Source: Verrucomicrobiales bacterium
GTDB lineage: Bacteria > Verrucomicrobiota > Verrucomicrobiia > Limisphaerales > UBA11320
NCBI GenBank assembly: GCA_016793885.1
Contig: JAEUHE010000009.1
Location: 1-64,000, forward strand
Direction of reading: 5' to 3'
Length of the DNA stretch: 64,000 bases
Shown: one piece after another, positions 1 through 64,000 of the stretch
Numbering within the stretch: position 1 is the first letter of the stretch
Layout of the letters: each line of letters opens with the position of its first letter
Translations under genes and position numbers: made by a program
The notes under the pieces: generated by a model
What the model saw: the letters and a program-made list of their open reading frames with translations, nothing else
What the model was told of the DNA's origin: nothing
Databases searched by the model: none

Positions 1-1392
1 GAATGTCAACTGGGTGTGATCCAATCCTAGCAGGTGAAGTATCGTCGCGTTCAGGTCGTGAATATGCACCGGATCGACCGCCACATTATAGGAGTAGTCG
101 TCGGTCTGACCATACACTGTTCCTCCGCGGATCCCACCCCCGGCCAGCCAAACACTAAAGCAACGGGGATGATGATCACGGCCGTAGTTCTCACGAGTCA
201 GCTTCCCCTGTGAGAAGACGGTTCGCCCGAATTCCCCGCCCCAGACCACCAGAGTGTCATCCAACAACCCTCGCTGTTTCAGGTCCTCCAGCAGAGCGGC
301 CGATGGCTGATCGGTATCGTAGCACTGACTGCGGATCCCGTTGGGAAGATTGTCATGCTGATCCCAGCCCCGATGGTAGAGCTGTATGAATCGCACCCCC
401 CGCTCGGCCAAGCGTCGAGCCAGGACGCAATGGGCCGCAAACGTGCCGGGCTTGCGCGACTCAGGTCCATAATGTTCAAACACCGAGGCCGGCTCCCCGG
501 ACAAGTCACCCAGCTCCGGAACGGCGGATTGCATGCGAAAGGCCATCTCGTATTGATCGATCCGCGACAAGATTTCAGGATCTTGCATGTCCGCATGCTT
601 GATGCGATTCAAGGCCGCAGCATCATCGAGCATGGCGCGCCGGCGTCCGGAGGTAATGCCCGGCGGATTGGAAAGAAACAGCACCGGATCCTTCCCCGGG
701 CTAAACCGGACTCCCTGGTAGCGCGGCGGCAAGAAGCCGGATCCCCACATTCGCTCATGAAGCGGTTGAGCGTTCGTGGGCCCGCTCGGACGGGAGATCA
801 TGACCACAAAGGCCGGTAGATTCGAATTCTCCGAGCCTAGACCGTAAGAGAGCCAAGCGCCCATCGAGGGGCGTCCCGCGATCGCATGCCCCGTTTGCAG
901 CAAGGTCATCGCCGGATCGTGATTGATCGCCTCGGTATGCAGCGATCGGATCAAACAGATATCATCCGCCAAACGGGCAGTATGGGGCAGTAATTCGCTA
1001 AGCCACATCCCCGACTGCCCGTGCTGTTGAAAGGCATAGGCGGAGGGGGCCACCGGAAGGCGTGCCTGTCCCGACGTCATGCCCGTAAGCCGCTGTCCCT
1101 GGCGAACCGAGGCGGGAAGATCTTGATCGAATCGTTCGCGGAGCCCCGGCTTGTAATCGAAGAGTTCCAGCTGCGAAGGGGCACCCGCCTGCGTCAAACA
1201 AATGACTCGTTTCGCCCGCGGAGCGAAGTGAAATCCCAGCGCTGAGGCAGGGTTACCTACAGCCCCAACTCCAGCTGCAGCGAACGCATCTCGCCGGGTA
1301 AGCAGCGACGTCAGAGCAGCCAGTCCGATGCCGCCGGTGCTCCGGCCCAGGAACTGTCGCCGCGCGAGGAGATGAGGAGAAGACTCTGGCAT
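1..1392 (-). CDS. DUF1501 domain protein, secreted, 3' end cut by window edge
   Basis: An open frame runs from ATG at 1392 off the left edge (464 codons, no stop). The N-terminus has a twin-arginine-type signal (RRQFLG at residues 11-16, then a hydrophobic stretch), so export by Tat is likely. The body reads like the DUF1501/sulfatase-like family of Planctomycetes and Verrucomicrobia: [15 protein letters not shown] near residue 70, GGEFGRT near residue 385, then [16 protein letters not shown]. Only a few C-terminal residues should be missing. Its start lies 5 bases after the stop of the upstream DUF1549/DUF1553 gene, with AAGGA just before, so the two are co-transcribed. This pairing is typical; members are thought to take part in polymer breakdown, but the reaction is not established. 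Confidence 0.9.
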
Positions 1393-1397
1393 GATGC

Positions 1398-4193
1398 CTA
1401 TTCCTTAGTGATGGCTTCGTCGAGGTTCAGAACGGTGCTGGCAACGGCAGCGAACGCTGCCAACTCAATTGGATCCAACCGCGCATCGGCCGGCTTCGAA
1501 CCGACGGAGAGCCACTCTTTGGCACCGGTTGGATCCGCTGAGAACTCGGCCTTCCATCGCCGCAACGCGGCCTTGAGCACGGCGCGTTCGTCCGATCGCG
1601 GAGCGCGGCTCATGACCCGACGAAAAAGGAAGGCCAGCCGGGAAGCAGCATCGTCCCCTCCATCTTTCAACGCGAGTTGCCCGAGCATCCGGGCCGCTTC
1701 GACATAGGTGGGGTCGTTCATCAAGTTGAGCGCCTGCAGCGGGGTGTTGGTTCGCGGACGTCGCAAGGTGCACGCCTCACGAAATGGCATGTCAAACAAC
1801 AGCATGGCTGGGTTCGGAACCGAACGTTTCCAGTAGGTGTAGAGGCTCCGCCGATAGAGATCATCCCCCTGCCCGACCACATAGGTGCTCGCGCTGCTGC
1901 CCGCCACCACTTGCTCATACAGTCCTGGCGGATGATAGGGCCGAACCGAAGGACCACCGAGCCTGGGCACCAGTAATCCTGAAGCCGCCAAGGCCTGATC
2001 TCGGATGAACTCGGCCCCCAGACGGAAACGCGGTCCCCGAGCCAGCCATCGGTTGGACGGATCCCGCTCCAGCAGCTCGGGCGTCCATCTGGAACTTTGG
2101 CGGTAGGTCGCGCTGGTCACGAGGAGCCTCATCATGCCCTTCACATCCCAACCGCTCCGAATGAACTCCGTCGCCAGCCAATCCAACAACTCAGGATGAC
2201 TGGGACGATCGCCCTTGGTGCCAAAGTCCTCGGCGGTGATCACTAATCCAGAGCCAAACAGGCTTTGCCAGAGGCGATTCACCGTGACGCGCGCCGGAAG
2301 CGGGTTCGCCGGGTCGGTTAACCAGCGAGCCAAACCCAGGCGATTTTTGGGAAGCCCTTCGCGCATCGCCGGCAAGCTCGCGGGCGTGGACGGCCTCACT
2401 TCCTCCCCCGGACGCAGATAAGAGCCACGAATGAGAATGTGCGTGGGGCGTGGGGTAGGCATCTCCTCCATCACTAAGGCAGTCGGGATCTGGAGGTCGG
2501 AGGCGTCGATCTCACGTCGCAGCTGATTGACCTGGGAAGCTAATGACCGATGAGCCGGATCTCTCCCACTCCAATAGTCGAACAACTGAGCGGTTTCCGC
2601 CTCGGATCGTTGGTGGGGTGTCTTGACCGCGAGGGTTCGAACCGTGCCCGGGATAAGCAAATCAGCCGAGGCTGCGGTGCACCAGAGCTGAAGCTCGACC
2701 GGCAAGGTGGGCGCATCGGTCACGATGGCTCCCGCCAACCGAATACGCCAGTCCTGGGCAGATCCATCACCGTCGTGCTCGCGAAGTGTCACGCAGAGGC
2801 TCGCTGGGTCGCTCTGGCGCAGCGGCAGACGGAAAGGCTGGGCCGCCTTGGAGTCGAAAGCTTGACTGGAGTCCGCGCGCGACACCGCGTTTTCAGCGTC
2901 GGATGCCTCGACCCGAAGCTCTCGCCATTCTCCAGCTCCGGCCGGCTCCGATGCCTCGAACCAGCGCGACACGACAAGATCGCGGATCGGAAGTATGGCC
3001 TGCGGGTTCGTGTTCTGGCCGGAGCGAAACAGGAGCTTCAGGGCGCTCACGTGTCCTGCGGGAATAACGGCCTCCGCAACCCACGCGTGCCGACCTTTGG
3101 CCAGGGAAGGTAGACTGTTCGAGACGATCGCGGCGGCAGGCGAACGGTTCGTCGTTCCCGAAAGACGCACGGCGAGCGGTTCCACCCGAGTCCACGAAAC
3201 CGGCATCGCCACCACGCGACGGCTCCAATCCGGAAGCTCGGCCCGCAGCCGATTCTTGGCCGCGACGAGCTTGGGCTCAGCCTCCGTCAACTCCTTCCGG
3301 AGCCGGCCGAGCTTCACCTCCAGCTCAGGATGAGGAAGCTGGATCATGGGCGGATTGTTGCGTCGGATGGATGCGCCGTACTCGCCGATCCCCTTCTCAG
3401 TGACATTGTGAAAAAACGCGAGCAACCCGTAATAGTCCCGCTGGGTAAACGGATCGAATTTATGATCGTGACAGCGACTGCAGTTGAAGGTTTGGCCCAG
3501 CCAGACCGTGGCGGTGGTCTCCACCCGATCCGCGCAATACTCCGCCAAAAACTCCTCGGGGATGACACCCCCTTCCTCGTTCATCATATGATTGCGATGA
3601 AACCCGGTCGCGATGCGCTGATCGAGCGTGGCCTGCGGAAGCAGGTCGCCGGCGATTTGTTCGATGGTAAACTGATCGAACGGAAGGTTGGAGTTGAACG
3701 CTCGGATGACCCAATCGCGCCAAGCGTACATCTCGCGGTCGCGATCGACCTGATAGCCATTGGAGTCGGCATAACGGGCGGCGTCCAACCAGTCGACGGC
3801 CATGCGCTCACCGTAGTGCTCGGAGCGCAAGAGCCGATCGACCAAGCGTTCATAGGCATCGGGCGAGGAGTCCGACAGAAACGCGTCCACCTCCGCCGGT
3901 GTGGGGGGAAGCCCCAGCAGATCCAAGCTGAGTCGGCGAATGAGCGTCGTCCGATCGGCCTCCGGAGAGGGTTTGAGCTTCAGGGCTTCCAGCTGGGAAA
4001 AAATGAAACGATCGACTGGATTCCGGGCCCACCGTTCGTGGCGGAGTTCGGGAAGCGGCGGACGCTGCGGAGGGACCAAAGCCCAATGAGCCCCCGGGCG
4101 CGAATCAGGGGGCGCCCCCGGGACCGTGATCGCCCAGAGGAGGGATATGCAAACAATGGCAGTTTTCGCAGAGATCATTGAGCGGCGGACCAT
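1398..4193 (-). CDS. DUF1549/DUF1553 (PSCyt2-PSD1) secreted protein
   Basis: Large exported protein of about 930 residues. A signal peptide (start [10 protein letters not shown], ending near VPGA) is followed by the DUF1549 signature [16 protein letters not shown] and [19 protein letters not shown] haem-type CxxCH motif ([11 protein letters not shown]) lies near residue 240, and the C-terminal DUF1553 region begins around residue 620 ([20 protein letters not shown]) with [14 protein letters not shown] later. The usual N-terminal PSCyt1 cytochrome domain is absent. The start is uncertain: GTG at 4217 and ATGs at 4202, 4193 and 4178 are in frame and none has a clear ribosome site; 4193 or 4178 best fits a signal peptide. 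It forms an operon with the DUF1501 gene downstream. The family is typical of Planctomycetes/Verrucomicrobia; substrate unknown. Confidence 0.9.
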
Positions 4194-4218
4194 CGGGAGC
4201 ATGGGCTGAAACCACACT

Positions 4219-4538
4219 GAAGATCAACGGAGGAATGAGGCGGGTGAGATGAAGAGGTGTGATCATTTGCGGGTGAGGCTTGGTCTCTTGTACGTAGTTC
4301 CGCCTTTAGGCGGTCCCCTGGGGCTTGATAATGATCGAAACGCTAGATCCTATACAGGTGGGCCAATGTTTGCGTCCCTTCCGCCTGAAGGCGGAACTCC
4401 ATGCGTACAACGATCAATGGGTCCGCCGTTTGATGCTTCCAGGCCTTACCCGGCAATAGTCAACCCCCCCACACAATTCTTACCCCAGAATCGCCTTGAC
4501 CCAACCGCGCCTGCGAATGAATCTCGTCCGCGACTCAC
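4219..4538. repeat. Intergenic inverted repeat with CCGCCT/AGGCGG hairpins
   Basis: This 320-base gap has no convincing gene. It holds an inverted pair: 4297-4313 and 4381-4397 are reverse complements over 17 bases with one mismatch. Each arm is itself a small hairpin (CCGCCT, two bases, AGGCGG). Outside the arms, GTACG (4290-4294) and CGTAC (4404-4408) extend the symmetry. The CCGCCT-NN-AGGCG motif recurs in the tandem repeats near 14.5 kb, so this may be a related element. No T-run follows, so it is not an ordinary terminator. Confidence 0.6.
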
Positions 4539-5618
4539 ATGAACTCACAGACCTTGCTCGCTCTCGGACTCAGCGTTGCCCTCTCCACCTCCGCGTGCCT
4601 GCGCAGCGATGCCGCCGAGAAAAGCGGCACGGCTCCGGTCGCCAAACCCAAGAAGGCCGGCAAACTAGGCCTCACGGACTATCCAACCATGGGCAGCATC
4701 GAGCGCCTCGACCCTCGTCTGGATGCAATTCTGGCGTCGGACGCCCGCATTGAAAAGCTGGCAGAAGGCTTCGATTGGTCCGAGGGACCGGTCTGGATTC
4801 GCGACGGCCATTACCTGCTCTTTTCCGACGTGCCGCAGAACCGGGTCTACAGCTGGTCCGAGGGTAAGCCGGCCACCGTGTTCATGCATCCCAGCGGCTA
4901 CACCGGCTCCACCCCGCGCGGCGGTGAACCTGGGTCGAATGGCCTGACCACCGACTCCCGCGGACGCCTGGTCCTGTGCGAGCACGGTGATCGCCGCGTG
5001 TCGCGGCTCGAGTTGAATGGCAAGAAGAGCACGATTGCCAAGTACTACCGCTTTTACCGGTTCAACAGCCCCAACGACCTCGTCTACAGCGTGAAGGGTG
5101 ATCTCTTCTTCACCGATCCTCCTTACGGCCTGTTGGATCGAAATGACGACAAGACCAAGGAGCTTCCTTACTGTGGCGTTTACCGGGTAACCACCAAAGG
5201 CGAAGTCAAACTGTTGACCAGCGAACTGAGCTATCCCAACGGGATCGCGCTCTCTCCGGACGAGAAAACGTTGTACGTCGCGATATCCGACCCGGAAAAC
5301 CCGATCATTACCGCGTGGGATGTGAAGGCGGATGGCACCATCGAGAACCGTCGCACCTTCTTCGATGCGACACCGATGTACAAGGCTGGCCTCAAGGGTC
5401 TCCCCGACGGTTTGAAAGTGGACAAGGCCGGTAATGTCTTCGCCACGGCCCCCGGTGGGGTGCTGATCATCGCTCCGGATGGAACACACCTCGGCACCAT
5501 CCAAACAGGTGAGGCGACCGCGAACTGCAATTGGGGCAATGACGGCAGCGTGCTCTACATCACCGCCGACATGTTCCTCTGCCGGGTCCGCACGACCACC
5601 CGCGGCAAAGGCTGGTAA
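4539..5618 (+). CDS. SMP-30/gluconolactonase/LRE family protein, exported
   Basis: Protein of 359 residues. The N-terminus is a signal peptide with a possible lipobox (TSAC, Cys20), so it is periplasmic or a lipoprotein. The rest is a six-bladed propeller of the SMP-30/gluconolactonase type: EGFDWSEGPVWIRDG (~75-90), FSDVPQNRVYSW, EPGSNGLTTDSRGRLVLCEHGDRRVSRLE (described by its parts), SPNDLVYSVKGDLFFTDPPYG and YPNGIALSPDEKTLYVA. The Glu, Asn and Asp positions that bind the divalent metal in this family are in place. Likely reaction: hydrolysis of a sugar lactone, perhaps gluconolactone. It stands alone between repeat-bearing gaps. Confidence 0.88.
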   Translation: MNSQTLLALGLSVALSTSACLRSDAAEKSGTAPVAKPKKAGKLGLTDYPTMGSIERLDPRLDAILASDARIEKLAEGFDWSEGPVWIRDGHYLLFSDVPQNRVYSWSEGKPATVFMHPSGYTGSTPRGGEPGSNGLTTDSRGRLVLCEHGDRRVSRLELNGKKSTIAKYYRFYRFNSPNDLVYSVKGDLFFTDPPYGLLDRNDDKTKELPYCGVYRVTTKGEVKLLTSELSYPNGIALSPDEKTLYVAISDPENPIITAWDVKADGTIENRRTFFDATPMYKAGLKGLPDGLKVDKAGNVFATAPGGVLIIAPDGTHLGTIQTGEATANCNWGNDGSVLYITADMFLCRVRTTTRGKGW

Positions 5619-5642
5619 GCGGTCGCATTACTCTCTCCACCA

Positions 5643-5785
5643 GCCCGAACTCTTCGGGCGAGTTGCTGAATTCTCTGCCAAGAACCCTCAGGGTTCAAAG
5701 AGATGCCGGGGCTTGGGAGCGCAGCGACCCCCCCGGTCTGTCGCCTCCCCTATTTATTGAACAGCACCCTGCAAGGCGTGCCACC
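5643..5785. repeat. Dispersed intergenic element, family B, copy 1
   Basis: This copy has a small hairpin (GCCCGA, 5 bases, TCGGGC at 5643-5659), the palindrome GAACCCTCAGGGTTC (5682-5696), the core GGAGCGCAGCGAC (5716-5728) and the end block GAACAGCACCCTGCAAGGCG (from 5759). The same order of blocks occurs at 11251-11390, and the palindrome alone recurs at 32683-32697. No coding capacity is seen. The hairpin just after the lactonase stop could also slow transcription. Confidence 0.7.
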
Positions 5786-5828
5786 AATCAGGAAACGGAC
5801 TAAACAACGGAATAGATCCAGGGAACGG

Positions 5829-5955
5829 TTTTGCCCACGGAACGCGCGGACTACACGGAGCCGAAGAGGGACTTGGTGGGGCTGGATCGACGGACGGTCA
5901 TGTTCTTCTGAATCCCTTCCGGCTCCGTGTAGTCCGCGTGTTCCGTGGGCCATTC
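5829..5955. repeat. Long hairpin element, family A, copy 1
   Basis: A 31-base inverted repeat with one mismatch: left arm 5833-5863, right arm 5920-5950, 56-base spacer. Arms begin GCCCACGGAAC and end GGAGCCG. The spacer holds AGGGACTT and GTTCTTCTGAAT, both also present in a second, less regular copy at 7729-7848. No gene is seen in the 5619-6289 gap; apart from the two repeat elements it holds a short hairpin (ATGGGG/CCCCAT) near 6113-6130. Transcribed, element A would fold into a long stable stem. Confidence 0.75.
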
Positions 5956-6289
5956 GTCCCTGCTCCGATCTCCGAGGGCCCGTTTTCGGAGGTGCACCCA
6001 CTTCCTGAACCAGGACACGTTCAACCTCGTCCCCTACACTCCCGACCGCACCCACCGCAGCACATGCCTTCGCGCCCGCGGTGTTTGCTGCCAGGGAGGA
6101 TGCTCGAACACCGCATGGGGGTAACACCCCATACCCATAACCGTGGGGCTTCGTCAGGTTAGTTCTATGGGACTGGAAACCTAAACCCACTTCAGTGGCG
6201 ACTCCGAAGCGGAGTAGGAAACGCAGTCAAGCGGCGGATCGGGCCCGAGCCCTGTGGACGACAAACAACCTTCTTGAGAACACAATGCT

Positions 6290-6496
6290 ATGGATAAAAT
6301 AATCTCACTTTCACTCATCGGGGCCGGCGTGGTGCTGGTGGTCATTGGCGTCAGCGCCATGAATTCCTTCAGCTCAGACGTGTCGAGATTTTTCACCGGG
6401 TCTCCGACCGATAAGGCGGTCTGGATGCTGATCGGTGGCTGCGTTCTGACCGTGATCGGCATGGCCGGATCTTTCCGCGGTTGGGGCAAAACCTAA
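6290..6496 (+). CDS. DUF3185 family small membrane protein
   Basis: A 68-residue protein with two membrane segments: about 5-24 (ISLSLIGAGVVLVVIGVSAM) and 46-62. The link between them, SSDVSRFFTGSPTDKAVW, is the conserved centre of the DUF3185 family, whose members have this length and topology. Function unknown; inner-membrane location is expected. It lies 46 bases before the AI-2E family gene in the same direction and may be co-transcribed with it. Confidence 0.85.
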   Translation: MDKIISLSLIGAGVVLVVIGVSAMNSFSSDVSRFFTGSPTDKAVWMLIGGCVLTVIGMAGSFRGWGKT

Positions 6497-6542
6497 CCTC
6501 CCACACCTCGGCTGCAACCTTGGAATGTGAAGTGTTGAGTTC

Positions 6543-7808
6543 ATGAATGGAATCCAAACCAGTCCGACGCCGGGTGCGGAGTCCGGTGATTGGTCGTCGC
6601 GATCCTCTCTGGGGACAGTTGTATTAATCGCCGCAACCGCGCTCGGCCTCTTTCTTTGCTATCAACTCGCGCACCCATTCCTAGCTTCGCTCGCCTGGGC
6701 CTTGGCCTTGGCAGTCATCTTCGCACCGTTCCAGGGCTGGCTTGAGAAATGGATCAAGTCACCCAGCGTCGCTGCCCTGATCGCCGTCGCGGTGGTTGGT
6801 TTGATGGTAGCGATCCCGATTAGCTTCGTGGGCCAGCGCCTGCTTGTGGAGGCGGCGGGAGGGGCGGAGATGATCAAGTCCAAGCTGAGTTCCGGCGAAT
6901 GGCAGAAGGCCGTTGAAGCCCAGCCCCGTATCGCACCTATCGCACGTTGGATCGAAGCGAAGGTCGATCTACCGGGGACTTTTCGATTGCTGTCCTCCGG
7001 GCTGACGAACGTGGCGGGATACGTCGTCAGGGGATCCATCGTGCAGGCCATGAGCTTTGCTTTAACATTTTACCTTCTCTTTTTTCTCCTCCGCGACCGT
7101 CGGGATGCTCTGCGTGCCTTAAGCTCCTTAATCCCGCTGACCGAGTTCGAGATGGATCGGCTCTTGACGCAGGTGGGGAACACGATCTTTGCGACGGTCT
7201 ATGGAACCCTGGCGGTCTCGGCAATCCAAGGCTTGTTGGGAGGGCTCATGTTTTGGTGGCTAGGATTGCCGACGCCACTGCTCTGGGGAGTGGTGATGGC
7301 CTTGCTAGCGGTGGTCCCCGTGCTGGGTGCGTTCGTAGTCTGGATTCCTGCCGCTCTTTTTCTGCTGCTCGAAGGCAGTTGGGGAAAGGCGCTCATTCTG
7401 GCCCTGTGGGGCGGGCTGCTGGTCGGGACGGTGGACAACCTGCTCCGCCCTGTTCTGGTCGGCAAGCGACTCAAACTCCACACGGTGCTCGTCTTTATGT
7501 CAGTCGTTGGCGGCCTCGTGTTCTTGGGCCCGGCAGGCCTCATCCTCGGACCGATCATTCTCACGGTCACCTTCGTCCTGCTGGAGACGTGGAGACTTCG
7601 AGTATCACCCGACTCGAGCCGAGAGGTGTCGGCCGGAGACATCTCCCGCTTTGAAAATGAAGGGGGAAAAATTGGCCCAATCGACACAGGTCGAAAGCAG
7701 GCGGTCGGAAATGGGAGTGGGGACGTATTGCCCGCGGAACACGCGGACCACACAGATCGGAGGAGGGACTTGCACGGGCCGTGCCGACTGACGCTACTGC
7801 TCTTCTGA
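6543..7808 (+). CDS. AI-2E family transporter (PerM/YdiK type) with repeat-derived tail
   Basis: Polytopic inner-membrane protein of 421 residues. Hydrophobic segments lie near residues 24-60, 70-95, 170-190 and in a C-terminal block (about 215-345), the usual AI-2E/UPF0118 layout; it includes VVPVLGAFVVWIPAAL and the end motif GPAGLILGPIILTVTFVLLE. Family members export small molecules or ions; the substrate here cannot be told. The last ~27 codons and the stop lie inside the family A element at 7729-7848, so the tail (LPAEHADHTDRRRDLHG...) is repeat-derived and not expected in relatives. Confidence 0.9.
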   Translation: MNGIQTSPTPGAESGDWSSRSSLGTVVLIAATALGLFLCYQLAHPFLASLAWALALAVIFAPFQGWLEKWIKSPSVAALIAVAVVGLMVAIPISFVGQRLLVEAAGGAEMIKSKLSSGEWQKAVEAQPRIAPIARWIEAKVDLPGTFRLLSSGLTNVAGYVVRGSIVQAMSFALTFYLLFFLLRDRRDALRALSSLIPLTEFEMDRLLTQVGNTIFATVYGTLAVSAIQGLLGGLMFWWLGLPTPLLWGVVMALLAVVPVLGAFVVWIPAALFLLLEGSWGKALILALWGGLLVGTVDNLLRPVLVGKRLKLHTVLVFMSVVGGLVFLGPAGLILGPIILTVTFVLLETWRLRVSPDSSREVSAGDISRFENEGGKIGPIDTGRKQAVGNGSGDVLPAEHADHTDRRRDLHGPCRLTLLLF

Positions 7809-7848
7809 ATGCCGTCCGAATCCGTGGTCTCGGCGTGATCGGTGGGCA
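7729..7848. repeat. Long hairpin element, family A, copy 2, overlapping a gene end
   Basis: An imperfect inverted repeat running from TGCCCGCGGAACACGCGG to its counterpart ending CGTGATCGGTGGGCA. It shares AGGAGGGACTT and CTTCTGAAT with copy 1 at 5829-5955 in the same order. It covers the last codons and the TGA stop (7806-7808) of the AI-2E family gene. Confidence 0.7.
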
Positions 7849-7938
7849 AAACTCTTGCTGGGATCTGGTCCCGGCCTGCCCTTAAAACCTTGTAGAAGTT
7901 AACCGGGCCTGGTTCATGGAGAGGCCGTGGACCTTCGC

Positions 7939-8622
7939 CTAAGGCCGCGAATGGATCCGCCCTCTCCGCAATTCAAACCCGACGACTCCGATAACCACCA
8001 GAATCAGGCAGACGATCTGGTAGCCGCTGACCTGTCCCATTAAGCGGGGAGTGTCACGAACCGTTTCGTGCAGAAAACGAAAACAACCGTATCCAATCAG
8101 ATAGAGGTGAAAATGCTGTCCGGGAAGCCCCTGGAGACGGCGAAGGAGCCCAAAGGCACCCACCGCCAACAGGTTGAAGCCAAGCTCGAGCGGCACCGAT
8201 GGCCAGCGATGATGCCCATGAGCATCCACCAGGGTGTACCAGGCTGGCTGACAGACCTGTCCCTGACAACAGCCGGCCGACCAACAGCCCAAGCGTCCCA
8301 GCGCAATGCCCAACGGAACGGTCGCAGCGAACAGATCGCCGGTCGCATGAGGATACTTCAGCGATCGTTTCATCAGTTCCACACTGACGTATCCGCCGAG
8401 CAATGCCCCCAGCACGCTTTTTCCCGTTGCCCACTGGAGCCATCGATCGGGCGCGTTCAACTGCAGGAACCCCTCCGCAGCCCAGTACACCGCCTTGGCT
8501 CCAGCAAACGCGCCGAACAGTGCGGCCAGGTAGATCCACAGCAGGCGCGTCTCCCGGCGGCTGTGCCGGATCCAGAACAGCGCGCTCAACAGGATCCCCA
8601 GTCCTAACGTCCAACGATACAT
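7939..8622 (-). CDS. Lgt-like (prolipoprotein diacylglyceryl transferase family) membrane protein
   Basis: About 227 residues with six to seven membrane segments and the Lgt fold signature: GKSVLGALLGGYVSVEL (~70-85), the Arg motif GRLGCWSAGCCQGQ (~110-123) and a C-terminal RFLHETVRD before the last helix. In true Lgt the Arg motif reads GRxGNFxN-E; here Asn and Glu are replaced by Cys, as in a common Lgt paralogue group whose substrate is not known. So this is probably not the housekeeping lipoprotein enzyme. Its ATG (8622) shares one base with the TGA of the upstream radical SAM gene, showing tight translational coupling. A TTG one codon earlier is in frame. It may move a lipid-linked group onto or off something made by its partner; that is inference. 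Confidence 0.82.
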   Translation of the reverse strand: MYRWTLGLGILLSALFWIRHSRRETRLLWIYLAALFGAFAGAKAVYWAAEGFLQLNAPDRWLQWATGKSVLGALLGGYVSVELMKRSLKYPHATGDLFAATVPLGIALGRLGCWSAGCCQGQVCQPAWYTLVDAHGHHRWPSVPLELGFNLLAVGAFGLLRRLQGLPGQHFHLYLIGYGCFRFLHETVRDTPRLMGQVSGYQIVCLILVVIGVVGFELRRGRIHSRP

Positions 8623-10052
8623 CAAGGCACCCCTCCTCCGCCATAATACCTACAGAAGGAATCCAAACTGCCATCCGGCCGAATGACGTGCGTGCAGCAG
8701 CGGTCGATCCGGTCCTGATCCCAGGTCCAAGCGTCCATGAACGGTTTGACCATGATTCGAAACGTCATGCCCGCCTGAAGCTGAAACTCTTTCAATACCT
8801 GGCCTAAGGGCTCGGATTCACAGCCGCATTGAGCCAAGTCGGCCAGGTTATACTGCACCCGATCTTTGAGAAACCCCTGCAGCTGACCGAAGTCGATGTA
8901 CTCGCTCACCGACCGAACCTCCGAAGGCAGCCGCAACAAATAGCCAATGGTGGCGCAATTAGGATCCCCGCACGGGAGCGGGGTGAAATCTTCGAACTTA
9001 AGCACGCCCGCGGACTGTTCAACAGCCTGGAGCAGAATATCGGCCGTGTTCAGTCGGTTCACAGCTAGGGGCGGCACGGCGAGCCTCGGACTCGCTTCGG
9101 CATTCCGTCCGCTCCCAAACACCGGCTGAAAGGTGATTCCCTGAATGTGGGGAGCGCTGAGACCAAACTCGATCGCCTCCCAGACGTGGCTCAGATTGGA
9201 CGGGGTCACGGTCATGGCCAACGTGACGGGCAGATTCATCTCTCCGGCTCGTCGAACCACCTCTTGGCGGGTCGCCCTCAAGTCCGCGCCACGCAACTCG
9301 CGCTGTCCCTCGGCCTGCAGGCCATCGAACTGAAGATACAGCTGAACGCGACGTCGTCTCGCCGCTGCCGCGAAGTTCGCTACGAACTCCGCATCATGGG
9401 CCAGTCGAACTCCGTTAGTATTCACCAGGATATAATCGATTCGAGGATGTGTTTGCGCCCACTCCAGCAGCTCAAAGAACTGCGGATGCAGCGTCGGCTC
9501 GCCCCCGGACAACTGCAGAATCTCGAGTTTCCCCTTCCGGTCGATGACGCCTTGGATTCGACGCTTGAGATCTTCGATCGGTGTGGCTTGAACCTTGGCT
9601 CCAGAACCCAGCGGCGAATCAGCGTAGCAGGTCGGGCAGGACAGGTTGCAGCTCTGGACGATCTCGATCAGCGCCAGGCAGGTCGAGAGGGTTTCAAAAG
9701 GGGAGCCGGGCTTTTGGTTCGCATTTCGGCCCAGCGTGCCACGGGCTTCGCCAGCGGCGCTACAGCAGGTTCCCCCGTCGCAACAACGCGAGTCGCCGCC
9801 TCGAGCGCCCGAGGAAAGCCAGTAAAACCGGGCATCCGAAGCAATGCAGACGGAAAAGAATCCATGCGCCGGACAGCGTCTTTCCAATAGGACTCGGGCC
9901 GGTTCATCGGAGGTCTTCCAGACTTCGGCGGGACAGGAGAGCCCGCAGATCGGACAACGGCTGAGGGTGGACTTGAGCAGAGTTTTGCCATCAGCCGAAG
10001 CAGCAAAAGGTTGTGGCGAGGGAAGCAAGGGAATGGAGGAGAGAGGAATCAT
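8622..10052 (-). CDS. Radical SAM enzyme resembling tetraether-lipid synthase (Tes-like)
   Basis: Protein of 476 residues. An N-terminal Cys-rich domain (CPICGLSC near 35 and CPAHGFF near 60, then a second Cys patch CCDGGTCC near 90) precedes the radical SAM core CNLSCPTC (CX3CX2C, near residue 135) with SGGEPTLHP. The C-terminal half carries PLPCGDPNC, QCGCE and the end block AWTWDQDRIDRCCTHVIRPD then FCRYYGG, consistent with extra Fe-S clusters. This layout matches my memory of the archaeal MJ0619/Tes family, which joins phytanyl chains through C-C bonds, and its bacterial homologues. Whether this protein works on lipids is inferred. It sits between a one-helix protein and an Lgt paralogue. 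Confidence 0.8.
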   Translation of the reverse strand: MIPLSSIPLLPSPQPFAASADGKTLLKSTLSRCPICGLSCPAEVWKTSDEPARVLLERRCPAHGFFSVCIASDARFYWLSSGARGGDSRCCDGGTCCSAAGEARGTLGRNANQKPGSPFETLSTCLALIEIVQSCNLSCPTCYADSPLGSGAKVQATPIEDLKRRIQGVIDRKGKLEILQLSGGEPTLHPQFFELLEWAQTHPRIDYILVNTNGVRLAHDAEFVANFAAAARRRRVQLYLQFDGLQAEGQRELRGADLRATRQEVVRRAGEMNLPVTLAMTVTPSNLSHVWEAIEFGLSAPHIQGITFQPVFGSGRNAEASPRLAVPPLAVNRLNTADILLQAVEQSAGVLKFEDFTPLPCGDPNCATIGYLLRLPSEVRSVSEYIDFGQLQGFLKDRVQYNLADLAQCGCESEPLGQVLKEFQLQAGMTFRIMVKPFMDAWTWDQDRIDRCCTHVIRPDGSLDSFCRYYGGGGVP

Positions 10053-10102
10053 GGTGTTGAGGGGTTAAGCAAGCGGAGGCGCACAAGCAGGCGTCATCGC
10101 CT

Positions 10103-10309
10103 TCAGGGAATGAGGGCACAGGCGCCGAACAAGAGCGCCAGGCCCACCAGGACAGCGCCGAGCAAAGCCGCGATGACCAACGCCACCGACCTGAGGTGAG
10201 ACCTTTTCTTCTGATAGTCGATGCCCGGGTGGTCCTCATCGGTCCAGCGAGGTTGGGGGGGCTTGGGGTTAGAATCAGGTTCCGGAGGTCCGGCAGGTTC
10301 GTCGTTCAT
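10103..10309 (-). CDS. Small single-span membrane protein, unknown
   Basis: A 68-residue product from ATG at 10309 (a TTG at 10321, with AGGA upstream, is an alternative start). It has a Pro-rich acidic N-terminal half (EPAGPPEPD, then DEDHPGIDYQKK) and one membrane helix near residues 42-65 (SVALVIAALLGAVLVGLALL). It lies 50 bases upstream of the radical SAM gene on the same strand and would be first gene of that run. No family recognised. Short length makes it less certain, but the composition is protein-like. Confidence 0.55.
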   Translation of the reverse strand: MNDEPAGPPEPDSNPKPPQPRWTDEDHPGIDYQKKRSHLRSVALVIAALLGAVLVGLALLFGACALIP

Positions 10310-10387
10310 AGCGGAGAGCAAACTATCCTAGCTTGCGGTCCCAACGTGAATCGATAAACCTCGCTCGCCATCGGGAAATTCGATGTT

Positions 10388-11311
10388 ATGAACCTGCATC
10401 ACCTGGAACTTTTCTATTACGTAGCGAAGCATGGCGGCATCATGGAGGCGGTGCGCAATATTCCCTACGGAGTGCAGCAACCCGCGGTGAGCGGTCAACT
10501 CGGCCAGTTGGAGCATGATCTAGGACAACGCCTGTTCATTAGGCGGCCGTTCACGCTGACGGCCGGGGGTACCGAACTCTACCGGTTCATACGCCCCTTC
10601 TTCGATCAACTCCCCAGGATGGAAGAAAAGCTCCGTGGTGACGTGAGTGAGAGACTGAGATTTGCCGGACCCACGCTCGTCCTCCGTCATCATCTGCCAG
10701 CAATGCTATCGGAGATCCGACGCAAGTTCCCAGGACTTCGATTCGACCTTCGCGAGGCTTCGCAGCCCCAGGTGGAAAAGGCGCTGCAGGACCAGGAGAT
10801 CGACCTCGGAATCACGCTGCTGGAAGGGACCATCGGGGCCGGGATCGAGTCAGCCGTCCTCATGCAGCTGAACCTCGTGCTGCTCGTCCCGTCCGATCGA
10901 CCTGAGAAAACCGCCGAAGCAGTCTTGGCGGGGGATCTCCTTCAGGAAACGCTCATCAGCTTTCCGGAGACGGAACCGGTTTACCGTCGCTTCCGCGAGC
11001 ACCTTACCAAGAAAGGACTTGATTGGCCCACCGGCATCGAATTGGGGTCGCTCGACCTGATCGAAACCTACGTGCAGCAACGACTGGGCATCGGGCTCTC
11101 CGTGAAGATTCCCGGGGGGACGCTTCGGCCAGAAATTCGCGAACTCCCCCTCAAAGAAATTCCAGGTGTGAAGGTGGGCATCCTCTGGCGATCGCCCCTC
11201 AACCCTGTCGCCGAGACCCTCCTGAGTCAGCTGAAGGAAAAAGCGCGCTTGCTGTCGAATTCCCCGGCTCCGGCAATCGGAGCCCGAACCCGCAGGGTTC
11301 ACCGAAATTAG
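10388..11311 (+). CDS. LysR family transcriptional regulator
   Basis: Protein of 307 residues. The N-terminal winged helix (1-62) reads MNLHHLELFYYVAKHGG, QQPAVSGQLGQLEHDLGQRL and TLTAGGTELY, the standard LysR pattern with slight variation. Residues 90-290 form the periplasmic-binding-like effector domain. It is divergent from the small-membrane-protein/radical SAM/Lgt-like run, with a gap under 80 bases, so it is a candidate regulator of that run; the effector is unknown. The last ~20 residues (from LLSNSPAPAIGARTRR) are encoded by the family B element that starts near 11251, so the natural end was probably replaced by the insertion. Confidence 0.88.
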   Translation: MNLHHLELFYYVAKHGGIMEAVRNIPYGVQQPAVSGQLGQLEHDLGQRLFIRRPFTLTAGGTELYRFIRPFFDQLPRMEEKLRGDVSERLRFAGPTLVLRHHLPAMLSEIRRKFPGLRFDLREASQPQVEKALQDQEIDLGITLLEGTIGAGIESAVLMQLNLVLLVPSDRPEKTAEAVLAGDLLQETLISFPETEPVYRRFREHLTKKGLDWPTGIELGSLDLIETYVQQRLGIGLSVKIPGGTLRPEIRELPLKEIPGVKVGILWRSPLNPVAETLLSQLKEKARLLSNSPAPAIGARTRRVHRN

Positions 11312-11390
11312 GCTATACGGGGCATGGAGCGCAGCGACACCCCCGGTCGGTCATCACCCCAGGGAACAGCACCCTGAAAGGCGTGCCACC
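11251..11390. repeat. Dispersed intergenic element, family B, copy 2, overlapping a gene end
   Basis: Blocks in order: hairpin GGCTCCG-GCAAT-CGGAGCC (11266-11284), palindrome GAACCCGCAGGGTTC (11286-11300), core GGAGCGCAGCGAC (11326-11338), CCCCCGGTC, and GAACAGCACCCTGAAAGGCG (11364 on) to GTGCCACC at 11390. The same series occurs at 5643-5785. The element supplies the stop codon of the LysR gene and ends within a few bases of the stop of the aldo/keto reductase. Confidence 0.75.
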
Positions 11391-11395
11391 CGTGG

Positions 11396-12328
11396 TCAAT
11401 TATTCTTCGCCAACCCCTCGATATGTCCGAGGTTCTTGACCGGCGCGAAGAGGTCCTGCACTTCTTTCAACAGCTGAGCATCGACCGGCTCTGCCGCCCA
11501 GCGGGCCCAGTTACGAATGTTCTCGGGATTGGCGCTCCCCGCTATGGTCGTCGTGATATCCGGGTGCGCGAGGCTGAACTGGAGCGCGAGCTTGGCGATA
11601 TCCACACCGCGCTGCGCACAGTGAGCCGCCGCAGCCCGGGCGGCCGCCTTGACGTTCTCCGGCTCCTTGAGCCAGGCCGGCAACGGCGCATTCGTCAGCA
11701 ACCGTGCCGAAAAGGGCCCAGCGCTCATCACCCCTACCCCTTTCGCCTTCAAATAGGGCACCACCTCGTCGGCAAAACGCGTGTTCTGCAGGGTGTATTG
11801 GTTGTAGCTAAGCACGCAGTCCACCGGCGCCTGATCGCAGATGAAGCGGAAGATCTTCATCGGGTAGCCGCTGAAGCCGATAAAACGAACTTTGCCTTGC
11901 TGTTGGATCTTTCGAAGGGCGGGAAGGGTCTCGTCCACAATCTGCTGCATCTCGACAAACTCAATGTCGTGACAAAGGATGATGTCCAGATGATTAGTGC
12001 CCAAGCGATGCAAGGTCACGTCGACACTCTCCGCCACCCGCTTCGCGGAGAAGTCGAAGTGCTGAAGATCATAGCGCCCGAGTTTCGAGCAGAGTGTGTA
12101 GCTGTCCCGCGGGACTCCGCGCAACGCGATGCCCAGCAAAACCTCCGACATACCGCGGCCATAGAACGGCGAGGTATCAATAAAGTTGAGTCCGGAATCG
12201 AGGGCGACGCGGACGCTCCGCAGGGCTTCATCGAGGTTGACCTGCCGAAACTCTTGTCCCAGTGAGGAAGCTCCAAAACTCAGGATGGGCAACTCTAATC
12301 CGGTTTTTCCAAGTAGGCGTTTTTGCAT
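11396..12328 (-). CDS. Aldo/keto reductase, L-galactose dehydrogenase-like
   Basis: Protein of 310 residues with the AKR barrel. Motifs: LGKTGLELPILSFGASSLG (5-23), NFIDTSPFYGRGMSEVLLG (Asp-Tyr catalytic area), KLGRYDLQHFDFSAKRV, HLDIILCHDIEFVEM (catalytic His region), VRFIGFSGYPMKIF and IAKLALQFSLAHPDITTTIAG. These track the plant L-galactose dehydrogenase subgroup more closely than general AKRs (CHDIEF, FDFSA, KLALQ). Predicted to oxidise an aldose such as L-galactose or L-fucose with NAD(P). Monocistronic; the family B element abuts its 3' end. Confidence 0.88.
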   Translation of the reverse strand: MQKRLLGKTGLELPILSFGASSLGQEFRQVNLDEALRSVRVALDSGLNFIDTSPFYGRGMSEVLLGIALRGVPRDSYTLCSKLGRYDLQHFDFSAKRVAESVDVTLHRLGTNHLDIILCHDIEFVEMQQIVDETLPALRKIQQQGKVRFIGFSGYPMKIFRFICDQAPVDCVLSYNQYTLQNTRFADEVVPYLKAKGVGVMSAGPFSARLLTNAPLPAWLKEPENVKAAARAAAAHCAQRGVDIAKLALQFSLAHPDITTTIAGSANPENIRNWARWAAEPVDAQLLKEVQDLFAPVKNLGHIEGLAKNN

Positions 12329-12450
12329 GCGATATTCTGGCCGAGTTCATACCGAGCAGGGGCGTTGAAGGGAATCAAATTGTGGATACCCTGGGTCGGG
12401 AGGCTGGGATTAGAAGTCGGTGAGATTCACTCAGTGCTTCGCCGTGGATG

Positions 12451-12820
12451 TGATTTCAAGTGGGTGAGAAAGATGGTGAAGTCGCCATGGACTCGGAGGC
12501 CTTATGCCGGGCTTTCAGCCCTTGTTGGGAGGGGGGATGTTACCTGGGGTTGTCACCCCAGGCTGGGATGTGACGCACCGTTGGTGCTCAAGCCCGACGA
12601 GCCACTGATCCAATACCAAACCCAGCCTAGACCATTCGGCCCAGCTTCGTAGGGGATTCAGCGGTGGCGTTGCAGTCCGCGGGCCATAGGCCCAGCACCA
12701 TTCCAGCCTGGGGTGACAACCCCAGGTTCCCTCAACCCATACACGCTGAGGGCTGAAAGCCCGCACCATTACGGGCAGTTACCAACTGAATTCGATCTGA
12801 ATCTCACCCACTTCTAATTG
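12451..12820. repeat. MITE-like palindromic element, family C, copy 1
   Basis: A non-coding element of about 370 bases. The ends are a perfect 12-base inverted repeat: AAGTGGGTGAGA (12458-12469) and TCTCACCCACTT (12802-12813). Inside, GGGCTTTCAGCCC (12509-12521) is mirrored by GGGCTGAAAGCCC (12750-12762), and CCTGGGGTTGTCACCCCAGG (12543-12562) by its reverse complement at 12707-12726. The whole is thus two head-to-head units. A shorter copy is at 61411-61603. No transposase is nearby. The rest of the 12329-12845 gap holds no gene. Confidence 0.8.
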
Positions 12821-12845
12821 GAGGGTCGAACCTCAACTACGGGTC

Positions 12846-14264
12846 TTACACCACGGGCTTGACGGACTCGTCCGCCGGTGCTGTCGCGCGTTTCCAATCC
12901 CTGGGGGCGTCCGAAACTTTGCGCACAATGCAGAAGCCCAGGATCATCATGAACAATAGGGCAAACGCAGCCCAGCCTTGGGCGGTACGAGCCCATTGGG
13001 CTTGCTCCAGTGGGCTGGAAGCCGGACCGCCGTGAGAAAGCGAACGAACCACGGTCGACGTGATCAGCGCCCACACTAAGGGACCCGTGATTGCGGAAAA
13101 GCGCCCCACCATTCCGTAGAGCCCGTAGAACTCGCCAATCCGATCAGGCGGTGTCAGCCTCAGCATGAACGGCCTATCCGCCGCCCACACCCCGCCCAGA
13201 CAAAAACCGGCCGCGCCCGCCATCAGATACATCGTCCAGAGCGGCAATCCTAGGATCCCGATGGCAGCCCCCAAGAGAAAGATGGCCATCCAGCAGGACA
13301 GCACGGCGTTCAACGTCTTGCGAGGGCCGATGCGATCGTTCAACCATCCCCAAGCAAACCCTCCCGCCATAGCGAGCGAAATCGCCAGCAGCATGATCTT
13401 ATCCTTGTGTCCGGTAGCCTCCTGCTCGGTGCCGCCCGCCGTCACCGCCACATTGACCACAAACAACGTCATCACACTAATCACTGTGTTGATGGAATCG
13501 GTATAGAACATCCGGCCGATCAGAAAACGGGCAAGCCCCGGGTACTCCTGGCTGGAGACCAGCGTCTTCCAGGTGTTTTTCAAACTGGCGCAGGCCTCCG
13601 CATAGCCGAATCGACGGTGACGCGGGTTATCACGTTCCCGCACGAAGATCATGCAGGGCAGGGCAAAGAGAAGAAAGGCGACCGCATACAAGGTGAACAG
13701 TGTCGAGGGAGCGGCATCCTTAAACTTAAGGCTCAGCCCCACGGCAATGAAGGATCCCAGGTAGCCGATCCCGACGCCGATCCCGCCGATCTTGCCACGA
13801 TTCGACTCATTGCTCACCTCCGGCAGCAGGGAATCGTAATATTGCGTTCCAGCCTGGTAGGCAATGTTCGCCAGAATGAAGATGGCGCAGGTCCACCACA
13901 GACCGAACCGGGCCATCAGCGTCGTGAGCGCCACACAAATGATGGTGCTGGCCATGAGGAATGGCAGACGACGACGGGCGTGATCGGTCATCGCTCCAAG
14001 CAACGGCGAAAGGACGAACACCACCGCCATCGAGATGGCGCTCACAATGCCATATTGGAAGTCGACCTTGTCCGACCCCACTTGCTGCCGCATCCAGAAG
14101 GGGAGCGTGAGGGAGATGACACCCATCGAGAAGATGGTGTTGGCGAGGTCATACAGGACCCATCCGGTAACCGACCGCTTGGAAATCACCCGCGGCTCGG
14201 ATGGTCCGCCGGCTGAGGGAATCGAAGCTGGCTCGGATGAACTGGCGGATGACGTGTCGTCCAT
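12846..14264 (-). CDS. MFS transporter, UMF1 (Atg22-like) family
   Basis: Protein of 472 residues with about 12 membrane segments. After a 29-residue polar N-terminus rich in Ser/Pro it has SVTGWVLYDLANTIFSMGVI, the UMF1-family signature (W-LYD-AN), then LLGAMTDHARRRLPFL, the MFS loop 2-3 motif, and ANIAYQAGTQYYDSLLPEV. The C-terminal half has WAADRPFMLRLTPPDRIGEFYGLYG, also typical. Inner membrane; substrate unknown (relatives include vacuolar amino-acid effluxers and many unassigned bacterial proteins). Divergent from the sensor-kinase gene across repeat DNA. Confidence 0.88.
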   Translation of the reverse strand: MDDTSSASSSEPASIPSAGGPSEPRVISKRSVTGWVLYDLANTIFSMGVISLTLPFWMRQQVGSDKVDFQYGIVSAISMAVVFVLSPLLGAMTDHARRRLPFLMASTIICVALTTLMARFGLWWTCAIFILANIAYQAGTQYYDSLLPEVSNESNRGKIGGIGVGIGYLGSFIAVGLSLKFKDAAPSTLFTLYAVAFLLFALPCMIFVRERDNPRHRRFGYAEACASLKNTWKTLVSSQEYPGLARFLIGRMFYTDSINTVISVMTLFVVNVAVTAGGTEQEATGHKDKIMLLAISLAMAGGFAWGWLNDRIGPRKTLNAVLSCWMAIFLLGAAIGILGLPLWTMYLMAGAAGFCLGGVWAADRPFMLRLTPPDRIGEFYGLYGMVGRFSAITGPLVWALITSTVVRSLSHGGPASSPLEQAQWARTAQGWAAFALLFMMILGFCIVRKVSDAPRDWKRATAPADESVKPVV

Positions 14265-14406
14265 GCAGCCGGGATATAGCCTTGTGACCCACCGTTGGAA
14301 AAGGGAATTCGGCGAAGGGGACTATCGGCGGGAAGCTCGAGATGATCAAATAGGGGTGAGGATGTGAGCAGTCCCATGCCGGGAGAGCCCCTCGATCTCT
14401 TGCGTT

Positions 14407-14643
14407 GTATGGAGTTCCTGCTTTAGCAGGTGCGGCGTCCAGTCTCACGTCGCGGCCCCCTCCGCCTGAAGGCGCACGGGGATGGGGCCTCCGAGGTATG
14501 GAGTTCCTGCTTTAGCAGGTGCGGCGTCCAATCTCACGTCGCGGCCCCCTCCGCCTAAAGGCGCACGGGGATGGGGCCTCCGAGGTATGGAGTTCCTGCT
14601 TCAGCAGGTGCGGCGTCCAATCTCACGTCGCGGCTCCCTCCGT
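14407..14643. repeat. 89-base tandem repeat, about 2.7 copies
   Basis: Unit starts at TATGGAGTTCCTGCTT (14408, 14497, 14586), exact period 89. Each unit holds the hairpins CCTGCT-TT-AGCAGG and CCGCCT-GA-AGGCG and the string GCGGCGTCCAATCTCACGTC. Copies differ at only a few bases (CAGTCT/CAATCT, CTGAAG/CTAAAG, TTTAG/TTCAG), so duplication is recent. It lies in the 14265-14760 gap between divergent genes; no other gene is seen there. Confidence 0.9.
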
Positions 14644-14760
14644 ACGGAGGATAGGCCCTCTCCCGGAATTAACCCTCACTAGGGATCCATCACACCTACA
14701 ACCGGCGCCCCCAAAAACCAGGCTCGCTTTCGTCTCCCCCCTCTCTAGAATTTTTTCAAC

Positions 14761-17700
14761 GTGCAACGTTCACTCTTCTACACGATTGCCTGTCTGGTCC
14801 TGGGGTTGATCCTCCCCAACCTGACTCCCCTCCTCTGCCCGGCCGCAGAGCTGCGCCGCGACGCGCCGTTGGACTACCTGGTGGACGTGTGGCAGACCGA
14901 CCAAGGGCTCCCGCAAGGAACCGTGAACTCCCTGGTTCAGACGGCCGATGGCTACCTCTGGATTGGAACCTACAACGGTCTGGCTCGCTTCGACGGCACG
15001 GGATTTCGCACTCTGAACCCCGCGAACACCCCGAGCCTGACCAGCGCACGGATTGTTCAGCTGTACGCGGATCGTCGCGGGGACCTCTGGGTGGGAGCCG
15101 AGGAAGGTCAGGTCTTCCGCATGAGCAACGGCCAGTTCACCGAATTCCACCCCCCCAGCCAGGGCTCGACCGCACGCATGGCTCGACAGATGACCGAGGA
15201 CTCACGAGGAAGGCTCTGGCTGCTTAACTACGAATCCAACCTGTGCCACTGGGCAGGGGCTGGCTTTCAACCCTCCGGACAAGGGGCGCTCCAGACCGAG
15301 GCGGGTGTCCTGGCCATGGCTGTGGAGTCTTCTGGACATCTTTGGGCGGCCGCGCCTCGGTCGGTCGGAACCTGGACCGACGAGGCGTTTCTTAAGGTCT
15401 GGAGCCCTCCCTCTGGAACTGTGATCCAGGGAGCCACCCCAGCCCAAGAAGGTGGACTCTGGGTGGCGAGCAGCGATTCCACGCGGTTTTGGTTGCGTCG
15501 GATCACAACCGGCGGCGCGGTCGCCGCCGAGCACGGGCCCTTCCTTTGGCCGGGACGTCCGATTCGCAGCATGATCCAAAGCCGCACGGGAAGAATCTGG
15601 ATCGGCATGTTGGGCGGCGGGGTCTTTGGCTACGATCCAGGCGGACGATCGATCCAAATCGGCAGCCGCCAAGGATTACCCAACCCCTTTGTCACAAGTC
15701 TTTGTGAAGACCTGGAGGGGAACATCTGGGTCGGTTTGCAGGGCGGCGGGCTCGCCCGGCTCAAACCAGCGCTGTTTCGTAAATATCGTCAGCAAGATGG
15801 GCTATCGGCCGAAGAAGTCCTCGGCGTTTCCGAGGGCGCCGACGGGGAGCTCTGGATCGGGACCAATGGAGAATGGCTCAACCAGATCAAGAACGGCCGT
15901 GTGGAACACTTCGACGAGCGGCGCGGTCTCACCCATCCGGAAGTGTGGTCGGTATTGCGCGACCATGAGGGTACCACTTGGGCGGGAACGCGGGGTGGCG
16001 GGCTGTTTCGGCTTAAAGGACAAGCACAGCGCTTCGAAGCGTTCCGACCTCCGAACGTGGAAGTTGGCTTCTTCCCCGGGACGCCTCTGAGTCCGATTGT
16101 CCTGGGGCTGTTCGAGGACAGCCGAGGCAACTTGTGGTTGGGACAACAAACCTTCGGGACCATTACTCGCATCACCCAAGGCGAGCCGGTGCTGCTTTCG
16201 GTGCCGGAAAGCCCGTCGAACTTCGATGTTCGCACCATGGGCGAGGACCGCAACGGCGCGATCTGGATCGGAACTCACGGCAGTGGGCTGTTCCGTCACG
16301 AAGAAGACCGCTTTTCACGCTACGGAACTGCCGATGGCCTACGTAGCGAGTTCATCTGGGCTCTGCACACCGACGTCGACGGAACGCTTTGGGTTGGCAC
16401 CTACCAAGGGGGGCTGAGCTTTCTGCAGGGCGATCGCTTTGAGACCCTGACCACGCAGGAAGGATTGCCCAGCGACGTCATCTGCCAGATTCTCCAGGAT
16501 GACCTGGGGGACCTCTGGATCGGCTCCTACGCAGGCGTGTTCCGGATTAATCGCCGCCAACTCCAGGAATTCCAAAATGGAGAGCGCACCCGTGTGGAGC
16601 CCCAGATCTTCACCAAGGCGGACGGGCTGCCCAGCATCGAATGCACCGGCGGCTTCCAGCCCTCAGCCTGTCGGCTCCGCGATGGCCGGCTCTGCTTCCC
16701 CACGGTGAAGGGGCTGGCGGTGATCGACCCACACTCCCCGAAAACGAACCAGGTGCCCCCCAGTGTGCAGATCGAGGAGATCTGGGTCGATGGCACCAAG
16801 CGCTGGGATTCGCTCACTCCCACTGGAAGCATCGAGACCACGACGTCGGCCACAGCAAAAACCGCCACCCCCAACTCACGGACCGTCGAGCTGTCGCCCG
16901 GACAGACTCACTTGGAGATCCGCTATTCCGGGCTGAGCTTCTCTGCCCCCGATCAAGTTCGTTACCGTATTCGGCTCGAGGGCATCGACCAGCAATGGGT
17001 GGATGCCGGAAATCGACGTCATGTCGATTATCAGCATCTCACCCCCGGAAACTACCGTTTCCAGGTGATCGCCAGAAACAATGATCATGTGTGGAACATG
17101 ACCGGTGCCAGCCTGGCGATCACGGTCCGACCTCACTTCTGGCAAACGAACACCTTCCGCATCGCGGCCCTGCTGATTCTCGGAACCGGGGTGGCCCTGG
17201 CTGCCCGGATCATGGAGCAGCGTCGCCAGCAGGCCAAACTAGCGGAGCTGGAGAAGGAAAAAGCCATCGAGCACGAACGTCTGCGCATCTCCCAAGACAT
17301 CCATGACGATCTCGGCGCCCGCCTGACGGAGATTACGCTCCTGAGCGAAATCGTCAGCGAGGAGGCGGCCGAGGATGCCCCCTTGCAAAAAGACCTCCAG
17401 CAAATCTCCAGCAAAGCGCGCGACCTCACTCGCTCCGTCGATGAGATCGTCTGGGCGGTCAATCCCAGCAACGACAATCTGGAAAGCCTCGTGGTCTATG
17501 CCTGTGGTTACGCAGAAGACTACCTGCGTCCAACCCAGATCCGCTGTCGTTTCGACCTTCCCCCCACGATCGCCCGTACTCCGATGCGCTCGGATATTCG
17601 CCACCATCTGTTCATGGCCTTCAGAGAATCCATGACCAATGTGGTCAAACATTCGAAGGCCACCGAGGTGACCGTCCGATTCGAAACCGACGGCTCCACC

Positions 17701-17892
17701 CTGACCTGGTCGGTCACCGACAACGGCCAGGGCTGGCCGGGGGACCAGCCTCCCCCCAGCAATCGCAACGGCATGAAAAACATGAGCCGACGGATGCGCG
17801 AGATCGGCGGAAGCTGCGTCGCGGAAAAGGCACCGGGAGGCGGAGCCCAGATCACATTCCGAGCTCCGCTACCCAAGGAAGGCGAACGCTAG
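14761..17892 (+). CDS. Reg_prop/Y_Y_Y sensor histidine kinase
   Basis: Protein of 1043 residues starting at GTG. Signal peptide (1-30); periplasmic propeller of Reg_prop blades (about 45-640) with repeated GYLWIGTYNGLARFDG-, GDLWVGAEEG- and GRIWIGMLGGGVFGY-type strands; Y_Y_Y domain (about 734-775, RYRIRLEGIDQQW and LTPGNYRFQVIARN); one membrane helix (797-817); HisKA_3 dimerisation domain with phospho-acceptor His848 in SQDIHDDLGARL; HATPase (945-1037) with NVVKHSKA, DNGQGW and GMKNMSRRM. It senses an extracytoplasmic ligand, often a polysaccharide product in relatives, and should phosphorylate the NarL-type regulator that follows. A lytic TonB/SUS system, the common partner elsewhere, is absent here. 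Confidence 0.93.
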   Translation: MQRSLFYTIACLVLGLILPNLTPLLCPAAELRRDAPLDYLVDVWQTDQGLPQGTVNSLVQTADGYLWIGTYNGLARFDGTGFRTLNPANTPSLTSARIVQLYADRRGDLWVGAEEGQVFRMSNGQFTEFHPPSQGSTARMARQMTEDSRGRLWLLNYESNLCHWAGAGFQPSGQGALQTEAGVLAMAVESSGHLWAAAPRSVGTWTDEAFLKVWSPPSGTVIQGATPAQEGGLWVASSDSTRFWLRRITTGGAVAAEHGPFLWPGRPIRSMIQSRTGRIWIGMLGGGVFGYDPGGRSIQIGSRQGLPNPFVTSLCEDLEGNIWVGLQGGGLARLKPALFRKYRQQDGLSAEEVLGVSEGADGELWIGTNGEWLNQIKNGRVEHFDERRGLTHPEVWSVLRDHEGTTWAGTRGGGLFRLKGQAQRFEAFRPPNVEVGFFPGTPLSPIVLGLFEDSRGNLWLGQQTFGTITRITQGEPVLLSVPESPSNFDVRTMGEDRNGAIWIGTHGSGLFRHEEDRFSRYGTADGLRSEFIWALHTDVDGTLWVGTYQGGLSFLQGDRFETLTTQEGLPSDVICQILQDDLGDLWIGSYAGVFRINRRQLQEFQNGERTRVEPQIFTKADGLPSIECTGGFQPSACRLRDGRLCFPTVKGLAVIDPHSPKTNQVPPSVQIEEIWVDGTKRWDSLTPTGSIETTTSATAKTATPNSRTVELSPGQTHLEIRYSGLSFSAPDQVRYRIRLEGIDQQWVDAGNRRHVDYQHLTPGNYRFQVIARNNDHVWNMTGASLAITVRPHFWQTNTFRIAALLILGTGVALAARIMEQRRQQAKLAELEKEKAIEHERLRISQDIHDDLGARLTEITLLSEIVSEEAAEDAPLQKDLQQISSKARDLTRSVDEIVWAVNPSNDNLESLVVYACGYAEDYLRPTQIRCRFDLPPTIARTPMRSDIRHHLFMAFRESMTNVVKHSKATEVTVRFETDGSTLTWSVTDNGQGWPGDQPPPSNRNGMKNMSRRMREIGGSCVAEKAPGGGAQITFRAPLPKEGER

Positions 17893-18037
17893 ATCTCGGA
17901 AGGTCGATGGAAACCACGGAATTCTGGGATGAGCCGGGATTCGCTCACATCGGGAATCCAAAATCGCAAATCTAAAATCCAAAATGCACTCATCCCCCTT
18001 GCAAGTTGGCACCAACAAACCATAGTAGGCCAGGCTT

Positions 18038-18709
18038 ATGAAGTCTTCCGGGACCACACCTCTATCCTCGGGCAAGTTGAAGGTAGCGATTGTCGAGGAC
18101 GATTCGATGCTGCGTGAATCGTTCGCGCGGCTGTTGCAGCGCGCCCCGGACTTCGAGTGTGTCGCCACCTTCCCCGATGCCGAAACCGCGGTGGAGCAGA
18201 TGCTTCAGGTGAAGCCGGACATCGCACTGGTGGATATCAACCTACCCGGGATCAATGGGGTTGAATGCGTCCGCCGGCTCAAGCCCGGCGATCCAAAAAT
18301 TCAATACGTGATGGTCACGGTCTACGAGAACCATGATCATGTGTTCAACGCGCTCCAGGCGGGGGCCACCGGTTATCTGCTCAAGCGCACCCCGCCCGCG
18401 GAACTGCTGGAGGCGCTGCGTGACGTCTCTAAAGGGGGAGCCCCGATGAGCAGCCAAATCGCCCGGAAAGTCGTCGAATCCTTTGGCGGCCGAATGCCGG
18501 CGGCAGCTCCCTCCAGCGAAGAGCTGGATCAACTATCCAATCGCGAGCGGGAGATCCTGGACCAGCTCGCCAAAGGTTACTTGGCCAAAGAGATCGCCGA
18601 GAACCTGGGCATCAGCTTTGACACGGTACGAACCTACACGCGTCGGATCTACGAAAAACTCCACGTGCACTCCCGAGCCCAAGCCGTGGCCAAGCTGATG
18701 CGAACCTAG
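18038..18709 (+). CDS. NarL/FixJ family response regulator
   Basis: Protein of 223 residues. Receiver domain 12-130: acidic pair VEDDS, phospho-acceptor Asp66 in ALVDINLPG, Thr in VMVTVYEN and Lys in YLLKRTPP. LuxR-type HTH at about 160-220: LSNREREILDQLAKGYLAKE and GISFDTVRTYTRRIYEKLHV. It follows the propeller kinase by 145 bases and matches its HisKA_3 class, so the two form one phosphorelay. The stop codon TAG is inside a long perfect hairpin (18705-18751). Confidence 0.93.
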   Translation: MKSSGTTPLSSGKLKVAIVEDDSMLRESFARLLQRAPDFECVATFPDAETAVEQMLQVKPDIALVDINLPGINGVECVRRLKPGDPKIQYVMVTVYENHDHVFNALQAGATGYLLKRTPPAELLEALRDVSKGGAPMSSQIARKVVESFGGRMPAAAPSSEELDQLSNREREILDQLAKGYLAKEIAENLGISFDTVRTYTRRIYEKLHVHSRAQAVAKLMRT

Positions 18710-18751
18710 CCGCACCCACCCCGACCCGGAGTCGGGGTGGGTGCGGCTAGG
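18705..18751. repeat. Perfect 21-bp hairpin across the regulator's stop codon
   Basis: Arms 18705-18725 and 18731-18751 are exact reverse complements (21 bases, starting CCTAGCCGCACCC), with a 5-base loop CCGGA. The left arm contains the TAG of the response regulator. There is no T-run after it, so it is not a classical intrinsic terminator, though an RNA stem this stable could protect the mRNA 3' end or stop transcription. Confidence 0.85.
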
Positions 18752-18919
18752 AGGCACTGCGTGCGGGGAAAAGGGTTAACCCCGATGAGGGCCTCTCTTC
18801 GCCGATTTTCCCTGAGCGCTTCTCGCCGTGACCCATACAACCCTTTCACACGCCGAGCATTCATGGGCTCGAACGGAGTCTCGCCCTAACCCGTCACGTC
18901 ACGGCGGTAGAGCAGCGCC

Positions 18920-20551
18920 TTATTTTCCGGCCGTCGAACCGCCATCCCCTCGGCCTTTGTCCTTGGGGTCCTCCTCCTTCTCAAACGGTTGACGAAGCAC
19001 CTTAAGTCCTTCCTCCATCAAGTCCTCGCCCACCTCGGTGACCGCGCTGGTCTGTCGGCGAAAGGTGCGAACGGATACATGCGCCAGGCGGCTCAGGCCT
19101 CGCGGGGTGAACATGTAGTAGGCAAGCGAGCTCAGCCCCATCAGCGGGTTGAACTCTCGCATGTTCGACATCACCGCAATCAATTCGCGGGCGGGACGCT
19201 CAGCCGGCTCTCGAACAGTATGAAGCAAGTTCAGCACGAGAATGCAGGCGATCAGTGAGCCCACGATGATCACATGGTAGTTGGTCAGCGGCTGCCCCAG
19301 CCAGGTGCCCAACTGCTCGGGAAGATGACTCAAAATCCAGGCACCCAGGGGCGGTCCTAAGGCCCAAAACATTCGAGTCAGGCTCAGAAAAACGGAGATG
19401 TAATGGGTCTTGTGAGTGGAGGGGACCATTTTGATCATCACCGCAAACTGACACAGCTCAAACCCGGAAAACATAAACCCGGTGATGAAGTAGTTCAGAT
19501 AGAGATGGGTGTAGCGAGCAGGTCCCGAGAACAGCCAGGAGACGGCCGCGGCCGTCAGCCAGATGAGCGCCGTCGTGATCAACACCGGCTTGTTTCCAAA
19601 CCGATCACTCAAAGGCCCCCAGGTCTTGAGCGAGATCAACCCACCCAACGTGCTGATCAACGTCAGCAACGTCAGGTCTCCCAACGATCGATGCAGCCCG
19701 TTCAGCACGTAGACGCTGTAAAAAGGGTTCCCTAAATAGAGACACATTCCGAAGAGCCCCGTGAACAGAATGAGTCGAACGAAATTTCCATCCCGGAGTG
19801 TATCCAACAAACTGACTTGGGCCGCCTCCGGAGGCTGCCTCACCGTCGCGGAGGCCGGCAGCTTCATCCTCAGAAAATAAAACAATCCGCAGAACCGCGA
19901 GATCGACGCCGCCAGAAAGATCAGGCCAAAGACGTACAACGCATTTTCATAGGCATCCGCGATCTGACCGGCCGCAAACGTCACCACCAAACTCCAAGTG
20001 CCGAAGATCAGGTTCCGTCGACCGAAATACTTCCCCCGAATGTTGAGCGGGACCAGATCGGAGACAGCGGCCGACCACGCAACGGCACTAATGCTGTTGG
20101 CCAGAGTCGAGGTCAACACAATCACGGCAAATGCGAGGTCCCTTTGCGGAAGGTCCAGCCAGGGAAAGATGGGCAGAAGCATCCACGGCACCGCATTCAG
20201 CGCCACGCCCAACGCTATAATCCGTCGCAACGAGTAACGGGACTGCAGCCATGCCGTCATCGGGGGCTGGATGAAGAGACAAAGAAACGGGGTGAGCGAC
20301 AGAAAAGCCACCGCGCCATTCCCCCACCCCAAGGCTTTCACCGCAAAGCCGATCAGGAACGGCAGATTGCCGGTGGTCAAGTGAAGCATCGGGACGCTGA
20401 AGCACGCTTCGATCGTGCAATACTTCAGCGAGAGCAGCAGTTCCCGTTTTCGAATGGCGTCCACGTCAGGTCTGGCGGGGGTGCAGGAATACCGCCGGAC
20501 CGATGAAAGCGGCAGCGGGCCGTAGGAAGCAATCTCCATCTTGTCGTCCAC
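18920..20551 (-). CDS. MFS transporter
   Basis: Protein of 543 residues with about 12 membrane segments. An N-terminal 40-residue polar leader is followed by helices containing [36 protein letters not shown] and [19 protein letters not shown] (a loop sequence common in uncharacterised bacterial MFS proteins). The centre has [20 protein letters not shown], the second MFS loop motif. A cytoplasmic C-terminal tail (about 470-543) is charged. Substrate not identifiable. It is divergent from hisF and its 5' end overlaps upstream-extended versions of hisF but not the GTG start chosen there. Confidence 0.85.
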
Positions 20552-20595
20552 TAATGGCTTGTCAGGCGGAGCGGGATTCGAGGTATGCTCCAGCC

Positions 20596-21372
20596 GTGCT
20601 CGCGAAACGCGTCATTCCCTGCCTGGATGTCCACGACGGAAAAGTCACCCGTGGCGTCCAATTCGGCCGCGCTGAGGACGGCGGACTCCGGAACGTCGGC
20701 GACCCCGTTGAACTCGCGATCCGTTACAACGAACAAGGGGCCGACGAGATGGTGTTCTTTGACATCACCGCGAGCGCACACGGCCGAGCATCGATGGTCG
20801 ATGTCATCCAAAGGGCGGCAGACCAATGCTTTATGCCTCTCACCGTCGGAGGCGGGATACGCTCCGTGGAGGACATGCATACCATGCTCAAAGCCGGGGC
20901 GGACAAGATCAGCATCAATTCCTCGGCCATCGCTCAACCCGATCTGATCCGCGCGGGGGCCGAGAAATTTGGCAGCCAATGCATCGTTGTTTCCATCGAT
21001 GCTAAAAAAACAGCCCCCGGTCGGTGGGAGGTCTTCGTTCGGGGAGGGAGGCAGGCCACCGGACTCGAAGCGATCGCCTGGGCGGAACAGGCGGTCGGCT
21101 TGGGCGCCGGCGAGATCGTGCTCAATAGCATCGATGCTGATGGCACAAAGAATGGTTTTGATCTGGAGATCACTCGCCGGGTCAGCGAAGCGGTTGGAGT
21201 GCCGGTCGTTGCCAGCGGTGGAGCCGGCAAACTGGATCACTTGGCGGAGGTACTCCTTGAAGGCAAAGCCGATGCCGTGCTAGCTGCCAGTATCTTCCAC
21301 TTCCAGGAATTCACCGTCGGCGACGTGAAACGTCACCTGGCCGATCGCGGGATCCCGGTGAGACTTCGGTAA
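20596..21372 (+). CDS. hisF: Imidazole glycerol phosphate synthase subunit HisF
   Basis: Cyclase subunit of histidine synthesis: with HisH it converts PRFAR and ammonia to IGP and AICAR. The protein (258 residues from GTG at 20596) begins [20 protein letters not shown] with catalytic Asp11 and has VVSIDAK (catalytic Asp near 130), [23 protein letters not shown] and [10 protein letters not shown], all standard. The open frame extends 31 codons upstream, but those residues do not fit the family and would overlap the divergent MFS gene, so GTG is preferred; GAGG lies about 11 bases before. No other his gene is nearby. Confidence 0.95.
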
Positions 21373-21400
21373 AGCAACCTGCTCGGTAAGGCAACCTGCT
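21367..21400. repeat. 17-base direct duplication between hisF and infA stops
   Basis: CGGTAAAGCAACCTGCT (21367-21383) is followed immediately by CGGTAAGGCAACCTGCT (21384-21400), one mismatch. The first copy contains the hisF stop, the second touches the infA stop on the other strand. Confidence 0.85.
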
Positions 21401-21611
21401 ATCCGATTCGGTAGGTAATGCGGGCCTTGTCGAGGTCGTAGGGAGACATCTCCATGCGAACACGATCTCCGACCGTCAGGCGAATGAAACGCTTGCGCAT
21501 CTTCCCGGAAATATGAGCCAGGACTTGATGCTTGTTGTCCAGTTCCACACGGAACATCGTTCCAGCCAACACGGTCAGGATTCGACCTTCGATTTCGATC
21601 GGTTCTTCCAT
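21399..21611 (-). CDS. infA: Translation initiation factor IF-1
   Basis: A 70-residue S1-like OB-fold protein with almost the whole IF-1 consensus: [58 protein letters not shown]. Normal length is 71-73. It binds the ribosomal A site of the 30S subunit with IF-2 and IF-3. Convergent with hisF and 264 bases downstream of waaA on the same strand; the gap has a weak AAGGCC/GGCCTT hairpin near 21725-21742, so it may have its own promoter. Confidence 0.97.
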
Positions 21612-21875
21612 TCTGTCTGTCTCTACAGGGAGCGTTCTCTACATCAGCGCAGTTTTGGTCTGAATTGATAGACGCCCGACTGACTCGCTCAAGACCGAGG
21701 TTCGGGCACTGCAGCAGTTCACTTAAGGCCGCTCGGGGCCTTCCGTGAACGCCGCGACCTTCGCCCTGCTGGCTAGGGAAAATCAAGGGTATATTTTCAA
21801 AAACCGGGCTGTTCCGGACCCCAAAATCTCCGCTGATCAGGAGCCCCGAAACCGTCTGCCCAGCGAGACCCGCCG

Positions 21876-23195
21876 CTATTCGATGTGGAGCCCGCCGCCG
21901 TTCAGCTTCTGGATCACCATCTCAACCGTGCGTTCGATGGCGCCTTGGTTTTCTTGCACAACGCGCAAGGCATTGCGTCCCAAATCGCTGGATCGCGCAG
22001 GGTCAGCTAGCAGATCCCCGATAACCTGTTCCAATTCAGCCGCATGCCTCACTTGAACAGCGCCTTTTTGAGCCACAAAGATCCCCGCAATCGCCGCAAA
22101 GTTCTCCATGTTCGGGCCAAATACCATCGGCTTACCCATCGCGCCTGGTTCAATGGGATTCTGACCGCCATGGGCTTTGAGGCTCTTACCGACGAAGATC
22201 ACATTGGCGCGCTCGTAGAAGTACTTGAGTTCTCCGGTGGTGTTCACCATCAGACAATCCACCGCACCAGGAGCATGGGCGGTGTGCGCTGTGATCTGGG
22301 TTCGGTAGACTAAGCGCAGCTGCTGAGCCTCCATGTCGCGCCCCGCATCCTTGGCGCGCTCCGCATGGCGCGGCACCACAATCAGGAAGAGATTCTTAAA
22401 ACGGGCCCGCAGCTTCAGAAAGATCTCCCCAATCACCGCCTCTTCCCCGGCATGTGTGCTGCCGGCAACGAGGACCGGCGCCGAAGAATCCACCCCGAGC
22501 TGCTTCAGCAAGGCCGGCACATCCAACAAACGACGCTCGTCCAGTTTAACGGAATCAAACTTCAGGCTGCCCAAAACGCGCACGGCTTCGGGACGGCAGC
22601 CGATCTCGACCAACTTCTCAGCATCCTCCTGGTTCTGACATCCCACCCCAGCCAAGGACTGGAACAAGGGACGAAATAGAAATCCCCAGAACCGATAACC
22701 TCGTCGGGACCGTTCGGAGAGCCGAGCGTTAATCAGAAAAGTCGGGATCCCGAGATCGCGACAACGCCAGATGAAATTCGGCCAAATCTCCGCCTCGATC
22801 AAAATCACCGCTTCGGGATGGATCGTGCCGAGGGCTTTCCACACCCACGGCTTCCGATCGATGGGATAATAAATCTTTTGGATATGAGACGGCAGACGCT
22901 TCTTGAGCTCCCCCATCCCGGTGCTCGTAGTGGTCGAAACCACGATCTTGATGTTGGGGATCCGTGGCTCCAAGGCCTGAATTAGATGCATGCAGATGTT
23001 CACCTCACCCACACTCACCGCATGCAGCCAAATGATGTGGCGGTTGGTGAGGGCCTGCTTGACCTTGGCGTCAAAACGCCCAAACCGGTGCCCAAAATTC
23101 TCCTTCCATCCACCGCGACGCCACATCTTGAAAAAATAAAAAGGCGCGCTGAGGTAAAAAAAGACACTAAATAAAATATTGTAAATGAATCTCAT
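21876..23195 (-). CDS. waaA: 3-deoxy-D-manno-octulosonic acid (Kdo) transferase
   Basis: Protein of 439 residues of the GT30 family, adding Kdo from CMP-Kdo to lipid IVA at the inner membrane. One N-terminal membrane anchor (about 3-22); catalytic area IIWLHAVSVGEVNICM near residue 55-70 with the conserved Glu; STTTSTGM; EAEIWPNFIWRC; INARLSERSRRGY; KFDSV; VPRHAERA; and the C-terminal GGQNPIEPGAMGKPMVFGP, which binds the nucleotide. It shows that the organism makes LPS. No other LPS genes are in the window. Confidence 0.95.
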   Translation of the reverse strand: MRFIYNILFSVFFYLSAPFYFFKMWRRGGWKENFGHRFGRFDAKVKQALTNRHIIWLHAVSVGEVNICMHLIQALEPRIPNIKIVVSTTTSTGMGELKKRLPSHIQKIYYPIDRKPWVWKALGTIHPEAVILIEAEIWPNFIWRCRDLGIPTFLINARLSERSRRGYRFWGFLFRPLFQSLAGVGCQNQEDAEKLVEIGCRPEAVRVLGSLKFDSVKLDERRLLDVPALLKQLGVDSSAPVLVAGSTHAGEEAVIGEIFLKLRARFKNLFLIVVPRHAERAKDAGRDMEAQQLRLVYRTQITAHTAHAPGAVDCLMVNTTGELKYFYERANVIFVGKSLKAHGGQNPIEPGAMGKPMVFGPNMENFAAIAGIFVAQKGAVQVRHAAELEQVIGDLLADPARSSDLGRNALRVVQENQGAIERTVEMVIQKLNGGGLHIE

Positions 23196-23340
23196 CCAGT
23201 CGTTTCGGCCGCAGTGTAGTGTCGAGCGCGGTGGGATCCAAGGGACAATTTCCCCGTCCTCCCCAAGAATCGGCAGTCCTCGACTCCTGCTTTATCCTCA
23301 GATTTGGCTCGCACGCCGTCCACACCTGAGCTACATAACC

Positions 23341-23436
23341 ATGGCAAAACGCCGGGCGGAAGTCCCTTTGTTCACGCTTCCGCGCTCAAACAGGCGTGTT
23401 TCTAGGTTGGTGGTGCTAGGTTTGGAAAGCGTATGA
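23341..23436 (+). CDS. Possible 31-residue upstream peptide coupled to HNH gene
   Basis: ATG at 23341 opens a 31-codon frame (MAKRRAEVPLFTLPRSNRRV...) whose TGA overlaps the ATG of the HNH gene as ATGA (23433-23436). The peptide is strongly basic (seven Arg plus one Lys in 31). The overlap suggests translational coupling, but there is no clear ribosome site and no family, so it may be chance. Confidence 0.3.
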   Translation: MAKRRAEVPLFTLPRSNRRVSRLVVLGLESV

Positions 23437-24017
23437 GCGACGTCCTAAACAAAGCAACAGTGCTAGTGCTTAACCGCAATTGGCAAGCGATCAACGTCCG
23501 CACCCCCGCTGACGCTTTCTGCCAAATGTCCTCTGGAACGGCAACCGCCCTCGAGATACGAGGCGAGGAGGAAATCCGTCCGGTCAGCTGGGAAGAATGG
23601 CTTCAATTGCCGATTCGCCCAGAAGACAACGCGGTCCTGACCGTCCGTGGTCCCATTCGCGTGCCCAGCGTCATCGTCGCCGTAAACTACTCCCGGGTCC
23701 CCATGCGCCGCCCCACTTTGAACGCACGCGCCATTCGGGAACGAGATGGCAACCGCTGCCAATACACCGGTCGGCTACTCCGAGCCGACGAGGGCAGCAT
23801 CGATCATATCCTTCCCCGCTCTAAAGGTGGCAAGGACTCCTGGGACAATTGCGTTTGGGCCAGCAAGGAAATCAACAATCGCAAAGGAAATCGCTTGCCA
23901 CAAGAGGCCGGACTGAGCCTAATACGCGCACCCAAATCACCAGCGGAATTGCCCGTCACTGCATTCATACGCAATTTCCATGGGATAGCTGATTGGCGAT
24001 TCTTTGTGGCGGATTAG
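23433..24017 (+). CDS. HNH endonuclease
   Basis: Protein of 194 residues. An N-terminal beta-rich part (KATVLVLNRNWQAINVRTPA, VPSVIVAVNYSRVPMRRPTL) precedes the HNH core: RERDGNRCQYTGRLL (first Cys, usual second Cys replaced), GSIDHILPRSKGGKDSWDNC (catalytic DH with N) and NNRKGNRLPQEAGL. This architecture is a widespread family in Planctomycetes, Verrucomicrobia and Cyanobacteria, sometimes near phage or repair genes but here among housekeeping genes. Target unknown; it likely cuts DNA with a divalent metal. A good intrinsic terminator follows at 24054-24080. Confidence 0.9.
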   Translation: MSDVLNKATVLVLNRNWQAINVRTPADAFCQMSSGTATALEIRGEEEIRPVSWEEWLQLPIRPEDNAVLTVRGPIRVPSVIVAVNYSRVPMRRPTLNARAIRERDGNRCQYTGRLLRADEGSIDHILPRSKGGKDSWDNCVWASKEINNRKGNRLPQEAGLSLIRAPKSPAELPVTAFIRNFHGIADWRFFVAD

Positions 24018-24053
24018 GCTCTACCTGGAAAGCGGGGTCAGTTGGCCGCCAAA

Positions 24054-24080
24054 GCAGCCCATCGCTGCTGGGCTGTTTTT
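24054..24080 (+). terminator. Intrinsic terminator after HNH gene
   Basis: CAGCCCA (24055-24061), loop TCGCTGC, TGGGCTG (24069-24075), then five T. It lies 38 bases past the HNH stop. Confidence 0.8.
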
Positions 24081-24200
24081 CTGGCGGAACGGACGCCGCC
24101 AGCTTCCTTTAGGTCCGTTAAAACGTCCGATGTTGGCCCAGTCTTGATCCAGATATTCTCGGTGAGGGGTTCGGAGCCTGCCTCCGCGGTAGCTTCGACC

Positions 24201-27200
24201 TTACTCGGGCGATGAGTCGCCCTCCGAATTCTCCTCTGCTGCCTTGCGCTCCCCCCGTTTGGCATCTCCCGGACCCTGAAACAGATCCTTCAACGTGCGC
24301 ACCGGATGCAACGGAGCCAAGAGGATCCGAGGTATCATGTAGAGCTGATCGGTTTTGGGCTGATCCAGGGTTCCGGTGATCTTGAACTCAAACAGCTTGG
24401 AAACCGGCCAAAAGAGCTTACTCAAAACGAATCCCACCGCAGGCATGTTGCGGAGCAACTCGGCCTCCATGCGCGCGTTGAGGCGCTTGTCGAAGTCAAC
24501 GGTTCCACCGGCCTTGAGCCGCATCGCGCTGGCGCGAATCTCCAGGTCCTGAGTAAAGATGGTGCCGTTCGTGATGCCAAAGCTGCCGGTGGCATGACGA
24601 GCGCGACTGTTTCCCAGCCCCGACGAAAAAGTGTTCAGCACTGGAGACACGAGCGCGAAAAAGGGAATGTCCCAGATCAACCCGTTGGTCAGCTCACCCC
24701 GGCCGTACCCGTTCCAGGTGAACTTGTCGCGTGTGTTCGCGTTGGTGATCACAACCTCACAATCCAAAACACCTTCGACCCGATTCGACCTGCTCGAGAC
24801 GGCCTTCATCAACTGGGACAGAAACACGCCTTGGGCGTTGAGATCGAAACGAAAGTCGGTTCCGCGATCACGAGAAAAATCGAAATGAGCTCCCCCTCGG
24901 ATCTGCCCCCCATAAAACCGGCCTCGCAGCTGCGTCAGATCCAACCGATCTCCCACCCAATCAAGACGGGTAACCACTTGAGGCAGATGAAAGAGCTTCC
25001 AGTTGAACAGAGAAGCATCAACTTCGAAGTGTAAATCATTCTCGTTTCGACGCTTTAAGGTGTCTACCACCCCATTCATCTTTACGAACGGCGGAGCCTG
25101 AAACCGATACTCCTCCATGACCTCGGCCACTTTTGGACCGATGGCCCGGCATACCGGTGCCAGATGCACTCGACTCACCACATTGCTCAGCCGAAGTTTC
25201 TGCTCGTCCAAATCGAACCAGGCCTCAGCCACCGTGGCTTTTCCTTCCTCGCGATCCATCGCAAGATCACGCGCGATAAACAGCCGATTTGTGTAGCTCA
25301 GTGTGCCCACCTGGACCCCCTTGGCAGACTCCCCCCGAAAGCTCATGTTGGTCGCCTGAAAGCTCGCCAAAACCGACAGCAGCTCGGGAGATCGCCATCG
25401 CCCTCTCACCTCTCCCTGAATCAGGGGGGGCTCACCAAACTGGAACAGATCGAGTTCATCGTGGGCTGATGAGGCTAGCATCGGCTTGATCGCTTTGAGG
25501 TCAATCTGACTCCGGATCCGGAAGGAATAATCCTTCGTCACCTCGTCGGAAAAATGGGCCAGCTCGAGGGTCCCTTCCGGACGAATCGCAACGATGTTAG
25601 GAAGCCACCAGACCTGGTTCGAGCTGAAGAAACTCATTGTGGCGGAGGAGAACTCCGCCTTTCGAAAATCTCCCTCCCCCACCCGCATCCGACCGGAGAC
25701 TCGCAACGATGGAATGGACTCCTCCTTCCAAGGAATCGGCCCCAAGGCAAGGTTCGAAGTGGGACCCAAGCGGTTCAGGAAATGCGACCATTGGGGCAGC
25801 CGGATTTCTGCGTCCGCCTTGACCCACGGAGGCTGCTTCCATCCGTACTGGCTGAGCCATCGGGTGGCGTTCGTTCCCAGCAGCGGGCCCAACAGGTGAG
25901 CGTCGGTCGTGTTGGTCAGAGAAACCGAGACCAGGCGATTGGATACGTTCAAACTCAACGCGGCATCGATCTCCCCGCGGTTCAACACCCCATGAAGCCG
26001 CGAGATGGAGATATCGGGAAACCGCCACCCTCCTTGCAGCTCCATCTCATCCACACTCAGCTTCGGGACCTCCACCCCTCCCAAGGACAGCTCCCATTTG
26101 GCCTCAGGAACCGCCAGAGAGTCCAAGAAGGGCTGGCGCAGCCTCCAAATCGCCACGCCATTGGCATCCTCGGCACGATTCCAAAACTCATTGGTTAACG
26201 GATTGGTAAACTCCGCCTTGGCTCGAACCCGTTGCGCACTGGCGCTGTTTAGCCTCGCCTGCAATCCCGCCAGCGTGATCTCCCCGGACAAAGGGGTCCA
26301 ACCGGCCGCATCCACCATCAGCCTTCCATCCACCATCGGCTCCCCCGTCGAACCGCCTGGCCAGGCAACGTGCTGGCCGCTGCTGCGAAGGGTAACCGCA
26401 AATCGATCCAACGAGTTGGACGGGCGCTCAAAACGAAGTTGCCCCTGGATGCCATCCAAACTCAGGGTTCGGGTCCTCAGCCGGGAGCAAACCAGCGCGA
26501 ATTCCCCGGAGCGCGCCAACGGTTCGTCAAGGCGATGAGCCCAGTTCCCCTCCAAGCGCAGGTCATTGGCCTCCCCCCACGGCGTACGACACCCTTCCCC
26601 GCTCAATCGCCATCTCAGCTCAAACGGCTGAGACATGTTGACGGGTGGGAGAATTTTTGACCACAGCTCCACATTCGTCCCCGTCAGCCACGGCGAGGTC
26701 AAGGAAGGCAACTTGAAATCCAGCTCGGCCTGAAAGCTGTTCGTCTGCTGCAAATCCCCGAGCAGCCGCAGGCTAAGGGAGGACCCAGGAGAAAGCTCAC
26801 ACCGATTGAGAGACTCCGCCACATCTCGCAAGGCTTGTTCGGTCGACACTCCGGATGGGGTTGCCTGCCGCCGCTGGGGCCATCGAATCTCGCGCAAATG
26901 CGTGATGTTGGTCAGGTGGGCCTCGATACTGACATCGAGGCCATGGAAGCGGGCGGTCAAGGAGGAGAGTTCCAAGCGATCGGGCTCCGCATAGAGGAGC
27001 CTCCCCTCCACCTTCTCGAGAGTCAGGCTGCGGGTCACTTCGTTGCTGCTCGTTAAGATCCACACACATCTCCCTTGGCGAAGGAGGAGAGACTCCGGAG
27101 TGAAGACGAACCGGCGCAGATCTTCGCGGCTCAGACGAAAGTCGATCCGATCCACGAACAGCTCAGGACCTCTAGCCCCCGAGCCGCTGGGACGAAGGTG

Positions 27201-27473
27201 CAGGTCTTCCCCTACAATCCCCTGCATCCAACGAAAACGCAGCCGGCTGTACTCCATGTGCCAGCCTCGGCGTTCCAGGCTTTGCACCAACCTCTGCTTG
27301 ACCGTCTCGGGCAGCCCGACGTTATGAAGATGAATGAAGAAGGCCGCAATGATCAAGGCCAGGCAAACCACGCCGGTTCGCGCAAAGCGCCAGCAAAAGC
27401 GGAACACGGACCGAACTCGACTGGGCAGCCATTGTATCATGGACGGGGCGAAAGAGCGCACTGGCGCCTGCAA
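24201..27473 (-). CDS. AsmA-like/TamB-like membrane-anchored protein
   Basis: Protein of 1090 residues. One N-terminal membrane helix (about 32-48, TGVVCLALIIAAFFIHLH), then a long beta-rich periplasmic region. The C-terminal AsmA-like domain reads GSFGITNGTIFTQDLEIRAS, RLKAGGTVDFDKRLNARMEA and ITGTLDQPKTDQLYMIPR, as in DUF3971/AsmA_2 proteins that are believed to form lipid-conducting bridges between membranes. Start could be 27473 or ATG at 27440. It follows the DUF4340 gene by 51 bases and is probably the last member of the Gld-like operon. Role in outer-membrane lipid supply is inferred from the family. Confidence 0.82.
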   Translation of the reverse strand: MQAPVRSFAPSMIQWLPSRVRSVFRFCWRFARTGVVCLALIIAAFFIHLHNVGLPETVKQRLVQSLERRGWHMEYSRLRFRWMQGIVGEDLHLRPSGSGARGPELFVDRIDFRLSREDLRRFVFTPESLLLRQGRCVWILTSSNEVTRSLTLEKVEGRLLYAEPDRLELSSLTARFHGLDVSIEAHLTNITHLREIRWPQRRQATPSGVSTEQALRDVAESLNRCELSPGSSLSLRLLGDLQQTNSFQAELDFKLPSLTSPWLTGTNVELWSKILPPVNMSQPFELRWRLSGEGCRTPWGEANDLRLEGNWAHRLDEPLARSGEFALVCSRLRTRTLSLDGIQGQLRFERPSNSLDRFAVTLRSSGQHVAWPGGSTGEPMVDGRLMVDAAGWTPLSGEITLAGLQARLNSASAQRVRAKAEFTNPLTNEFWNRAEDANGVAIWRLRQPFLDSLAVPEAKWELSLGGVEVPKLSVDEMELQGGWRFPDISISRLHGVLNRGEIDAALSLNVSNRLVSVSLTNTTDAHLLGPLLGTNATRWLSQYGWKQPPWVKADAEIRLPQWSHFLNRLGPTSNLALGPIPWKEESIPSLRVSGRMRVGEGDFRKAEFSSATMSFFSSNQVWWLPNIVAIRPEGTLELAHFSDEVTKDYSFRIRSQIDLKAIKPMLASSAHDELDLFQFGEPPLIQGEVRGRWRSPELLSVLASFQATNMSFRGESAKGVQVGTLSYTNRLFIARDLAMDREEGKATVAEAWFDLDEQKLRLSNVVSRVHLAPVCRAIGPKVAEVMEEYRFQAPPFVKMNGVVDTLKRRNENDLHFEVDASLFNWKLFHLPQVVTRLDWVGDRLDLTQLRGRFYGGQIRGGAHFDFSRDRGTDFRFDLNAQGVFLSQLMKAVSSRSNRVEGVLDCEVVITNANTRDKFTWNGYGRGELTNGLIWDIPFFALVSPVLNTFSSGLGNSRARHATGSFGITNGTIFTQDLEIRASAMRLKAGGTVDFDKRLNARMEAELLRNMPAVGFVLSKLFWPVSKLFEFKITGTLDQPKTDQLYMIPRILLAPLHPVRTLKDLFQGPGDAKRGERKAAEENSEGDSSPE

Positions 27474-27524
27474 CCTGCGGTCTGCGAGCAGTCAGCGCGC
27501 TCCACCACAAGCGTTTCACGGAGA

Positions 27525-29348
27525 TCAGAACTCGCCGTTCCGACTGAGATTGAGATCCCTCATGAGCGAAAAATAGATATCCATAGGCATCTCAAAGAAC
27601 CACCATTCATCCCCGAGTTGAGTGGTGGCATAGCGGTAACGGGAAGGCGCCGTCCCGCCAAGTTCGACCGAGTAGCTGCGGGGTTTGCCATCCTGTCGGG
27701 TATCGATGGTCAAGCGGTGTCCATTGTCCTTGAACCCATAGGCCGTGCGATTCTCAATTCCGCGCGCGGACCACACACTGGCATTCAAGCGACCCAGCCG
27801 AAAAACGGTCTCCTCCAGCGCCAACGTGCTCCGAATGAGAAAACGTTTGGGCCCACCTTCGGCGACCGTCCACTTGCCGTCCGGGCTCCGTACCAACTCC
27901 ACCTGCTGCCCCTCCTGCTCCACCTTGATCTTCACCACCTCGTTGGTGGCGAAACTCCAGATTTTCCGATCGCGCAGCTTCCAAGCCACATCCGGCAGCT
28001 TTTGGGCATCCCCCAGACGAATTCCATACACCGAGGCCTCATCGGGTCGCCGGGCATAGACCTTTTCCTCCTGCATGCCCCCCAACTCAAGCTGGGCCAG
28101 CACCGCGTTCGAGGAAGCCACCCCCAGGAGGTTGGTCAGGGTGCCGCGAAGAATCCAAGTGTAGGTGGGGGGATCCAGCGCATACGGCGAAAAATCAGTC
28201 ACGATGTCCTTGGTGAACTCCAACACCCTCAAATCCGAGATGGCACTGATAATGTCGTGCATCAACTTGGAATCGGCGGTCCCTGCCCCGGGCTGAATGC
28301 GCCACAGCTCGGCCCCCTCCCGACGAACGCTGAAATTCTCCGGCCCGCGCACCTCAAAACTGTCCACCGCTTCAGGCACGAACGAAAACATCCGAGGATC
28401 GCGCAGGTCGCGCACCGAGACGCGCAGTTGCTCAAGGATCGCCCGCGGGAGCAGCACCAGATTGTTGTTCACGGAAAGTCTCGCGTAAACGAGGTTGGCA
28501 TCGTTGGTCGGGGAAGACCCAAACTGCACCGAGGCCAAGGTGTTGGTATCGGCCCCCACCCGACACTCCAAGACCGGCGGCTGCAGTCCAAAAGGCTCCA
28601 GGTCGATCCGCGGGTTGTCGCTGACAAACTGCGCCACCTTGATGGAATAAATCTCCTGAATCAACTTGCTCACGGCCGCGCCGTTGGCCCGAGCCTGGAA
28701 TGGTTTCCGCAGGACGAAGCCGTTAGTCAAATCCATGCCAACCGTAAATCCAAGGGTGGCATTGCTCACCGAAAGCCACTCGAACCCAAGCCCCGCCAGG
28801 CGCATCATCGAACGATCGCGCCAATCATCCGACGAGACCGGAAGCAGCTCGAGCAGCTGCGCAGGCAGCGCATAGACCCCCGGAGAGCCGACCAGCTGGG
28901 CATACACCTGCTCGCCCGAGAGGGTCTTAGCCCCGATCTTCAACTCCGCCCGCAACGACGATTGCACCAAAGTGAGGATCGCCGAAGGCTGATCCAGCCC
29001 GAACTTATTGGTCGCACCGGAGGTGTCCGCCGCCGCGCCTTCGGCGACCAGAAAATCGCGGTTTAAGGTCTGAACGTACTCGAGCAGAGCCTGAACCGAG
29101 AGCTTTTGCGCCGGATACGAGATCGGGGCCAGATACTCCCAACCTTCGTTGGTTCTCTGAACCTGCAGGATGAAGGAGTTGGTGCGCTGAACCTGCACCG
29201 TATCCACTTCGATGGCCCGAAACTCGGACAGCAGCCGCTGCGAGGCCTGGCGATCCGCAGTCGAGGGCGTATGGCGCTCGGCAAACCAGATGTAGGCCAG
29301 CAACCCGAAGGCGATTCCTACCAACCAGAATGTGGATCTCCATCTCAT
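27525..29348 (-). CDS. DUF4340 domain-containing protein
   Basis: Protein of 607 residues with an N-terminal membrane anchor (about 5-23, STFWLVGIAFGLLAYIWF), then repeated DUF4340 units in the periplasm: SQRLLSEFRAIEVDTVQVQR, a W-containing GWEYLAPISYPA segment, LSVQALLEYVQTLNRD and GAKTLSGEQVYAQLVGSPGV. DUF4340 proteins nearly always follow GldG-like genes, as here (gap 22 bases). The function is unknown; a periplasmic or membrane-linked part of the ABC system is likely. Confidence 0.87.
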   Translation of the reverse strand: MRWRSTFWLVGIAFGLLAYIWFAERHTPSTADRQASQRLLSEFRAIEVDTVQVQRTNSFILQVQRTNEGWEYLAPISYPAQKLSVQALLEYVQTLNRDFLVAEGAAADTSGATNKFGLDQPSAILTLVQSSLRAELKIGAKTLSGEQVYAQLVGSPGVYALPAQLLELLPVSSDDWRDRSMMRLAGLGFEWLSVSNATLGFTVGMDLTNGFVLRKPFQARANGAAVSKLIQEIYSIKVAQFVSDNPRIDLEPFGLQPPVLECRVGADTNTLASVQFGSSPTNDANLVYARLSVNNNLVLLPRAILEQLRVSVRDLRDPRMFSFVPEAVDSFEVRGPENFSVRREGAELWRIQPGAGTADSKLMHDIISAISDLRVLEFTKDIVTDFSPYALDPPTYTWILRGTLTNLLGVASSNAVLAQLELGGMQEEKVYARRPDEASVYGIRLGDAQKLPDVAWKLRDRKIWSFATNEVVKIKVEQEGQQVELVRSPDGKWTVAEGGPKRFLIRSTLALEETVFRLGRLNASVWSARGIENRTAYGFKDNGHRLTIDTRQDGKPRSYSVELGGTAPSRYRYATTQLGDEWWFFEMPMDIYFSLMRDLNLSRNGEF

Positions 29349-29370
29349 GATCGATGTGGCTTTCGCGCGC

Positions 29371-30885
29371 TTAGGACCGCCGTCTCAACCAGACAAAAAA
29401 CCCGAAGGCGAGCACGGCTCCAGGCATCCCCACTAAAAACATGACCATCAGCAGGCGTTGCTCAGACTCCTTCATACTGAGCCGGAACTCGTGATAGGGC
29501 TGGGTACCCACATCCGCCAGCAGCAGCGATCGATCCACCAGCCAGTTAATGGCCGACTGCGCAAACGCGGAGTTTCGAGCCGAAGCGATGAGCTGGTTGC
29601 CAAGGAAGAGGGAATCCCCCACCACCACCAACCGCGAGGCGCCGCCGCGAGCCGCGTCCACTCCGGGCAGACCACCACGCTCGACCGCCACCGCGATGGG
29701 CACATTGGTCCTCAACGCGGACAGAGGGCGGGCCTCAACAACCTCAGAACGCTGGGTGGCTGGCTCATAGATCATGCCCTGCGGCCCAGTGGTGAACAAG
29801 GGCTCCACCGTCACTCGGTCGGTTGTGCCGGCCGCCCGCGGAAGCGGGAACACCGATCGCGGGAGCATGACGTGGACCAAGGAATCCGACGAGGCCGACA
29901 GCGAAGCCATGATGGGATGAGGCGAGAAATCACCAATGACCAGATCCCTTCCTCCCCCAGCCAGGCTGGTGCTTTCCTTGTCCCGAACATTGTCGAAGCC
30001 CACCTTGACGCCAAACCGACGCAGCATGGCCTCGAGCCCGGTTTCTACCTGGACTCCGAGCACATCGAACAGCATCAGCGCACGCCCCCCGTTCTGAAGG
30101 TAGTTCTCAATCGCGTCAATCGCCTCGGGCGAGACCTGGCTGCGGGGCCCCGCAACCACCAGCAAGCTGCAGTCCTCGGGGACGGGCCGACCGTCTCCCA
30201 CGCGTAGGGTGTCCCACTCAATCCCTCCCATCTCCAACAAACGAGCGAACTTGGAGAAACCGCTTTTGTCATCTTGATCCGTGGGCAGCGGTCCACCCAG
30301 CCCTGCCACGAAATAAGCCTTCAGCTGCCGTTGCGAAGCCAGGTAGTAAATGGCGGAGGTGAACAACAGCTCGCCTTTGAAGTTCTTGCGCTTGATCTCC
30401 TTGCTCTGGCCCGTCATCAGCGGGCTCAAATCATACTCGAACAGCTCCTTCTGGCTGATGAGCTTGATCCGTCCCTGCGACTCGAAGATCACAAAGGAGT
30501 TTTCATTGGCCGGGATGCCGTATTTGGACTTGATCAGCTTGGCCTCGGGGGTGTCCCGAAGAGGATCCACCATATCAACGATTAACTTGGTGGTGACCGA
30601 GCGATACTCGCGCAGCAGCTCCTTGACATCGCTATAAAGGGTGTCCTCGCGGGAGTAATAGCAAGTCACCCGAATCTCGTTCGTCAGGGTGGTCAAAATC
30701 CTACGACTCAGGGGAGACAGCTCCGCACGATCGTTCAATCGAACATGATACCTCTGATAATGACGGGTGGCGAGGTGGTTCAACATGACCACGATCGCCA
30801 GCAGGGAGAGGATCCCAACCAGAACGTTAATCCGTTGGCTCCACTTCCTCGAGAAGGAAAAGCTGGGTGGAAGTTCGTCGCTCAT
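29371..30885 (-). CDS. GldG-like ABC-associated membrane protein
   Basis: Protein of 504 residues: N-terminal membrane helix (about 18-40), a large periplasmic ABC_transp_aux region (SRRILTTLTNEIRVTCYY, YRSVTTKLIVDMVDPLRDT, LFDVLGVQVETGLEAML) and a C-terminal helix (about 480-500) ending WLRRRS. It matches GldG/'Gld family protein' from Bacteroidetes and others, where GldAFG forms an ABC transporter. It sits 16 bases downstream of the permease and before DUF4340 and AsmA-like genes. Gliding itself cannot be inferred, since gldA/F/G-like sets are common in non-gliders. Confidence 0.88.
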   Translation of the reverse strand: MSDELPPSFSFSRKWSQRINVLVGILSLLAIVVMLNHLATRHYQRYHVRLNDRAELSPLSRRILTTLTNEIRVTCYYSREDTLYSDVKELLREYRSVTTKLIVDMVDPLRDTPEAKLIKSKYGIPANENSFVIFESQGRIKLISQKELFEYDLSPLMTGQSKEIKRKNFKGELLFTSAIYYLASQRQLKAYFVAGLGGPLPTDQDDKSGFSKFARLLEMGGIEWDTLRVGDGRPVPEDCSLLVVAGPRSQVSPEAIDAIENYLQNGGRALMLFDVLGVQVETGLEAMLRRFGVKVGFDNVRDKESTSLAGGGRDLVIGDFSPHPIMASLSASSDSLVHVMLPRSVFPLPRAAGTTDRVTVEPLFTTGPQGMIYEPATQRSEVVEARPLSALRTNVPIAVAVERGGLPGVDAARGGASRLVVVGDSLFLGNQLIASARNSAFAQSAINWLVDRSLLLADVGTQPYHEFRLSMKESEQRLLMVMFLVGMPGAVLAFGFFVWLRRRS

Positions 30886-30901
30886 CTCATCTCATGTCAT
30901 C

Positions 30902-31654
30902 TCATTTCCACCGGCGGCTCTCCACGACTCGCTTGGTGAAAAACAGGAAAAAGGCAGTTAACGTCACATACAGCACTAACGGGCGGGTATCGATGATGCC
31001 CGAGGCAAAGTCCTGCATCTGCTCAATCAATCCCACCTGCGCCAGCCAAAGCCCTCGCGTGCTCGCCTCCCCGCTGTAGGCCAGCGACAGAAAGCTAACC
31101 AGCAGCATCGCCGTGCCGGCGCTGAACGTCAGCATGGCCGCGACAGTCTGACTCCGGGTGAAAGCCGAGGCCAGACAACCCATCGAAACGAACACCATGC
31201 CTAGCAGCACAATCCCCAGGTAAGACGAACCCACCGCACCATAATCGAGCAGCAGCGGGTCATGGCTAAACCGCCGCACCAGCCACAGGCACGGCAACAA
31301 TGGCAACCAAAGACACACATAAACCACCATGGCTCCCGTAAACTTCGCAAGCACCACCGCACTGTCCTGAACGGGCGTCGTCATCAAAGTCTCGAACGTG
31401 CCGGTAGATTTTTCCAAAGCGAAGGAGCGCATCGTGATCACCGGCGGCGCGAGCAACAGCACCAGCCAGAAGGGATAGCTCCCGCAGAACAGCTCGGTAA
31501 GCGGCCGATGAGCAGGCTCGTCGCCCAGTGAGGCGATCAAGATCACAAAGCTCAAGCCGATCAGGAACATCGTCCCCGCCACCACGATGTAGCCCGACCA
31601 GGACAGAAAATGGCTACCGATCTCGCGCCGAACCAATGTCCAGTAGGCCTGCAT
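30902..31654 (-). CDS. ABC transporter permease (GldF-like)
   Basis: Protein of 250 residues with six membrane helices of the ABC2_membrane/NosY/GldF type. Key stretches: WTLVRREIGSHFLSWSGYIV, PVITMRSFALEKSTGTFETLMTTPV (cut here as two parts in the chain) and LGMVFVSMGCLASAFTRSQ. The ATG shares one base with the TGA of the ATPase gene (31654), so the two are translationally coupled. It forms the membrane channel partner of the ATPase. Confidence 0.9.
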   Translation of the reverse strand: MQAYWTLVRREIGSHFLSWSGYIVVAGTMFLIGLSFVILIASLGDEPAHRPLTELFCGSYPFWLVLLLAPPVITMRSFALEKSTGTFETLMTTPVQDSAVVLAKFTGAMVVYVCLWLPLLPCLWLVRRFSHDPLLLDYGAVGSSYLGIVLLGMVFVSMGCLASAFTRSQTVAAMLTFSAGTAMLLVSFLSLAYSGEASTRGLWLAQVGLIEQMQDFASGIIDTRPLVLYVTLTAFFLFFTKRVVESRRWK

Positions 31655-32619
31655 CAGAAGCTTTCCTCCTCGCGATTGGTATGGGTCACAGCCACAAAAA
31701 TATCCTCCAAGGAGTGGCGGCTGCGCGTCAGCTCTCGAAGCTGCCAGCCTCGATCTCGCGCCATCAGGAAGACCTGAGTCCTCAAATCAACTCCCTCCCG
31801 AGGAGTGAGGGCACAACGAAAAAAATCCCCTTCCGCCGGCGACACCAGATAATGCTCCACTTCGGACATCTGCTCCCAACACTCGTTGAGCACCTCCAAC
31901 GGGGCCGCGATCTCGGCGATCACCTGCCCGCTGCGGCTCAGCCGACGCTGCAGTTCCTCCGGAGTGTCCGCCGCCACAATCCGTCCCTCCTTGAGGATGA
32001 ACACCCGATTGCAGGTGACCTCAACCTCCGCCAGGATATGCGAGGAGATCAGAACCGTATGCCGCGCCCCTAGATCCTTGATCAGCTGCCGCACGGATCG
32101 GATCTGATTCGGATCCAGTCCGCTCGTGGGCTCGTCCAAAATGATGAGCTCCGGCTCGTGGATCAGCGCATCCGCCAGGCCCACGCGCTGCTGATAACCT
32201 TTGGAAAGTTGTCCCACCAGGCGCTTCTGAACATCCAGGAGATCACACTGGCGCATCACCGTCTCAAGTCGCTCCCGCGTCTTCACCTGGCTCAACCCCT
32301 TCAACCGGGCCCGGAACTTGAGATACTCGCGGACCCGCATGTCGCGATGCAGCGGATTGCTCTCCGGCATGAATCCGATGCGTCGCTTCACTTCGTCCGG
32401 TTGCGTGAAGACATCGTAGCCCGCCACTTTAACCGTGCCTGACGTGGCTGGCAAAAAGCAGGAAAGAATGCGCATGATCGTGCTCTTGCCCGCGCCGTTA
32501 TTTCCCACCAAGCCAACGATTTCTCCCCGTGCAACCGTGAAAGAGACGCCGGACACAGCAGTATTCCCATTATACCGCTTAACCAGGTTTTCGACTTCAA
32601 TCATCGCGTTGCCGCTCAT
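31654..32619 (-). CDS. ABC transporter ATP-binding protein (GldA-like)
   Basis: Protein of 321 residues. Walker A GLVGNNGAGKST (about 37-48), Q-loop region IGFMPESNPL, signature LSKGYQQRVGLADAL, Walker B LIILDEPTSGLDPNQ and the H-loop LISSHILAEVE. A C-terminal part of about 90 residues resembles the accessory domain of ABC2-type exporters. It drives the permease encoded next. Start is the ATG at 32619 or the one five codons later. First gene of a five-gene run ending at 24201. Confidence 0.93.
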   Translation of the reverse strand: MSGNAMIEVENLVKRYNGNTAVSGVSFTVARGEIVGLVGNNGAGKSTIMRILSCFLPATSGTVKVAGYDVFTQPDEVKRRIGFMPESNPLHRDMRVREYLKFRARLKGLSQVKTRERLETVMRQCDLLDVQKRLVGQLSKGYQQRVGLADALIHEPELIILDEPTSGLDPNQIRSVRQLIKDLGARHTVLISSHILAEVEVTCNRVFILKEGRIVAADTPEELQRRLSRSGQVIAEIAAPLEVLNECWEQMSEVEHYLVSPAEGDFFRCALTPREGVDLRTQVFLMARDRGWQLRELTRSRHSLEDIFVAVTHTNREEESF

Positions 32620-32640
32620 CAGTGAATGCGGAGGTTAGTC

Positions 32641-32760
32641 GAACCCCCTGGTGGCGTGCCAATAAAAACTCTTGCGATCTAGGAACCCGCAGGGTTCTCG
32701 CCTTCGGGGCTGTAGGGGACGAGGTTGACGAGCCCTCGGGGGTTGTTACATCCCCCTGCA
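32641..32760. repeat. Possible diverged family B element
   Basis: The palindrome GAACCCGCAGGGTTC (32683-32697) is identical to that at 11286-11300, and GGTGGCGTGCCA (32650-32661) resembles the end block of the other copies. The block order is not kept, so this may be a rearranged remnant. The remaining 32620-33054 gap holds only the terminator at 32982-33017. Confidence 0.5.
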
Positions 32761-32981
32761 GTCCCGAAGACTGCCAACGAACGGTATCCCCACAAACCTC
32801 GTAAGTGATTGCCAAAGAGCGGCCCCCCTCAGCCCGAAACCAGGCCCGAGCGGACTTACACCGCAGAGACGGGTAGAGAGCAGAGAGGGAGAGCAACTGG
32901 TGAACCACTGATCCCACGGATTAAGAATCCTGAAGGGATCGGAAGTGAGCGGTCTTCCTCACTCCATCCTGTCCAACGGCA

Positions 32982-33017
32982 TAAAAAAGTCCGCCCCCCC
33001 AGGTGGGAGGACGGACT
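32982..33017 (-). terminator. Intrinsic terminator after RG-rich protein gene
   Basis: On the minus strand AGTCCGTCCTCCCA pairs with GGGGGGCGGACT, followed by six T (the A-run at 32983-32988 on the plus strand). It lies 38 bases past the stop at 33055. Confidence 0.88.
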
Positions 33018-33054
33018 CGCTAAAACTGCCTACCGGCGAAAGAACTCGCCCGGC

Positions 33055-34842
33055 TTACGAAGGGCTCGATGCCTCGGCCTCGGGTTCGGTCGTAGCGGTC
33101 GAGGTGTCCTGAATCGGACTGGAGGTGGTCACTTCGCCAGCATCCGCAACCTCAGGTTCAACCGCGGCCGCGGCCGGCGCCGTCGCGCTGCCGGCAGCGG
33201 GAGCTGCAGCCGGGGCTGCAGGGGCCTTCACGGGCTTCGGGATCGGTCGCTTGGCGGTTTCCATCACGCCGTTCGCGAACTCGATGACATGCCCCTGGTG
33301 AATCAACCAGTGCAAGTCGGCCACAAAAGCCTGGAGTTCGGGAGAGATCGGGGCACGCTCGACAGCCGCAGGAGCCGGCACCGCCTCCCCTGAGGGAGCC
33401 GCCGCCGCGTCCGCTGCCGGTGCCGCCGCCGCTGGGGCTTCCACCGCCGCCGGAGGAATCGCGCCCGGCATCAGGCCATCAAACAGATGCCGGCGAGTGC
33501 AACCCGGCTTCGCGTTGATGAAGTTGACGATTTTGCGAACGCCCTCGCTGACCACGTTGGTATCCAAATCCAGATAGTGCGGACGAGCCACCGCCACATG
33601 GGTCAGTGTCTTGTTGACCTTGAAGAACTGCAATCCACGGGAAGCAAACTGCTGGCTGAGCAAGGTGGCAATCTGCAGCGGAAACCGACGCTGAGAATCA
33701 TAGGCGCTGCGGACCAAGCGTTGAAGCGCAGGGTTCTTCAGAGCCTTCACCGTCACATGATTCAAGGTCACCGTCTCGACCGGACGAATCAAACTCGCCA
33801 GATGCACCTGGCGGAAATGCTGGTCCACTTCCTCCCGACTGCCGAGTTTCAAAGGCTCTGGAACGTTCAGACAGGCATACTCAGACTTGAAACTCTGATC
33901 TTCGACCCATTTCTTAACGACCGCTTCGTCGCGAACGATCTTCACCCGCGCCTTGAACATCTCGAAGGGCATGCGGGAGAACCGTTCGGCGTGGAGCCGT
34001 CGCAGCTGGTTCTGGTAATCATGGTGATTGGGAGGCCCCAGAATCACACCACTGATCCCGCACTGGGCAACGAAGGTGTAAACGCCCTTGGGAGGGTCGA
34101 TCGGCACCTTCTCCACCTGATAAAAGGTGGCAAAATGGTGATCCAGCACATGCTTGATGGCATCGGCCTCGCTGAGCCAGAGGGTGTCATCCAGGGCGCA
34201 GGTAAAGAGCGGCTGCATCGGTGTGCCGTCGCTCTTCTTCTTGATGCCCAAAACCACACCGTGACGCTCCGGCTTCTTCAAAATCATCTGTGCGATCTCG
34301 AAGAGCGGGTAGGCGCGCCCCGACATCTTGATCTGGCGGGCGAGCGAATCCACGCCCTTTTCATCGGGATGCAGGCTAACTGTCAGCTCCGGCAGCGGCA
34401 ATGGTGCCGCCTCGGGCCGACGATCACGGTCACGATCACGCCCAAAACCAGGGCGCCCACCGCGCGACTGTCCCTGGCCTTGACCGCCGCGCCAAGCGCC
34501 CGCCGGACGAGGCCCTCCGCCAGCGCCTGACTGCCCCTGAACACCAGGTGCGCCCGGTCCAGCAGCCCCACCCGGCCTCGGTCCAGAAGGCCGACGATCA
34601 CGACCACCCCCAGGACCGCCAGGTCCACCCGGACCGCCGCGGCCCGGAGCCCCACGACCAGGCCCACCCGGCGGTCGGAACCCGCGAGAGTCCCCGCCGC
34701 CTTCTCGGCGGCCACCGCGCCGACGATCGCCCCCCTCCTCGCCCGTAAAATGGGCATAGCGGTTGATGTCAGGAGACTGCTGAGCCCAGGCAGGCAAAAA
34801 GTGCAGATCCAGGTTCAAATCGTTTTCAGGCGTATTGCTCAT
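33055..34842 (-). CDS. Unrecognised protein with Gly/Arg-rich N-terminus
   Basis: About 595 residues from ATG at 34842 (a start 12 codons upstream is also open). Layout: short conserved-looking head (SNTPENDLNLDLHFLPAW, 2-19); a disordered Gly/Arg/Pro-rich stretch (about 37-150) with RGG-type repeats and RDRDRDRR; a globular core (about 151-455) rich in ordinary residues (QIKMSGRAYPLFEIAQMIL, VYTFVAQCGISGVILGPPNH, FEMFKARVKIVRDE); an Ala/Pro insert; a short helical piece (ISPELQAFVADLHWLIHQGH); Ala/Pro tail. The segments around KIVNFINAKPGCTRRHLFDG and HQGHVIEFANG could form a winged helix. RGG boxes suggest RNA binding; this is inference. No family recalled with confidence. Confidence 0.85.
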   Translation of the reverse strand: MSNTPENDLNLDLHFLPAWAQQSPDINRYAHFTGEEGGDRRRGGRREGGGDSRGFRPPGGPGRGAPGRGGPGGPGGPGGGRDRRPSGPRPGGAAGPGAPGVQGQSGAGGGPRPAGAWRGGQGQGQSRGGRPGFGRDRDRDRRPEAAPLPLPELTVSLHPDEKGVDSLARQIKMSGRAYPLFEIAQMILKKPERHGVVLGIKKKSDGTPMQPLFTCALDDTLWLSEADAIKHVLDHHFATFYQVEKVPIDPPKGVYTFVAQCGISGVILGPPNHHDYQNQLRRLHAERFSRMPFEMFKARVKIVRDEAVVKKWVEDQSFKSEYACLNVPEPLKLGSREEVDQHFRQVHLASLIRPVETVTLNHVTVKALKNPALQRLVRSAYDSQRRFPLQIATLLSQQFASRGLQFFKVNKTLTHVAVARPHYLDLDTNVVSEGVRKIVNFINAKPGCTRRHLFDGLMPGAIPPAAVEAPAAAAPAADAAAAPSGEAVPAPAAVERAPISPELQAFVADLHWLIHQGHVIEFANGVMETAKRPIPKPVKAPAAPAAAPAAGSATAPAAAAVEPEVADAGEVTTSSPIQDTSTATTEPEAEASSPS

Positions 34843-35060
34843 GTGATGACGACGCGACGCAGCTGCTGATTGGGTCACGCCAAAAAGTTAAGACTCAGCA
34901 TGCTGCACCGTTCTGGCGAATGCAAGCGCAGGAAGGCAAAGATCCGGGAAGAAAACTACGAACGACAGACTAGGGGATTCCAGGGGCCCTTCCTCCCCGC
35001 TCCTGGGCTCACCAGGAACACACCTCCTGGGCTCGCCCAATTGCCCTTTAACCGGCTCAG

Positions 35061-35085
35061 TTTTGGCGTGCGCGCCGCGCCAAAA
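35061..35085. promoter_or_regulatory. Inverted repeat just upstream of the uracil-DNA glycosylase
   Basis: TTTTGGCG (35061-35068) and CGCCAAAA (35078-35085) with a 9-base spacer, ending 18 bases before the start codon at 35104. Could be an operator or a 5'-leader hairpin that covers the ribosome site region. No known regulator motif recognised. Confidence 0.4.
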
Positions 35086-35103
35086 AGACCTTAGATCAGG
35101 GCC

Positions 35104-36033
35104 ATGCCGCTCGAATCGGACCAAAATCTACTGCTCGACGCAGCTATCTCTCATCTGGAAAGCCTTAAACGACAAGGGATAAGATATATCGAGGTCGACC
35201 AGCAGCTACTGCGCGAGCTCAGTACGATCCAACCATCGCCCCGCCCGGCAGCGATCCTCCCTGCCCCCACCCCTGAGCCCCAGCCCAGCGCGGCCCCGTC
35301 GGTGCGTCCAGTCTCCCCATCTCCAGCCATCGCGGTAAGACCAGCCCGTCCGGCAGTCCGGCCGACGGCAGCACCTCCAGAACCGATCATTCGCCCGCTA
35401 ACACGGGAGCAAAAGGAAGCCGCGTTCGCTGCCCTCCGAGATCAAGCGTCGAAGTGCGTGCTCTGTTCGCACTTGGCCGCCAGCCGTCGCAATGTCGTGT
35501 TCGGAGTTGGCGATATTCACGCTCGCCTTATGTTCGTCGGCGAGGCACCCGGAGCCGAAGAGGACGCGCAGGGAGAGCCATTCGTGGGAGCCGCAGGACA
35601 ACTGCTTACTAAAATCATCCAAGCGATGGGGCTTAGTCGAGCCGGGGTGTACATCGGAAATGTCCTGAAGTGTCGTCCCGACACGCCGGGGCAGTCCTAT
35701 GGAAACCGCAAGCCGACACCCGAGGAAATGGGCACCTGTTTGCCCTATCTCCAAGAGCAAATCCGAATCATCCAACCAACGGTGATTGTCGCGCTGGGTG
35801 CCACAGCGATGGAAGGACTGTTCGGAAAGGCGCCCGTTTACATCACCAAGTTGCGGGGCAAATGGCAGGATTTTCAGGGGATCCCGGTCATGCCAACCTA
35901 TCATCCTTCGTACGTGCTCAGGAACCAATCCCCAGTGACCAAGCGTGAAACTTGGGAGGATATGCTCGCAGCCATGGAGCGCCTCGACCTGCCGATCAGC
36001 GAAAAACAACGCGGCTATTTCCTGAAGGGCTGA
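35104..36033 (+). CDS. Uracil-DNA glycosylase, family 4 (Fe-S type)
   Basis: Protein of 309 residues. The C-terminal 200 residues are a family 4 UDG: four Cys ligands of the 4Fe-4S cluster (CVLC near 119, KCRPD near 197, TCLPYL near 215), active-site motif [20 protein letters not shown], and [10 protein letters not shown] near the C-terminus. It removes uracil from DNA in base excision repair. The first ~100 residues are an Ala/Pro-rich linker preceded by a helical head ([20 protein letters not shown]), longer than in most relatives, where the catalytic part starts after a short leader; the head may bind a partner. Divergent from the RG-rich gene. Confidence 0.92.
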
Positions 36034-36061
36034 GCCCAACAGCTGGACTCAACTGCTCTCC

Positions 36062-36460
36062 TCAAACGGGAATCAGGACCTCGCGAACGACGTCCGGCGA
36101 CTGAGGGTCGTGGGCACAATCGCTAAAGGAGAGTATGACCAAAGGTTGGTCGCCGGTATTCTGGATGGCATGGGCCACTCCGGGCGGGAGGAAAAATCGA
36201 ACGACCTCTGCGGGAGCTACCTTCACGTCGCGCACCTCGCCAGAATGACCATCGCGCAACCGAACGAGAGCGGGACCAATGAGCACCATCACTTCTGTCC
36301 CCTGGCGATGATAATGATTCCCGCGCACGCCACCAGGGGCGGTTAGGACCAGATGGGCGTTCTTTTGCAGCGGAAGCTCGGCCGGCCCCAAAGGTTCAAG
36401 GACCAAACCACGCGCATCCGCAAAACACTTCAGGGTTTCAAACGTCGCAGTAGGTTTCAT
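36062..36460 (-). CDS. Cupin protein, CapF C-terminal-like
   Basis: About 132 residues from ATG at 36460 (TTG three codons earlier also open). The cupin motifs GGVRGNHYHRQGTEVMVL and LPPGVAHAIQNTGDQPLVIL are present, with FSDCAHDPQSPDV near the end. This resembles the cupin half of CapF/WbjC sugar-nucleotide reductases and sugar ketoisomerase-like cupins, rather than oxalate or acireductone types. Metal binding is expected through the two His and Glu of the first motif. It may act on a nucleotide sugar; no polysaccharide genes flank it, so this is tentative. Confidence 0.78.
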   Translation of the reverse strand: MKPTATFETLKCFADARGLVLEPLGPAELPLQKNAHLVLTAPGGVRGNHYHRQGTEVMVLIGPALVRLRDGHSGEVRDVKVAPAEVVRFFLPPGVAHAIQNTGDQPLVILSFSDCAHDPQSPDVVREVLIPV

Positions 36461-36497
36461 CGTCGACAAGGGCCGATAGAAAAAGGCCGGGAGAAGA

Positions 36498-36572
36498 TGG
36501 TGCGCGCTGCAGGATTTGAACCTGCGACCCCTTCCGTGTGAAGGAAATGCTCTACCACTGAGCTAAGCACGC
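36498..36572 (-). tRNA. tRNA-Val (anticodon CAC)
   Basis: Complete cloverleaf on the minus strand: acceptor GCGTGCT pairs with AGCGCGC (one G-T), D-stem GCTC/GAGC, anticodon stem TTTCC/GGAAG with loop TTCACAC (anticodon CAC at 36540-36538), T-arm GCAGG-TTCAAAT-CCTGC. The 3' CCA is encoded (36500-36498). Confidence 0.96.
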
Positions 36573-36667
36573 CCACGCACGGTGAAATCTAGAGGGCGCG
36601 AATAACTTTTCAAGCACTTTTAGCAGAAGCCCAAGGCTCGAGAAGCAAGTGAAGCCGACATCCTCCC

Positions 36668-37870
36668 TCACCGAGGGGCGGACGCAACTCCTATCACCTC
36701 AGGCAGCGGCTTCGCACTCCGGGGAAACGCCCCATGAAAGTCCTGCCCCACCAAGGCCGCGACCGTCGCGGCAACCTGCGCTTGGAGGCACAGCGGAGTC
36801 TTGGAACGCTCGCCCAGCGCGGGGGTATCCGGCCCCAGGACGGCGAACCAAATATAAGCCGAGTCCGGAATTTCCTTTCCATGGTTTCGCCACGCGACCG
36901 GGGCCGGGCCCCGGCCATGATCCACAGTGATGACAAAGCTCGTGTTACCACGATACTCGGGCAAGGATTGAACCAGAGCCCAAAGCTCCCCAATAAACCG
37001 GTCAAACTCGGTGGCGGCCTTCAGATAACGCTCGTAGTGCCCTTCGTGAGCCCAGTCGTCCGTCTCGCCAAAAGACACATACATAGCCCGGGGTTTGAGC
37101 GTCCGAACCGCGTGCTTGGCCGCGTATCCGACAAAAGTGTCCAGCAGCACTCCCGACCAAACCGTCCGGCCTCGCTCCACCATTTCGTTCAGAGCGGATG
37201 GCACCGGCAAACGTTCCGTCCCCTCAGGCACGTCAAATCCACTCCAGACCGGAAACCCAGCGCGTGGCGCGTTCAGAATCCACGGCAACACATCCCAGTT
37301 CACAGCCGCGGCGACGCGGCCACGGAACTCGGGTCTCCCTTCCAGCCACTCAAACACATTGGTGTTGGCATTGAGAATTTTGTCATTGCTCCGAACCGCA
37401 GGGTCCGCAAAGCCCGTCAGGAACTCGTTATATCCGGGATAGGAAAAGTGATGCCCATTGCTGACGCGCACATCGCTGCCCAGATCGCGGTTACCCCAGA
37501 TCTGGCCCTGTTGCGCGACGGTCCCCCAGAGAAATGGCAACAAGGCTTCGCGGCGCTGAGCGGGAGTCGGACGATGGTACAGCTTCGCAATGGCGTTACT
37601 GTTCCCCACATTTCCAAACTCCTTGGTGAGCGCGAAATCCTCCGCGCCGCGAAACACTTCCTGCCAGCGCAACCCATCCGCGGTAATCAGAAAGACGTTG
37701 CGAGGGTTCGCTTCCGCGGCGGCACACTCCAGCCAAGCGCCCCCCAAAAAAGAGAGGAAAGCGGCGATCCAAACAGAGCCACGCTGCCGCGTCGCTAGCG
37801 GCAGCCCGCTCGTCGAGGCTCGATCAACGGGAAGGCAGGACGAAGGAGGGAAATCAAAGTCTCGGTCCAT
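36668..37870 (-). CDS. Alkaline phosphatase/sulfatase superfamily protein, exported
   Basis: Protein of 400 residues. After a polar 30-residue leader comes a hydrophobic stretch (about 33-50, VWIAAFLSFLGGAWLECA), so it is exported or anchored. The core starts NVFLITADGLRWQEVFRGAE; later SFGETDDWAHEGHYERYLKA (metal ligands Asp/His), TVDHGRGPAPVAWRNHGKE and a C-terminal AATVAALVGQDF as in the alkaline phosphatase superfamily (type I phosphodiesterase/sulfatase-like). The residue after ITADG that normally carries the nucleophile (Thr/Ser/Cys) should be checked. It begins 32 bases after the patatin-like gene ends, on the same strand, and may be the last gene of that run. Confidence 0.8.
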   Translation of the reverse strand: MDRDFDFPPSSCLPVDRASTSGLPLATRQRGSVWIAAFLSFLGGAWLECAAAEANPRNVFLITADGLRWQEVFRGAEDFALTKEFGNVGNSNAIAKLYHRPTPAQRREALLPFLWGTVAQQGQIWGNRDLGSDVRVSNGHHFSYPGYNEFLTGFADPAVRSNDKILNANTNVFEWLEGRPEFRGRVAAAVNWDVLPWILNAPRAGFPVWSGFDVPEGTERLPVPSALNEMVERGRTVWSGVLLDTFVGYAAKHAVRTLKPRAMYVSFGETDDWAHEGHYERYLKAATEFDRFIGELWALVQSLPEYRGNTSFVITVDHGRGPAPVAWRNHGKEIPDSAYIWFAVLGPDTPALGERSKTPLCLQAQVAATVAALVGQDFHGAFPRSAKPLPEVIGVASAPR

Positions 37871-37902
37871 AAGGTTGCTTCGAAGTTGCGGTTACAGTTC
37901 GT

Positions 37903-40900
37903 TCAAGCTGGCATGGCAGTCTCAGTGGTGCGCGTTGTCGCGTCAAGCGAAGCGGATTTCTGAATCAACGGAGCCCACCGCGCAGGCCACCACCCATCTC
38001 GCTCGCCAGGAGGTGGCTCCTGAAACAATTCCAAAGCCACCGTCTCCCCCAGCTTACGGTAGCTTTCCCACTGGGACTCATCAAAGAACTGGTCAAGCGT
38101 CGTCTGTTGAGGGAAGTCGGCGTTGCCACGCTGATAAGCGAGCAAATCAGGCGACAATCCCTCCGTCAACCCCGGCTTGACGAACAGGAGCGTGGAGCGG
38201 GTTCCTTCCGGATAATCGACCCAAGCCAACGCGGCATGGGCGCGCACGCGGCGCGGTTCCAGGTCCGACTCCGACTCCCTGCGGGGACGCAAATCATCCA
38301 AGATCCCAATCCTACCCGGCAAGCTGCCGTGACCGTCATCGGCCCGTGCGCCCTTCTTCCGAGCCATCACGGCAGCGCACAGCCGCGAGGGCGCCACGTG
38401 AGCGAGCAACTCGTCATCACCCAGAAAATGAATCTCCGCCCCAAAATCCAGCCGAACCCGACGGATCAGGTTCGCAATGTCGTCGAGGTTTCCCACTGGA
38501 TCAGCTCCCGCGTCGCTCATCAGGATGAAAGGCACACGACGCCGGATCAACTCGTACCCAGCCGTGTTCTCGAAATGCCCCCCGTCCGACAGATACCACC
38601 GATCCTCGTTCGTGATGCTGAACTCGCCGAAAAACTCGTCGCGAATATAGCTCTGCACTGGGAACAGCCCGCCCCAGGATAGTTGCTTCTTGGGAGAGAA
38701 CTGATTCCTCCACCAGTAACCGAGGCGAATATTGAAGAGACCACACAGCAAGCTCGTGCCGAATGAGGTCCCGCTCCCTCCACCCACATTCCCCATGCCC
38801 GTGGTAAAAGCCGCGCCGGAAACCCCCACCCAGGCACCCAGCGACAAGGATTCAACTTCGATGATCCGAGCGGAGTCGGGCATCGTGACGCGCTCCGGAA
38901 GCCCGCCCAGAGAGACGGCATTCTGGGTGCCGAAGGAGAGCCCCGCCGGTCCCCGACACAAATTGAGTCCTTTGGCGGAATCGGACTGCATGCCGGTTTC
39001 CAGGCGGGTGGTACAGTTCAAAGCCACGTTGACCAGGTGCAACGGGCCACCGTGCTCGTAGGGTTTATAGTCCGCCCATCCCAGGTCGTCCTGCGGATGA
39101 ACATCATCCACCGTGATCCCCGGATCAAACCACCGACGCAGGTTAGACGCCCCTTGATAAGCCCGCACCAGCCGGGCGGTGTAAAAGGAATGGAACGAGG
39201 AGAGATTCAGGAAACTGGCGGTATGCCCAAACATCACCGTCAAGATCAGCCCCAGACCCGTGGCCAGCCCCAGATCGAGCACAGACATTTGGCTGCGACG
39301 CGGCCAGGAGATGACGCCGGGTTGATCCTCACGGATCCCGATCAAATTGTCATCACTCAGAAAGGCCTTCGGCCCACTGAAAAACTCCTCATAGAGCCGG
39401 CCTCCAGGACTGTCTGGAACGATGCTCGCTCGAGCAGGCCGAGGCAGACTGTCCTCAAAAACACGGTCGGCAATATGCCTGGGCAGTTTTGAAAAAGATC
39501 CGACCGGAGCCGGGACCGCAGGCTCGAGCGCGACGTCGGCAGCCAAGGCCCCTGCCGGATCCGGGTTCATCCAACGCCACGCTATGCCGTGCCCCACGAT
39601 CGAGACCGCCAGCGTAAGAACAAAAGCCAGCAACAGTCCGGCCCCGAGGGCCATGATCTGCAACGACCCCGCGAACCGGCTCTCTTTGCCGCCACCGAGC
39701 AGCGCCAGGTTGCGTCCAAATACGCCCAACCCGCCGATCCCCAACAAGCCGAAGATGGCAGTCACGAGATGGGCCAACCCTCCTTCATAGGCCACCAAGG
39801 CATAAACCGATTGCCCGAGGGAATCCACGATAACCCAGCCGAGCGCAGCTCCAAAGATGAGCAAAGAAGCCCGAAGCATTCGAGAGGTTTGACTGCGCAG
39901 CCAATGGGCCAGGGCGACGTAGTCCGAGTTTCTGCCGGAGCTTTTGCGATTCTCCATGTCCCGCTGCAGCACGTGGAACACCAACCGATACACCCCGGCC
40001 ATCAGGCTCAACGTAATGAAGGCCCAGAACAGCGGCCGACCAGAGATCAGTATCGATCGGCCCGATTCGCCTAGGGTGTTCAGCGCCAGCATCGTCGCTG
40101 TGGTGGCCACCAACAGCAACATGTCCACCCCCACGACCCGAAGCAATCGACCGAGTCTCCATGAACCGATCCATCGGCCCCAAAACGAGCACCGAGGCTC
40201 CATCGATTCTGCTCGCAACGCGAGGTTCCAGAAGGTGAAGCCCAACATGGCCACCGCATAGGCCTGGGCGAGCGGTTCGGGGCGCTGGTGCGCGAACGCA
40301 TCATACCAAAGCACGGGCAATACCATGAGCGCCAGAATGCTCAGCACCAAAGGCGTGCTCAGCAGGAGATTCGAGCCCTTGGCAGTAAAGCAGCGAACCA
40401 TGCCCAAGCCACAGGCCCACAACGTGGCCAAGAAAGCCATCGCCGCTGCTCCTACAAAAAGGAACGAGATGCTGCTGCCAGGAAAAGCGACCGCCACCCC
40501 CACACCAAATGTCATCGTGACAATATTCACCCCGGCCACCCAGATGAACTGTCTCCCCTCACCCGCCTGCGACAGCCAGTAGGCCACGCCTAGGGGCACA
40601 GCCATCGTGAGCAGCACCAGGAAAGGAACAAAGGACCAAGAAGACCACCACCAATGCGGCCCAGCAAACCCGGCGAGCCGAACCTCCCAGTCGTGGAACA
40701 AGGACCAGGAATCGAGCATCGCTCGCACGAGATGGCTGGCCAGGAAGGCGGTCAGGACTGTGACCAGCATCACCAGTAGAACCGCCAACCAGTTCCGAGT
40801 GAAAATAGCGGCCGCCAGGGTGGTGCCTCCCGTCCCCTTGGGGGACATGTAGTTTCCGCTTTGCCTCAACCACCTCAGCGGAGGTGAATCGTTGTCGGCC

Positions 40901-41439
40901 AGCGCCTGACGGACCTGCTCGGCCCTCGGCAAGGCCGCCACCCGCTCCACAAACGCCCGGGTGTTCGCCAGGCTGTCCTTGACGGCGGAACTATCCCCGC
41001 CAGTGCCCGACTCAGCCTTAAACTGGGTCCAGTCGCGAGTGAAAAGACGCCCAAAGAATCCCCCGAAATAGCCTCCCCCCGACACCGTGGAAAGGTAGTC
41101 GACACGAGTCAGCAGTCCACGACGGGCCAAACCCTGGAACAATCCCAGACAGAACGTGGCGCTGCGGATCCCACCGCCCGACAGCGCCACTCCCGACGCA
41201 TCCGATGGCAGTTCTCGAAGGTTTGGAAGAGGTGGTTGCCCAAGTGCTCGACGCCGCTGGTCGACCAATTCCAATTCCCTGCGCTGCAACTCGAGGCTCC
41301 AGCCTTTCATCGGCACACCCGCCCCGGGATCCACACTCTCAGTTCCTTCTGAAGATGCGCTATTCATAGAACCACCCGCTCGTCTCGAACCATCCGATCC
41401 GCCAACGTCTTCCGTGCCTTGCGTCCCGGGACCCATCAA
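37903..41439 (-). CDS. Large patatin-like phospholipase with membrane domain
   Basis: Protein of 1178 residues (ATGs at 41367 and 41313 are alternative starts). Near the N-terminus: ALSGGGIRSATFCLGLFQGL (oxyanion loop) and TVSGGGYFGGFFGRL with the nucleophile Ser in GXSXG form (~140). Then about eleven hydrophobic segments (residues 215-610, 740-760), unusual for patatins. The C-terminal part restores the catalytic Asp: RWYLSDGGHFENTAGYELIR (~955) with the DGG motif. Patatins cleave acyl chains from glycerolipids; here action at or in the inner membrane is likely. It is next to FIST, HlyD-like, DUF4956 and VTC genes on the same strand. Confidence 0.88.
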   Translation of the reverse strand: MMGPGTQGTEDVGGSDGSRRAGGSMNSASSEGTESVDPGAGVPMKGWSLELQRRELELVDQRRRALGQPPLPNLRELPSDASGVALSGGGIRSATFCLGLFQGLARRGLLTRVDYLSTVSGGGYFGGFFGRLFTRDWTQFKAESGTGGDSSAVKDSLANTRAFVERVAALPRAEQVRQALADNDSPPLRWLRQSGNYMSPKGTGGTTLAAAIFTRNWLAVLLVMLVTVLTAFLASHLVRAMLDSWSLFHDWEVRLAGFAGPHWWWSSWSFVPFLVLLTMAVPLGVAYWLSQAGEGRQFIWVAGVNIVTMTFGVGVAVAFPGSSISFLFVGAAAMAFLATLWACGLGMVRCFTAKGSNLLLSTPLVLSILALMVLPVLWYDAFAHQRPEPLAQAYAVAMLGFTFWNLALRAESMEPRCSFWGRWIGSWRLGRLLRVVGVDMLLLVATTATMLALNTLGESGRSILISGRPLFWAFITLSLMAGVYRLVFHVLQRDMENRKSSGRNSDYVALAHWLRSQTSRMLRASLLIFGAALGWVIVDSLGQSVYALVAYEGGLAHLVTAIFGLLGIGGLGVFGRNLALLGGGKESRFAGSLQIMALGAGLLLAFVLTLAVSIVGHGIAWRWMNPDPAGALAADVALEPAVPAPVGSFSKLPRHIADRVFEDSLPRPARASIVPDSPGGRLYEEFFSGPKAFLSDDNLIGIREDQPGVISWPRRSQMSVLDLGLATGLGLILTVMFGHTASFLNLSSFHSFYTARLVRAYQGASNLRRWFDPGITVDDVHPQDDLGWADYKPYEHGGPLHLVNVALNCTTRLETGMQSDSAKGLNLCRGPAGLSFGTQNAVSLGGLPERVTMPDSARIIEVESLSLGAWVGVSGAAFTTGMGNVGGGSGTSFGTSLLCGLFNIRLGYWWRNQFSPKKQLSWGGLFPVQSYIRDEFFGEFSITNEDRWYLSDGGHFENTAGYELIRRRVPFILMSDAGADPVGNLDDIANLIRRVRLDFGAEIHFLGDDELLAHVAPSRLCAAVMARKKGARADDGHGSLPGRIGILDDLRPRRESESDLEPRRVRAHAALAWVDYPEGTRSTLLFVKPGLTEGLSPDLLAYQRGNADFPQQTTLDQFFDESQWESYRKLGETVALELFQEPPPGERDGWWPARWAPLIQKSASLDATTRTTETAMPA

Positions 41440-41500
41440 AGTCGGCGGGTACCAAGGAGCGCGGTTGTAGCAGTGGAATGGTCAAAAACCAAGGGCTGAT

Positions 41501-42694
41501 TCAAGCGGAGTGCTGAACGAACAAGGCCACCGAAGCGGTGTAGCCATGAAGGTAGTTCTTGCCCGCGATAGGACCCAACTCGCCATTGCAAAAGAAGCCT
41601 ACCAAACCCAGAGGACCAAAAGCCTGCTGAACCCGATGAGCGTCGTGATGCACACGGCCAAAGAGTCGATACCCGCGCCCATTGCAGCTGCACAAGCACC
41701 CGCCCAGGACTCGCGATCCTGAGAGCTGATTCTGAGATCGTCGCAGGGTGACGGTCATATCCTCCGAGCTCGCCTCCGCATCACGCCGATGAAACTGCAG
41801 CGTCTGCCCCGGCCGCGGCAGGGCGCCAATCGCGATCGCACCCGTTTCGGCATCCGCCGCCAAAATATTCCGAATCAGAAAGTCCCCCCGCTGAAAGTCG
41901 TCCTGATACTCGTTCATCGCCAACCCGACGAAGAGATTGCCTCGGGTCACCGCCTGCAAGGAAGCTGGGAGAGCGCTTAGAGTTTCGAACAGGACCTGGT
42001 AGGCGGGCCGATTGCCGATCTCGAGGATCACGTTGCGCTCCGTCTTCGTGATCGTCCAGGCCTCGCCGATGGGGGTGCATCCCTGAGAGATAACCCCAAC
42101 CATTCCCACCGCTCCCGAGAACGCGAGGGCGACTCCCCCGTCCTCGTAGACCTTGCCGTTGCAATAGATTTGAGTCTTTCGCGCGGCGTAATCTCCGCTG
42201 GCTAAGCCGCCAAGGATCGGCACCCCCGGAAATGCGTCGTTCCACTGTCGGAGCCAAACCTCGGAATTCAACGTGAAGGGATCCGCAAATACCAGCCAGC
42301 TCTGCACTGTTTCCGGGGTCCGTCCGGTCTCCAGATGCCAGTAGCCCGCGCCGTTCCATTCCTCGACTTGCTCTTGGTTGAAGCGGATCGCTTCCAACTG
42401 GGTGTCTGGAAAATAGAACAACCCGACAGAAATGCCGGCCTCCTCCTCGATCTCGCGCTCTCCCGAAACCAGGCTATTGCCAGAACAGCCAACCAGCCAC
42501 GGGATCCGCGCTTCAACCCGCAGAATGTCCAGGAGTTTCTCGGCGACCGAGAAATAGCGAGGCGAGATAAATACCAGTCCTAGGCTGACCGGATGAGGGT
42601 GAAGCTTCGAGCACAGGTCCCGGCACCATGCCGCAAACCGCGCCTCGTCGGCGTCTCCAGTCCAATAGCCCGCGATGGAAAACTCATTCTGCAA
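41501..42694 (-). CDS. FIST domain protein
   Basis: Protein of 397 residues with both FIST_N (about 10-215) and FIST_C (about 225-375). Key strings: ARIPWLVGCSGNSLVSGERE, FPGVPILGGLASGDYAARKT, GCTPIGEAWTITKTERNVIL and the C-terminal FGPLGLVGFFCNGELGPIAG followed by NYLHGYTASVALF. FIST proteins are sensors that bind small ligands, often amino acids, and usually lie near kinases or chemotaxis genes; here no such domain is fused, and the neighbours are a HlyD-like and a patatin-like protein. Gap to each neighbour is 25 and 61 bases, so co-transcription is plausible. Confidence 0.9.
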   Translation of the reverse strand: MQNEFSIAGYWTGDADEARFAAWCRDLCSKLHPHPVSLGLVFISPRYFSVAEKLLDILRVEARIPWLVGCSGNSLVSGEREIEEEAGISVGLFYFPDTQLEAIRFNQEQVEEWNGAGYWHLETGRTPETVQSWLVFADPFTLNSEVWLRQWNDAFPGVPILGGLASGDYAARKTQIYCNGKVYEDGGVALAFSGAVGMVGVISQGCTPIGEAWTITKTERNVILEIGNRPAYQVLFETLSALPASLQAVTRGNLFVGLAMNEYQDDFQRGDFLIRNILAADAETGAIAIGALPRPGQTLQFHRRDAEASSEDMTVTLRRSQNQLSGSRVLGGCLCSCNGRGYRLFGRVHHDAHRVQQAFGPLGLVGFFCNGELGPIAGKNYLHGYTASVALFVQHSA

Positions 42695-42719
42695 GCGGAT
42701 TTCTGGCGGAGGAAAGGAA

Positions 42720-43793
42720 CTATTTTCCCGTAAACATCAGGTCGACGAACTCTCCTGGACGCAGAGTCATTCCAGCAGGAAGGCTCACCAGCACCGAAAG
42801 TGCTTTCTCCAGACGGGTATTGTCCGGCGACACCAGAGCCGGATTCAGATACTCAAACTGCGGAGCCACCTTCAACACTCGCGCGCTCGCCACCGAGCGA
42901 TCCTGCCGCCGTGTCCGGACCCGAACCTCGTCGTTGACGTTGGGCATCCGATAGACCGGCTGACGGATGTATCCGATGATATGAGTTACATTCGTTGAGG
43001 TCACGATCACGATCGGATCGCCCGCCCTGACCTTTTCTCCGGGACGGAAGGACACCAGGCTAACAACCCCGTCCGCAGGAGCGATCAAGGGCACGGGACG
43101 TGCCAACACCGCCAGCTGGTTGGTATGGGCAGCGATGGCTTTGTCAATCGCCTGATCCTGCCCTAGGGCGGAGGGTGCGGAAGCGGCCTCGCGCAAACCC
43201 TTCAATTGGCCTTCGTAAGCGGTAAGCTGCCCCGCTAACTGCTCGACAGTTGTGCGCGCCTTGTCATAGGCGATGGACTTCTCGTCGAAAAATTCCTTGG
43301 AGACCAGCTTCTTTTCAAATTGGGCTTTGACGGTCTCAAACTCGGACTTCTTGAGGGTCACATCCGCCCGATTGATTTCCAGTTCGGCAGCGATTTTCTG
43401 CTTCTCCAACTCGAGGGTGGTCACCTCGAGCAGATTGCGGCTAACACTCATGCCGGTCCGCAGGCGCTCCAGTTCCAAATCCGCCAGCGCTACGGCCATC
43501 TCGGCCTGGACCAACGCGGGCTCCATGCCGAGGACCGAGCCAATTTGCTCACCCTTCCTCACGACCGTGAATGGCTCCACGGTCAACTCGGTGAGCGTGC
43601 CGTCCACCAAGCTCCTGACTTGATACTGAACTGAGGAAACCTCCCCAGTCAAACTCACCGGCAGGACCACTTGCTTCCAGATCATGGCGATGATCACCAC
43701 CACAATGATGAACACCACAAAGGGGAGCAGTTGAATGCGGAACTCACGCCAGCGCTGAGCTGGGGGAACAGGGATGGGGCGCTTGTCGTCCAT
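42720..43793 (-). CDS. HlyD-like membrane-fusion/adaptor protein
   Basis: Protein of 357 residues. One N-terminal membrane helix (about 22-42, LLPFVVFIIVVVIIAMIW), then a lipoyl-like half (SVQYQVRSLVDGTLTELTVEP, RKGEQIGSVLGMEPAL), a coiled coil (about 85-210) and a second lipoyl/beta-barrel part (LIAPADGVVSLVSFRPGEKV, AGDPIVIVTSTNVTHIIG). It ends MTLRPGEFVDLMFTGK. Normally such adaptors link an inner-membrane pump to TolC; no pump or TolC gene is next to it, so it may pair with DUF4956. Its ATG is 2 bases after the DUF4956 stop. Confidence 0.85.
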   Translation of the reverse strand: MDDKRPIPVPPAQRWREFRIQLLPFVVFIIVVVIIAMIWKQVVLPVSLTGEVSSVQYQVRSLVDGTLTELTVEPFTVVRKGEQIGSVLGMEPALVQAEMAVALADLELERLRTGMSVSRNLLEVTTLELEKQKIAAELEINRADVTLKKSEFETVKAQFEKKLVSKEFFDEKSIAYDKARTTVEQLAGQLTAYEGQLKGLREAASAPSALGQDQAIDKAIAAHTNQLAVLARPVPLIAPADGVVSLVSFRPGEKVRAGDPIVIVTSTNVTHIIGYIRQPVYRMPNVNDEVRVRTRRQDRSVASARVLKVAPQFEYLNPALVSPDNTRLEKALSVLVSLPAGMTLRPGEFVDLMFTGK

Positions 43794-43795
43794 TG

Positions 43796-44482
43796 CTAGA
43801 TTTCAGATTCTTCTTCCGCTTGCATGCTGGTGACCCGGGAGATGCCCTGAGTCTGACGCAACTCCGTGATCAACTCCTCGGATCGGGAAGGATCCCGGAG
43901 CAGCAACCGATAGGAGAGATCGGTGCCTTCATAACCTTCGTGGGTCCTCTGACTGGCCAAGTGAGCTTTTGCCGAGTGCCTGATCAAGACGCTGCTCAGC
44001 TCGCCCATTTCCTTGGGAGACTTTGCCCAGTGCAGGTTGACAATCAAATCATACCGATGGCGACTTCCGAACGAAGTGTACCACAAATAGAGCATCACGC
44101 CGGCACCCAAGGCACAGCCCAAGATCGCGCTCGAATACTTCTGGGTTCCCGCCGCCATCCCAATCACCAGGCTGATCAGGATGTAGGTGGTATCCAGGGT
44201 GTCCCGCAAAATGTTACGAAACCGAACGATCGCGAAAACCGCCATCATCCCGAACGCCGTCACCAGATTATTGGACAAGACCTGCATCACCAATGCGACA
44301 ATCATCGGCATCAATACCAATGCGTTCACAAAGGATTTGGAATACGACAATCCCGAATGCGTGTGCATGTAAACCCACGCGATGACATGTCCACAAGCGA
44401 AGGCGAGGAGAAGCGCCAAAAGAACAGCCGGCCAATTTGTAGGAGCGGAGCCGTAATCGCCCTGAAGCAACCAGTCGAGCAT
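43796..44482 (-). CDS. DUF4956 membrane protein
   Basis: Protein of 228 residues. Four membrane segments in the first half (about 18-38, 50-70, 75-90, 100-135) carry the DUF4956 pattern: LSYSKSFVNALVLMPMIVAL, VTAFGMMAVFAIVRFRNILR and DTLDTTYILISLVIGMAAGT. The last 80 residues form a cytoplasmic beta/alpha domain (YDLIVNLHWA..., SYRLLLRDPSRSEELITELR). Function unknown. As I recall, it is often found next to VTC-domain polyphosphate polymerase genes, as here (gap 34 bases), so a role in polyphosphate synthesis or placement is inferred. Confidence 0.9.
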   Translation of the reverse strand: MLDWLLQGDYGSAPTNWPAVLLALLLAFACGHVIAWVYMHTHSGLSYSKSFVNALVLMPMIVALVMQVLSNNLVTAFGMMAVFAIVRFRNILRDTLDTTYILISLVIGMAAGTQKYSSAILGCALGAGVMLYLWYTSFGSRHRYDLIVNLHWAKSPKEMGELSSVLIRHSAKAHLASQRTHEGYEGTDLSYRLLLRDPSRSEELITELRQTQGISRVTSMQAEEESEI

Positions 44483-44516
44483 AGTTTAGTTCAAAATCGC
44501 GATTTGATCGTTTAGG

Positions 44517-45371
44517 TTATCTCGCGGTGGAGGAGAGAGTGCCTAAATCTGGGGGTTTGGGAAGTACGATTGTAGAAAGATTTGCAGAACCCAGATCCGG
44601 AGTCAGGTCATCCAGAGCTTCACTGCGTTGGCGGGCCCGCACAAACCCAAGGTTCTCGGCACCCTCCACATATTTTGCCGCGCCACACTGCATGCAGCCA
44701 AACACCCTCACTAATTCGCCAAACCAACTCGGGAAGTGATTGGTGAACTTCAACTCAAGAATCACGTCGCGTCCAAACGGGATCACCGGGTTCTTCATCT
44801 CCGTGGAGAGTCGGGCGGTCGGCTCATAAGACGCGCGCACCACGCGGTCCAAGGTCACCCGAACCGAGTTATTGGTGGGATGCACATAGGCCTCACGCAG
44901 GTAGGCAATGTGAACCTTCGGCTTCGCGCAGATTTGCTGAGTCAGCTCGCAGAACCTCTGCAAAGAAATCAACTGCTTGGGCTCTTTGGACACCAAATGG
45001 GCATACTCGGGAATATGACCGGCCAGCAGCCACTCCACCGCATCATGCCGCACGCCCCCGCGCTGTTTCATGATGCAGTTGTTCATCCGCCGCTTAATCT
45101 CAAAGAAAACCGGCGTGTCCGGGTTGTTGTTGTAGAAACGAATCCGAAGCTTAAAGCGGTTCTTGTTGCCGTTGATGGTCTCCCGAGCCAACCGAAGATC
45201 GTCGTTGTCCAGGTAGAGGCTGTGCACCGGGTAGGAGAGATTGGGCTTCCCTTCCCCATACTCATCAAGCTCGAGATATGCCTGCACAAAATCTCGAACC
45301 TTGAGCGCCGTATCCTCATCAATGAGATACTTTTGCTCGAACCGCTGAGCTTGCATCCGATCTACCGACAT
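44517..45371 (-). CDS. VTC domain (polyphosphate polymerase-like) protein
   Basis: Protein of 284 residues with the VTC fold signatures: QRFEQKYLIDEDTALKVRDF (11-30), YPVHSLYLDNDDLRLARET (47-65), NRFKLRIRFYNNNPDTPVFF (69-90), IKRRMNNCIMKQRG and C-terminal VIPFGRDVILELKFTNHFP. The basic residues (Lys, Arg) and Glu lining the tunnel in yeast Vtc4 have counterparts in these strands. Vtc4 makes polyphosphate from ATP; bacterial VTC proteins are mostly untested. First gene of a co-directional run to 36668; the leader contains a GAGAGGT/ACCTCTC hairpin at 45439-45458. Confidence 0.9.
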   Translation of the reverse strand: MSVDRMQAQRFEQKYLIDEDTALKVRDFVQAYLELDEYGEGKPNLSYPVHSLYLDNDDLRLARETINGNKNRFKLRIRFYNNNPDTPVFFEIKRRMNNCIMKQRGGVRHDAVEWLLAGHIPEYAHLVSKEPKQLISLQRFCELTQQICAKPKVHIAYLREAYVHPTNNSVRVTLDRVVRASYEPTARLSTEMKNPVIPFGRDVILELKFTNHFPSWFGELVRVFGCMQCGAAKYVEGAENLGFVRARQRSEALDDLTPDLGSANLSTIVLPKPPDLGTLSSTAR

Positions 45372-45869
45372 ATGCTTTTCTCAAGCCATCACCAAAATTC
45401 CCTACCGACTTCTTAACCGGATTTTCAATATCCAGTCTGAGAGGTTTTCTCACCTCTCGTTTCAGATCTTTTTATCAGATCTTTATATCCTTTCCCGGAG
45501 TTATTCCGAGATGGACCAACTTCAACCGAATGACCCGTCACGAGCCGACTCATCAGGACGTCCCGCGCCCAGATCCTCTCAGTAAGCCGCCCTGGAAAGG
45601 CGGCCCACGCATACCCGCTGCCGTTTCGGCCCGAGAGATGCATTTTGTAACACTATTGTTACATTCCAAAAAACCAATCGCAAATGCAAGATCGCTTCAG
45701 GTACGATGAGTATTGCCCGGCTGAATACGGATAAAGAAGCACCAAATTCTGTCTTTGCCCACAAAAAACCTTATCCGCATCCTCAGGCCCAGGGGCTTGA
45801 GTTCCGAAAGCCTACTCTAGGAACATCGCGCCGTCTCATGAAAAAGGCCAATTCAAATCACAATGAGCA
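45372..45869. promoter_or_regulatory. Divergent gap with palindromes, likely promoter region
   Basis: No gene is seen in this 498-base gap between the VTC run (minus) and the secreted protein (plus). It holds the hairpin GAGAGGT-TTTCTC-ACCTCTC (45439-45458), AGATCT repeats nearby, CCGCC/GGCGG near 45587, and a perfect operator-like palindrome TGTAACA-CTAT-TGTTACA (45646-45663). The local AT content is higher than in the flanking genes. Promoters for both directions are likely here, but I cannot place -10/-35 boxes with confidence. Confidence 0.45.
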
Positions 45870-47165
45870 TTGAAAGCCCCTGCTCTCTCGTGTTTCATCC
45901 TGAGCGTGCAAACACGGTTGGTTGAAGTTGTCGGGCTGCTTAAACTGCCCGGAGGGAGTCTGGCGTGCCACTCAGCGTTGGGCCTGGCGTTGATCGGAAG
46001 TCTCATCATTACCTCCCCCGCGTCGGGACAGACCGCTGACCCGGTCCTTAAAACGTCCCACCCCCACGGATCCGTCCACTCCGCCAACTACCCCCTGTCC
46101 ATCAGTCTCGTTTTTGGACAGACGGGATGGTCGGAGGATTCCCTCAAGCTATCCCTCGACGGCACCGATGTCACTGCCGCGGCACAGCTCAAGAGCAGTC
46201 TCTATACCTGGCAGCTCGAGTTGCCACTCAGCCTGGTTCGCGAGTCCCACCATTCCTACGAGGTCCGAGTGCAATCCCCGCGCCGACCCGACTTCGTCTT
46301 TTCGGCAACGTTCTCCACCGATGTCCGGGGCGCCGGCGATCTGCTGATTGAGGCCGAGGATTTCAACTACGGCGGCGGGGCGTTCAAGCCGGCCGCCGCT
46401 CTCCCAAACTACCCCGGAGGAGCCTATGAAGGCTTGGGAGCGGTGCACGCCGTTGACTATTTCCAGGCCACGGCATCCAACAGCATTAACGACAATTACC
46501 GGGTCGGAGAGGAACGAAACGTTACGATCCTTTACTCGGATAAACTGGAACGAAGCGGGTACGATCTCACCCGAAGCTGGATCGTGGTCGGCGGGCGCGC
46601 GGACTGGTTCAACTACACCCGCCCTTTCACCCGTGGTTACTTCTGGGTCTACGCTGCCGTCTCCGCCCCTCCGGAAGCAGGCAGGCTGCAAGGCTCGCTC
46701 AGCCGAGTGACCAACCCCCAGTCGACCGAACAAAGCAGCCAAGAACTGGGTCTGTTCGAAGGCGATGCGGGGGAAGGCTGGGGCGAAAACCGACTGCTGC
46801 CGCTGATCGATCCGAGCACCCAAGCGCGGGTCCCCGTGCTGATGGACGGAACGGAAACCATCCGCTACTCGGTCGGCCAGGGAGCCTTGGATTATTTAGT
46901 CTTCGTTCCCTTCTTTCCCCTCACACTGACCCCTTTGTCCCGGAACCGCATCCAACTAGACTGGACCGGGTCGGGACTATTGGAGGAAGCCTCCGATCCC
47001 GCAGGCCCCTGGGAGGCAAAGGGGGGCTACCTGATTCCCCCGGTCGAGATCATCCTGCCCGAGCAATCGTCCCGGGGATTCTATCGGCTCCGCCCACCGG
47101 CCCAACCTGTCAGTCTGCCGTCGGCCGTCCCCCATGGACCGTCACCGGAGATCCGTCCGCGATAA
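45870..47165 (+). CDS. Secreted protein with CBM-like region and FYRL-type tail
   Basis: Protein of about 431 residues from TTG 45870; the start is uncertain because no ATG is in frame before the signal-like segment (ALGLALIGSLIITSPASG, about 36-54), and a later start is possible. A beta-rich domain (60-150) precedes a region starting DLLIEAEDFNYGGGAFKP (~155), as in Verrucomicrobia secreted proteins with carbohydrate-binding-like domains; WFNYTRPFTRGYFWVYAAV fits too. The C-terminus has LLEEASDPAGPWEAKGGYLI and GFYRLRPP, a common ending in this phylum. No enzyme motif. Its last 56 bases overlap the convergent DUF2071 gene. Confidence 0.75.
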   Translation: MKAPALSCFILSVQTRLVEVVGLLKLPGGSLACHSALGLALIGSLIITSPASGQTADPVLKTSHPHGSVHSANYPLSISLVFGQTGWSEDSLKLSLDGTDVTAAAQLKSSLYTWQLELPLSLVRESHHSYEVRVQSPRRPDFVFSATFSTDVRGAGDLLIEAEDFNYGGGAFKPAAALPNYPGGAYEGLGAVHAVDYFQATASNSINDNYRVGEERNVTILYSDKLERSGYDLTRSWIVVGGRADWFNYTRPFTRGYFWVYAAVSAPPEAGRLQGSLSRVTNPQSTEQSSQELGLFEGDAGEGWGENRLLPLIDPSTQARVPVLMDGTETIRYSVGQGALDYLVFVPFFPLTLTPLSRNRIQLDWTGSGLLEEASDPAGPWEAKGGYLIPPVEIILPEQSSRGFYRLRPPAQPVSLPSAVPHGPSPEIRPR

Positions 47166-47826
47166 AGGCTGAAGCCGGCGGACGCGACAGGGGCTCCACC
47201 AGCGCATCGCCATACACGGCCGAGACATCACAATCGAAGGCGGACTCCACCGCCGACCAGATTCTCCAGGAGGGATGCTCGACCTGATACTCCAGAGTGC
47301 TTCCGTCCCTCTGAGCGGTGTATCCCCAATAGTGCTCGGTGATAAATTCATCGAGCGTGCCAGGCCGAACCACACGCGGGTTCCCCTCCCCGCGCGCAAA
47401 CACCCGATTCCAACGATCTTGCACCTTCCATTCGTACGACGCCGATATCCCATCCCCCCCGGTGGTGACTTGATGCCTCATCGGATGACATACATATCGC
47501 TCGTTGTAGGCCAGGCGTGCGGTGGCGGCAATCGCCGCCTTGGGGACGATTTCCTTGATAAACACCACCCCACGTCGCCAATCATCGCCCGCAAAACGAC
47601 GCACGTAGAAGCGCAGGTTCACCTCTTCAAAATCCTGATGGAAGGGCACCGAAACGCCCAGCACCCGGGTCTGCAGGAACAGAAATCCGACCACCGACAC
47701 AAAGGCCCTGCCTTGATACGTGTCCAGGACCGTGCCCCGCGGAACCAGTGGCTCCAGCAGCGCGCGGTCCACCTCGTAATTCAGCATCACCAACTGCCTC
47801 CACTCGGCTGTCAAAAAGGCTCCCAT
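47110..47826 (-). CDS. DUF2071 (YqjF-like) protein
   Basis: Protein of 238 residues with the DUF2071 pattern: EWRQLVMLNYEVDRALLEPL (8-27), VPRGTVLDTYQGRAFVSVVG, FHQDFEEVNLRFYVRRFAG and VVFIKEIVPKAAIAATARL. The fold is acetoacetate-decarboxylase-like in other members, but no reaction is known. The last residues (GSPVTVHGGRPTAD) overlap on the opposite strand with the tail of the secreted protein. Same direction as the DapA-like gene 25 bases upstream, so it may be co-transcribed. Confidence 0.9.
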   Translation of the reverse strand: MGAFLTAEWRQLVMLNYEVDRALLEPLVPRGTVLDTYQGRAFVSVVGFLFLQTRVLGVSVPFHQDFEEVNLRFYVRRFAGDDWRRGVVFIKEIVPKAAIAATARLAYNERYVCHPMRHQVTTGGDGISASYEWKVQDRWNRVFARGEGNPRVVRPGTLDEFITEHYWGYTAQRDGSTLEYQVEHPSWRIWSAVESAFDCDVSAVYGDALVEPLSRPPASAFIADGSPVTVHGGRPTAD

Positions 47827-47850
47827 GCACCCCTCCTTGCGTCCCCGCGC

Positions 47851-48774
47851 TCAGACGAGCTTCCACGCCTTGAAAAGGCGGCGATACTCCTCCGCCAAAA
47901 GCTCGAAGCGAGATCGGCTCTCCGACGACACCAGGATCTTGAACTCACCGATGGGCAGGCCTCGAGCCAGCGTGACGGCGGCGATATTGTAGGGGAACTC
48001 AAGTTTAGCCAGCAGCCCACCCACCTCGTTAAGCATTAACGCTTCCGGGATTTCAGCCCGCGACTTGCCCGCTCGAACCTGCTGAAACGTCTTCACCACC
48101 AAGTCTCCCACCCCGTTGGACAAACCGCTCACGACTCCGGAAACCCCCAATGCCACCGCCTCGGGTATCGCCGTATCAGACCCGGTGATCACGGAGAATC
48201 CTTTCTCAGCCCCTAATGCGACCAAATCCCGATGGTAAGCAAAGTCAGCGCCGCTTTGCTTGATCCCCAACAACGGCGCCCGATCCGCGAACGCCGCGAT
48301 GGTCTCGAGCCCGATCTTATACCCGACTCGCTCCGGGAAGTTGTAAAGGAACACCGGAAGCGCGGCCGCTTCGGCGGTGCGCAGAAAAAACTCCAACTGA
48401 TCGGCCGGGTTCAGGACGTAGTAGTACGGGGGGAGCAAGGACAAGGCGTCCAAACCCAAAGATTTGGAATGGCGCGCCAGCTCCAGCGCGACGCGGGGAC
48501 GCAGGTCGCTCACGTTGGCCATGATCGGCAAGCCTCCTGAGTTCGCCTTAGCCACCTCCAACACACGCTTGCGCTGATCCACCTCCAAGTGGGGAAACTC
48601 TCCGGTCGTACCCAGCACCATCAACCCATCCGCCCCCCACGTGACACAGGCCTTGATGATGGAAATGAACTCCTGCTCCAGGAGCCGTCCACAGCTGTCG
48701 GTCGGGATCCATAGGGCCGGAACCACGCCGCGTTGAAGTGGATGCTTCAGAGGACCGGATGCGTCTCGATTCAT
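47851..48774 (-). CDS. DapA-like aldolase (DHDPS/NAL family)
   Basis: About 307 residues from ATG at 48774; the frame extends 43 codons further upstream, but that part does not fit the family and would overlap the divergent oxidoreductase. Motifs: GVVPALWIPTD, GADGLMVLGTTGEFPHLEVD, LLPPYYYVLNPADQLEFF (Tyr), YNFPERVGYKI, and the Schiff-base Lys in LLGIKQSGADF. Catalyses aldol cleavage or condensation with pyruvate. The neighbouring Gfo/Idh/MocA oxidoreductase and SDR suggest sugar-acid breakdown (as for KDG aldolases) rather than lysine synthesis; that is inference. Confidence 0.9.
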   Translation of the reverse strand: MNRDASGPLKHPLQRGVVPALWIPTDSCGRLLEQEFISIIKACVTWGADGLMVLGTTGEFPHLEVDQRKRVLEVAKANSGGLPIMANVSDLRPRVALELARHSKSLGLDALSLLPPYYYVLNPADQLEFFLRTAEAAALPVFLYNFPERVGYKIGLETIAAFADRAPLLGIKQSGADFAYHRDLVALGAEKGFSVITGSDTAIPEAVALGVSGVVSGLSNGVGDLVVKTFQQVRAGKSRAEIPEALMLNEVGGLLAKLEFPYNIAAVTLARGLPIGEFKILVSSESRSRFELLAEEYRRLFKAWKLV

Positions 48775-48893
48775 GTGCAAAAATCCTAGCGTGAGCAACG
48801 AATCCAAAACAACTCGAATAAAACGGACACCCGAATAAAGCGCACTTGAGTTTATCTCCGGCGTTTCCATACTCAGCCTCTCTGAAAAGCACC

Positions 48894-49970
48894 ATGAACT
48901 CACTCGGCATTGCCATCATCGGATGCGGCGGAATCACTCTGCAAAACCACCTCCCCGGACTCGCCCTGTGCCCGGATGTCAAAGTATCGGCGCTCTGCGA
49001 TACCGATCCAGCCACCTTGGAACGCGCCCGCCAGCAGACCGGCGTTGCGGTCACCTCCACGCGCTACGAAGACATCGTCAAACGGGACGATGTCCAAGCC
49101 GTCATCATCGCCACCCCCAATTTCACACATGCTCCCATCGCGCTGGAAGCCATCCGCCACGGCAAACATGTGCTGTCAGAGAAACCGCTAGCGCTCAACG
49201 CGGCCGACGCCCTGCAGATGGCCAGTGAAGCCGACCGCGCAAACGTGCGCCACATGACGGCCTTCACTTACCGGTTCGTACCCGCCATGCGGTACCTCGC
49301 CCACTTGGTCAAACAAGGCGCGATCGGCCAGCCTTACCATTACCGCTCCTGCCGCCTGCAGGATTGGGGCACCCGCAACCTGGGCTGGCGCCAGGTCAAA
49401 AAGCTCGCCGGCACCGGAGAACTGGGCGACATGCTCTCGCATCGAATTGATTTTTCCCATCTCTTGGTGGGACGCATGAAGCGTCTGGTCGCCAACACCC
49501 TCATCGTCCACCATCAACGCCAATCAGCCCCCAGTGACCTCGACGATTGGGTGGCCATCCTGGCCGAGTTCGCGAACGGTGCCACCGGCGTTCTGGAAAG
49601 CAGCAAGCTGGCCAGCGGACGCAACGAAAGCTGGCGCAGTCTGGATTATGCGGAGATCAACGGCAGCGAGGCCTCCTATGTCTTCATCACCGGCCAATGG
49701 AACAAACTCCAAACCGGCAAGGTCGGCGGGCCGGGGCTCGAGACCATCGAGATCCCCCAGGAGTTCTACACTTGGCCTGGCTCACCCCGCGATCCCGGAC
49801 AAGGGGACCCGTTGGTGACTTTCCGATACGACCAAGCCTGGGAATTCATCGACGCCATCCGAAACCAACGGCCCTGCCAACCCAGCTTCCACGAGGGAGC
49901 CCAGGCGCAGGTAGTCATGGATGCGGCCGTCCGGTCGGCCGAAACCAAGCAGTGGGTCGACCTGGCTTGA
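48894..49970 (+). CDS. Gfo/Idh/MocA family oxidoreductase
   Basis: Protein of 358 residues from ATG at 48894. N-terminal Rossmann fold: GIAIIGCGGITLQNHLPGLA (GxGxxx), VKVSALCDTDPATLERARQQ, VQAVIIATPNFTHAPIALEA and GKHVLSEKPLALNAADALQM with the catalytic Lys in EKP. The C-terminal dimer domain has GELGDMLSHRIDFSHLLVGR. It oxidises or reduces a sugar or cyclitol with NAD(P). An open extension to 48846 lacks family residues. It leads an operon with the SDR (32 bases on) and the MobA-like gene. Confidence 0.92.
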   Translation: MNSLGIAIIGCGGITLQNHLPGLALCPDVKVSALCDTDPATLERARQQTGVAVTSTRYEDIVKRDDVQAVIIATPNFTHAPIALEAIRHGKHVLSEKPLALNAADALQMASEADRANVRHMTAFTYRFVPAMRYLAHLVKQGAIGQPYHYRSCRLQDWGTRNLGWRQVKKLAGTGELGDMLSHRIDFSHLLVGRMKRLVANTLIVHHQRQSAPSDLDDWVAILAEFANGATGVLESSKLASGRNESWRSLDYAEINGSEASYVFITGQWNKLQTGKVGGPGLETIEIPQEFYTWPGSPRDPGQGDPLVTFRYDQAWEFIDAIRNQRPCQPSFHEGAQAQVVMDAAVRSAETKQWVDLA

Positions 49971-50002
49971 CTCACCATCCCCAACCCAACCCACTATTCC
50001 TC

Positions 50003-50719
50003 ATGAACCACGGCAATGCAGTAGTCACTGGCGCAGGCAGCGGAGTCGGGCAGGCGATCGCCATCGCCCTCGCGCAGGAGGGCTATGATGTCGCCCTCGT
50101 CGGACGGCGCGCCGAGTCACTCGAAGAGACCCGAGTCAAGGCGGGCGCACACGCCACGCGCATGCTCCCATTTGTCTGCGACCTCAGCGTGCAAAGCCAA
50201 ATCGCCGAGATGGGTGCCGCCGTGCTGCAACGGTTCAAGGCCATCGATGTTCTGGTCAACGCCGCGGGCACCAATGTTCCGCAACGAAGCCTGGAGGTGC
50301 TGTCCGACGCCGATTACCACTGGATGATGAACACCAACCTCAACGGCGCTTACTTCTGCGTTCAGGCATTCCTGCCGCAGATGCGCGCGCGAAAAACTGG
50401 CACCATCGTCAACATCGTCTCCGACGCCGCCCGCCAAGCCAGTCCCAAAGCTGGCCCGGCGTATTCCATGTCCAAGTTCGGCATGGTGGGGCTGACGCAG
50501 GCGATCAACGGAGAAGAAAGGCCGAACGGCATCCGCGCCTGCGCCATCCTACCAGGGGACATCGACACCCCCTTGCTGGACAAACGCCCATCTCCTCCGC
50601 CTGCCGAGGCGCGCACGCGTATGCTCAAGGCCGAGGACGTCGCCGAATGCGCGCTGCTCGCCATCCGCCTCCCGTCACGGGCCATCGTGGAGGAGATCTT
50701 GATCCGCCCCCGCGGATAA
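50003..50719 (+). CDS. Short-chain dehydrogenase/reductase (SDR)
   Basis: Protein of 238 residues. Cofactor motif VTGAGSGVGQAIAIALAQEG, NAAG near 85, Ser near 133 (IVNIVSDAARQAS), catalytic YSMSK near 155 (Tyr-Ser-Met-Ser-Lys) and GIRACAILPGDIDTPLLDKR. It is a 'classical' SDR. A much longer frame reads upstream through the oxidoreductase in another phase and is not the gene. Role probably in sugar or sugar-acid conversion along with the flanking Gfo/Idh/MocA protein and DapA-like aldolase. Gap to the MobA-like gene is 22 bases. Confidence 0.93.
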   Translation: MNHGNAVVTGAGSGVGQAIAIALAQEGYDVALVGRRAESLEETRVKAGAHATRMLPFVCDLSVQSQIAEMGAAVLQRFKAIDVLVNAAGTNVPQRSLEVLSDADYHWMMNTNLNGAYFCVQAFLPQMRARKTGTIVNIVSDAARQASPKAGPAYSMSKFGMVGLTQAINGEERPNGIRACAILPGDIDTPLLDKRPSPPPAEARTRMLKAEDVAECALLAIRLPSRAIVEEILIRPRG

Positions 50720-50741
50720 CCCTGAACACACCTACGTCCGA

Positions 50742-51299
50742 ATGCCCCCTCGTCCCCTTCCCCGTATCGGCGCTGTCATTCTGGCGGGGGGCCTCAGCAC
50801 GAGGATGGGACGGGACAAGTCGAAGCTGCGACTCGGACAGCTCACCCTGACTGGGATTCTGCGACGCACCTGTCAGGAGGCTGGCTTGGCCGTCCGGGTG
50901 GTCCGGCGCGACGCGGTGCCGCGCTGCGGTCCCTTGGGCGGCATAGTCACCGGACTCACGCGCACGCGTTCTGACGCGCTCGTGTTTCTTTCCTGCGACA
51001 TGCCCTTGGTCAGCGCACGGCTGATTCGCCGTCTGGTCCGCGAGGCTCGACGCTGTCAGCAGTCCGTCTTTTTCACCGACGAAGCGGGCGTGGGCTTCCC
51101 CTGCTTGCTCTGGAAATCGAACCTTCCCCTGGTCGAGCAGCAGATCCGGCGATCCTCACTGAGTCTCCAAGCTCTCGCACGCGCCCTTTCAACTGCGCAG
51201 CTCCGGCCCACCCGCCAGGAACAGAACCAGCGCCTCAACGTCAACACTCCCTCCGAGTGGGAGGCTGTCCGTCTGAGGTGGATTCAGAAGCACCGGTGA
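50742..51299 (+). CDS. mobA: MobA-like molybdenum cofactor guanylyltransferase
   Basis: Protein of 185 residues. N-terminal nucleotidyltransferase motif GAVILAGGLSTRMGRDKSKL (9-28), the short loop RCGPLGGIVTGL, FLSCDMPLVSARL (metal site Asp) and the C-terminal NVNTPSEWEAV, all of the MobA type. It would add GMP to molybdopterin for bis-MGD enzymes. No other Mo-cofactor gene is in the window, so a related role in a different cofactor cannot be excluded. Last gene of the Gfo/Idh-SDR run. Confidence 0.8.
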   Translation: MPPRPLPRIGAVILAGGLSTRMGRDKSKLRLGQLTLTGILRRTCQEAGLAVRVVRRDAVPRCGPLGGIVTGLTRTRSDALVFLSCDMPLVSARLIRRLVREARRCQQSVFFTDEAGVGFPCLLWKSNLPLVEQQIRRSSLSLQALARALSTAQLRPTRQEQNQRLNVNTPSEWEAVRLRWIQKHR

Positions 51300-51669
51300 G
51301 TCGAGCGGTGCCAACCCCGCCGGATGTGATGAGAAGTGGGCCAGATGGGTGACGGCCTGCTCGCATTCGCCCCGGTTCCGAGTCGGGGGGTGAAAACTTA
51401 GTCTGACTGGTCAGGATCGGTCTGTTGTCCCGCAATTGATCCCGCTCCACCTTCAACGAAACCAACAGCAGATCCGCTCTTTTCCCCAGGAAAAATAGGT
51501 AGCAGCCTGTCGCGACGTTTCCTACGTCATTCTTGAGTACCAATGCGGTCCAAAGCCGGACCCACCTCCGGTGGGGACAAGTCCGACAGGCTGCTAGCAA
51601 AAATCTGCTGGCACCCCCCCGCCAACCTAGTATGGTCGCTCCACACTTTCCGATTGGAATAACACTATC
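51300..51669. repeat. Gap with 13-bp inverted repeat
   Basis: No gene is seen. TAGCAGCCTGTCG (51500-51512) and CGACAGGCTGCTA (51584-51596) are perfect inverted repeats 71 bases apart. Between them is CCACCTCCGGTGG. Possibly another dispersed element or a leader structure of gnd, which starts 74 bases after the right arm. Confidence 0.55.
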
Positions 51670-53124
51670 ATGGAACCTAAAGGCGATATCGCATTGATCG
51701 GCCTGGCCGTTATGGGCCAGAACCTCATTTTGAACATGAATGACCACGGCTACACTGTCGTGGCGTATAACCGAACCGTTGCTAAGGTGGACGAGTTCCT
51801 GGCCAAAGAGGCCAAAGGAACCAACGTCATTGGCGCTCACTCCATCGAAGAAATGGTCAGGAATCTGAAGCGTCCTCGCCGGGTCATGATGCTGGTCAAA
51901 GCCGGTGCGGCGGTCGATGAGTTCATCGAACAGCTCATTCCTCACCTCGAGCCGGGCGACATCATCATCGACGGAGGAAACTCCCTCTTCGATGACACCA
52001 ATCGCCGTGTCAAATACGTGGAGTCGAAGGGCTTGCTTTATATCGGCACCGGCGTCTCTGGCGGTGAAGAAGGCGCCCGCCGCGGTCCCTCGATCATGCC
52101 GGGCGGATCACCGAAGGCCTGGCCGTTTGTGAAGGACATCTTCCAAGCAGTCTCCGCCAAGGTCGAAGGCGAGGTCCCCTGCTGCGACTGGGTGGGTGAA
52201 CAGGGCGCCGGCCACTACGTCAAGATGGTGCACAACGGCATCGAGTACGGCGACATGCAGCTGATCTGCGAGGCTTACAATCTCATGAAGAACGGGCTCG
52301 GCCTGACGCCCGAAGAGATGCACAAGGTGTTCGCTGAATGGAACGAGGGGGATCTGGACAGCTTCTTGATCGAGATCACCCGCGACATCCTCGGCTTCAA
52401 GGACACCGATGGCCAAGCTCTCGTCGAGAAGATCCTCGATACCGCCGGCCAAAAAGGCACAGGCAAGTGGACGGTTGTCAATTCCCAGGACCTGGGCATC
52501 CCCATTACCCTGATTGCCGAAGCCGTCTACTCACGCTGTGTCTCCGCCCTCAAGGAGGAACGTGTGAAGGCCGCTCGCAAGCTCAAAGGCCCTCGTCCCA
52601 AGATCTCGGGCGACCGCGTCAAACTGATCAACGACATTCGCGATGCTCTCTACTGCTCCAAGATTGTCAGCTACGCGCAAGGCTACATGCTCATGCGCGC
52701 AGCAGCAGCAGAGTATAAGTGGAATCTGAACTACGGCGGCATCGCTCTCATGTGGCGGGGAGGCTGCATCATCCGATCCAGATTCCTCGGCAAGATCAAG
52801 GATGCCTACGACAAGAATCCCAAGTTGAGCAACCTGATGCTCGACGACTATTTCCGCGGCGAGATCAAACGCTGCCAGAAGGGCTGGCGTAATGTGGTGG
52901 CCACCGCCGCCAAAAAGGGCATTCCAGTGCCCGCCTTCAGCACGGCCCTGGCCTTCTACGATCAATACCGTAGCGCGGTTCTGCCGGCGAACCTGCTCCA
53001 GGCTCAACGGGATTACTTCGGCGCTCATACCTACGAGCGGGTCGACCAACCGCGCGGCCAGTTCTTCCATACCAACTGGACCGGCCGGGGGGGCCAGGTC
53101 TCCTCGTCGACCTACACGGTATAA
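51670..53124 (+). CDS. gnd: 6-phosphogluconate dehydrogenase, decarboxylating
   Basis: Protein of 484 residues, normal for the long bacterial form. N-terminal NADP fold [20 protein letters not shown] (8-27) with YNRTVAK; substrate site [32 protein letters not shown] and [21 protein letters not shown]-terminal [10 protein letters not shown] and SSSTYTV tail. Oxidises 6-phosphogluconate to ribulose 5-phosphate in the pentose phosphate pathway. Monocistronic, with a strong terminator at 53183-53210. Confidence 0.97.
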
Positions 53125-53182
53125 AGTCCGGTAAAGACGCTCCTCGCGGCGATTCCACAAAATCGCAGGATCGATTCCACCA

Positions 53183-53210
53183 GGGTGCCACGTCAGTGGC
53201 ACCCTTTTTT
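53183..53210 (+). terminator. Intrinsic terminator after gnd
   Basis: GGGTGCCAC (53183-53191), loop GTCA, GTGGCACCC (53196-53204), then six T. It follows the gnd stop by 58 bases. Confidence 0.93.
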
Positions 53211-53598
53211 CTTGTCTACACCCTCAGGTCGCCGGCGCGGGCTCCCACGAGCCGCCCCAGGGTTAAATGGACCCTCGGCCGTGGGAGTCATGGGCCCACT
53301 CGGAAGGTGATCAGACCAGCACACCCGTGCGCTCCCTACCGCCTTCCCGTTTCGCGTCGCGGACCAGTTCAGCTCACCCGTCAAACGCCGATAATTCCCG
53401 AGGGAGATTGAACCTCCTCTTTGCATCCAGACCAGTCGTGTGCCATGAGTAGGGTATTGACCCAAAATGTGACACTCCAGCATCCGAGTTCGTCGGAGTG
53501 AGAAATTGCCGTTGCGCAGGTCAACGCGAACTGGCATCAACAGGACATCAATCGACCTAAGCAGCTGATCAAGACGTATCATAGAGGCTTGGTTACAA
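53211..53598. other. Gap without recognised gene
   Basis: The 388 bases between the gnd terminator and the CotH protein hold no supported gene. A short frame on the minus strand has neither a family nor a ribosome site. The end of the gap should hold the promoter of the CotH gene; ATGTGTTACAG overlaps its first codons. Confidence 0.6.
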
Positions 53599-56500
53599 AT
53601 GTGTTACAGTAGTTTAGATCCTATGTATCCTCCGATCCCCCCCTCGGTTACACGTTCCCTGACCGCACTCGTGTTCATGCTGCTGCTGGCATGTTCGAGC
53701 GGAAGAATAGTCGCAGCCGAGACGGTTGTGATCTCCGAGTTCATGGCCAGCAATACATCCGGAGCCGTCGATGAGGACGGTGAAACCTCGGACTGGATCG
53801 AAATCTTGAACGCCGGGAGTTCCAATGTTTCCCTGTCCGGATGGCGGTTAACCGACGATCCATCCAACCTTTCGAAGTGGGTTTTTCCGGCCACCAACCT
53901 CCCGCCCAACGGATTTCTCCTCGTTTGGGCATCCAGCAAGGATCGTCGGTTGCCAGGCAAACCGCTCCATGCCAACTTCGGTCTGAATGCCAATGGCGAG
54001 TACCTGGCTCTGATCCGCCCGGATGACACTCGGGCGAGTGAATTCAATCCGTTTCCGAAGCAGTACGACAACATCTCCTACGGCGTGTTTCAACAAATCG
54101 ATGCCAGCCGCTTTGTCGAAACAAATAGCCTCATCAAGGCCTACGTTCCCTCCAACAACACGCTCGGTCTAACGTGGACCGCCCGCAGCTTCGCGGACTC
54201 TTCCTGGGTGCAGGGCATCAATGGTGTGGGCTACGAACAGTCGGTGCCTGGGTTCGCGGTCAAAAACTTTAAAGCAAATGCTACGGTGGGTAATCTCGCG
54301 ACCGCCGACAGCGTGATCTCCACCCCCTCCCTCCAAGCCAACGTCTATTCCGAGAACCGGTCCATCATCAACTATTTCAACAGCGGCGGCACCGGCAACT
54401 ACGGCAATGACAGCCCGTTCCCTGGCTTTGACCTGGTGACGGACGTGGAGGACTTCGTAGTCGAAGTCACCGGCACACTCACGGTACCTAGCGCAGGTGC
54501 CTGGACCTTCGGAGTGAATAGCGACGATGGATTCCGTCTGCAGATCGGATCCTTCACCATGAGCTTCCCGGATCCTCGTGGGTCGGCCGACACGCTCAGC
54601 ACCTTCAACTTTCCTTCCGCCGGTGACTACGCCCTCCGCCTGGTCTTTTACGAGCGCGGCGGTGGATCGGAACTCGAGTTCTTCGCCGCCCCAGGCAGTT
54701 TTGTGGCTTGGAATTCCACCAACTTCCGCCTGGTCGGGGACCCCACGGGCGGGCTCTCTGTCCGATCCCTACCCATCGGTCAGACCATTGGCTTCAAGAG
54801 CCTGATCAAAACCGATGTCCAAACCAGCCTCTATAACCGCAACTCCGGGGCCTATTTGCGCCTTCCTTTCTTTGTGGGCTCTCCCTCCGCCTTGGGAACC
54901 CTGACGATGCAGGCTAAATACGACGACGGGTTTGTCGCCTATCTCAATGGAACCTTGGTCGCGAGTCGAAACGCCCCTCCCTCTCCGGCTTACAACGCGG
55001 TCGCTACCACCGAACGGGCGGACTCGGAGGCCATCGTGTCGGAGACGATCGACCTAAGTCCCTTCCTGGGCAATCTCACCGCCGGCAACAACGTGCTCGC
55101 CGTCCATGCCCTCAACCGAGCAATCAACGACGATGACTTCCTCTTTCTCGCCGAGCTATCGGAGGTTAAATCCTCCCTGCTTACCAACAACTACTTCGCT
55201 GCCTCAACGCCGGGAGCGTACAATTCCTCCACCATTTACAACAAAGTCCGCGACACCCACTTCAGCCATGATCGTGGCTTTTACGAAACCAATTTCAGTT
55301 TAATCATCACTTGCGACACACCGGGGGCGACCATTCGCTACACCCTCGATGGGACCGCTCCGACCGCGGCCACCGGACAGCTGTACTCCACCCCCCTGGC
55401 GATCGACAAGACCACCACCGTCCGGGCTGCCGCGTTCAAGGCCGGATTCGTTTCTTCGGATGTCGACACCCATACCTACCTCTACACCCGCGACATCATC
55501 ACCCAAGCTCCGAGCGGAGCCGCACCGGCAGGCTGGCCCAGCTCCTGGGGAGGAAATGTCGTCGATTACGGAATGGATCCCGACATCGTCAACAACCCGC
55601 CTTGGCGGGATACCATCCAGGAAGATCTCAAGTCCTTGCCCAGTTTTTCGGTAGTTATGAAACTGGGGGATTTGTTCGATCCCTCCACCGGAATCTATGC
55701 CAATCCGGGCGGCGATACCATCGCCTGGGAAAGAAGCTGCTCCCTGGAGCTGATTCAACCCGATGGGTCGGCCGGATTTCAGGAGAATTGCGGCATCCGG
55801 ATCCGGGGCGGATTCAGCCGCAGCACGAGCAATCCCAAACACGCGCTCCGGTTCTTCTTCCGTCAGGAATACGGCGCACCGAAGCTGAACTTCCCGGTCT
55901 TCGGAAAGGATGGAGCCAACGAGTATGACAAGTTCGATCTGCGAACCACCCAAAACTACTCCTGGGCCTTCCAGGGCGATCCCGGAAGCATCTGGCTCCG
56001 GGATCAATTCAGCCGCGATACCCAGCTCGCCATGGGACGGCCAGCCGAGCGCGGGAATTGGTTTCATCTGTACATCAATGGTCAATATTGGGGTCTGTTC
56101 AACAGCGACGAGCGGGCCGAGGCGTCTTTCGGAGAGACCTATTTCGGAGGACGGGAGGAGGACTACGACACCATTAAGGTTGGTCCTGACCAAGGTTACA
56201 ATATCTATGCCACCGATGGCACCCTGGATGCCTGGTCGCGACTGTGGCAGGCCGCCGTCACCGGGTTTGCCAATAACGCTGACTACTTCCGCATCCAAGG
56301 CCTGAATCCCGATGGCACTCCGAATCCCGCGTTTGAGAACCTGTTGGATGTGCCCAACCTGATCGATTACATGCTGGTGATCATCTACGGCGGCAACCTG
56401 GACGCTCCGATCAGCAACTTTCTGGGCAATACCTCACCCAACAACTGGTTCGGCATCCGGGATCGCACCGGCGCGCATGGAGGGTTTCGATTCATGAGTC

Positions 56501-59500
56501 ACGACGCGGAGCACACCCTCCTCAACGTGAATGAAGATCGATCGGGACCGTTCGCTGCCGGAGATCCCACCCAGGGGAGCGGATTTGAGAAGAGCAGCCC
56601 GCAGTACCTGTATACCCGACTGTGGGCCAACGCGGAGTTCCGCATGCTGTGCGCCGATCATATCCAACGACACTTCTTCAACGGAGGTGTCTTCACCGTA
56701 TCAAATGCCCAAGCGCGTCTGGACCGTCGAACTAACGAGATCTTCCGGGCGCTGGTGCCCGAATCAGCCAGGTGGGGCGACTCCAAGCGCGGAACTCCCA
56801 TCACCCGTGACGATTTTCTCTCGTCCTACAACAACGTCCGAAACGCCTATCTGCCCGCCCGCGGCGCCGTCGTGCTCAACCAACTGCGCAACGACGGATT
56901 GTTCCCCAACCTGAACGCCCCCGGATTCAGCCAACTGGGAGGCTTTGTGCCCTTTGGATATCCGCTCGTCCTGACGGTCAACAACGCCCAGGGCACGATC
57001 TACTACACGCTGGATGGCTCCGATCCTCGACTCCTCGGCGGCAACATCAACCCCAGCGCGACTGCCTACGCCGCACCCATCGTGCTCAATACCGCCAAAA
57101 CCGTTCGAGCCCGTGTCCGAAACGGAACGGTCTGGAGCGCGATCGTCGAAGCCACCTTCTATCCACTCCAAAATCTCGACGGCCTGGCTATCACCGAGAT
57201 GATGTACAATCCTCCTGACGCAGGTACCGTCCTGGGAGATGAGTTCGAATTCATCGAGCTTAAGAACACCACCGCCAACACCATCGACCTCAGTGGACTC
57301 TCCTTTACCGAAGGGATCAGCTTCATCTTCACCAACGGCACCACCCTCGGAGCCGGACAGTTTTTCGTGCTCGCACGGAACGCCGCCGAGTTCAAGAACC
57401 GCTATCCTGCGGCTCCCGTTCACGGGGTCTTCACCGGCCGACTCGACAACGGAGGCGAAGTCATCCGCCTCAAACACACGCTGGGCGGCACCGTGTTCAC
57501 GGTGACCTATGACGACGATCTGCCCTGGCCCTTGGCGGCCGACGGTTATGGGTTCAGCCTCGTCACTCGCGAGACGAACCCCAGCTCCAATTCAGAAAAT
57601 GGGGCCAAGTGGCGAGCCAGCGCAAACCCGCTGGGTAGCCCGGGCGCCGACGATCCCGCTCTTCAGATTCCAGGAATCCTGGTAAACGAGGCATTGACCC
57701 ACACCGACCTCCCCGCGGTCGATCAGATCGAGCTCTACAACCCGACGGATGCCGCGGTCAATTTGGGCGGCTGGTTTCTCTCCGACGATGCCTCATTACC
57801 CAAAAAGTATCGCATTCCCAACGGGCGACAGATTGCCGCCCGAGGCTATGCCGTGTTCTCCGAGGCGGACTTCAACCTGGATCCAGGATCTTCCAACAGC
57901 TTTCGACTCAGTTCCACCGGCGACCAGATCTACCTCCTCTCCGGGGACGCTAACACCAATCTCACCGGTTACAGCCACGGGTTCACATTCGGTGCCTCGG
58001 CGAATGGGGTCAGCTTCGGCCGCTATGTGAATAGTCAGGGGGAGGAACACTTTCCATCCCAGGCTTCTAAGACCTTCGGCGCCACCAACAGCGGGCCGCT
58101 GGTCGGCCCCATCGTGATCAACGAGATCCAGTATCATCCCGATGTGAGCTATGACGAGTTTGTCGAACTGCACAACATCACCTCCACGAACGTGCCGCTG
58201 TATGACCTCAACGCCACCACAAACACCTGGAAGCTGAGCGGCTTTAACTTCAAGTTCCCGCCAAACCTAAGCCTGCCCGCCGGTGGATACCTGATCCTCT
58301 CGCCCCTCGACCCGGCTACGTTCCGCGCCAAATACTCGATCCCTGCCGGGGTCCAAATCCTAGGGCCGGTGGCTGGAAATCTCCAGGACAGCGGCGAACG
58401 CCTGGAACTCTTGCGTCCCGATGCCCCCAACACCAACGAGGTCCCGTACATCGTGGTGGACGCCGTTCGCTACAACGACCGCGAACCCTGGCCCGTGGTG
58501 GCCGACGGCAGTGGCCCCTCACTCCAACGCCGTCAGCCCAGCAGCTACGGCGATGATCCTGTCAACTGGTTCACCTCCGGCATCACTCCCGGCCGACCGA
58601 ATCTCCCCAACGTGGCGCCCACCGTGGTCCTCACCAGCCCTGCTGCCGATTCCACGTTCCTACCTCCAGCCACGATCCTCATGGAGGCCACCGCCAGCGA
58701 TCCCGATGGCTCCATCCTCAAGGTGGAGTTCTACTCCGATGGTGTGAAGCTGGGCGAGGACACGAGTGCCCCCTTCTCCTACTCCTGGGTGAACGCCAGC
58801 TCCGGAACCCACAGCCTGACCGCAAAAGCCTTCGACAGCGGATTGTCGATAGCGGTCTCCGAGCCGGTGCAGATCAGCATCGTCTCCCCCACCACCACCA
58901 CGGTCATCGGCCGAGGATCCCAATGGCGATACCTCGACAACAATGTGCCGCCCGGGGCCGGCTGGACCAATGTCACCTTCAATGATGCCGCCTGGAAATC
59001 CGGGGCCGCCCAACTGGGCTATGGCGATGGAGACGAAACCACTGTTGTCGGATTCGGACCCGACGCGAACGCGAAATACATCACCACCTGGTTTCGCCGA
59101 TCATTCACCCTCACCAACATCACCCGCTATCTCACGCTGGACCTGGCGGTGCTGCGCGATGATGGAGCGGTGGTCTATCTGAACGGCCTGGAAGTCTTCC
59201 GCAGCAACATGCCCGAGGGTGCGATCACGCCATCGACGCTCGCGTCGTCGGCCGCGGCCGGAGGCGACGAGACCTCCAATTTCTACACCAAGGCGCTCGG
59301 CACCGCCCTGTTGCGGGAGGGGCCCAACGTGCTGGCGGTAGAAATCCACCAGTCCGGAGCCAATAGCAGCGATCTCAGCTTTGATCTGGAGCTGACCGGC
59401 ACGCTGGCACCGATCATCCCCACCATCCAGCTCACCAGCCCAGCCAACAGCACCGAGTTTTTTGCCCCGGCGACCGTGTCATTAGCCGCGGCCGCGGCCG

Positions 59501-61398
59501 ACCCCGAGAATGGGATCAACCGAGTTGAGTTCTTCAGCGGCTCCACACGCCTCGGCCAAGACAACACAGCCCCCTACACCTTTGACTGGTCCGGCGTGGC
59601 AGCGGGCAGCTACACCCTCCGGGCGATCGCGTTCAACACTCTCGGGCTCGCTCGGACGTCCGCTCCCGTTAACGTCACGGTAAAGGCGAATGTTGCTCCC
59701 ACGGTCACCCTATCTCAGCCTGCGAACGGATCCGTTTTCGTCTCTCCCGCCTCGCTGACCCTGGAGGCGGAAGCCGCCGATCCTGATGGCAGCGTCGCCC
59801 GAGTGGAATTCTTCGCCGACGATGTCAGCTTGGGCGCGGACAGCTCCTCCCCCTATTCCTTGGTCTGGCCCAGCCCAGCGCTCGGCTCGCACGTTCTTAA
59901 AGCGGTGGTGACCGACAATCAGAACGTCAGCATCTCCTCGCCCCCCGTGACGATCACCATCACGAATGTCATCACCTACCCGTTCACTCTCGTGGCCGCG
60001 GGCTCGCTGTGGCGCTACCACGATCGGGGAACCGACCTCGGGACAACCTGGAGCGACTCCAGCTACGATGACAGCAGCTGGCCTCTGGGACTGGCTCAGT
60101 TCGGCTACAGCCCGGACGAAAACGATGAGGCCACAGTGCTGGACTTCGGTTCCGACTCGAACAACAAACGAGTGACGTACTATTTCCGACGTGAGTTCCA
60201 AGTGCGCAACACCGCCGGCATCTCCGAGCTGCAGGTGCGCTATGTGCGGGATGATGGAATCATCGTCTATATCAACGGTAATCCTATCGTCAGGGATAAC
60301 TTCGCCGACGGGAACGTCTCCTACGAAACGCCGGCGCTCAACGTGATTTCGGGAGCAGATGAGTCGCGATACATCACCAACTCGGTTGACCTGGATCTCC
60401 TAGGCAGCGGCATCAATGTAATTGCTGTCGAAGTGCATCAGCAATCCGTCACGAGCAGCGACCTGAGCTTTGATCTGGAGCTGTTCGGCCGGGGGCCAAC
60501 CATGGCTCCAAGCATCCATGTAGAGCCGATTGGGGCGAGCCTCGCACCAGGCCAAGCGGTCCGTTTGCAGACCGCCGCCGGCGGAAGCACTCCGCTCGGA
60601 TTCCAATGGCGAAAGAATGGCGTCGATATCCCCGGAGCCAACGGGAGCAGCCTCAACCTTACCGATGCCACCCCCGCAACCGAAGGTGCTTATACCGTCA
60701 TCGTCTCGAATAACAGCGGTTCGGTAACCAGCCGCGTCGCGGCCATCACGATCGAAGGCGGCCCGGCAATCACTCGCCAGCCCACGAGCCAGACCGCGGC
60801 GTTCACCGGCACCGCCTCCTTCTCCGTCGAGGCGTCGGGTCCTCCCACGCTTACCTATCAGTGGTTCTTCAACGGCGAGCCAGTCTCAGGAGCGACCGCC
60901 ACCAGCCTCCAACTCTCGAACATCCAGACCGAACAGGCCGGCCAGTACTGGGTGGTAGTGAGCAACCCGTTCGGCAATGCCACATCCGACCGAGCCACAT
61001 TGACCGTCAACGTTCCGGATTCCGACGGCGACCTGATGCCCGATTGGTGGGAAGACCTCCACCAATTGAACAAGCTCAGCGCCAGTGATGCTTCGCAGGA
61101 TCCCGACGACGATTCCCATAACAACCTGGATGAATACGTCGCGGGCACGGACCCACGCGACCCGAGCAGCGTGCTCTGGCTGGAGGTTTTCCCTGAAGGA
61201 GATCAGGTCTCCATGTATTTCTACGCCGTTCCCAACAAGGCCTATACCGTCCAATACACGGAGGACGTCTCCTCAGGAGTCTGGCTCAAATTCGCCGATG
61301 TTCCAGCCAGGACTTCCCTCGAAGCGGTGAAGTTCCGCGATCTCAACGTTGGCAAGGCCAGGTTCTATCGCGTGATCACGCCACCGGCGACCCCGTAA
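53599..61398 (+). CDS. Giant CotH kinase/lamin-tail surface protein
   Basis: Protein of 2599 residues; ATG at 53623 (residue 9) is an equally good start before the signal peptide (ends near IVAAE). Order of domains (approximate residues): lamin-tail LTD 43-150; PA14-like 249-364; galactose-binding-like 399-520; chitobiase C-terminal-like 568-631; CotH 680-1060 (IRIRGGFSRSTSNPKHALRF, WLRDQFSRDTQLAMGRPAER); second chitobiase-like 1125-1188; three LTD 1193-1280, 1358-1418, 1505-1578; Ig-like 1674-1761; galactose-binding-like 1768-1935; two Ig-like 1943-2125; galactose-binding-like 2131-2298; two Ig 2305-2471; Ca-type DSDGDLMPDWWED and DPDDDSHNNLDEY; FYRV tail. CotH is a secreted protein kinase in Bacillus spores. 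Likely cell-surface or secreted. Confidence 0.92.
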   Translation: MCYSSLDPMYPPIPPSVTRSLTALVFMLLLACSSGRIVAAETVVISEFMASNTSGAVDEDGETSDWIEILNAGSSNVSLSGWRLTDDPSNLSKWVFPATNLPPNGFLLVWASSKDRRLPGKPLHANFGLNANGEYLALIRPDDTRASEFNPFPKQYDNISYGVFQQIDASRFVETNSLIKAYVPSNNTLGLTWTARSFADSSWVQGINGVGYEQSVPGFAVKNFKANATVGNLATADSVISTPSLQANVYSENRSIINYFNSGGTGNYGNDSPFPGFDLVTDVEDFVVEVTGTLTVPSAGAWTFGVNSDDGFRLQIGSFTMSFPDPRGSADTLSTFNFPSAGDYALRLVFYERGGGSELEFFAAPGSFVAWNSTNFRLVGDPTGGLSVRSLPIGQTIGFKSLIKTDVQTSLYNRNSGAYLRLPFFVGSPSALGTLTMQAKYDDGFVAYLNGTLVASRNAPPSPAYNAVATTERADSEAIVSETIDLSPFLGNLTAGNNVLAVHALNRAINDDDFLFLAELSEVKSSLLTNNYFAASTPGAYNSSTIYNKVRDTHFSHDRGFYETNFSLIITCDTPGATIRYTLDGTAPTAATGQLYSTPLAIDKTTTVRAAAFKAGFVSSDVDTHTYLYTRDIITQAPSGAAPAGWPSSWGGNVVDYGMDPDIVNNPPWRDTIQEDLKSLPSFSVVMKLGDLFDPSTGIYANPGGDTIAWERSCSLELIQPDGSAGFQENCGIRIRGGFSRSTSNPKHALRFFFRQEYGAPKLNFPVFGKDGANEYDKFDLRTTQNYSWAFQGDPGSIWLRDQFSRDTQLAMGRPAERGNWFHLYINGQYWGLFNSDERAEASFGETYFGGREEDYDTIKVGPDQGYNIYATDGTLDAWSRLWQAAVTGFANNADYFRIQGLNPDGTPNPAFENLLDVPNLIDYMLVIIYGGNLDAPISNFLGNTSPNNWFGIRDRTGAHGGFRFMSHDAEHTLLNVNEDRSGPFAAGDPTQGSGFEKSSPQYLYTRLWANAEFRMLCADHIQRHFFNGGVFTVSNAQARLDRRTNEIFRALVPESARWGDSKRGTPITRDDFLSSYNNVRNAYLPARGAVVLNQLRNDGLFPNLNAPGFSQLGGFVPFGYPLVLTVNNAQGTIYYTLDGSDPRLLGGNINPSATAYAAPIVLNTAKTVRARVRNGTVWSAIVEATFYPLQNLDGLAITEMMYNPPDAGTVLGDEFEFIELKNTTANTIDLSGLSFTEGISFIFTNGTTLGAGQFFVLARNAAEFKNRYPAAPVHGVFTGRLDNGGEVIRLKHTLGGTVFTVTYDDDLPWPLAADGYGFSLVTRETNPSSNSENGAKWRASANPLGSPGADDPALQIPGILVNEALTHTDLPAVDQIELYNPTDAAVNLGGWFLSDDASLPKKYRIPNGRQIAARGYAVFSEADFNLDPGSSNSFRLSSTGDQIYLLSGDANTNLTGYSHGFTFGASANGVSFGRYVNSQGEEHFPSQASKTFGATNSGPLVGPIVINEIQYHPDVSYDEFVELHNITSTNVPLYDLNATTNTWKLSGFNFKFPPNLSLPAGGYLILSPLDPATFRAKYSIPAGVQILGPVAGNLQDSGERLELLRPDAPNTNEVPYIVVDAVRYNDREPWPVVADGSGPSLQRRQPSSYGDDPVNWFTSGITPGRPNLPNVAPTVVLTSPAADSTFLPPATILMEATASDPDGSILKVEFYSDGVKLGEDTSAPFSYSWVNASSGTHSLTAKAFDSGLSIAVSEPVQISIVSPTTTTVIGRGSQWRYLDNNVPPGAGWTNVTFNDAAWKSGAAQLGYGDGDETTVVGFGPDANAKYITTWFRRSFTLTNITRYLTLDLAVLRDDGAVVYLNGLEVFRSNMPEGAITPSTLASSAAAGGDETSNFYTKALGTALLREGPNVLAVEIHQSGANSSDLSFDLELTGTLAPIIPTIQLTSPANSTEFFAPATVSLAAAAADPENGINRVEFFSGSTRLGQDNTAPYTFDWSGVAAGSYTLRAIAFNTLGLARTSAPVNVTVKANVAPTVTLSQPANGSVFVSPASLTLEAEAADPDGSVARVEFFADDVSLGADSSSPYSLVWPSPALGSHVLKAVVTDNQNVSISSPPVTITITNVITYPFTLVAAGSLWRYHDRGTDLGTTWSDSSYDDSSWPLGLAQFGYSPDENDEATVLDFGSDSNNKRVTYYFRREFQVRNTAGISELQVRYVRDDGIIVYINGNPIVRDNFADGNVSYETPALNVISGADESRYITNSVDLDLLGSGINVIAVEVHQQSVTSSDLSFDLELFGRGPTMAPSIHVEPIGASLAPGQAVRLQTAAGGSTPLGFQWRKNGVDIPGANGSSLNLTDATPATEGAYTVIVSNNSGSVTSRVAAITIEGGPAITRQPTSQTAAFTGTASFSVEASGPPTLTYQWFFNGEPVSGATATSLQLSNIQTEQAGQYWVVVSNPFGNATSDRATLTVNVPDSDGDLMPDWWEDLHQLNKLSASDASQDPDDDSHNNLDEYVAGTDPRDPSSVLWLEVFPEGDQVSMYFYAVPNKAYTVQYTEDVSSGVWLKFADVPARTSLEAVKFRDLNVGKARFYRVITPPATP

Positions 61399-61410
61399 GC
61401 GACGGGAGTG

Positions 61411-61603
61411 ATTCGAAGTGGGTGAGATTCAAGTCCGCGACGGACTCGGCGGCCTTATGCCGGGCTTTCAGCCCTGGATGGGAGTGCGGATGGTTACCTG
61501 GGGTTGTCACCCCAGGTTTTCGTCACCCCCATGTGCAGAGTGCCGAAAGCCCGCGCCATTGCGGGGAGTTACCCACGAAATTCGACCCGAATCCGTGAGA
61601 TCC
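61411..61603. repeat. Palindromic element, family C, copy 2 (short form)
   Basis: Shares with the 12.45-12.82 kb copy: AAGTGGGTGAGATTC near 61416, GGCCTTATGCCGGGCTTTCA, TTACCTGGGGTTGTCACCCC, and on the right GAAAGCCCGCGCCATTGCGG with AGTTACC. The middle of the longer copy is missing, so only one of the two head-to-head CCTGGGG palindromes remains. It fills the gap (61399-61674) after the CotH gene; the remaining 70 bases show nothing else. Confidence 0.78.
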
Positions 61604-61674
61604 TCGAAATCCGTGGTTCAGCAACCGCCCAATCGAAATTGACACGTCCAACGCCCTGAACGCATGTTTCGCGG

Positions 61675-62817
61675 ATGAGCCGTTCGCCAATCATTCAGAC
61701 GCTCGCCGAATTGGTCCGGATCAAGAGTGTCAATCCCGCGTATGATGCCGGATGCTCCGAGGCGGGGATGGTGGCTTACATTCGGGAGTTCTTCACCGCG
61801 CGAGGGGTGGAGACCTGGGAGCAACCCGTGTTTCCCGGACGAAACAATCTGATCGCTCGCTTGCCCGGAAAAGACCCCGCCAAACGCGTGGTCTTGGAGG
61901 CTCATACGGATACCGTGTCGATCCAAGGAATGACCATCCCCCCCTTCGACCCCGTCATCCAGGAGGGACGTCTGTACGGCCGAGGCAGCTGCGACACCAA
62001 GGCAGGCTTGGCCGGAATGATGCATGCCGTCGCTTCCCTCAAAGCCGAAGGCATCACCCCTCCGTGCGAGGTGTGGCTGGCAGCTGTCGTGGACGAGGAA
62101 TTTTCGTATCGTGGAGTTGTGAAGCTCTGTGAAGGACTCACTGGCCAAGCGGCGATCGTGGCTGAACCAACCGAACTGCGTCTGGTGGCAGCCAGCAAGG
62201 GCGTGGTTCGATGGCGAATTCGGGTGACCGGCCGTGCCGCCCACAGCTCGAAGCCTCACCTCGGCATCAACGCCATCAGTCATATGGCGCGGCTGGTCCT
62301 GGCGTTGGAGGACGATCACGAACGCCTGAAAGTTCAGGAACATCCCCTGGTAGGCTCCGCGACCTGCAACGTCGGCGTCATCCACGGGGGCGTCCAGGTC
62401 AACTTTGTTCCCGACGAGTGCGTGATCGAGATCGACCGCCGCCTACTGCCCGGGGAACTCGTGGAAGACGTCTTGAGGCACTATCAATGGTTACTGGATG
62501 GGTTGGCGGCACGACATCCCGGGTTTGCGGCGAAAATGGAACCCCCTATGCTCACGGATGAAGCTCTGAGCACCCCCTTGGACGCATCCGCCGTTCAACT
62601 CGGGGCAGCGATTCTCCGCGAGCTCGGTTTGGATTCGAAACCGTGCGGTGCGCCGTTTGGAAGCGATGCTAGCAAACTCTCTCGTCAGGGGCTTCCCAGC
62701 CTGGTCTTTGGGCCAGGGAGTATTGATCGCGCGCACGCCGCCGATGAATACGTCGAAATCGACCAAGTGCTGCAGGCTTACGAGTTCTATCGAGAGTTCA
62801 TCCGCCGGTTTAGTTAG
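61675..62817 (+). CDS. M20 family metallopeptidase (ArgE/DapE type)
   Basis: Protein of 380 residues. Zinc site residues: His in LEAHTDTV (~80), Asp in GRGSCDTKAG (~112), the catalytic base in VDEEFS (~142), Glu in AEPTELRL (~165) and His in DRAHAADEYVE (~352). The central dimer domain starts SKGVVRWRIRVTGRAAHSSK. Cuts an amide in an acylated amino acid or peptide; ArgE (acetylornithine) and DapE roles cannot be told apart here. It stands alone, with an ordinary start at ATG 61675. Confidence 0.92.
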   Translation: MSRSPIIQTLAELVRIKSVNPAYDAGCSEAGMVAYIREFFTARGVETWEQPVFPGRNNLIARLPGKDPAKRVVLEAHTDTVSIQGMTIPPFDPVIQEGRLYGRGSCDTKAGLAGMMHAVASLKAEGITPPCEVWLAAVVDEEFSYRGVVKLCEGLTGQAAIVAEPTELRLVAASKGVVRWRIRVTGRAAHSSKPHLGINAISHMARLVLALEDDHERLKVQEHPLVGSATCNVGVIHGGVQVNFVPDECVIEIDRRLLPGELVEDVLRHYQWLLDGLAARHPGFAAKMEPPMLTDEALSTPLDASAVQLGAAILRELGLDSKPCGAPFGSDASKLSRQGLPSLVFGPGSIDRAHAADEYVEIDQVLQAYEFYREFIRRFS

Positions 62818-63020
62818 TCCTAAAAAGGAGAATGGCCCGGTCTGGATTGTCTTCCTCGGTGACCACTGAGGCCTCTGTGTGAGACCTTTCCCCGCTCTTC
62901 ACGCCCGCTCCACCTGAACTGTCGAACCACGCGAGATGCACACGCCTCACGGCATGCCCGTAGGCGTTTCCCCCCTTGGCCTGCCGATGCGCGGCAGCCT
63001 ACGAGGGCAAGGCCAAGCGA

Positions 63021-63293
63021 TCAGAACGGACGAGGACGGCGGGGAGCCTTGGCCGATTTCCTGCCGAAAGGACGTCCCTGCCTCCGTTGTCCCGGGCGAC
63101 GCTTGCCACCCGCGGGGGCGGCCACATCGCCTCCCGGCGAGGCTTCGAGCTTGTGCTTAACGCTGTTGGGCCCATGCGCGGCCGCCATATGAATCTGGAG
63201 GCCAAAGGGCAGTTTGCTATTACAGATCGGACAGTTCACAATATTAGGTTCTTGAAAAACGGAAGTACCAGGAGAAGTTTCTAAGGGCAACAT
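63021..63293 (-). CDS. Small C2H2-type zinc-finger protein with basic tail
   Basis: Protein of 90 residues. A single finger CPICNSKLPFGLQIHMAAAH (residues about 21-40) has the C-X2-C-X10-H-X4-H spacing of C2H2 fingers. The C-terminal half (50-90) is rich in Arg, Lys, Gly and Pro (GGKRRPGQRRQGRPFGRKSA). A good ribosome site (AGAGG, 4 bases before the ATG at 63293) supports a real gene. Nucleic-acid binding is likely by analogy with Ros/MucR-like bacterial fingers, but the basic tail rather than a Ros fold is seen. The gap 62818-63020 on the plus strand holds no gene. Confidence 0.75.
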   Translation of the reverse strand: MLPLETSPGTSVFQEPNIVNCPICNSKLPFGLQIHMAAAHGPNSVKHKLEASPGGDVAAPAGGKRRPGQRRQGRPFGRKSAKAPRRPRPF

Positions 63294-63466
63294 GGCACCT
63301 CTTTCAGCGACTCACAAGCACCGATTTGAGTTGTTATTAGTCTCCGGTTCTCACCCACTGAGTCCGGCAGGACAAACAAGGGCACCTTTGGGAAGCCTAT
63401 CAGCCGCGATTCTGGGAACAACCGATGGACTGGAGTCCTTGTCTAAGCCGGAGCCCTCAGCCCGCG

Positions 63467-64000
63467 ATGAAAAAGCGTCAAATAACCTGGGTGATGGTCG
63501 GAACCACGGGATTGCTCGTCCTGGTAGTGGTGCCCGGGCTCGTTTTCCTCATCTGGCGGTCAGGGATTTCCCAGGATATCGGGGATTTAGAACGGAAGGC
63601 ACGCCAGGCCGGAGAACCGATCACAGTTAAGGAACTGGCGACCTGGCATAAGGCACCTCCGGATGACGAAAACATCCTGATCCCGTTGATAGCCCTGTGG
63701 GAAAAGGAGGATGAGCGCTATTGGAAGGCGGTTCGAGAGCGAGCGGAGACCCTGCCCGATCGCGAGCCTCTGGATGTGCCAAGTGCCCTGCCCCTCCTCG
63801 GCACTGAGGGCGGTCGAGTTTCGAGCCAGCTGCCCTGGACAAGCAACCAAGTCGCCCTCGTCCGCGAATTCGAAGACACCCATCGCGACCGAGCTCTCAG
63901 AGTCCGCCAAGCGCTGACGCTGCCAAAGGCGCACTTCCCCTCCAGCACCACGGTGAAACTCAGCGATCAACTCCCGCACCTACCCTTTCTGAAACAGGAG
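63467..64000 (+). CDS. Membrane-anchored protein, cut by right edge
   Basis: Open frame of 178 codons from ATG 63467 to the end of the window. N-terminal membrane helix (about 7-32, TWVMVGTTGLLVLVVVPGLV) with KKRQ before it, so the rest faces the periplasm. Then a charged helical region with DIGDLERKARQAGEPITVKE, a pattern seen in uncharacterised Planctomycetes/Verrucomicrobia proteins. Not recognised; too incomplete for more. Confidence 0.7.
   Translation, partial: MKKRQITWVMVGTTGLLVLVVVPGLVFLIWRSGISQDIGDLERKARQAGEPITVKELATWHKAPPDDENILIPLIALWEKEDERYWKAVRERAETLPDREPLDVPSALPLLGTEGGRVSSQLPWTSNQVALVREFEDTHRDRALRVRQALTLPKAHFPSSTTVKLSDQLPHLPFLKQE

Follow-up and report, generated by a model that had tools for sequence, protein, structure and literature searches.

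Gene organization of the locus

The window, that is, the whole 64,000-nt stretch of DNA that was analysed, contains on its minus strand the genes of a small one-helix membrane protein, a radical SAM enzyme (rSAM) and an Lgt paralogue (Lgt2), and on its plus strand a divergent gene for a LysR-family regulator (Table 1). The stop codon of rSAM and the ATG of Lgt2 have one base in common (TGATG). The first-pass annotation had reported the rSAM with its Cys motifs, the one-base overlap with an Lgt-family protein and the preceding one-helix protein, and all of these were confirmed in place. The incidental role that it gave to the one-helix protein did not stand: proteins with a Cys-bearing tail recur beside the enzyme pairs of relatives, which makes this protein the best candidate substrate. 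Farther along the window, positions 53599-61398(+) encode a protein of 2599 aa with CotH kinase, four Lamin Tail Domains, PA14 and bacterial Ig domains.

Table 1. Features of the rSAM-Lgt2 locus in the window.
Feature	Position	Strand	Remarks
Lgt paralogue (Lgt2)	7939..8622	-	227 aa from ATG; Pfam LGT; sole PDB match Lgt 5azb
Tes/TrsS-superfamily radical SAM enzyme (rSAM)	8622..10052	-	476 aa; above Pfam cut-offs, below curated NCBIfam cut-offs; structure match to 7tol
Small one-helix membrane protein, candidate substrate	10103..10309	-	ATG 10309, stop 10103; 68 aa from ATG
F-G-A-C motif of the small protein	10118..10129	-	Cys codon TGT at 10118-10120; four residues (ALIP) after Cys
LysR-family regulator, divergent	10388..11311	+	Pfam HTH_1 and LysR_substrate

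One scan of genome contigs, with patterns narrow enough to miss distant members, returned 139 relatives, of which 80 were kept. Nearly all of these are titled Verrucomicrobiota or one of its genera; one is titled 'delta proteobacterium' and one only 'bacterium'. The LysR protein was 62% identical to its counterpart in a locus of the same genus (G002/L046), and proteins of 45-48% identity were encoded near a few other loci, most loci having none. A homologous LysR gene lay within about 3.5 kb upstream in no more than a few of the 80 relatives. The earlier proposal of LysR as a switch is weak given such rare linkage, and LysR was discarded as a core part because it is seldom linked. It is possible that it regulates the module.

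The radical SAM enzyme

The rSAM protein contains CPIC (residues 33-36), CPAHG (60-64) and CX3CX2C (C135/C139/C142) motifs and a C-terminal DRCCTHVIRPDGSLDSFC block. Its N-terminus is zinc-ribbon/rubredoxin-like (CX2C...CX2H), and further Cys motifs lie at the C-terminus. Radical_SAM (E 3.7e-16) and Zn_ribbon_HMPTM (E 6.9e-11) of Pfam both exceeded their cut-offs. Among curated models the likeness to TrsS, a (seleno)protein radical SAM enzyme, gave the top score (NF045646, 203.8 bits), which missed the cut-off of 490; the Tes model NF045702 gave 138.8 bits against a cut-off of 450. As judged from sequence, rSAM is a member of the Tes/TrsS superfamily, yet by the curated cut-offs it belongs to neither Tes nor TrsS.

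Tes couples the ends of lipid chains. An AlphaFold model of rSAM, built from 25 natural sequences (pLDDT 75.7, pTM 0.80, some loops poorly predicted), had GDGT-MAS/Tes (7tol) as its best structural match in the PDB, with E 1.6e-29 and TM 0.73. SkfB was the second structural class (TM 0.37). The profile match to 7tol had E 8.4e-82, with an alignment covering profile positions 10-452. The Tes-like character noted in the first pass therefore holds over the whole length, and the best match is a lipid enzyme, not a non-lipid radical SAM class. The enzyme combines the Tes fold with the N-terminal CX2C...CX2H, the CX3CX2C and the C-terminal CC/FC motifs. It thus shares with archaeal Tes/GDGT-MAS (MJ0619) the whole-length fold, the Cys motifs and the superfamily, and differs in scoring far under the cut-off, in being bacterial, in its partnership with Lgt2 and Cys-tail proteins, and in forming a separate clade. 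In a 24-sequence tree that included a single Tes sequence, the enzymes of the window type formed a clade (98/98) separate from MJ0619 Tes, and Lgt-partnered enzymes clustered far beyond shuffled labels; one origin of the Lgt-partnered enzymes is a possible history. Like its family, rSAM is presumably cytoplasmic.

Three other suggestions were discarded. The rSAM gene of G335, considered for a selenoprotein TGA, has an intact reading frame. A role in anti-phage defence was suggested only by a generic similarity to viperin confined to the rSAM core. As to a viral origin, phage records gave no match and viral contigs no full-length relative.

The Lgt paralogue

Lgt2 scored 87.1 bits with Pfam LGT (PF01790; gathering cut-off 24.9) and 49.6 bits with the housekeeping Lgt model TIGR00544, below its cut-off of 118.9. 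Its AlphaFold model (pLDDT 95.3, pTM 0.90) was used in a structure search in which only E. coli Lgt matched: 5azb was the sole PDB match with E < 0.001 (E 2.2e-7, TM 0.67). In the profile alignment, with Lgt2 residues numbered in the longer frame that begins one residue ahead of the ATG, E. coli Y26, R143, G154, Y235, R239, E243 and R246 correspond to Y3, R111, G122, Y179, R183, E187 and R190. H103 is replaced by L72 and N146 by C114, so that the set of essential E. coli residues (Y26, H103, R143, N146, G154, R239) is not fully kept in the window. The H103 position is occupied by Leu, Val, Ile or Thr in Lgt2 proteins, and H103 is not conserved in every Lgt (PMC13251419). Phosphatidylglycerol is positioned in E. 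coli Lgt by the two essential arginines R143 and R239 (PMC4728403, PMC13251419).

The Arg motif reads GRLGCWSAGCCQG in Lgt2 and GRLGNFINGELWG in E. coli. The first-pass annotation had drawn attention to Cys in place of Asn and Glu here. These residues are present, but they are nothing special to Lgt2: the one other Lgt of the host, a canonical one, has GRIGCLMTGCCYG, as do the other canonical Lgts of the phylum with a readable motif, and Cys at these positions of distant Lgts has already been published (PMC13251419). The Cys residues were therefore discarded as a sign of altered function. The periplasmic head of Lgt2 is short: the alignment leaves some 22 residues of the E. coli head region unmatched. 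A head of this size would suit an acceptor that hardly extends beyond its Cys. Lgt2 thus resembles Lgt in its fold and in the equivalents of Y26, R143, G154 and R239, and differs in the loss of H103, in its short head, in its score under the TIGR00544 cut-off and in being an additional copy, since a canonical Lgt was present besides it in the rSAM-Lgt2 genomes checked.

The small membrane proteins and their cysteine

The small protein of the window has an acidic and Pro-rich N-terminus, KKRSHLR ahead of the helix, and the C-terminus VLVGLALLFGACALIP. Across the 80 relatives, small membrane proteins encoded near the pair on the same strand likewise have a C-terminal TM helix followed by F-x-G-C; in general, [GA]C comes after a hydrophobic helix and leaves a few residues to the C-terminus. 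With a single helix-tail criterion for all counts, the tail Cys was present in 70/86 helix-tailed ORFs that lie on the same strand near the start of rSAM, in 1/27 minus-strand helix-tailed ORFs farther from rSAM and in 8/94 of the genome background, these 8 including the tail of the window itself. The background sample comprised 444 kb of the host and 400 kb of G376, in each case some 5-7% of the genome. The difference between near-rSAM ORFs and background gave a Fisher P of 6e-25, a value in which the shared ancestry of the loci overstates independence. No second F-x-[GA]-C tail was found in these 444 and 400 kb, and the tail signal may still be a genome-wide sorting tag. By the strict criterion 14 of the 80 loci had no tail, some of them lying just under the threshold or at contig ends.

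In the 77 tails with a small residue ahead of the Cys, position -3 was F in 46 and position -1 was G in 53 and A in 17. The positive-inside rule predicted a C-out orientation for 68 of them, which would place the Cys at the extracytoplasmic end of the helix, matching the position of the lipobox Cys of prolipoproteins. In the largest tail family (15 members, mean identity 39%) the only invariant columns were F, G and C. The tails counted had the Cys at a distance of 3-18 residues from their C-terminus, with two exceptions. One locus (L138) has it at the end of the first helix and not near the C-terminus. In the other (L254:1261-1812(-)) about 75 mostly charged residues lie beyond the tail-family FFFGC, so a C-terminal position of the Cys is not obligatory.

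Loci carry one to four tail genes, with local duplication. Most tails are three-helix membrane proteins; hhalign found several clusters of these to be distantly homologous and others not, and the view of tails as entirely unrelated families was softened by this kinship. Two loci (L033, positions 10514-10702, and L052) repeat 24 residues of the rSAM C-terminus (92%) farther downstream, beside a second tail gene, which marks a tandem duplication that included the tail gene.

These features bear on a reading of the locus as a pathway for membrane-spanning lipids, in which rSAM would act like Tes and couple phospholipid fatty-acid chains, Lgt2 would make or recycle the lipid donor and the small proteins would be accessory. 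Tes is by far the top structural match of rSAM, and a part in brGDGT synthesis has been proposed for Tes homologues of bacteria (PMC8941075). Such a pathway leaves the strict F-x-G-C motif and the multiple, duplicating small proteins per operon unexplained, and rSAM falls below the Tes cut-off and apart from MJ0619 in the tree; we regard it as quite unlikely. The earlier suggestion that the pair might make or use unusual membrane lipids found no support as far as a free product is concerned, rSAM scoring below the cut-offs of both Tes and TrsS. Rather, a lipidated membrane protein is indicated as the product, since the most consistent further partner carries a lipobox-like Cys.

Linkage and distribution

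Lgt2 was encoded downstream of rSAM in 65 of the 68 loci with at least 1.2 kb of downstream sequence (the exceptions were L083, L093 and L097), so that the adjacency of the pair, for which a survey had been proposed, is kept and not lost in relatives. The gap was at most 150 bases in 40/71 pairs, and small genes intervene in other pairs. Distance matrices of rSAM and Lgt2 were correlated (r 0.79). In one sample of 388 Verrucomicrobiota genomes, high-scoring, orthologous rSAM and Lgt2 were confined to the same seven, a co-occurrence with a chance of about 4e-15 if shared ancestry is ignored. Two genomes (G335 and G376) have the two genes far apart yet keep both, with Cys-bearing tail homologues elsewhere in the genome. 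Three others (G039, G155, G216) have other Tes-like rSAMs and one Lgt only. An Lgt2-like match in G303 was discarded as Lgt2, being its only Lgt and canonical. Five divergent rSAM homologues of Verrucomicrobiota (about 30% identity) each adjoin Lgt2, and a Cys-tail protein is present in four of these loci, the fifth being L138. Cultured carriers include Chthoniobacter flavus Ellin428 and isolates of Haloferula and Verrucomicrobium. In Prosthecobacter-like genomes (L078, L085, L086, L089), tandem genes after Lgt2 resemble, by eye, LptC/OstA-type periplasmic proteins.

The trio was found in at least three phyla, plasmid records being the sole source beyond Verrucomicrobiota; the rSAMs of the trios from mycobacterial plasmids, Nonomuraea and Persicobacter had 25-32% identity. 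In Mycobacterium avium and M. branderi, plasmid records contain an Lgt-family gene, two small proteins and rSAM, and the readable small proteins terminate in ...GxCTGLNPxxY. The trio of rSAM, Lgt2 and Cys-tail protein is likewise present in Nonomuraea and Persicobacter. The remaining plasmid homologues examined have a methyltransferase partner and neither Lgt nor a comparable Cys tail; the window rSAM differs from these TrsS-like enzymes in having Lgt2 as its partner and no adjoining methyltransferase. Among them, haloarchaeal and M. vanbaalenii plasmids (L232, L234, L238) pair a Tes/TrsS-like rSAM with the methyltransferase, with thiol-redox genes nearby. We consider it highly probable that rSAM, Lgt2 and the tail protein constitute a real module.

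Comparison with known systems

Canonical lipoproteins have an N-terminal signal peptide and lipobox, with the mature protein after the Cys; the tails fail this description, their Cys lying near the C-terminus. There is a likeness to the MYXO-CTERM/myxosortase system, whose C-terminal helix comes with an invariant Cys for which lipidation by an Lgt-like enzyme has been proposed (PMC11980579). There, however, the Cys precedes the helix (inverted topology), the cytoplasmic end is Arg-rich, a CPBP protease is the partner and substrates number dozens per genome (PMC11980579). In the window type the Cys follows the helix, the tails found are few and mostly local, and no protease recurred beside the rSAM-Lgt2 pair in the neighbourhood clusters of relatives.

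DAG-RiPPs resemble the proposed product as peptides that are both enzyme-modified and diacylglycerylated, and differ in their N-terminal lipobox, the housekeeping lipoprotein pathway and their MNIO enzymes (PMC12636315). The existence of these hybrids is one argument for taking the locus as one for a lipidated RiPP, in which rSAM would alter residues of the small protein by thioether formation, crosslinking or epimerisation and Lgt2 would add the lipid, to give a secreted or membrane-active lipopeptide or signal. The substrate genes are also small, fast-evolving, locally duplicated and adjoining rSAM, and the SkfB maturase is the second structural match. In contrast, the largest tail family has no conserved core residues besides F-x-G-C, the tails are mostly three-helix membrane proteins, the neighbourhood clusters show no recurrent gene for a peptidase, an exporter or immunity, and no RiPP-maturase model reached its cut-off among the best 25 NCBIfam matches listed. 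A RiPP seems unlikely on balance, if somewhat less so than a free-lipid pathway.

In the open-access literature, to which the search was confined, no paper described rSAM and Lgt in one system. The nearest ideas are MYXO-CTERM lipidation and DAG-RiPPs, both different in topology and enzymes. What is new is the three-part system; the superfamilies of its parts are already known.

Proposed function

We suggest, with a probability of roughly 0.6, that the operon is a membrane-protein modification module consisting of a candidate substrate and two enzymes, with Lgt2 lipidating the tail Cys. The tail protein would insert with its N-terminus in the cytoplasm and present the Cys of F-x-G-C at the periplasmic end of the TM helix. 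Lgt2 would then move diacylglycerol from phospholipid onto this Cys. Such a transfer is most likely the first step, because the Cys is predicted to lie where the active site of Lgt meets a lipobox Cys and because the dedicated Lgt has kept its lipid-binding arginines. Next, rSAM would abstract hydrogen and modify the product, at its lipid chains as a best guess or at the peptide or helix. Lipid chains are favoured since it is an enzyme acting on a lipid chain that rSAM matches in its fold and in every cluster region; we would nevertheless place lipid and peptide at about even odds.

Some observations argue against lipidation: the motif is F-x-G-C and not the usual L-x-x-C, and Lgt2 has no counterpart of H103, which is essential in E. 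coli. Against the module reading, one genome (G364, locus L259) keeps two neighbouring tail-like genes with Cys and has neither rSAM nor Lgt2. The tail Cys could instead serve a disulfide or metal site, the small proteins being regulators or redox partners and Lgt2 acting elsewhere. Zinc-ribbon domains, which are also present in some tails, and the missing H103 would agree with this. The Cys nonetheless resembles a lipobox Cys in coming after a small residue where the helix is predicted to end on the periplasmic side, and the strictest partner is an Lgt homologue, which leaves a non-lipidated Cys very unlikely.

Under lipidation of the tail Cys by Lgt2, rSAM might go on to link the acyl chains of the diacylglycerol on this Cys with the helix or with another lipid; the result would be a membrane-spanning or lipid-stapled membrane protein. 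This extension is doubtful, and to our knowledge a covalently lipid-stapled or membrane-spanning lipidated protein is not known in any organism.

The attachment of lipid to protein in bacteria is known mainly at N-terminal lipoboxes, via one general Lgt. If the proposal is true, a second, dedicated Lgt for tail-Cys membrane proteins and a Tes-like rSAM would constitute a separate lipidation route, and Tes homologues in environmental genomes need not signal tetraether lipids. The module offers defined, expressible candidate substrates with which the function of this rSAM subfamily can be probed, and it points to a possible route to lipid-modified membrane proteins that is as yet undescribed.
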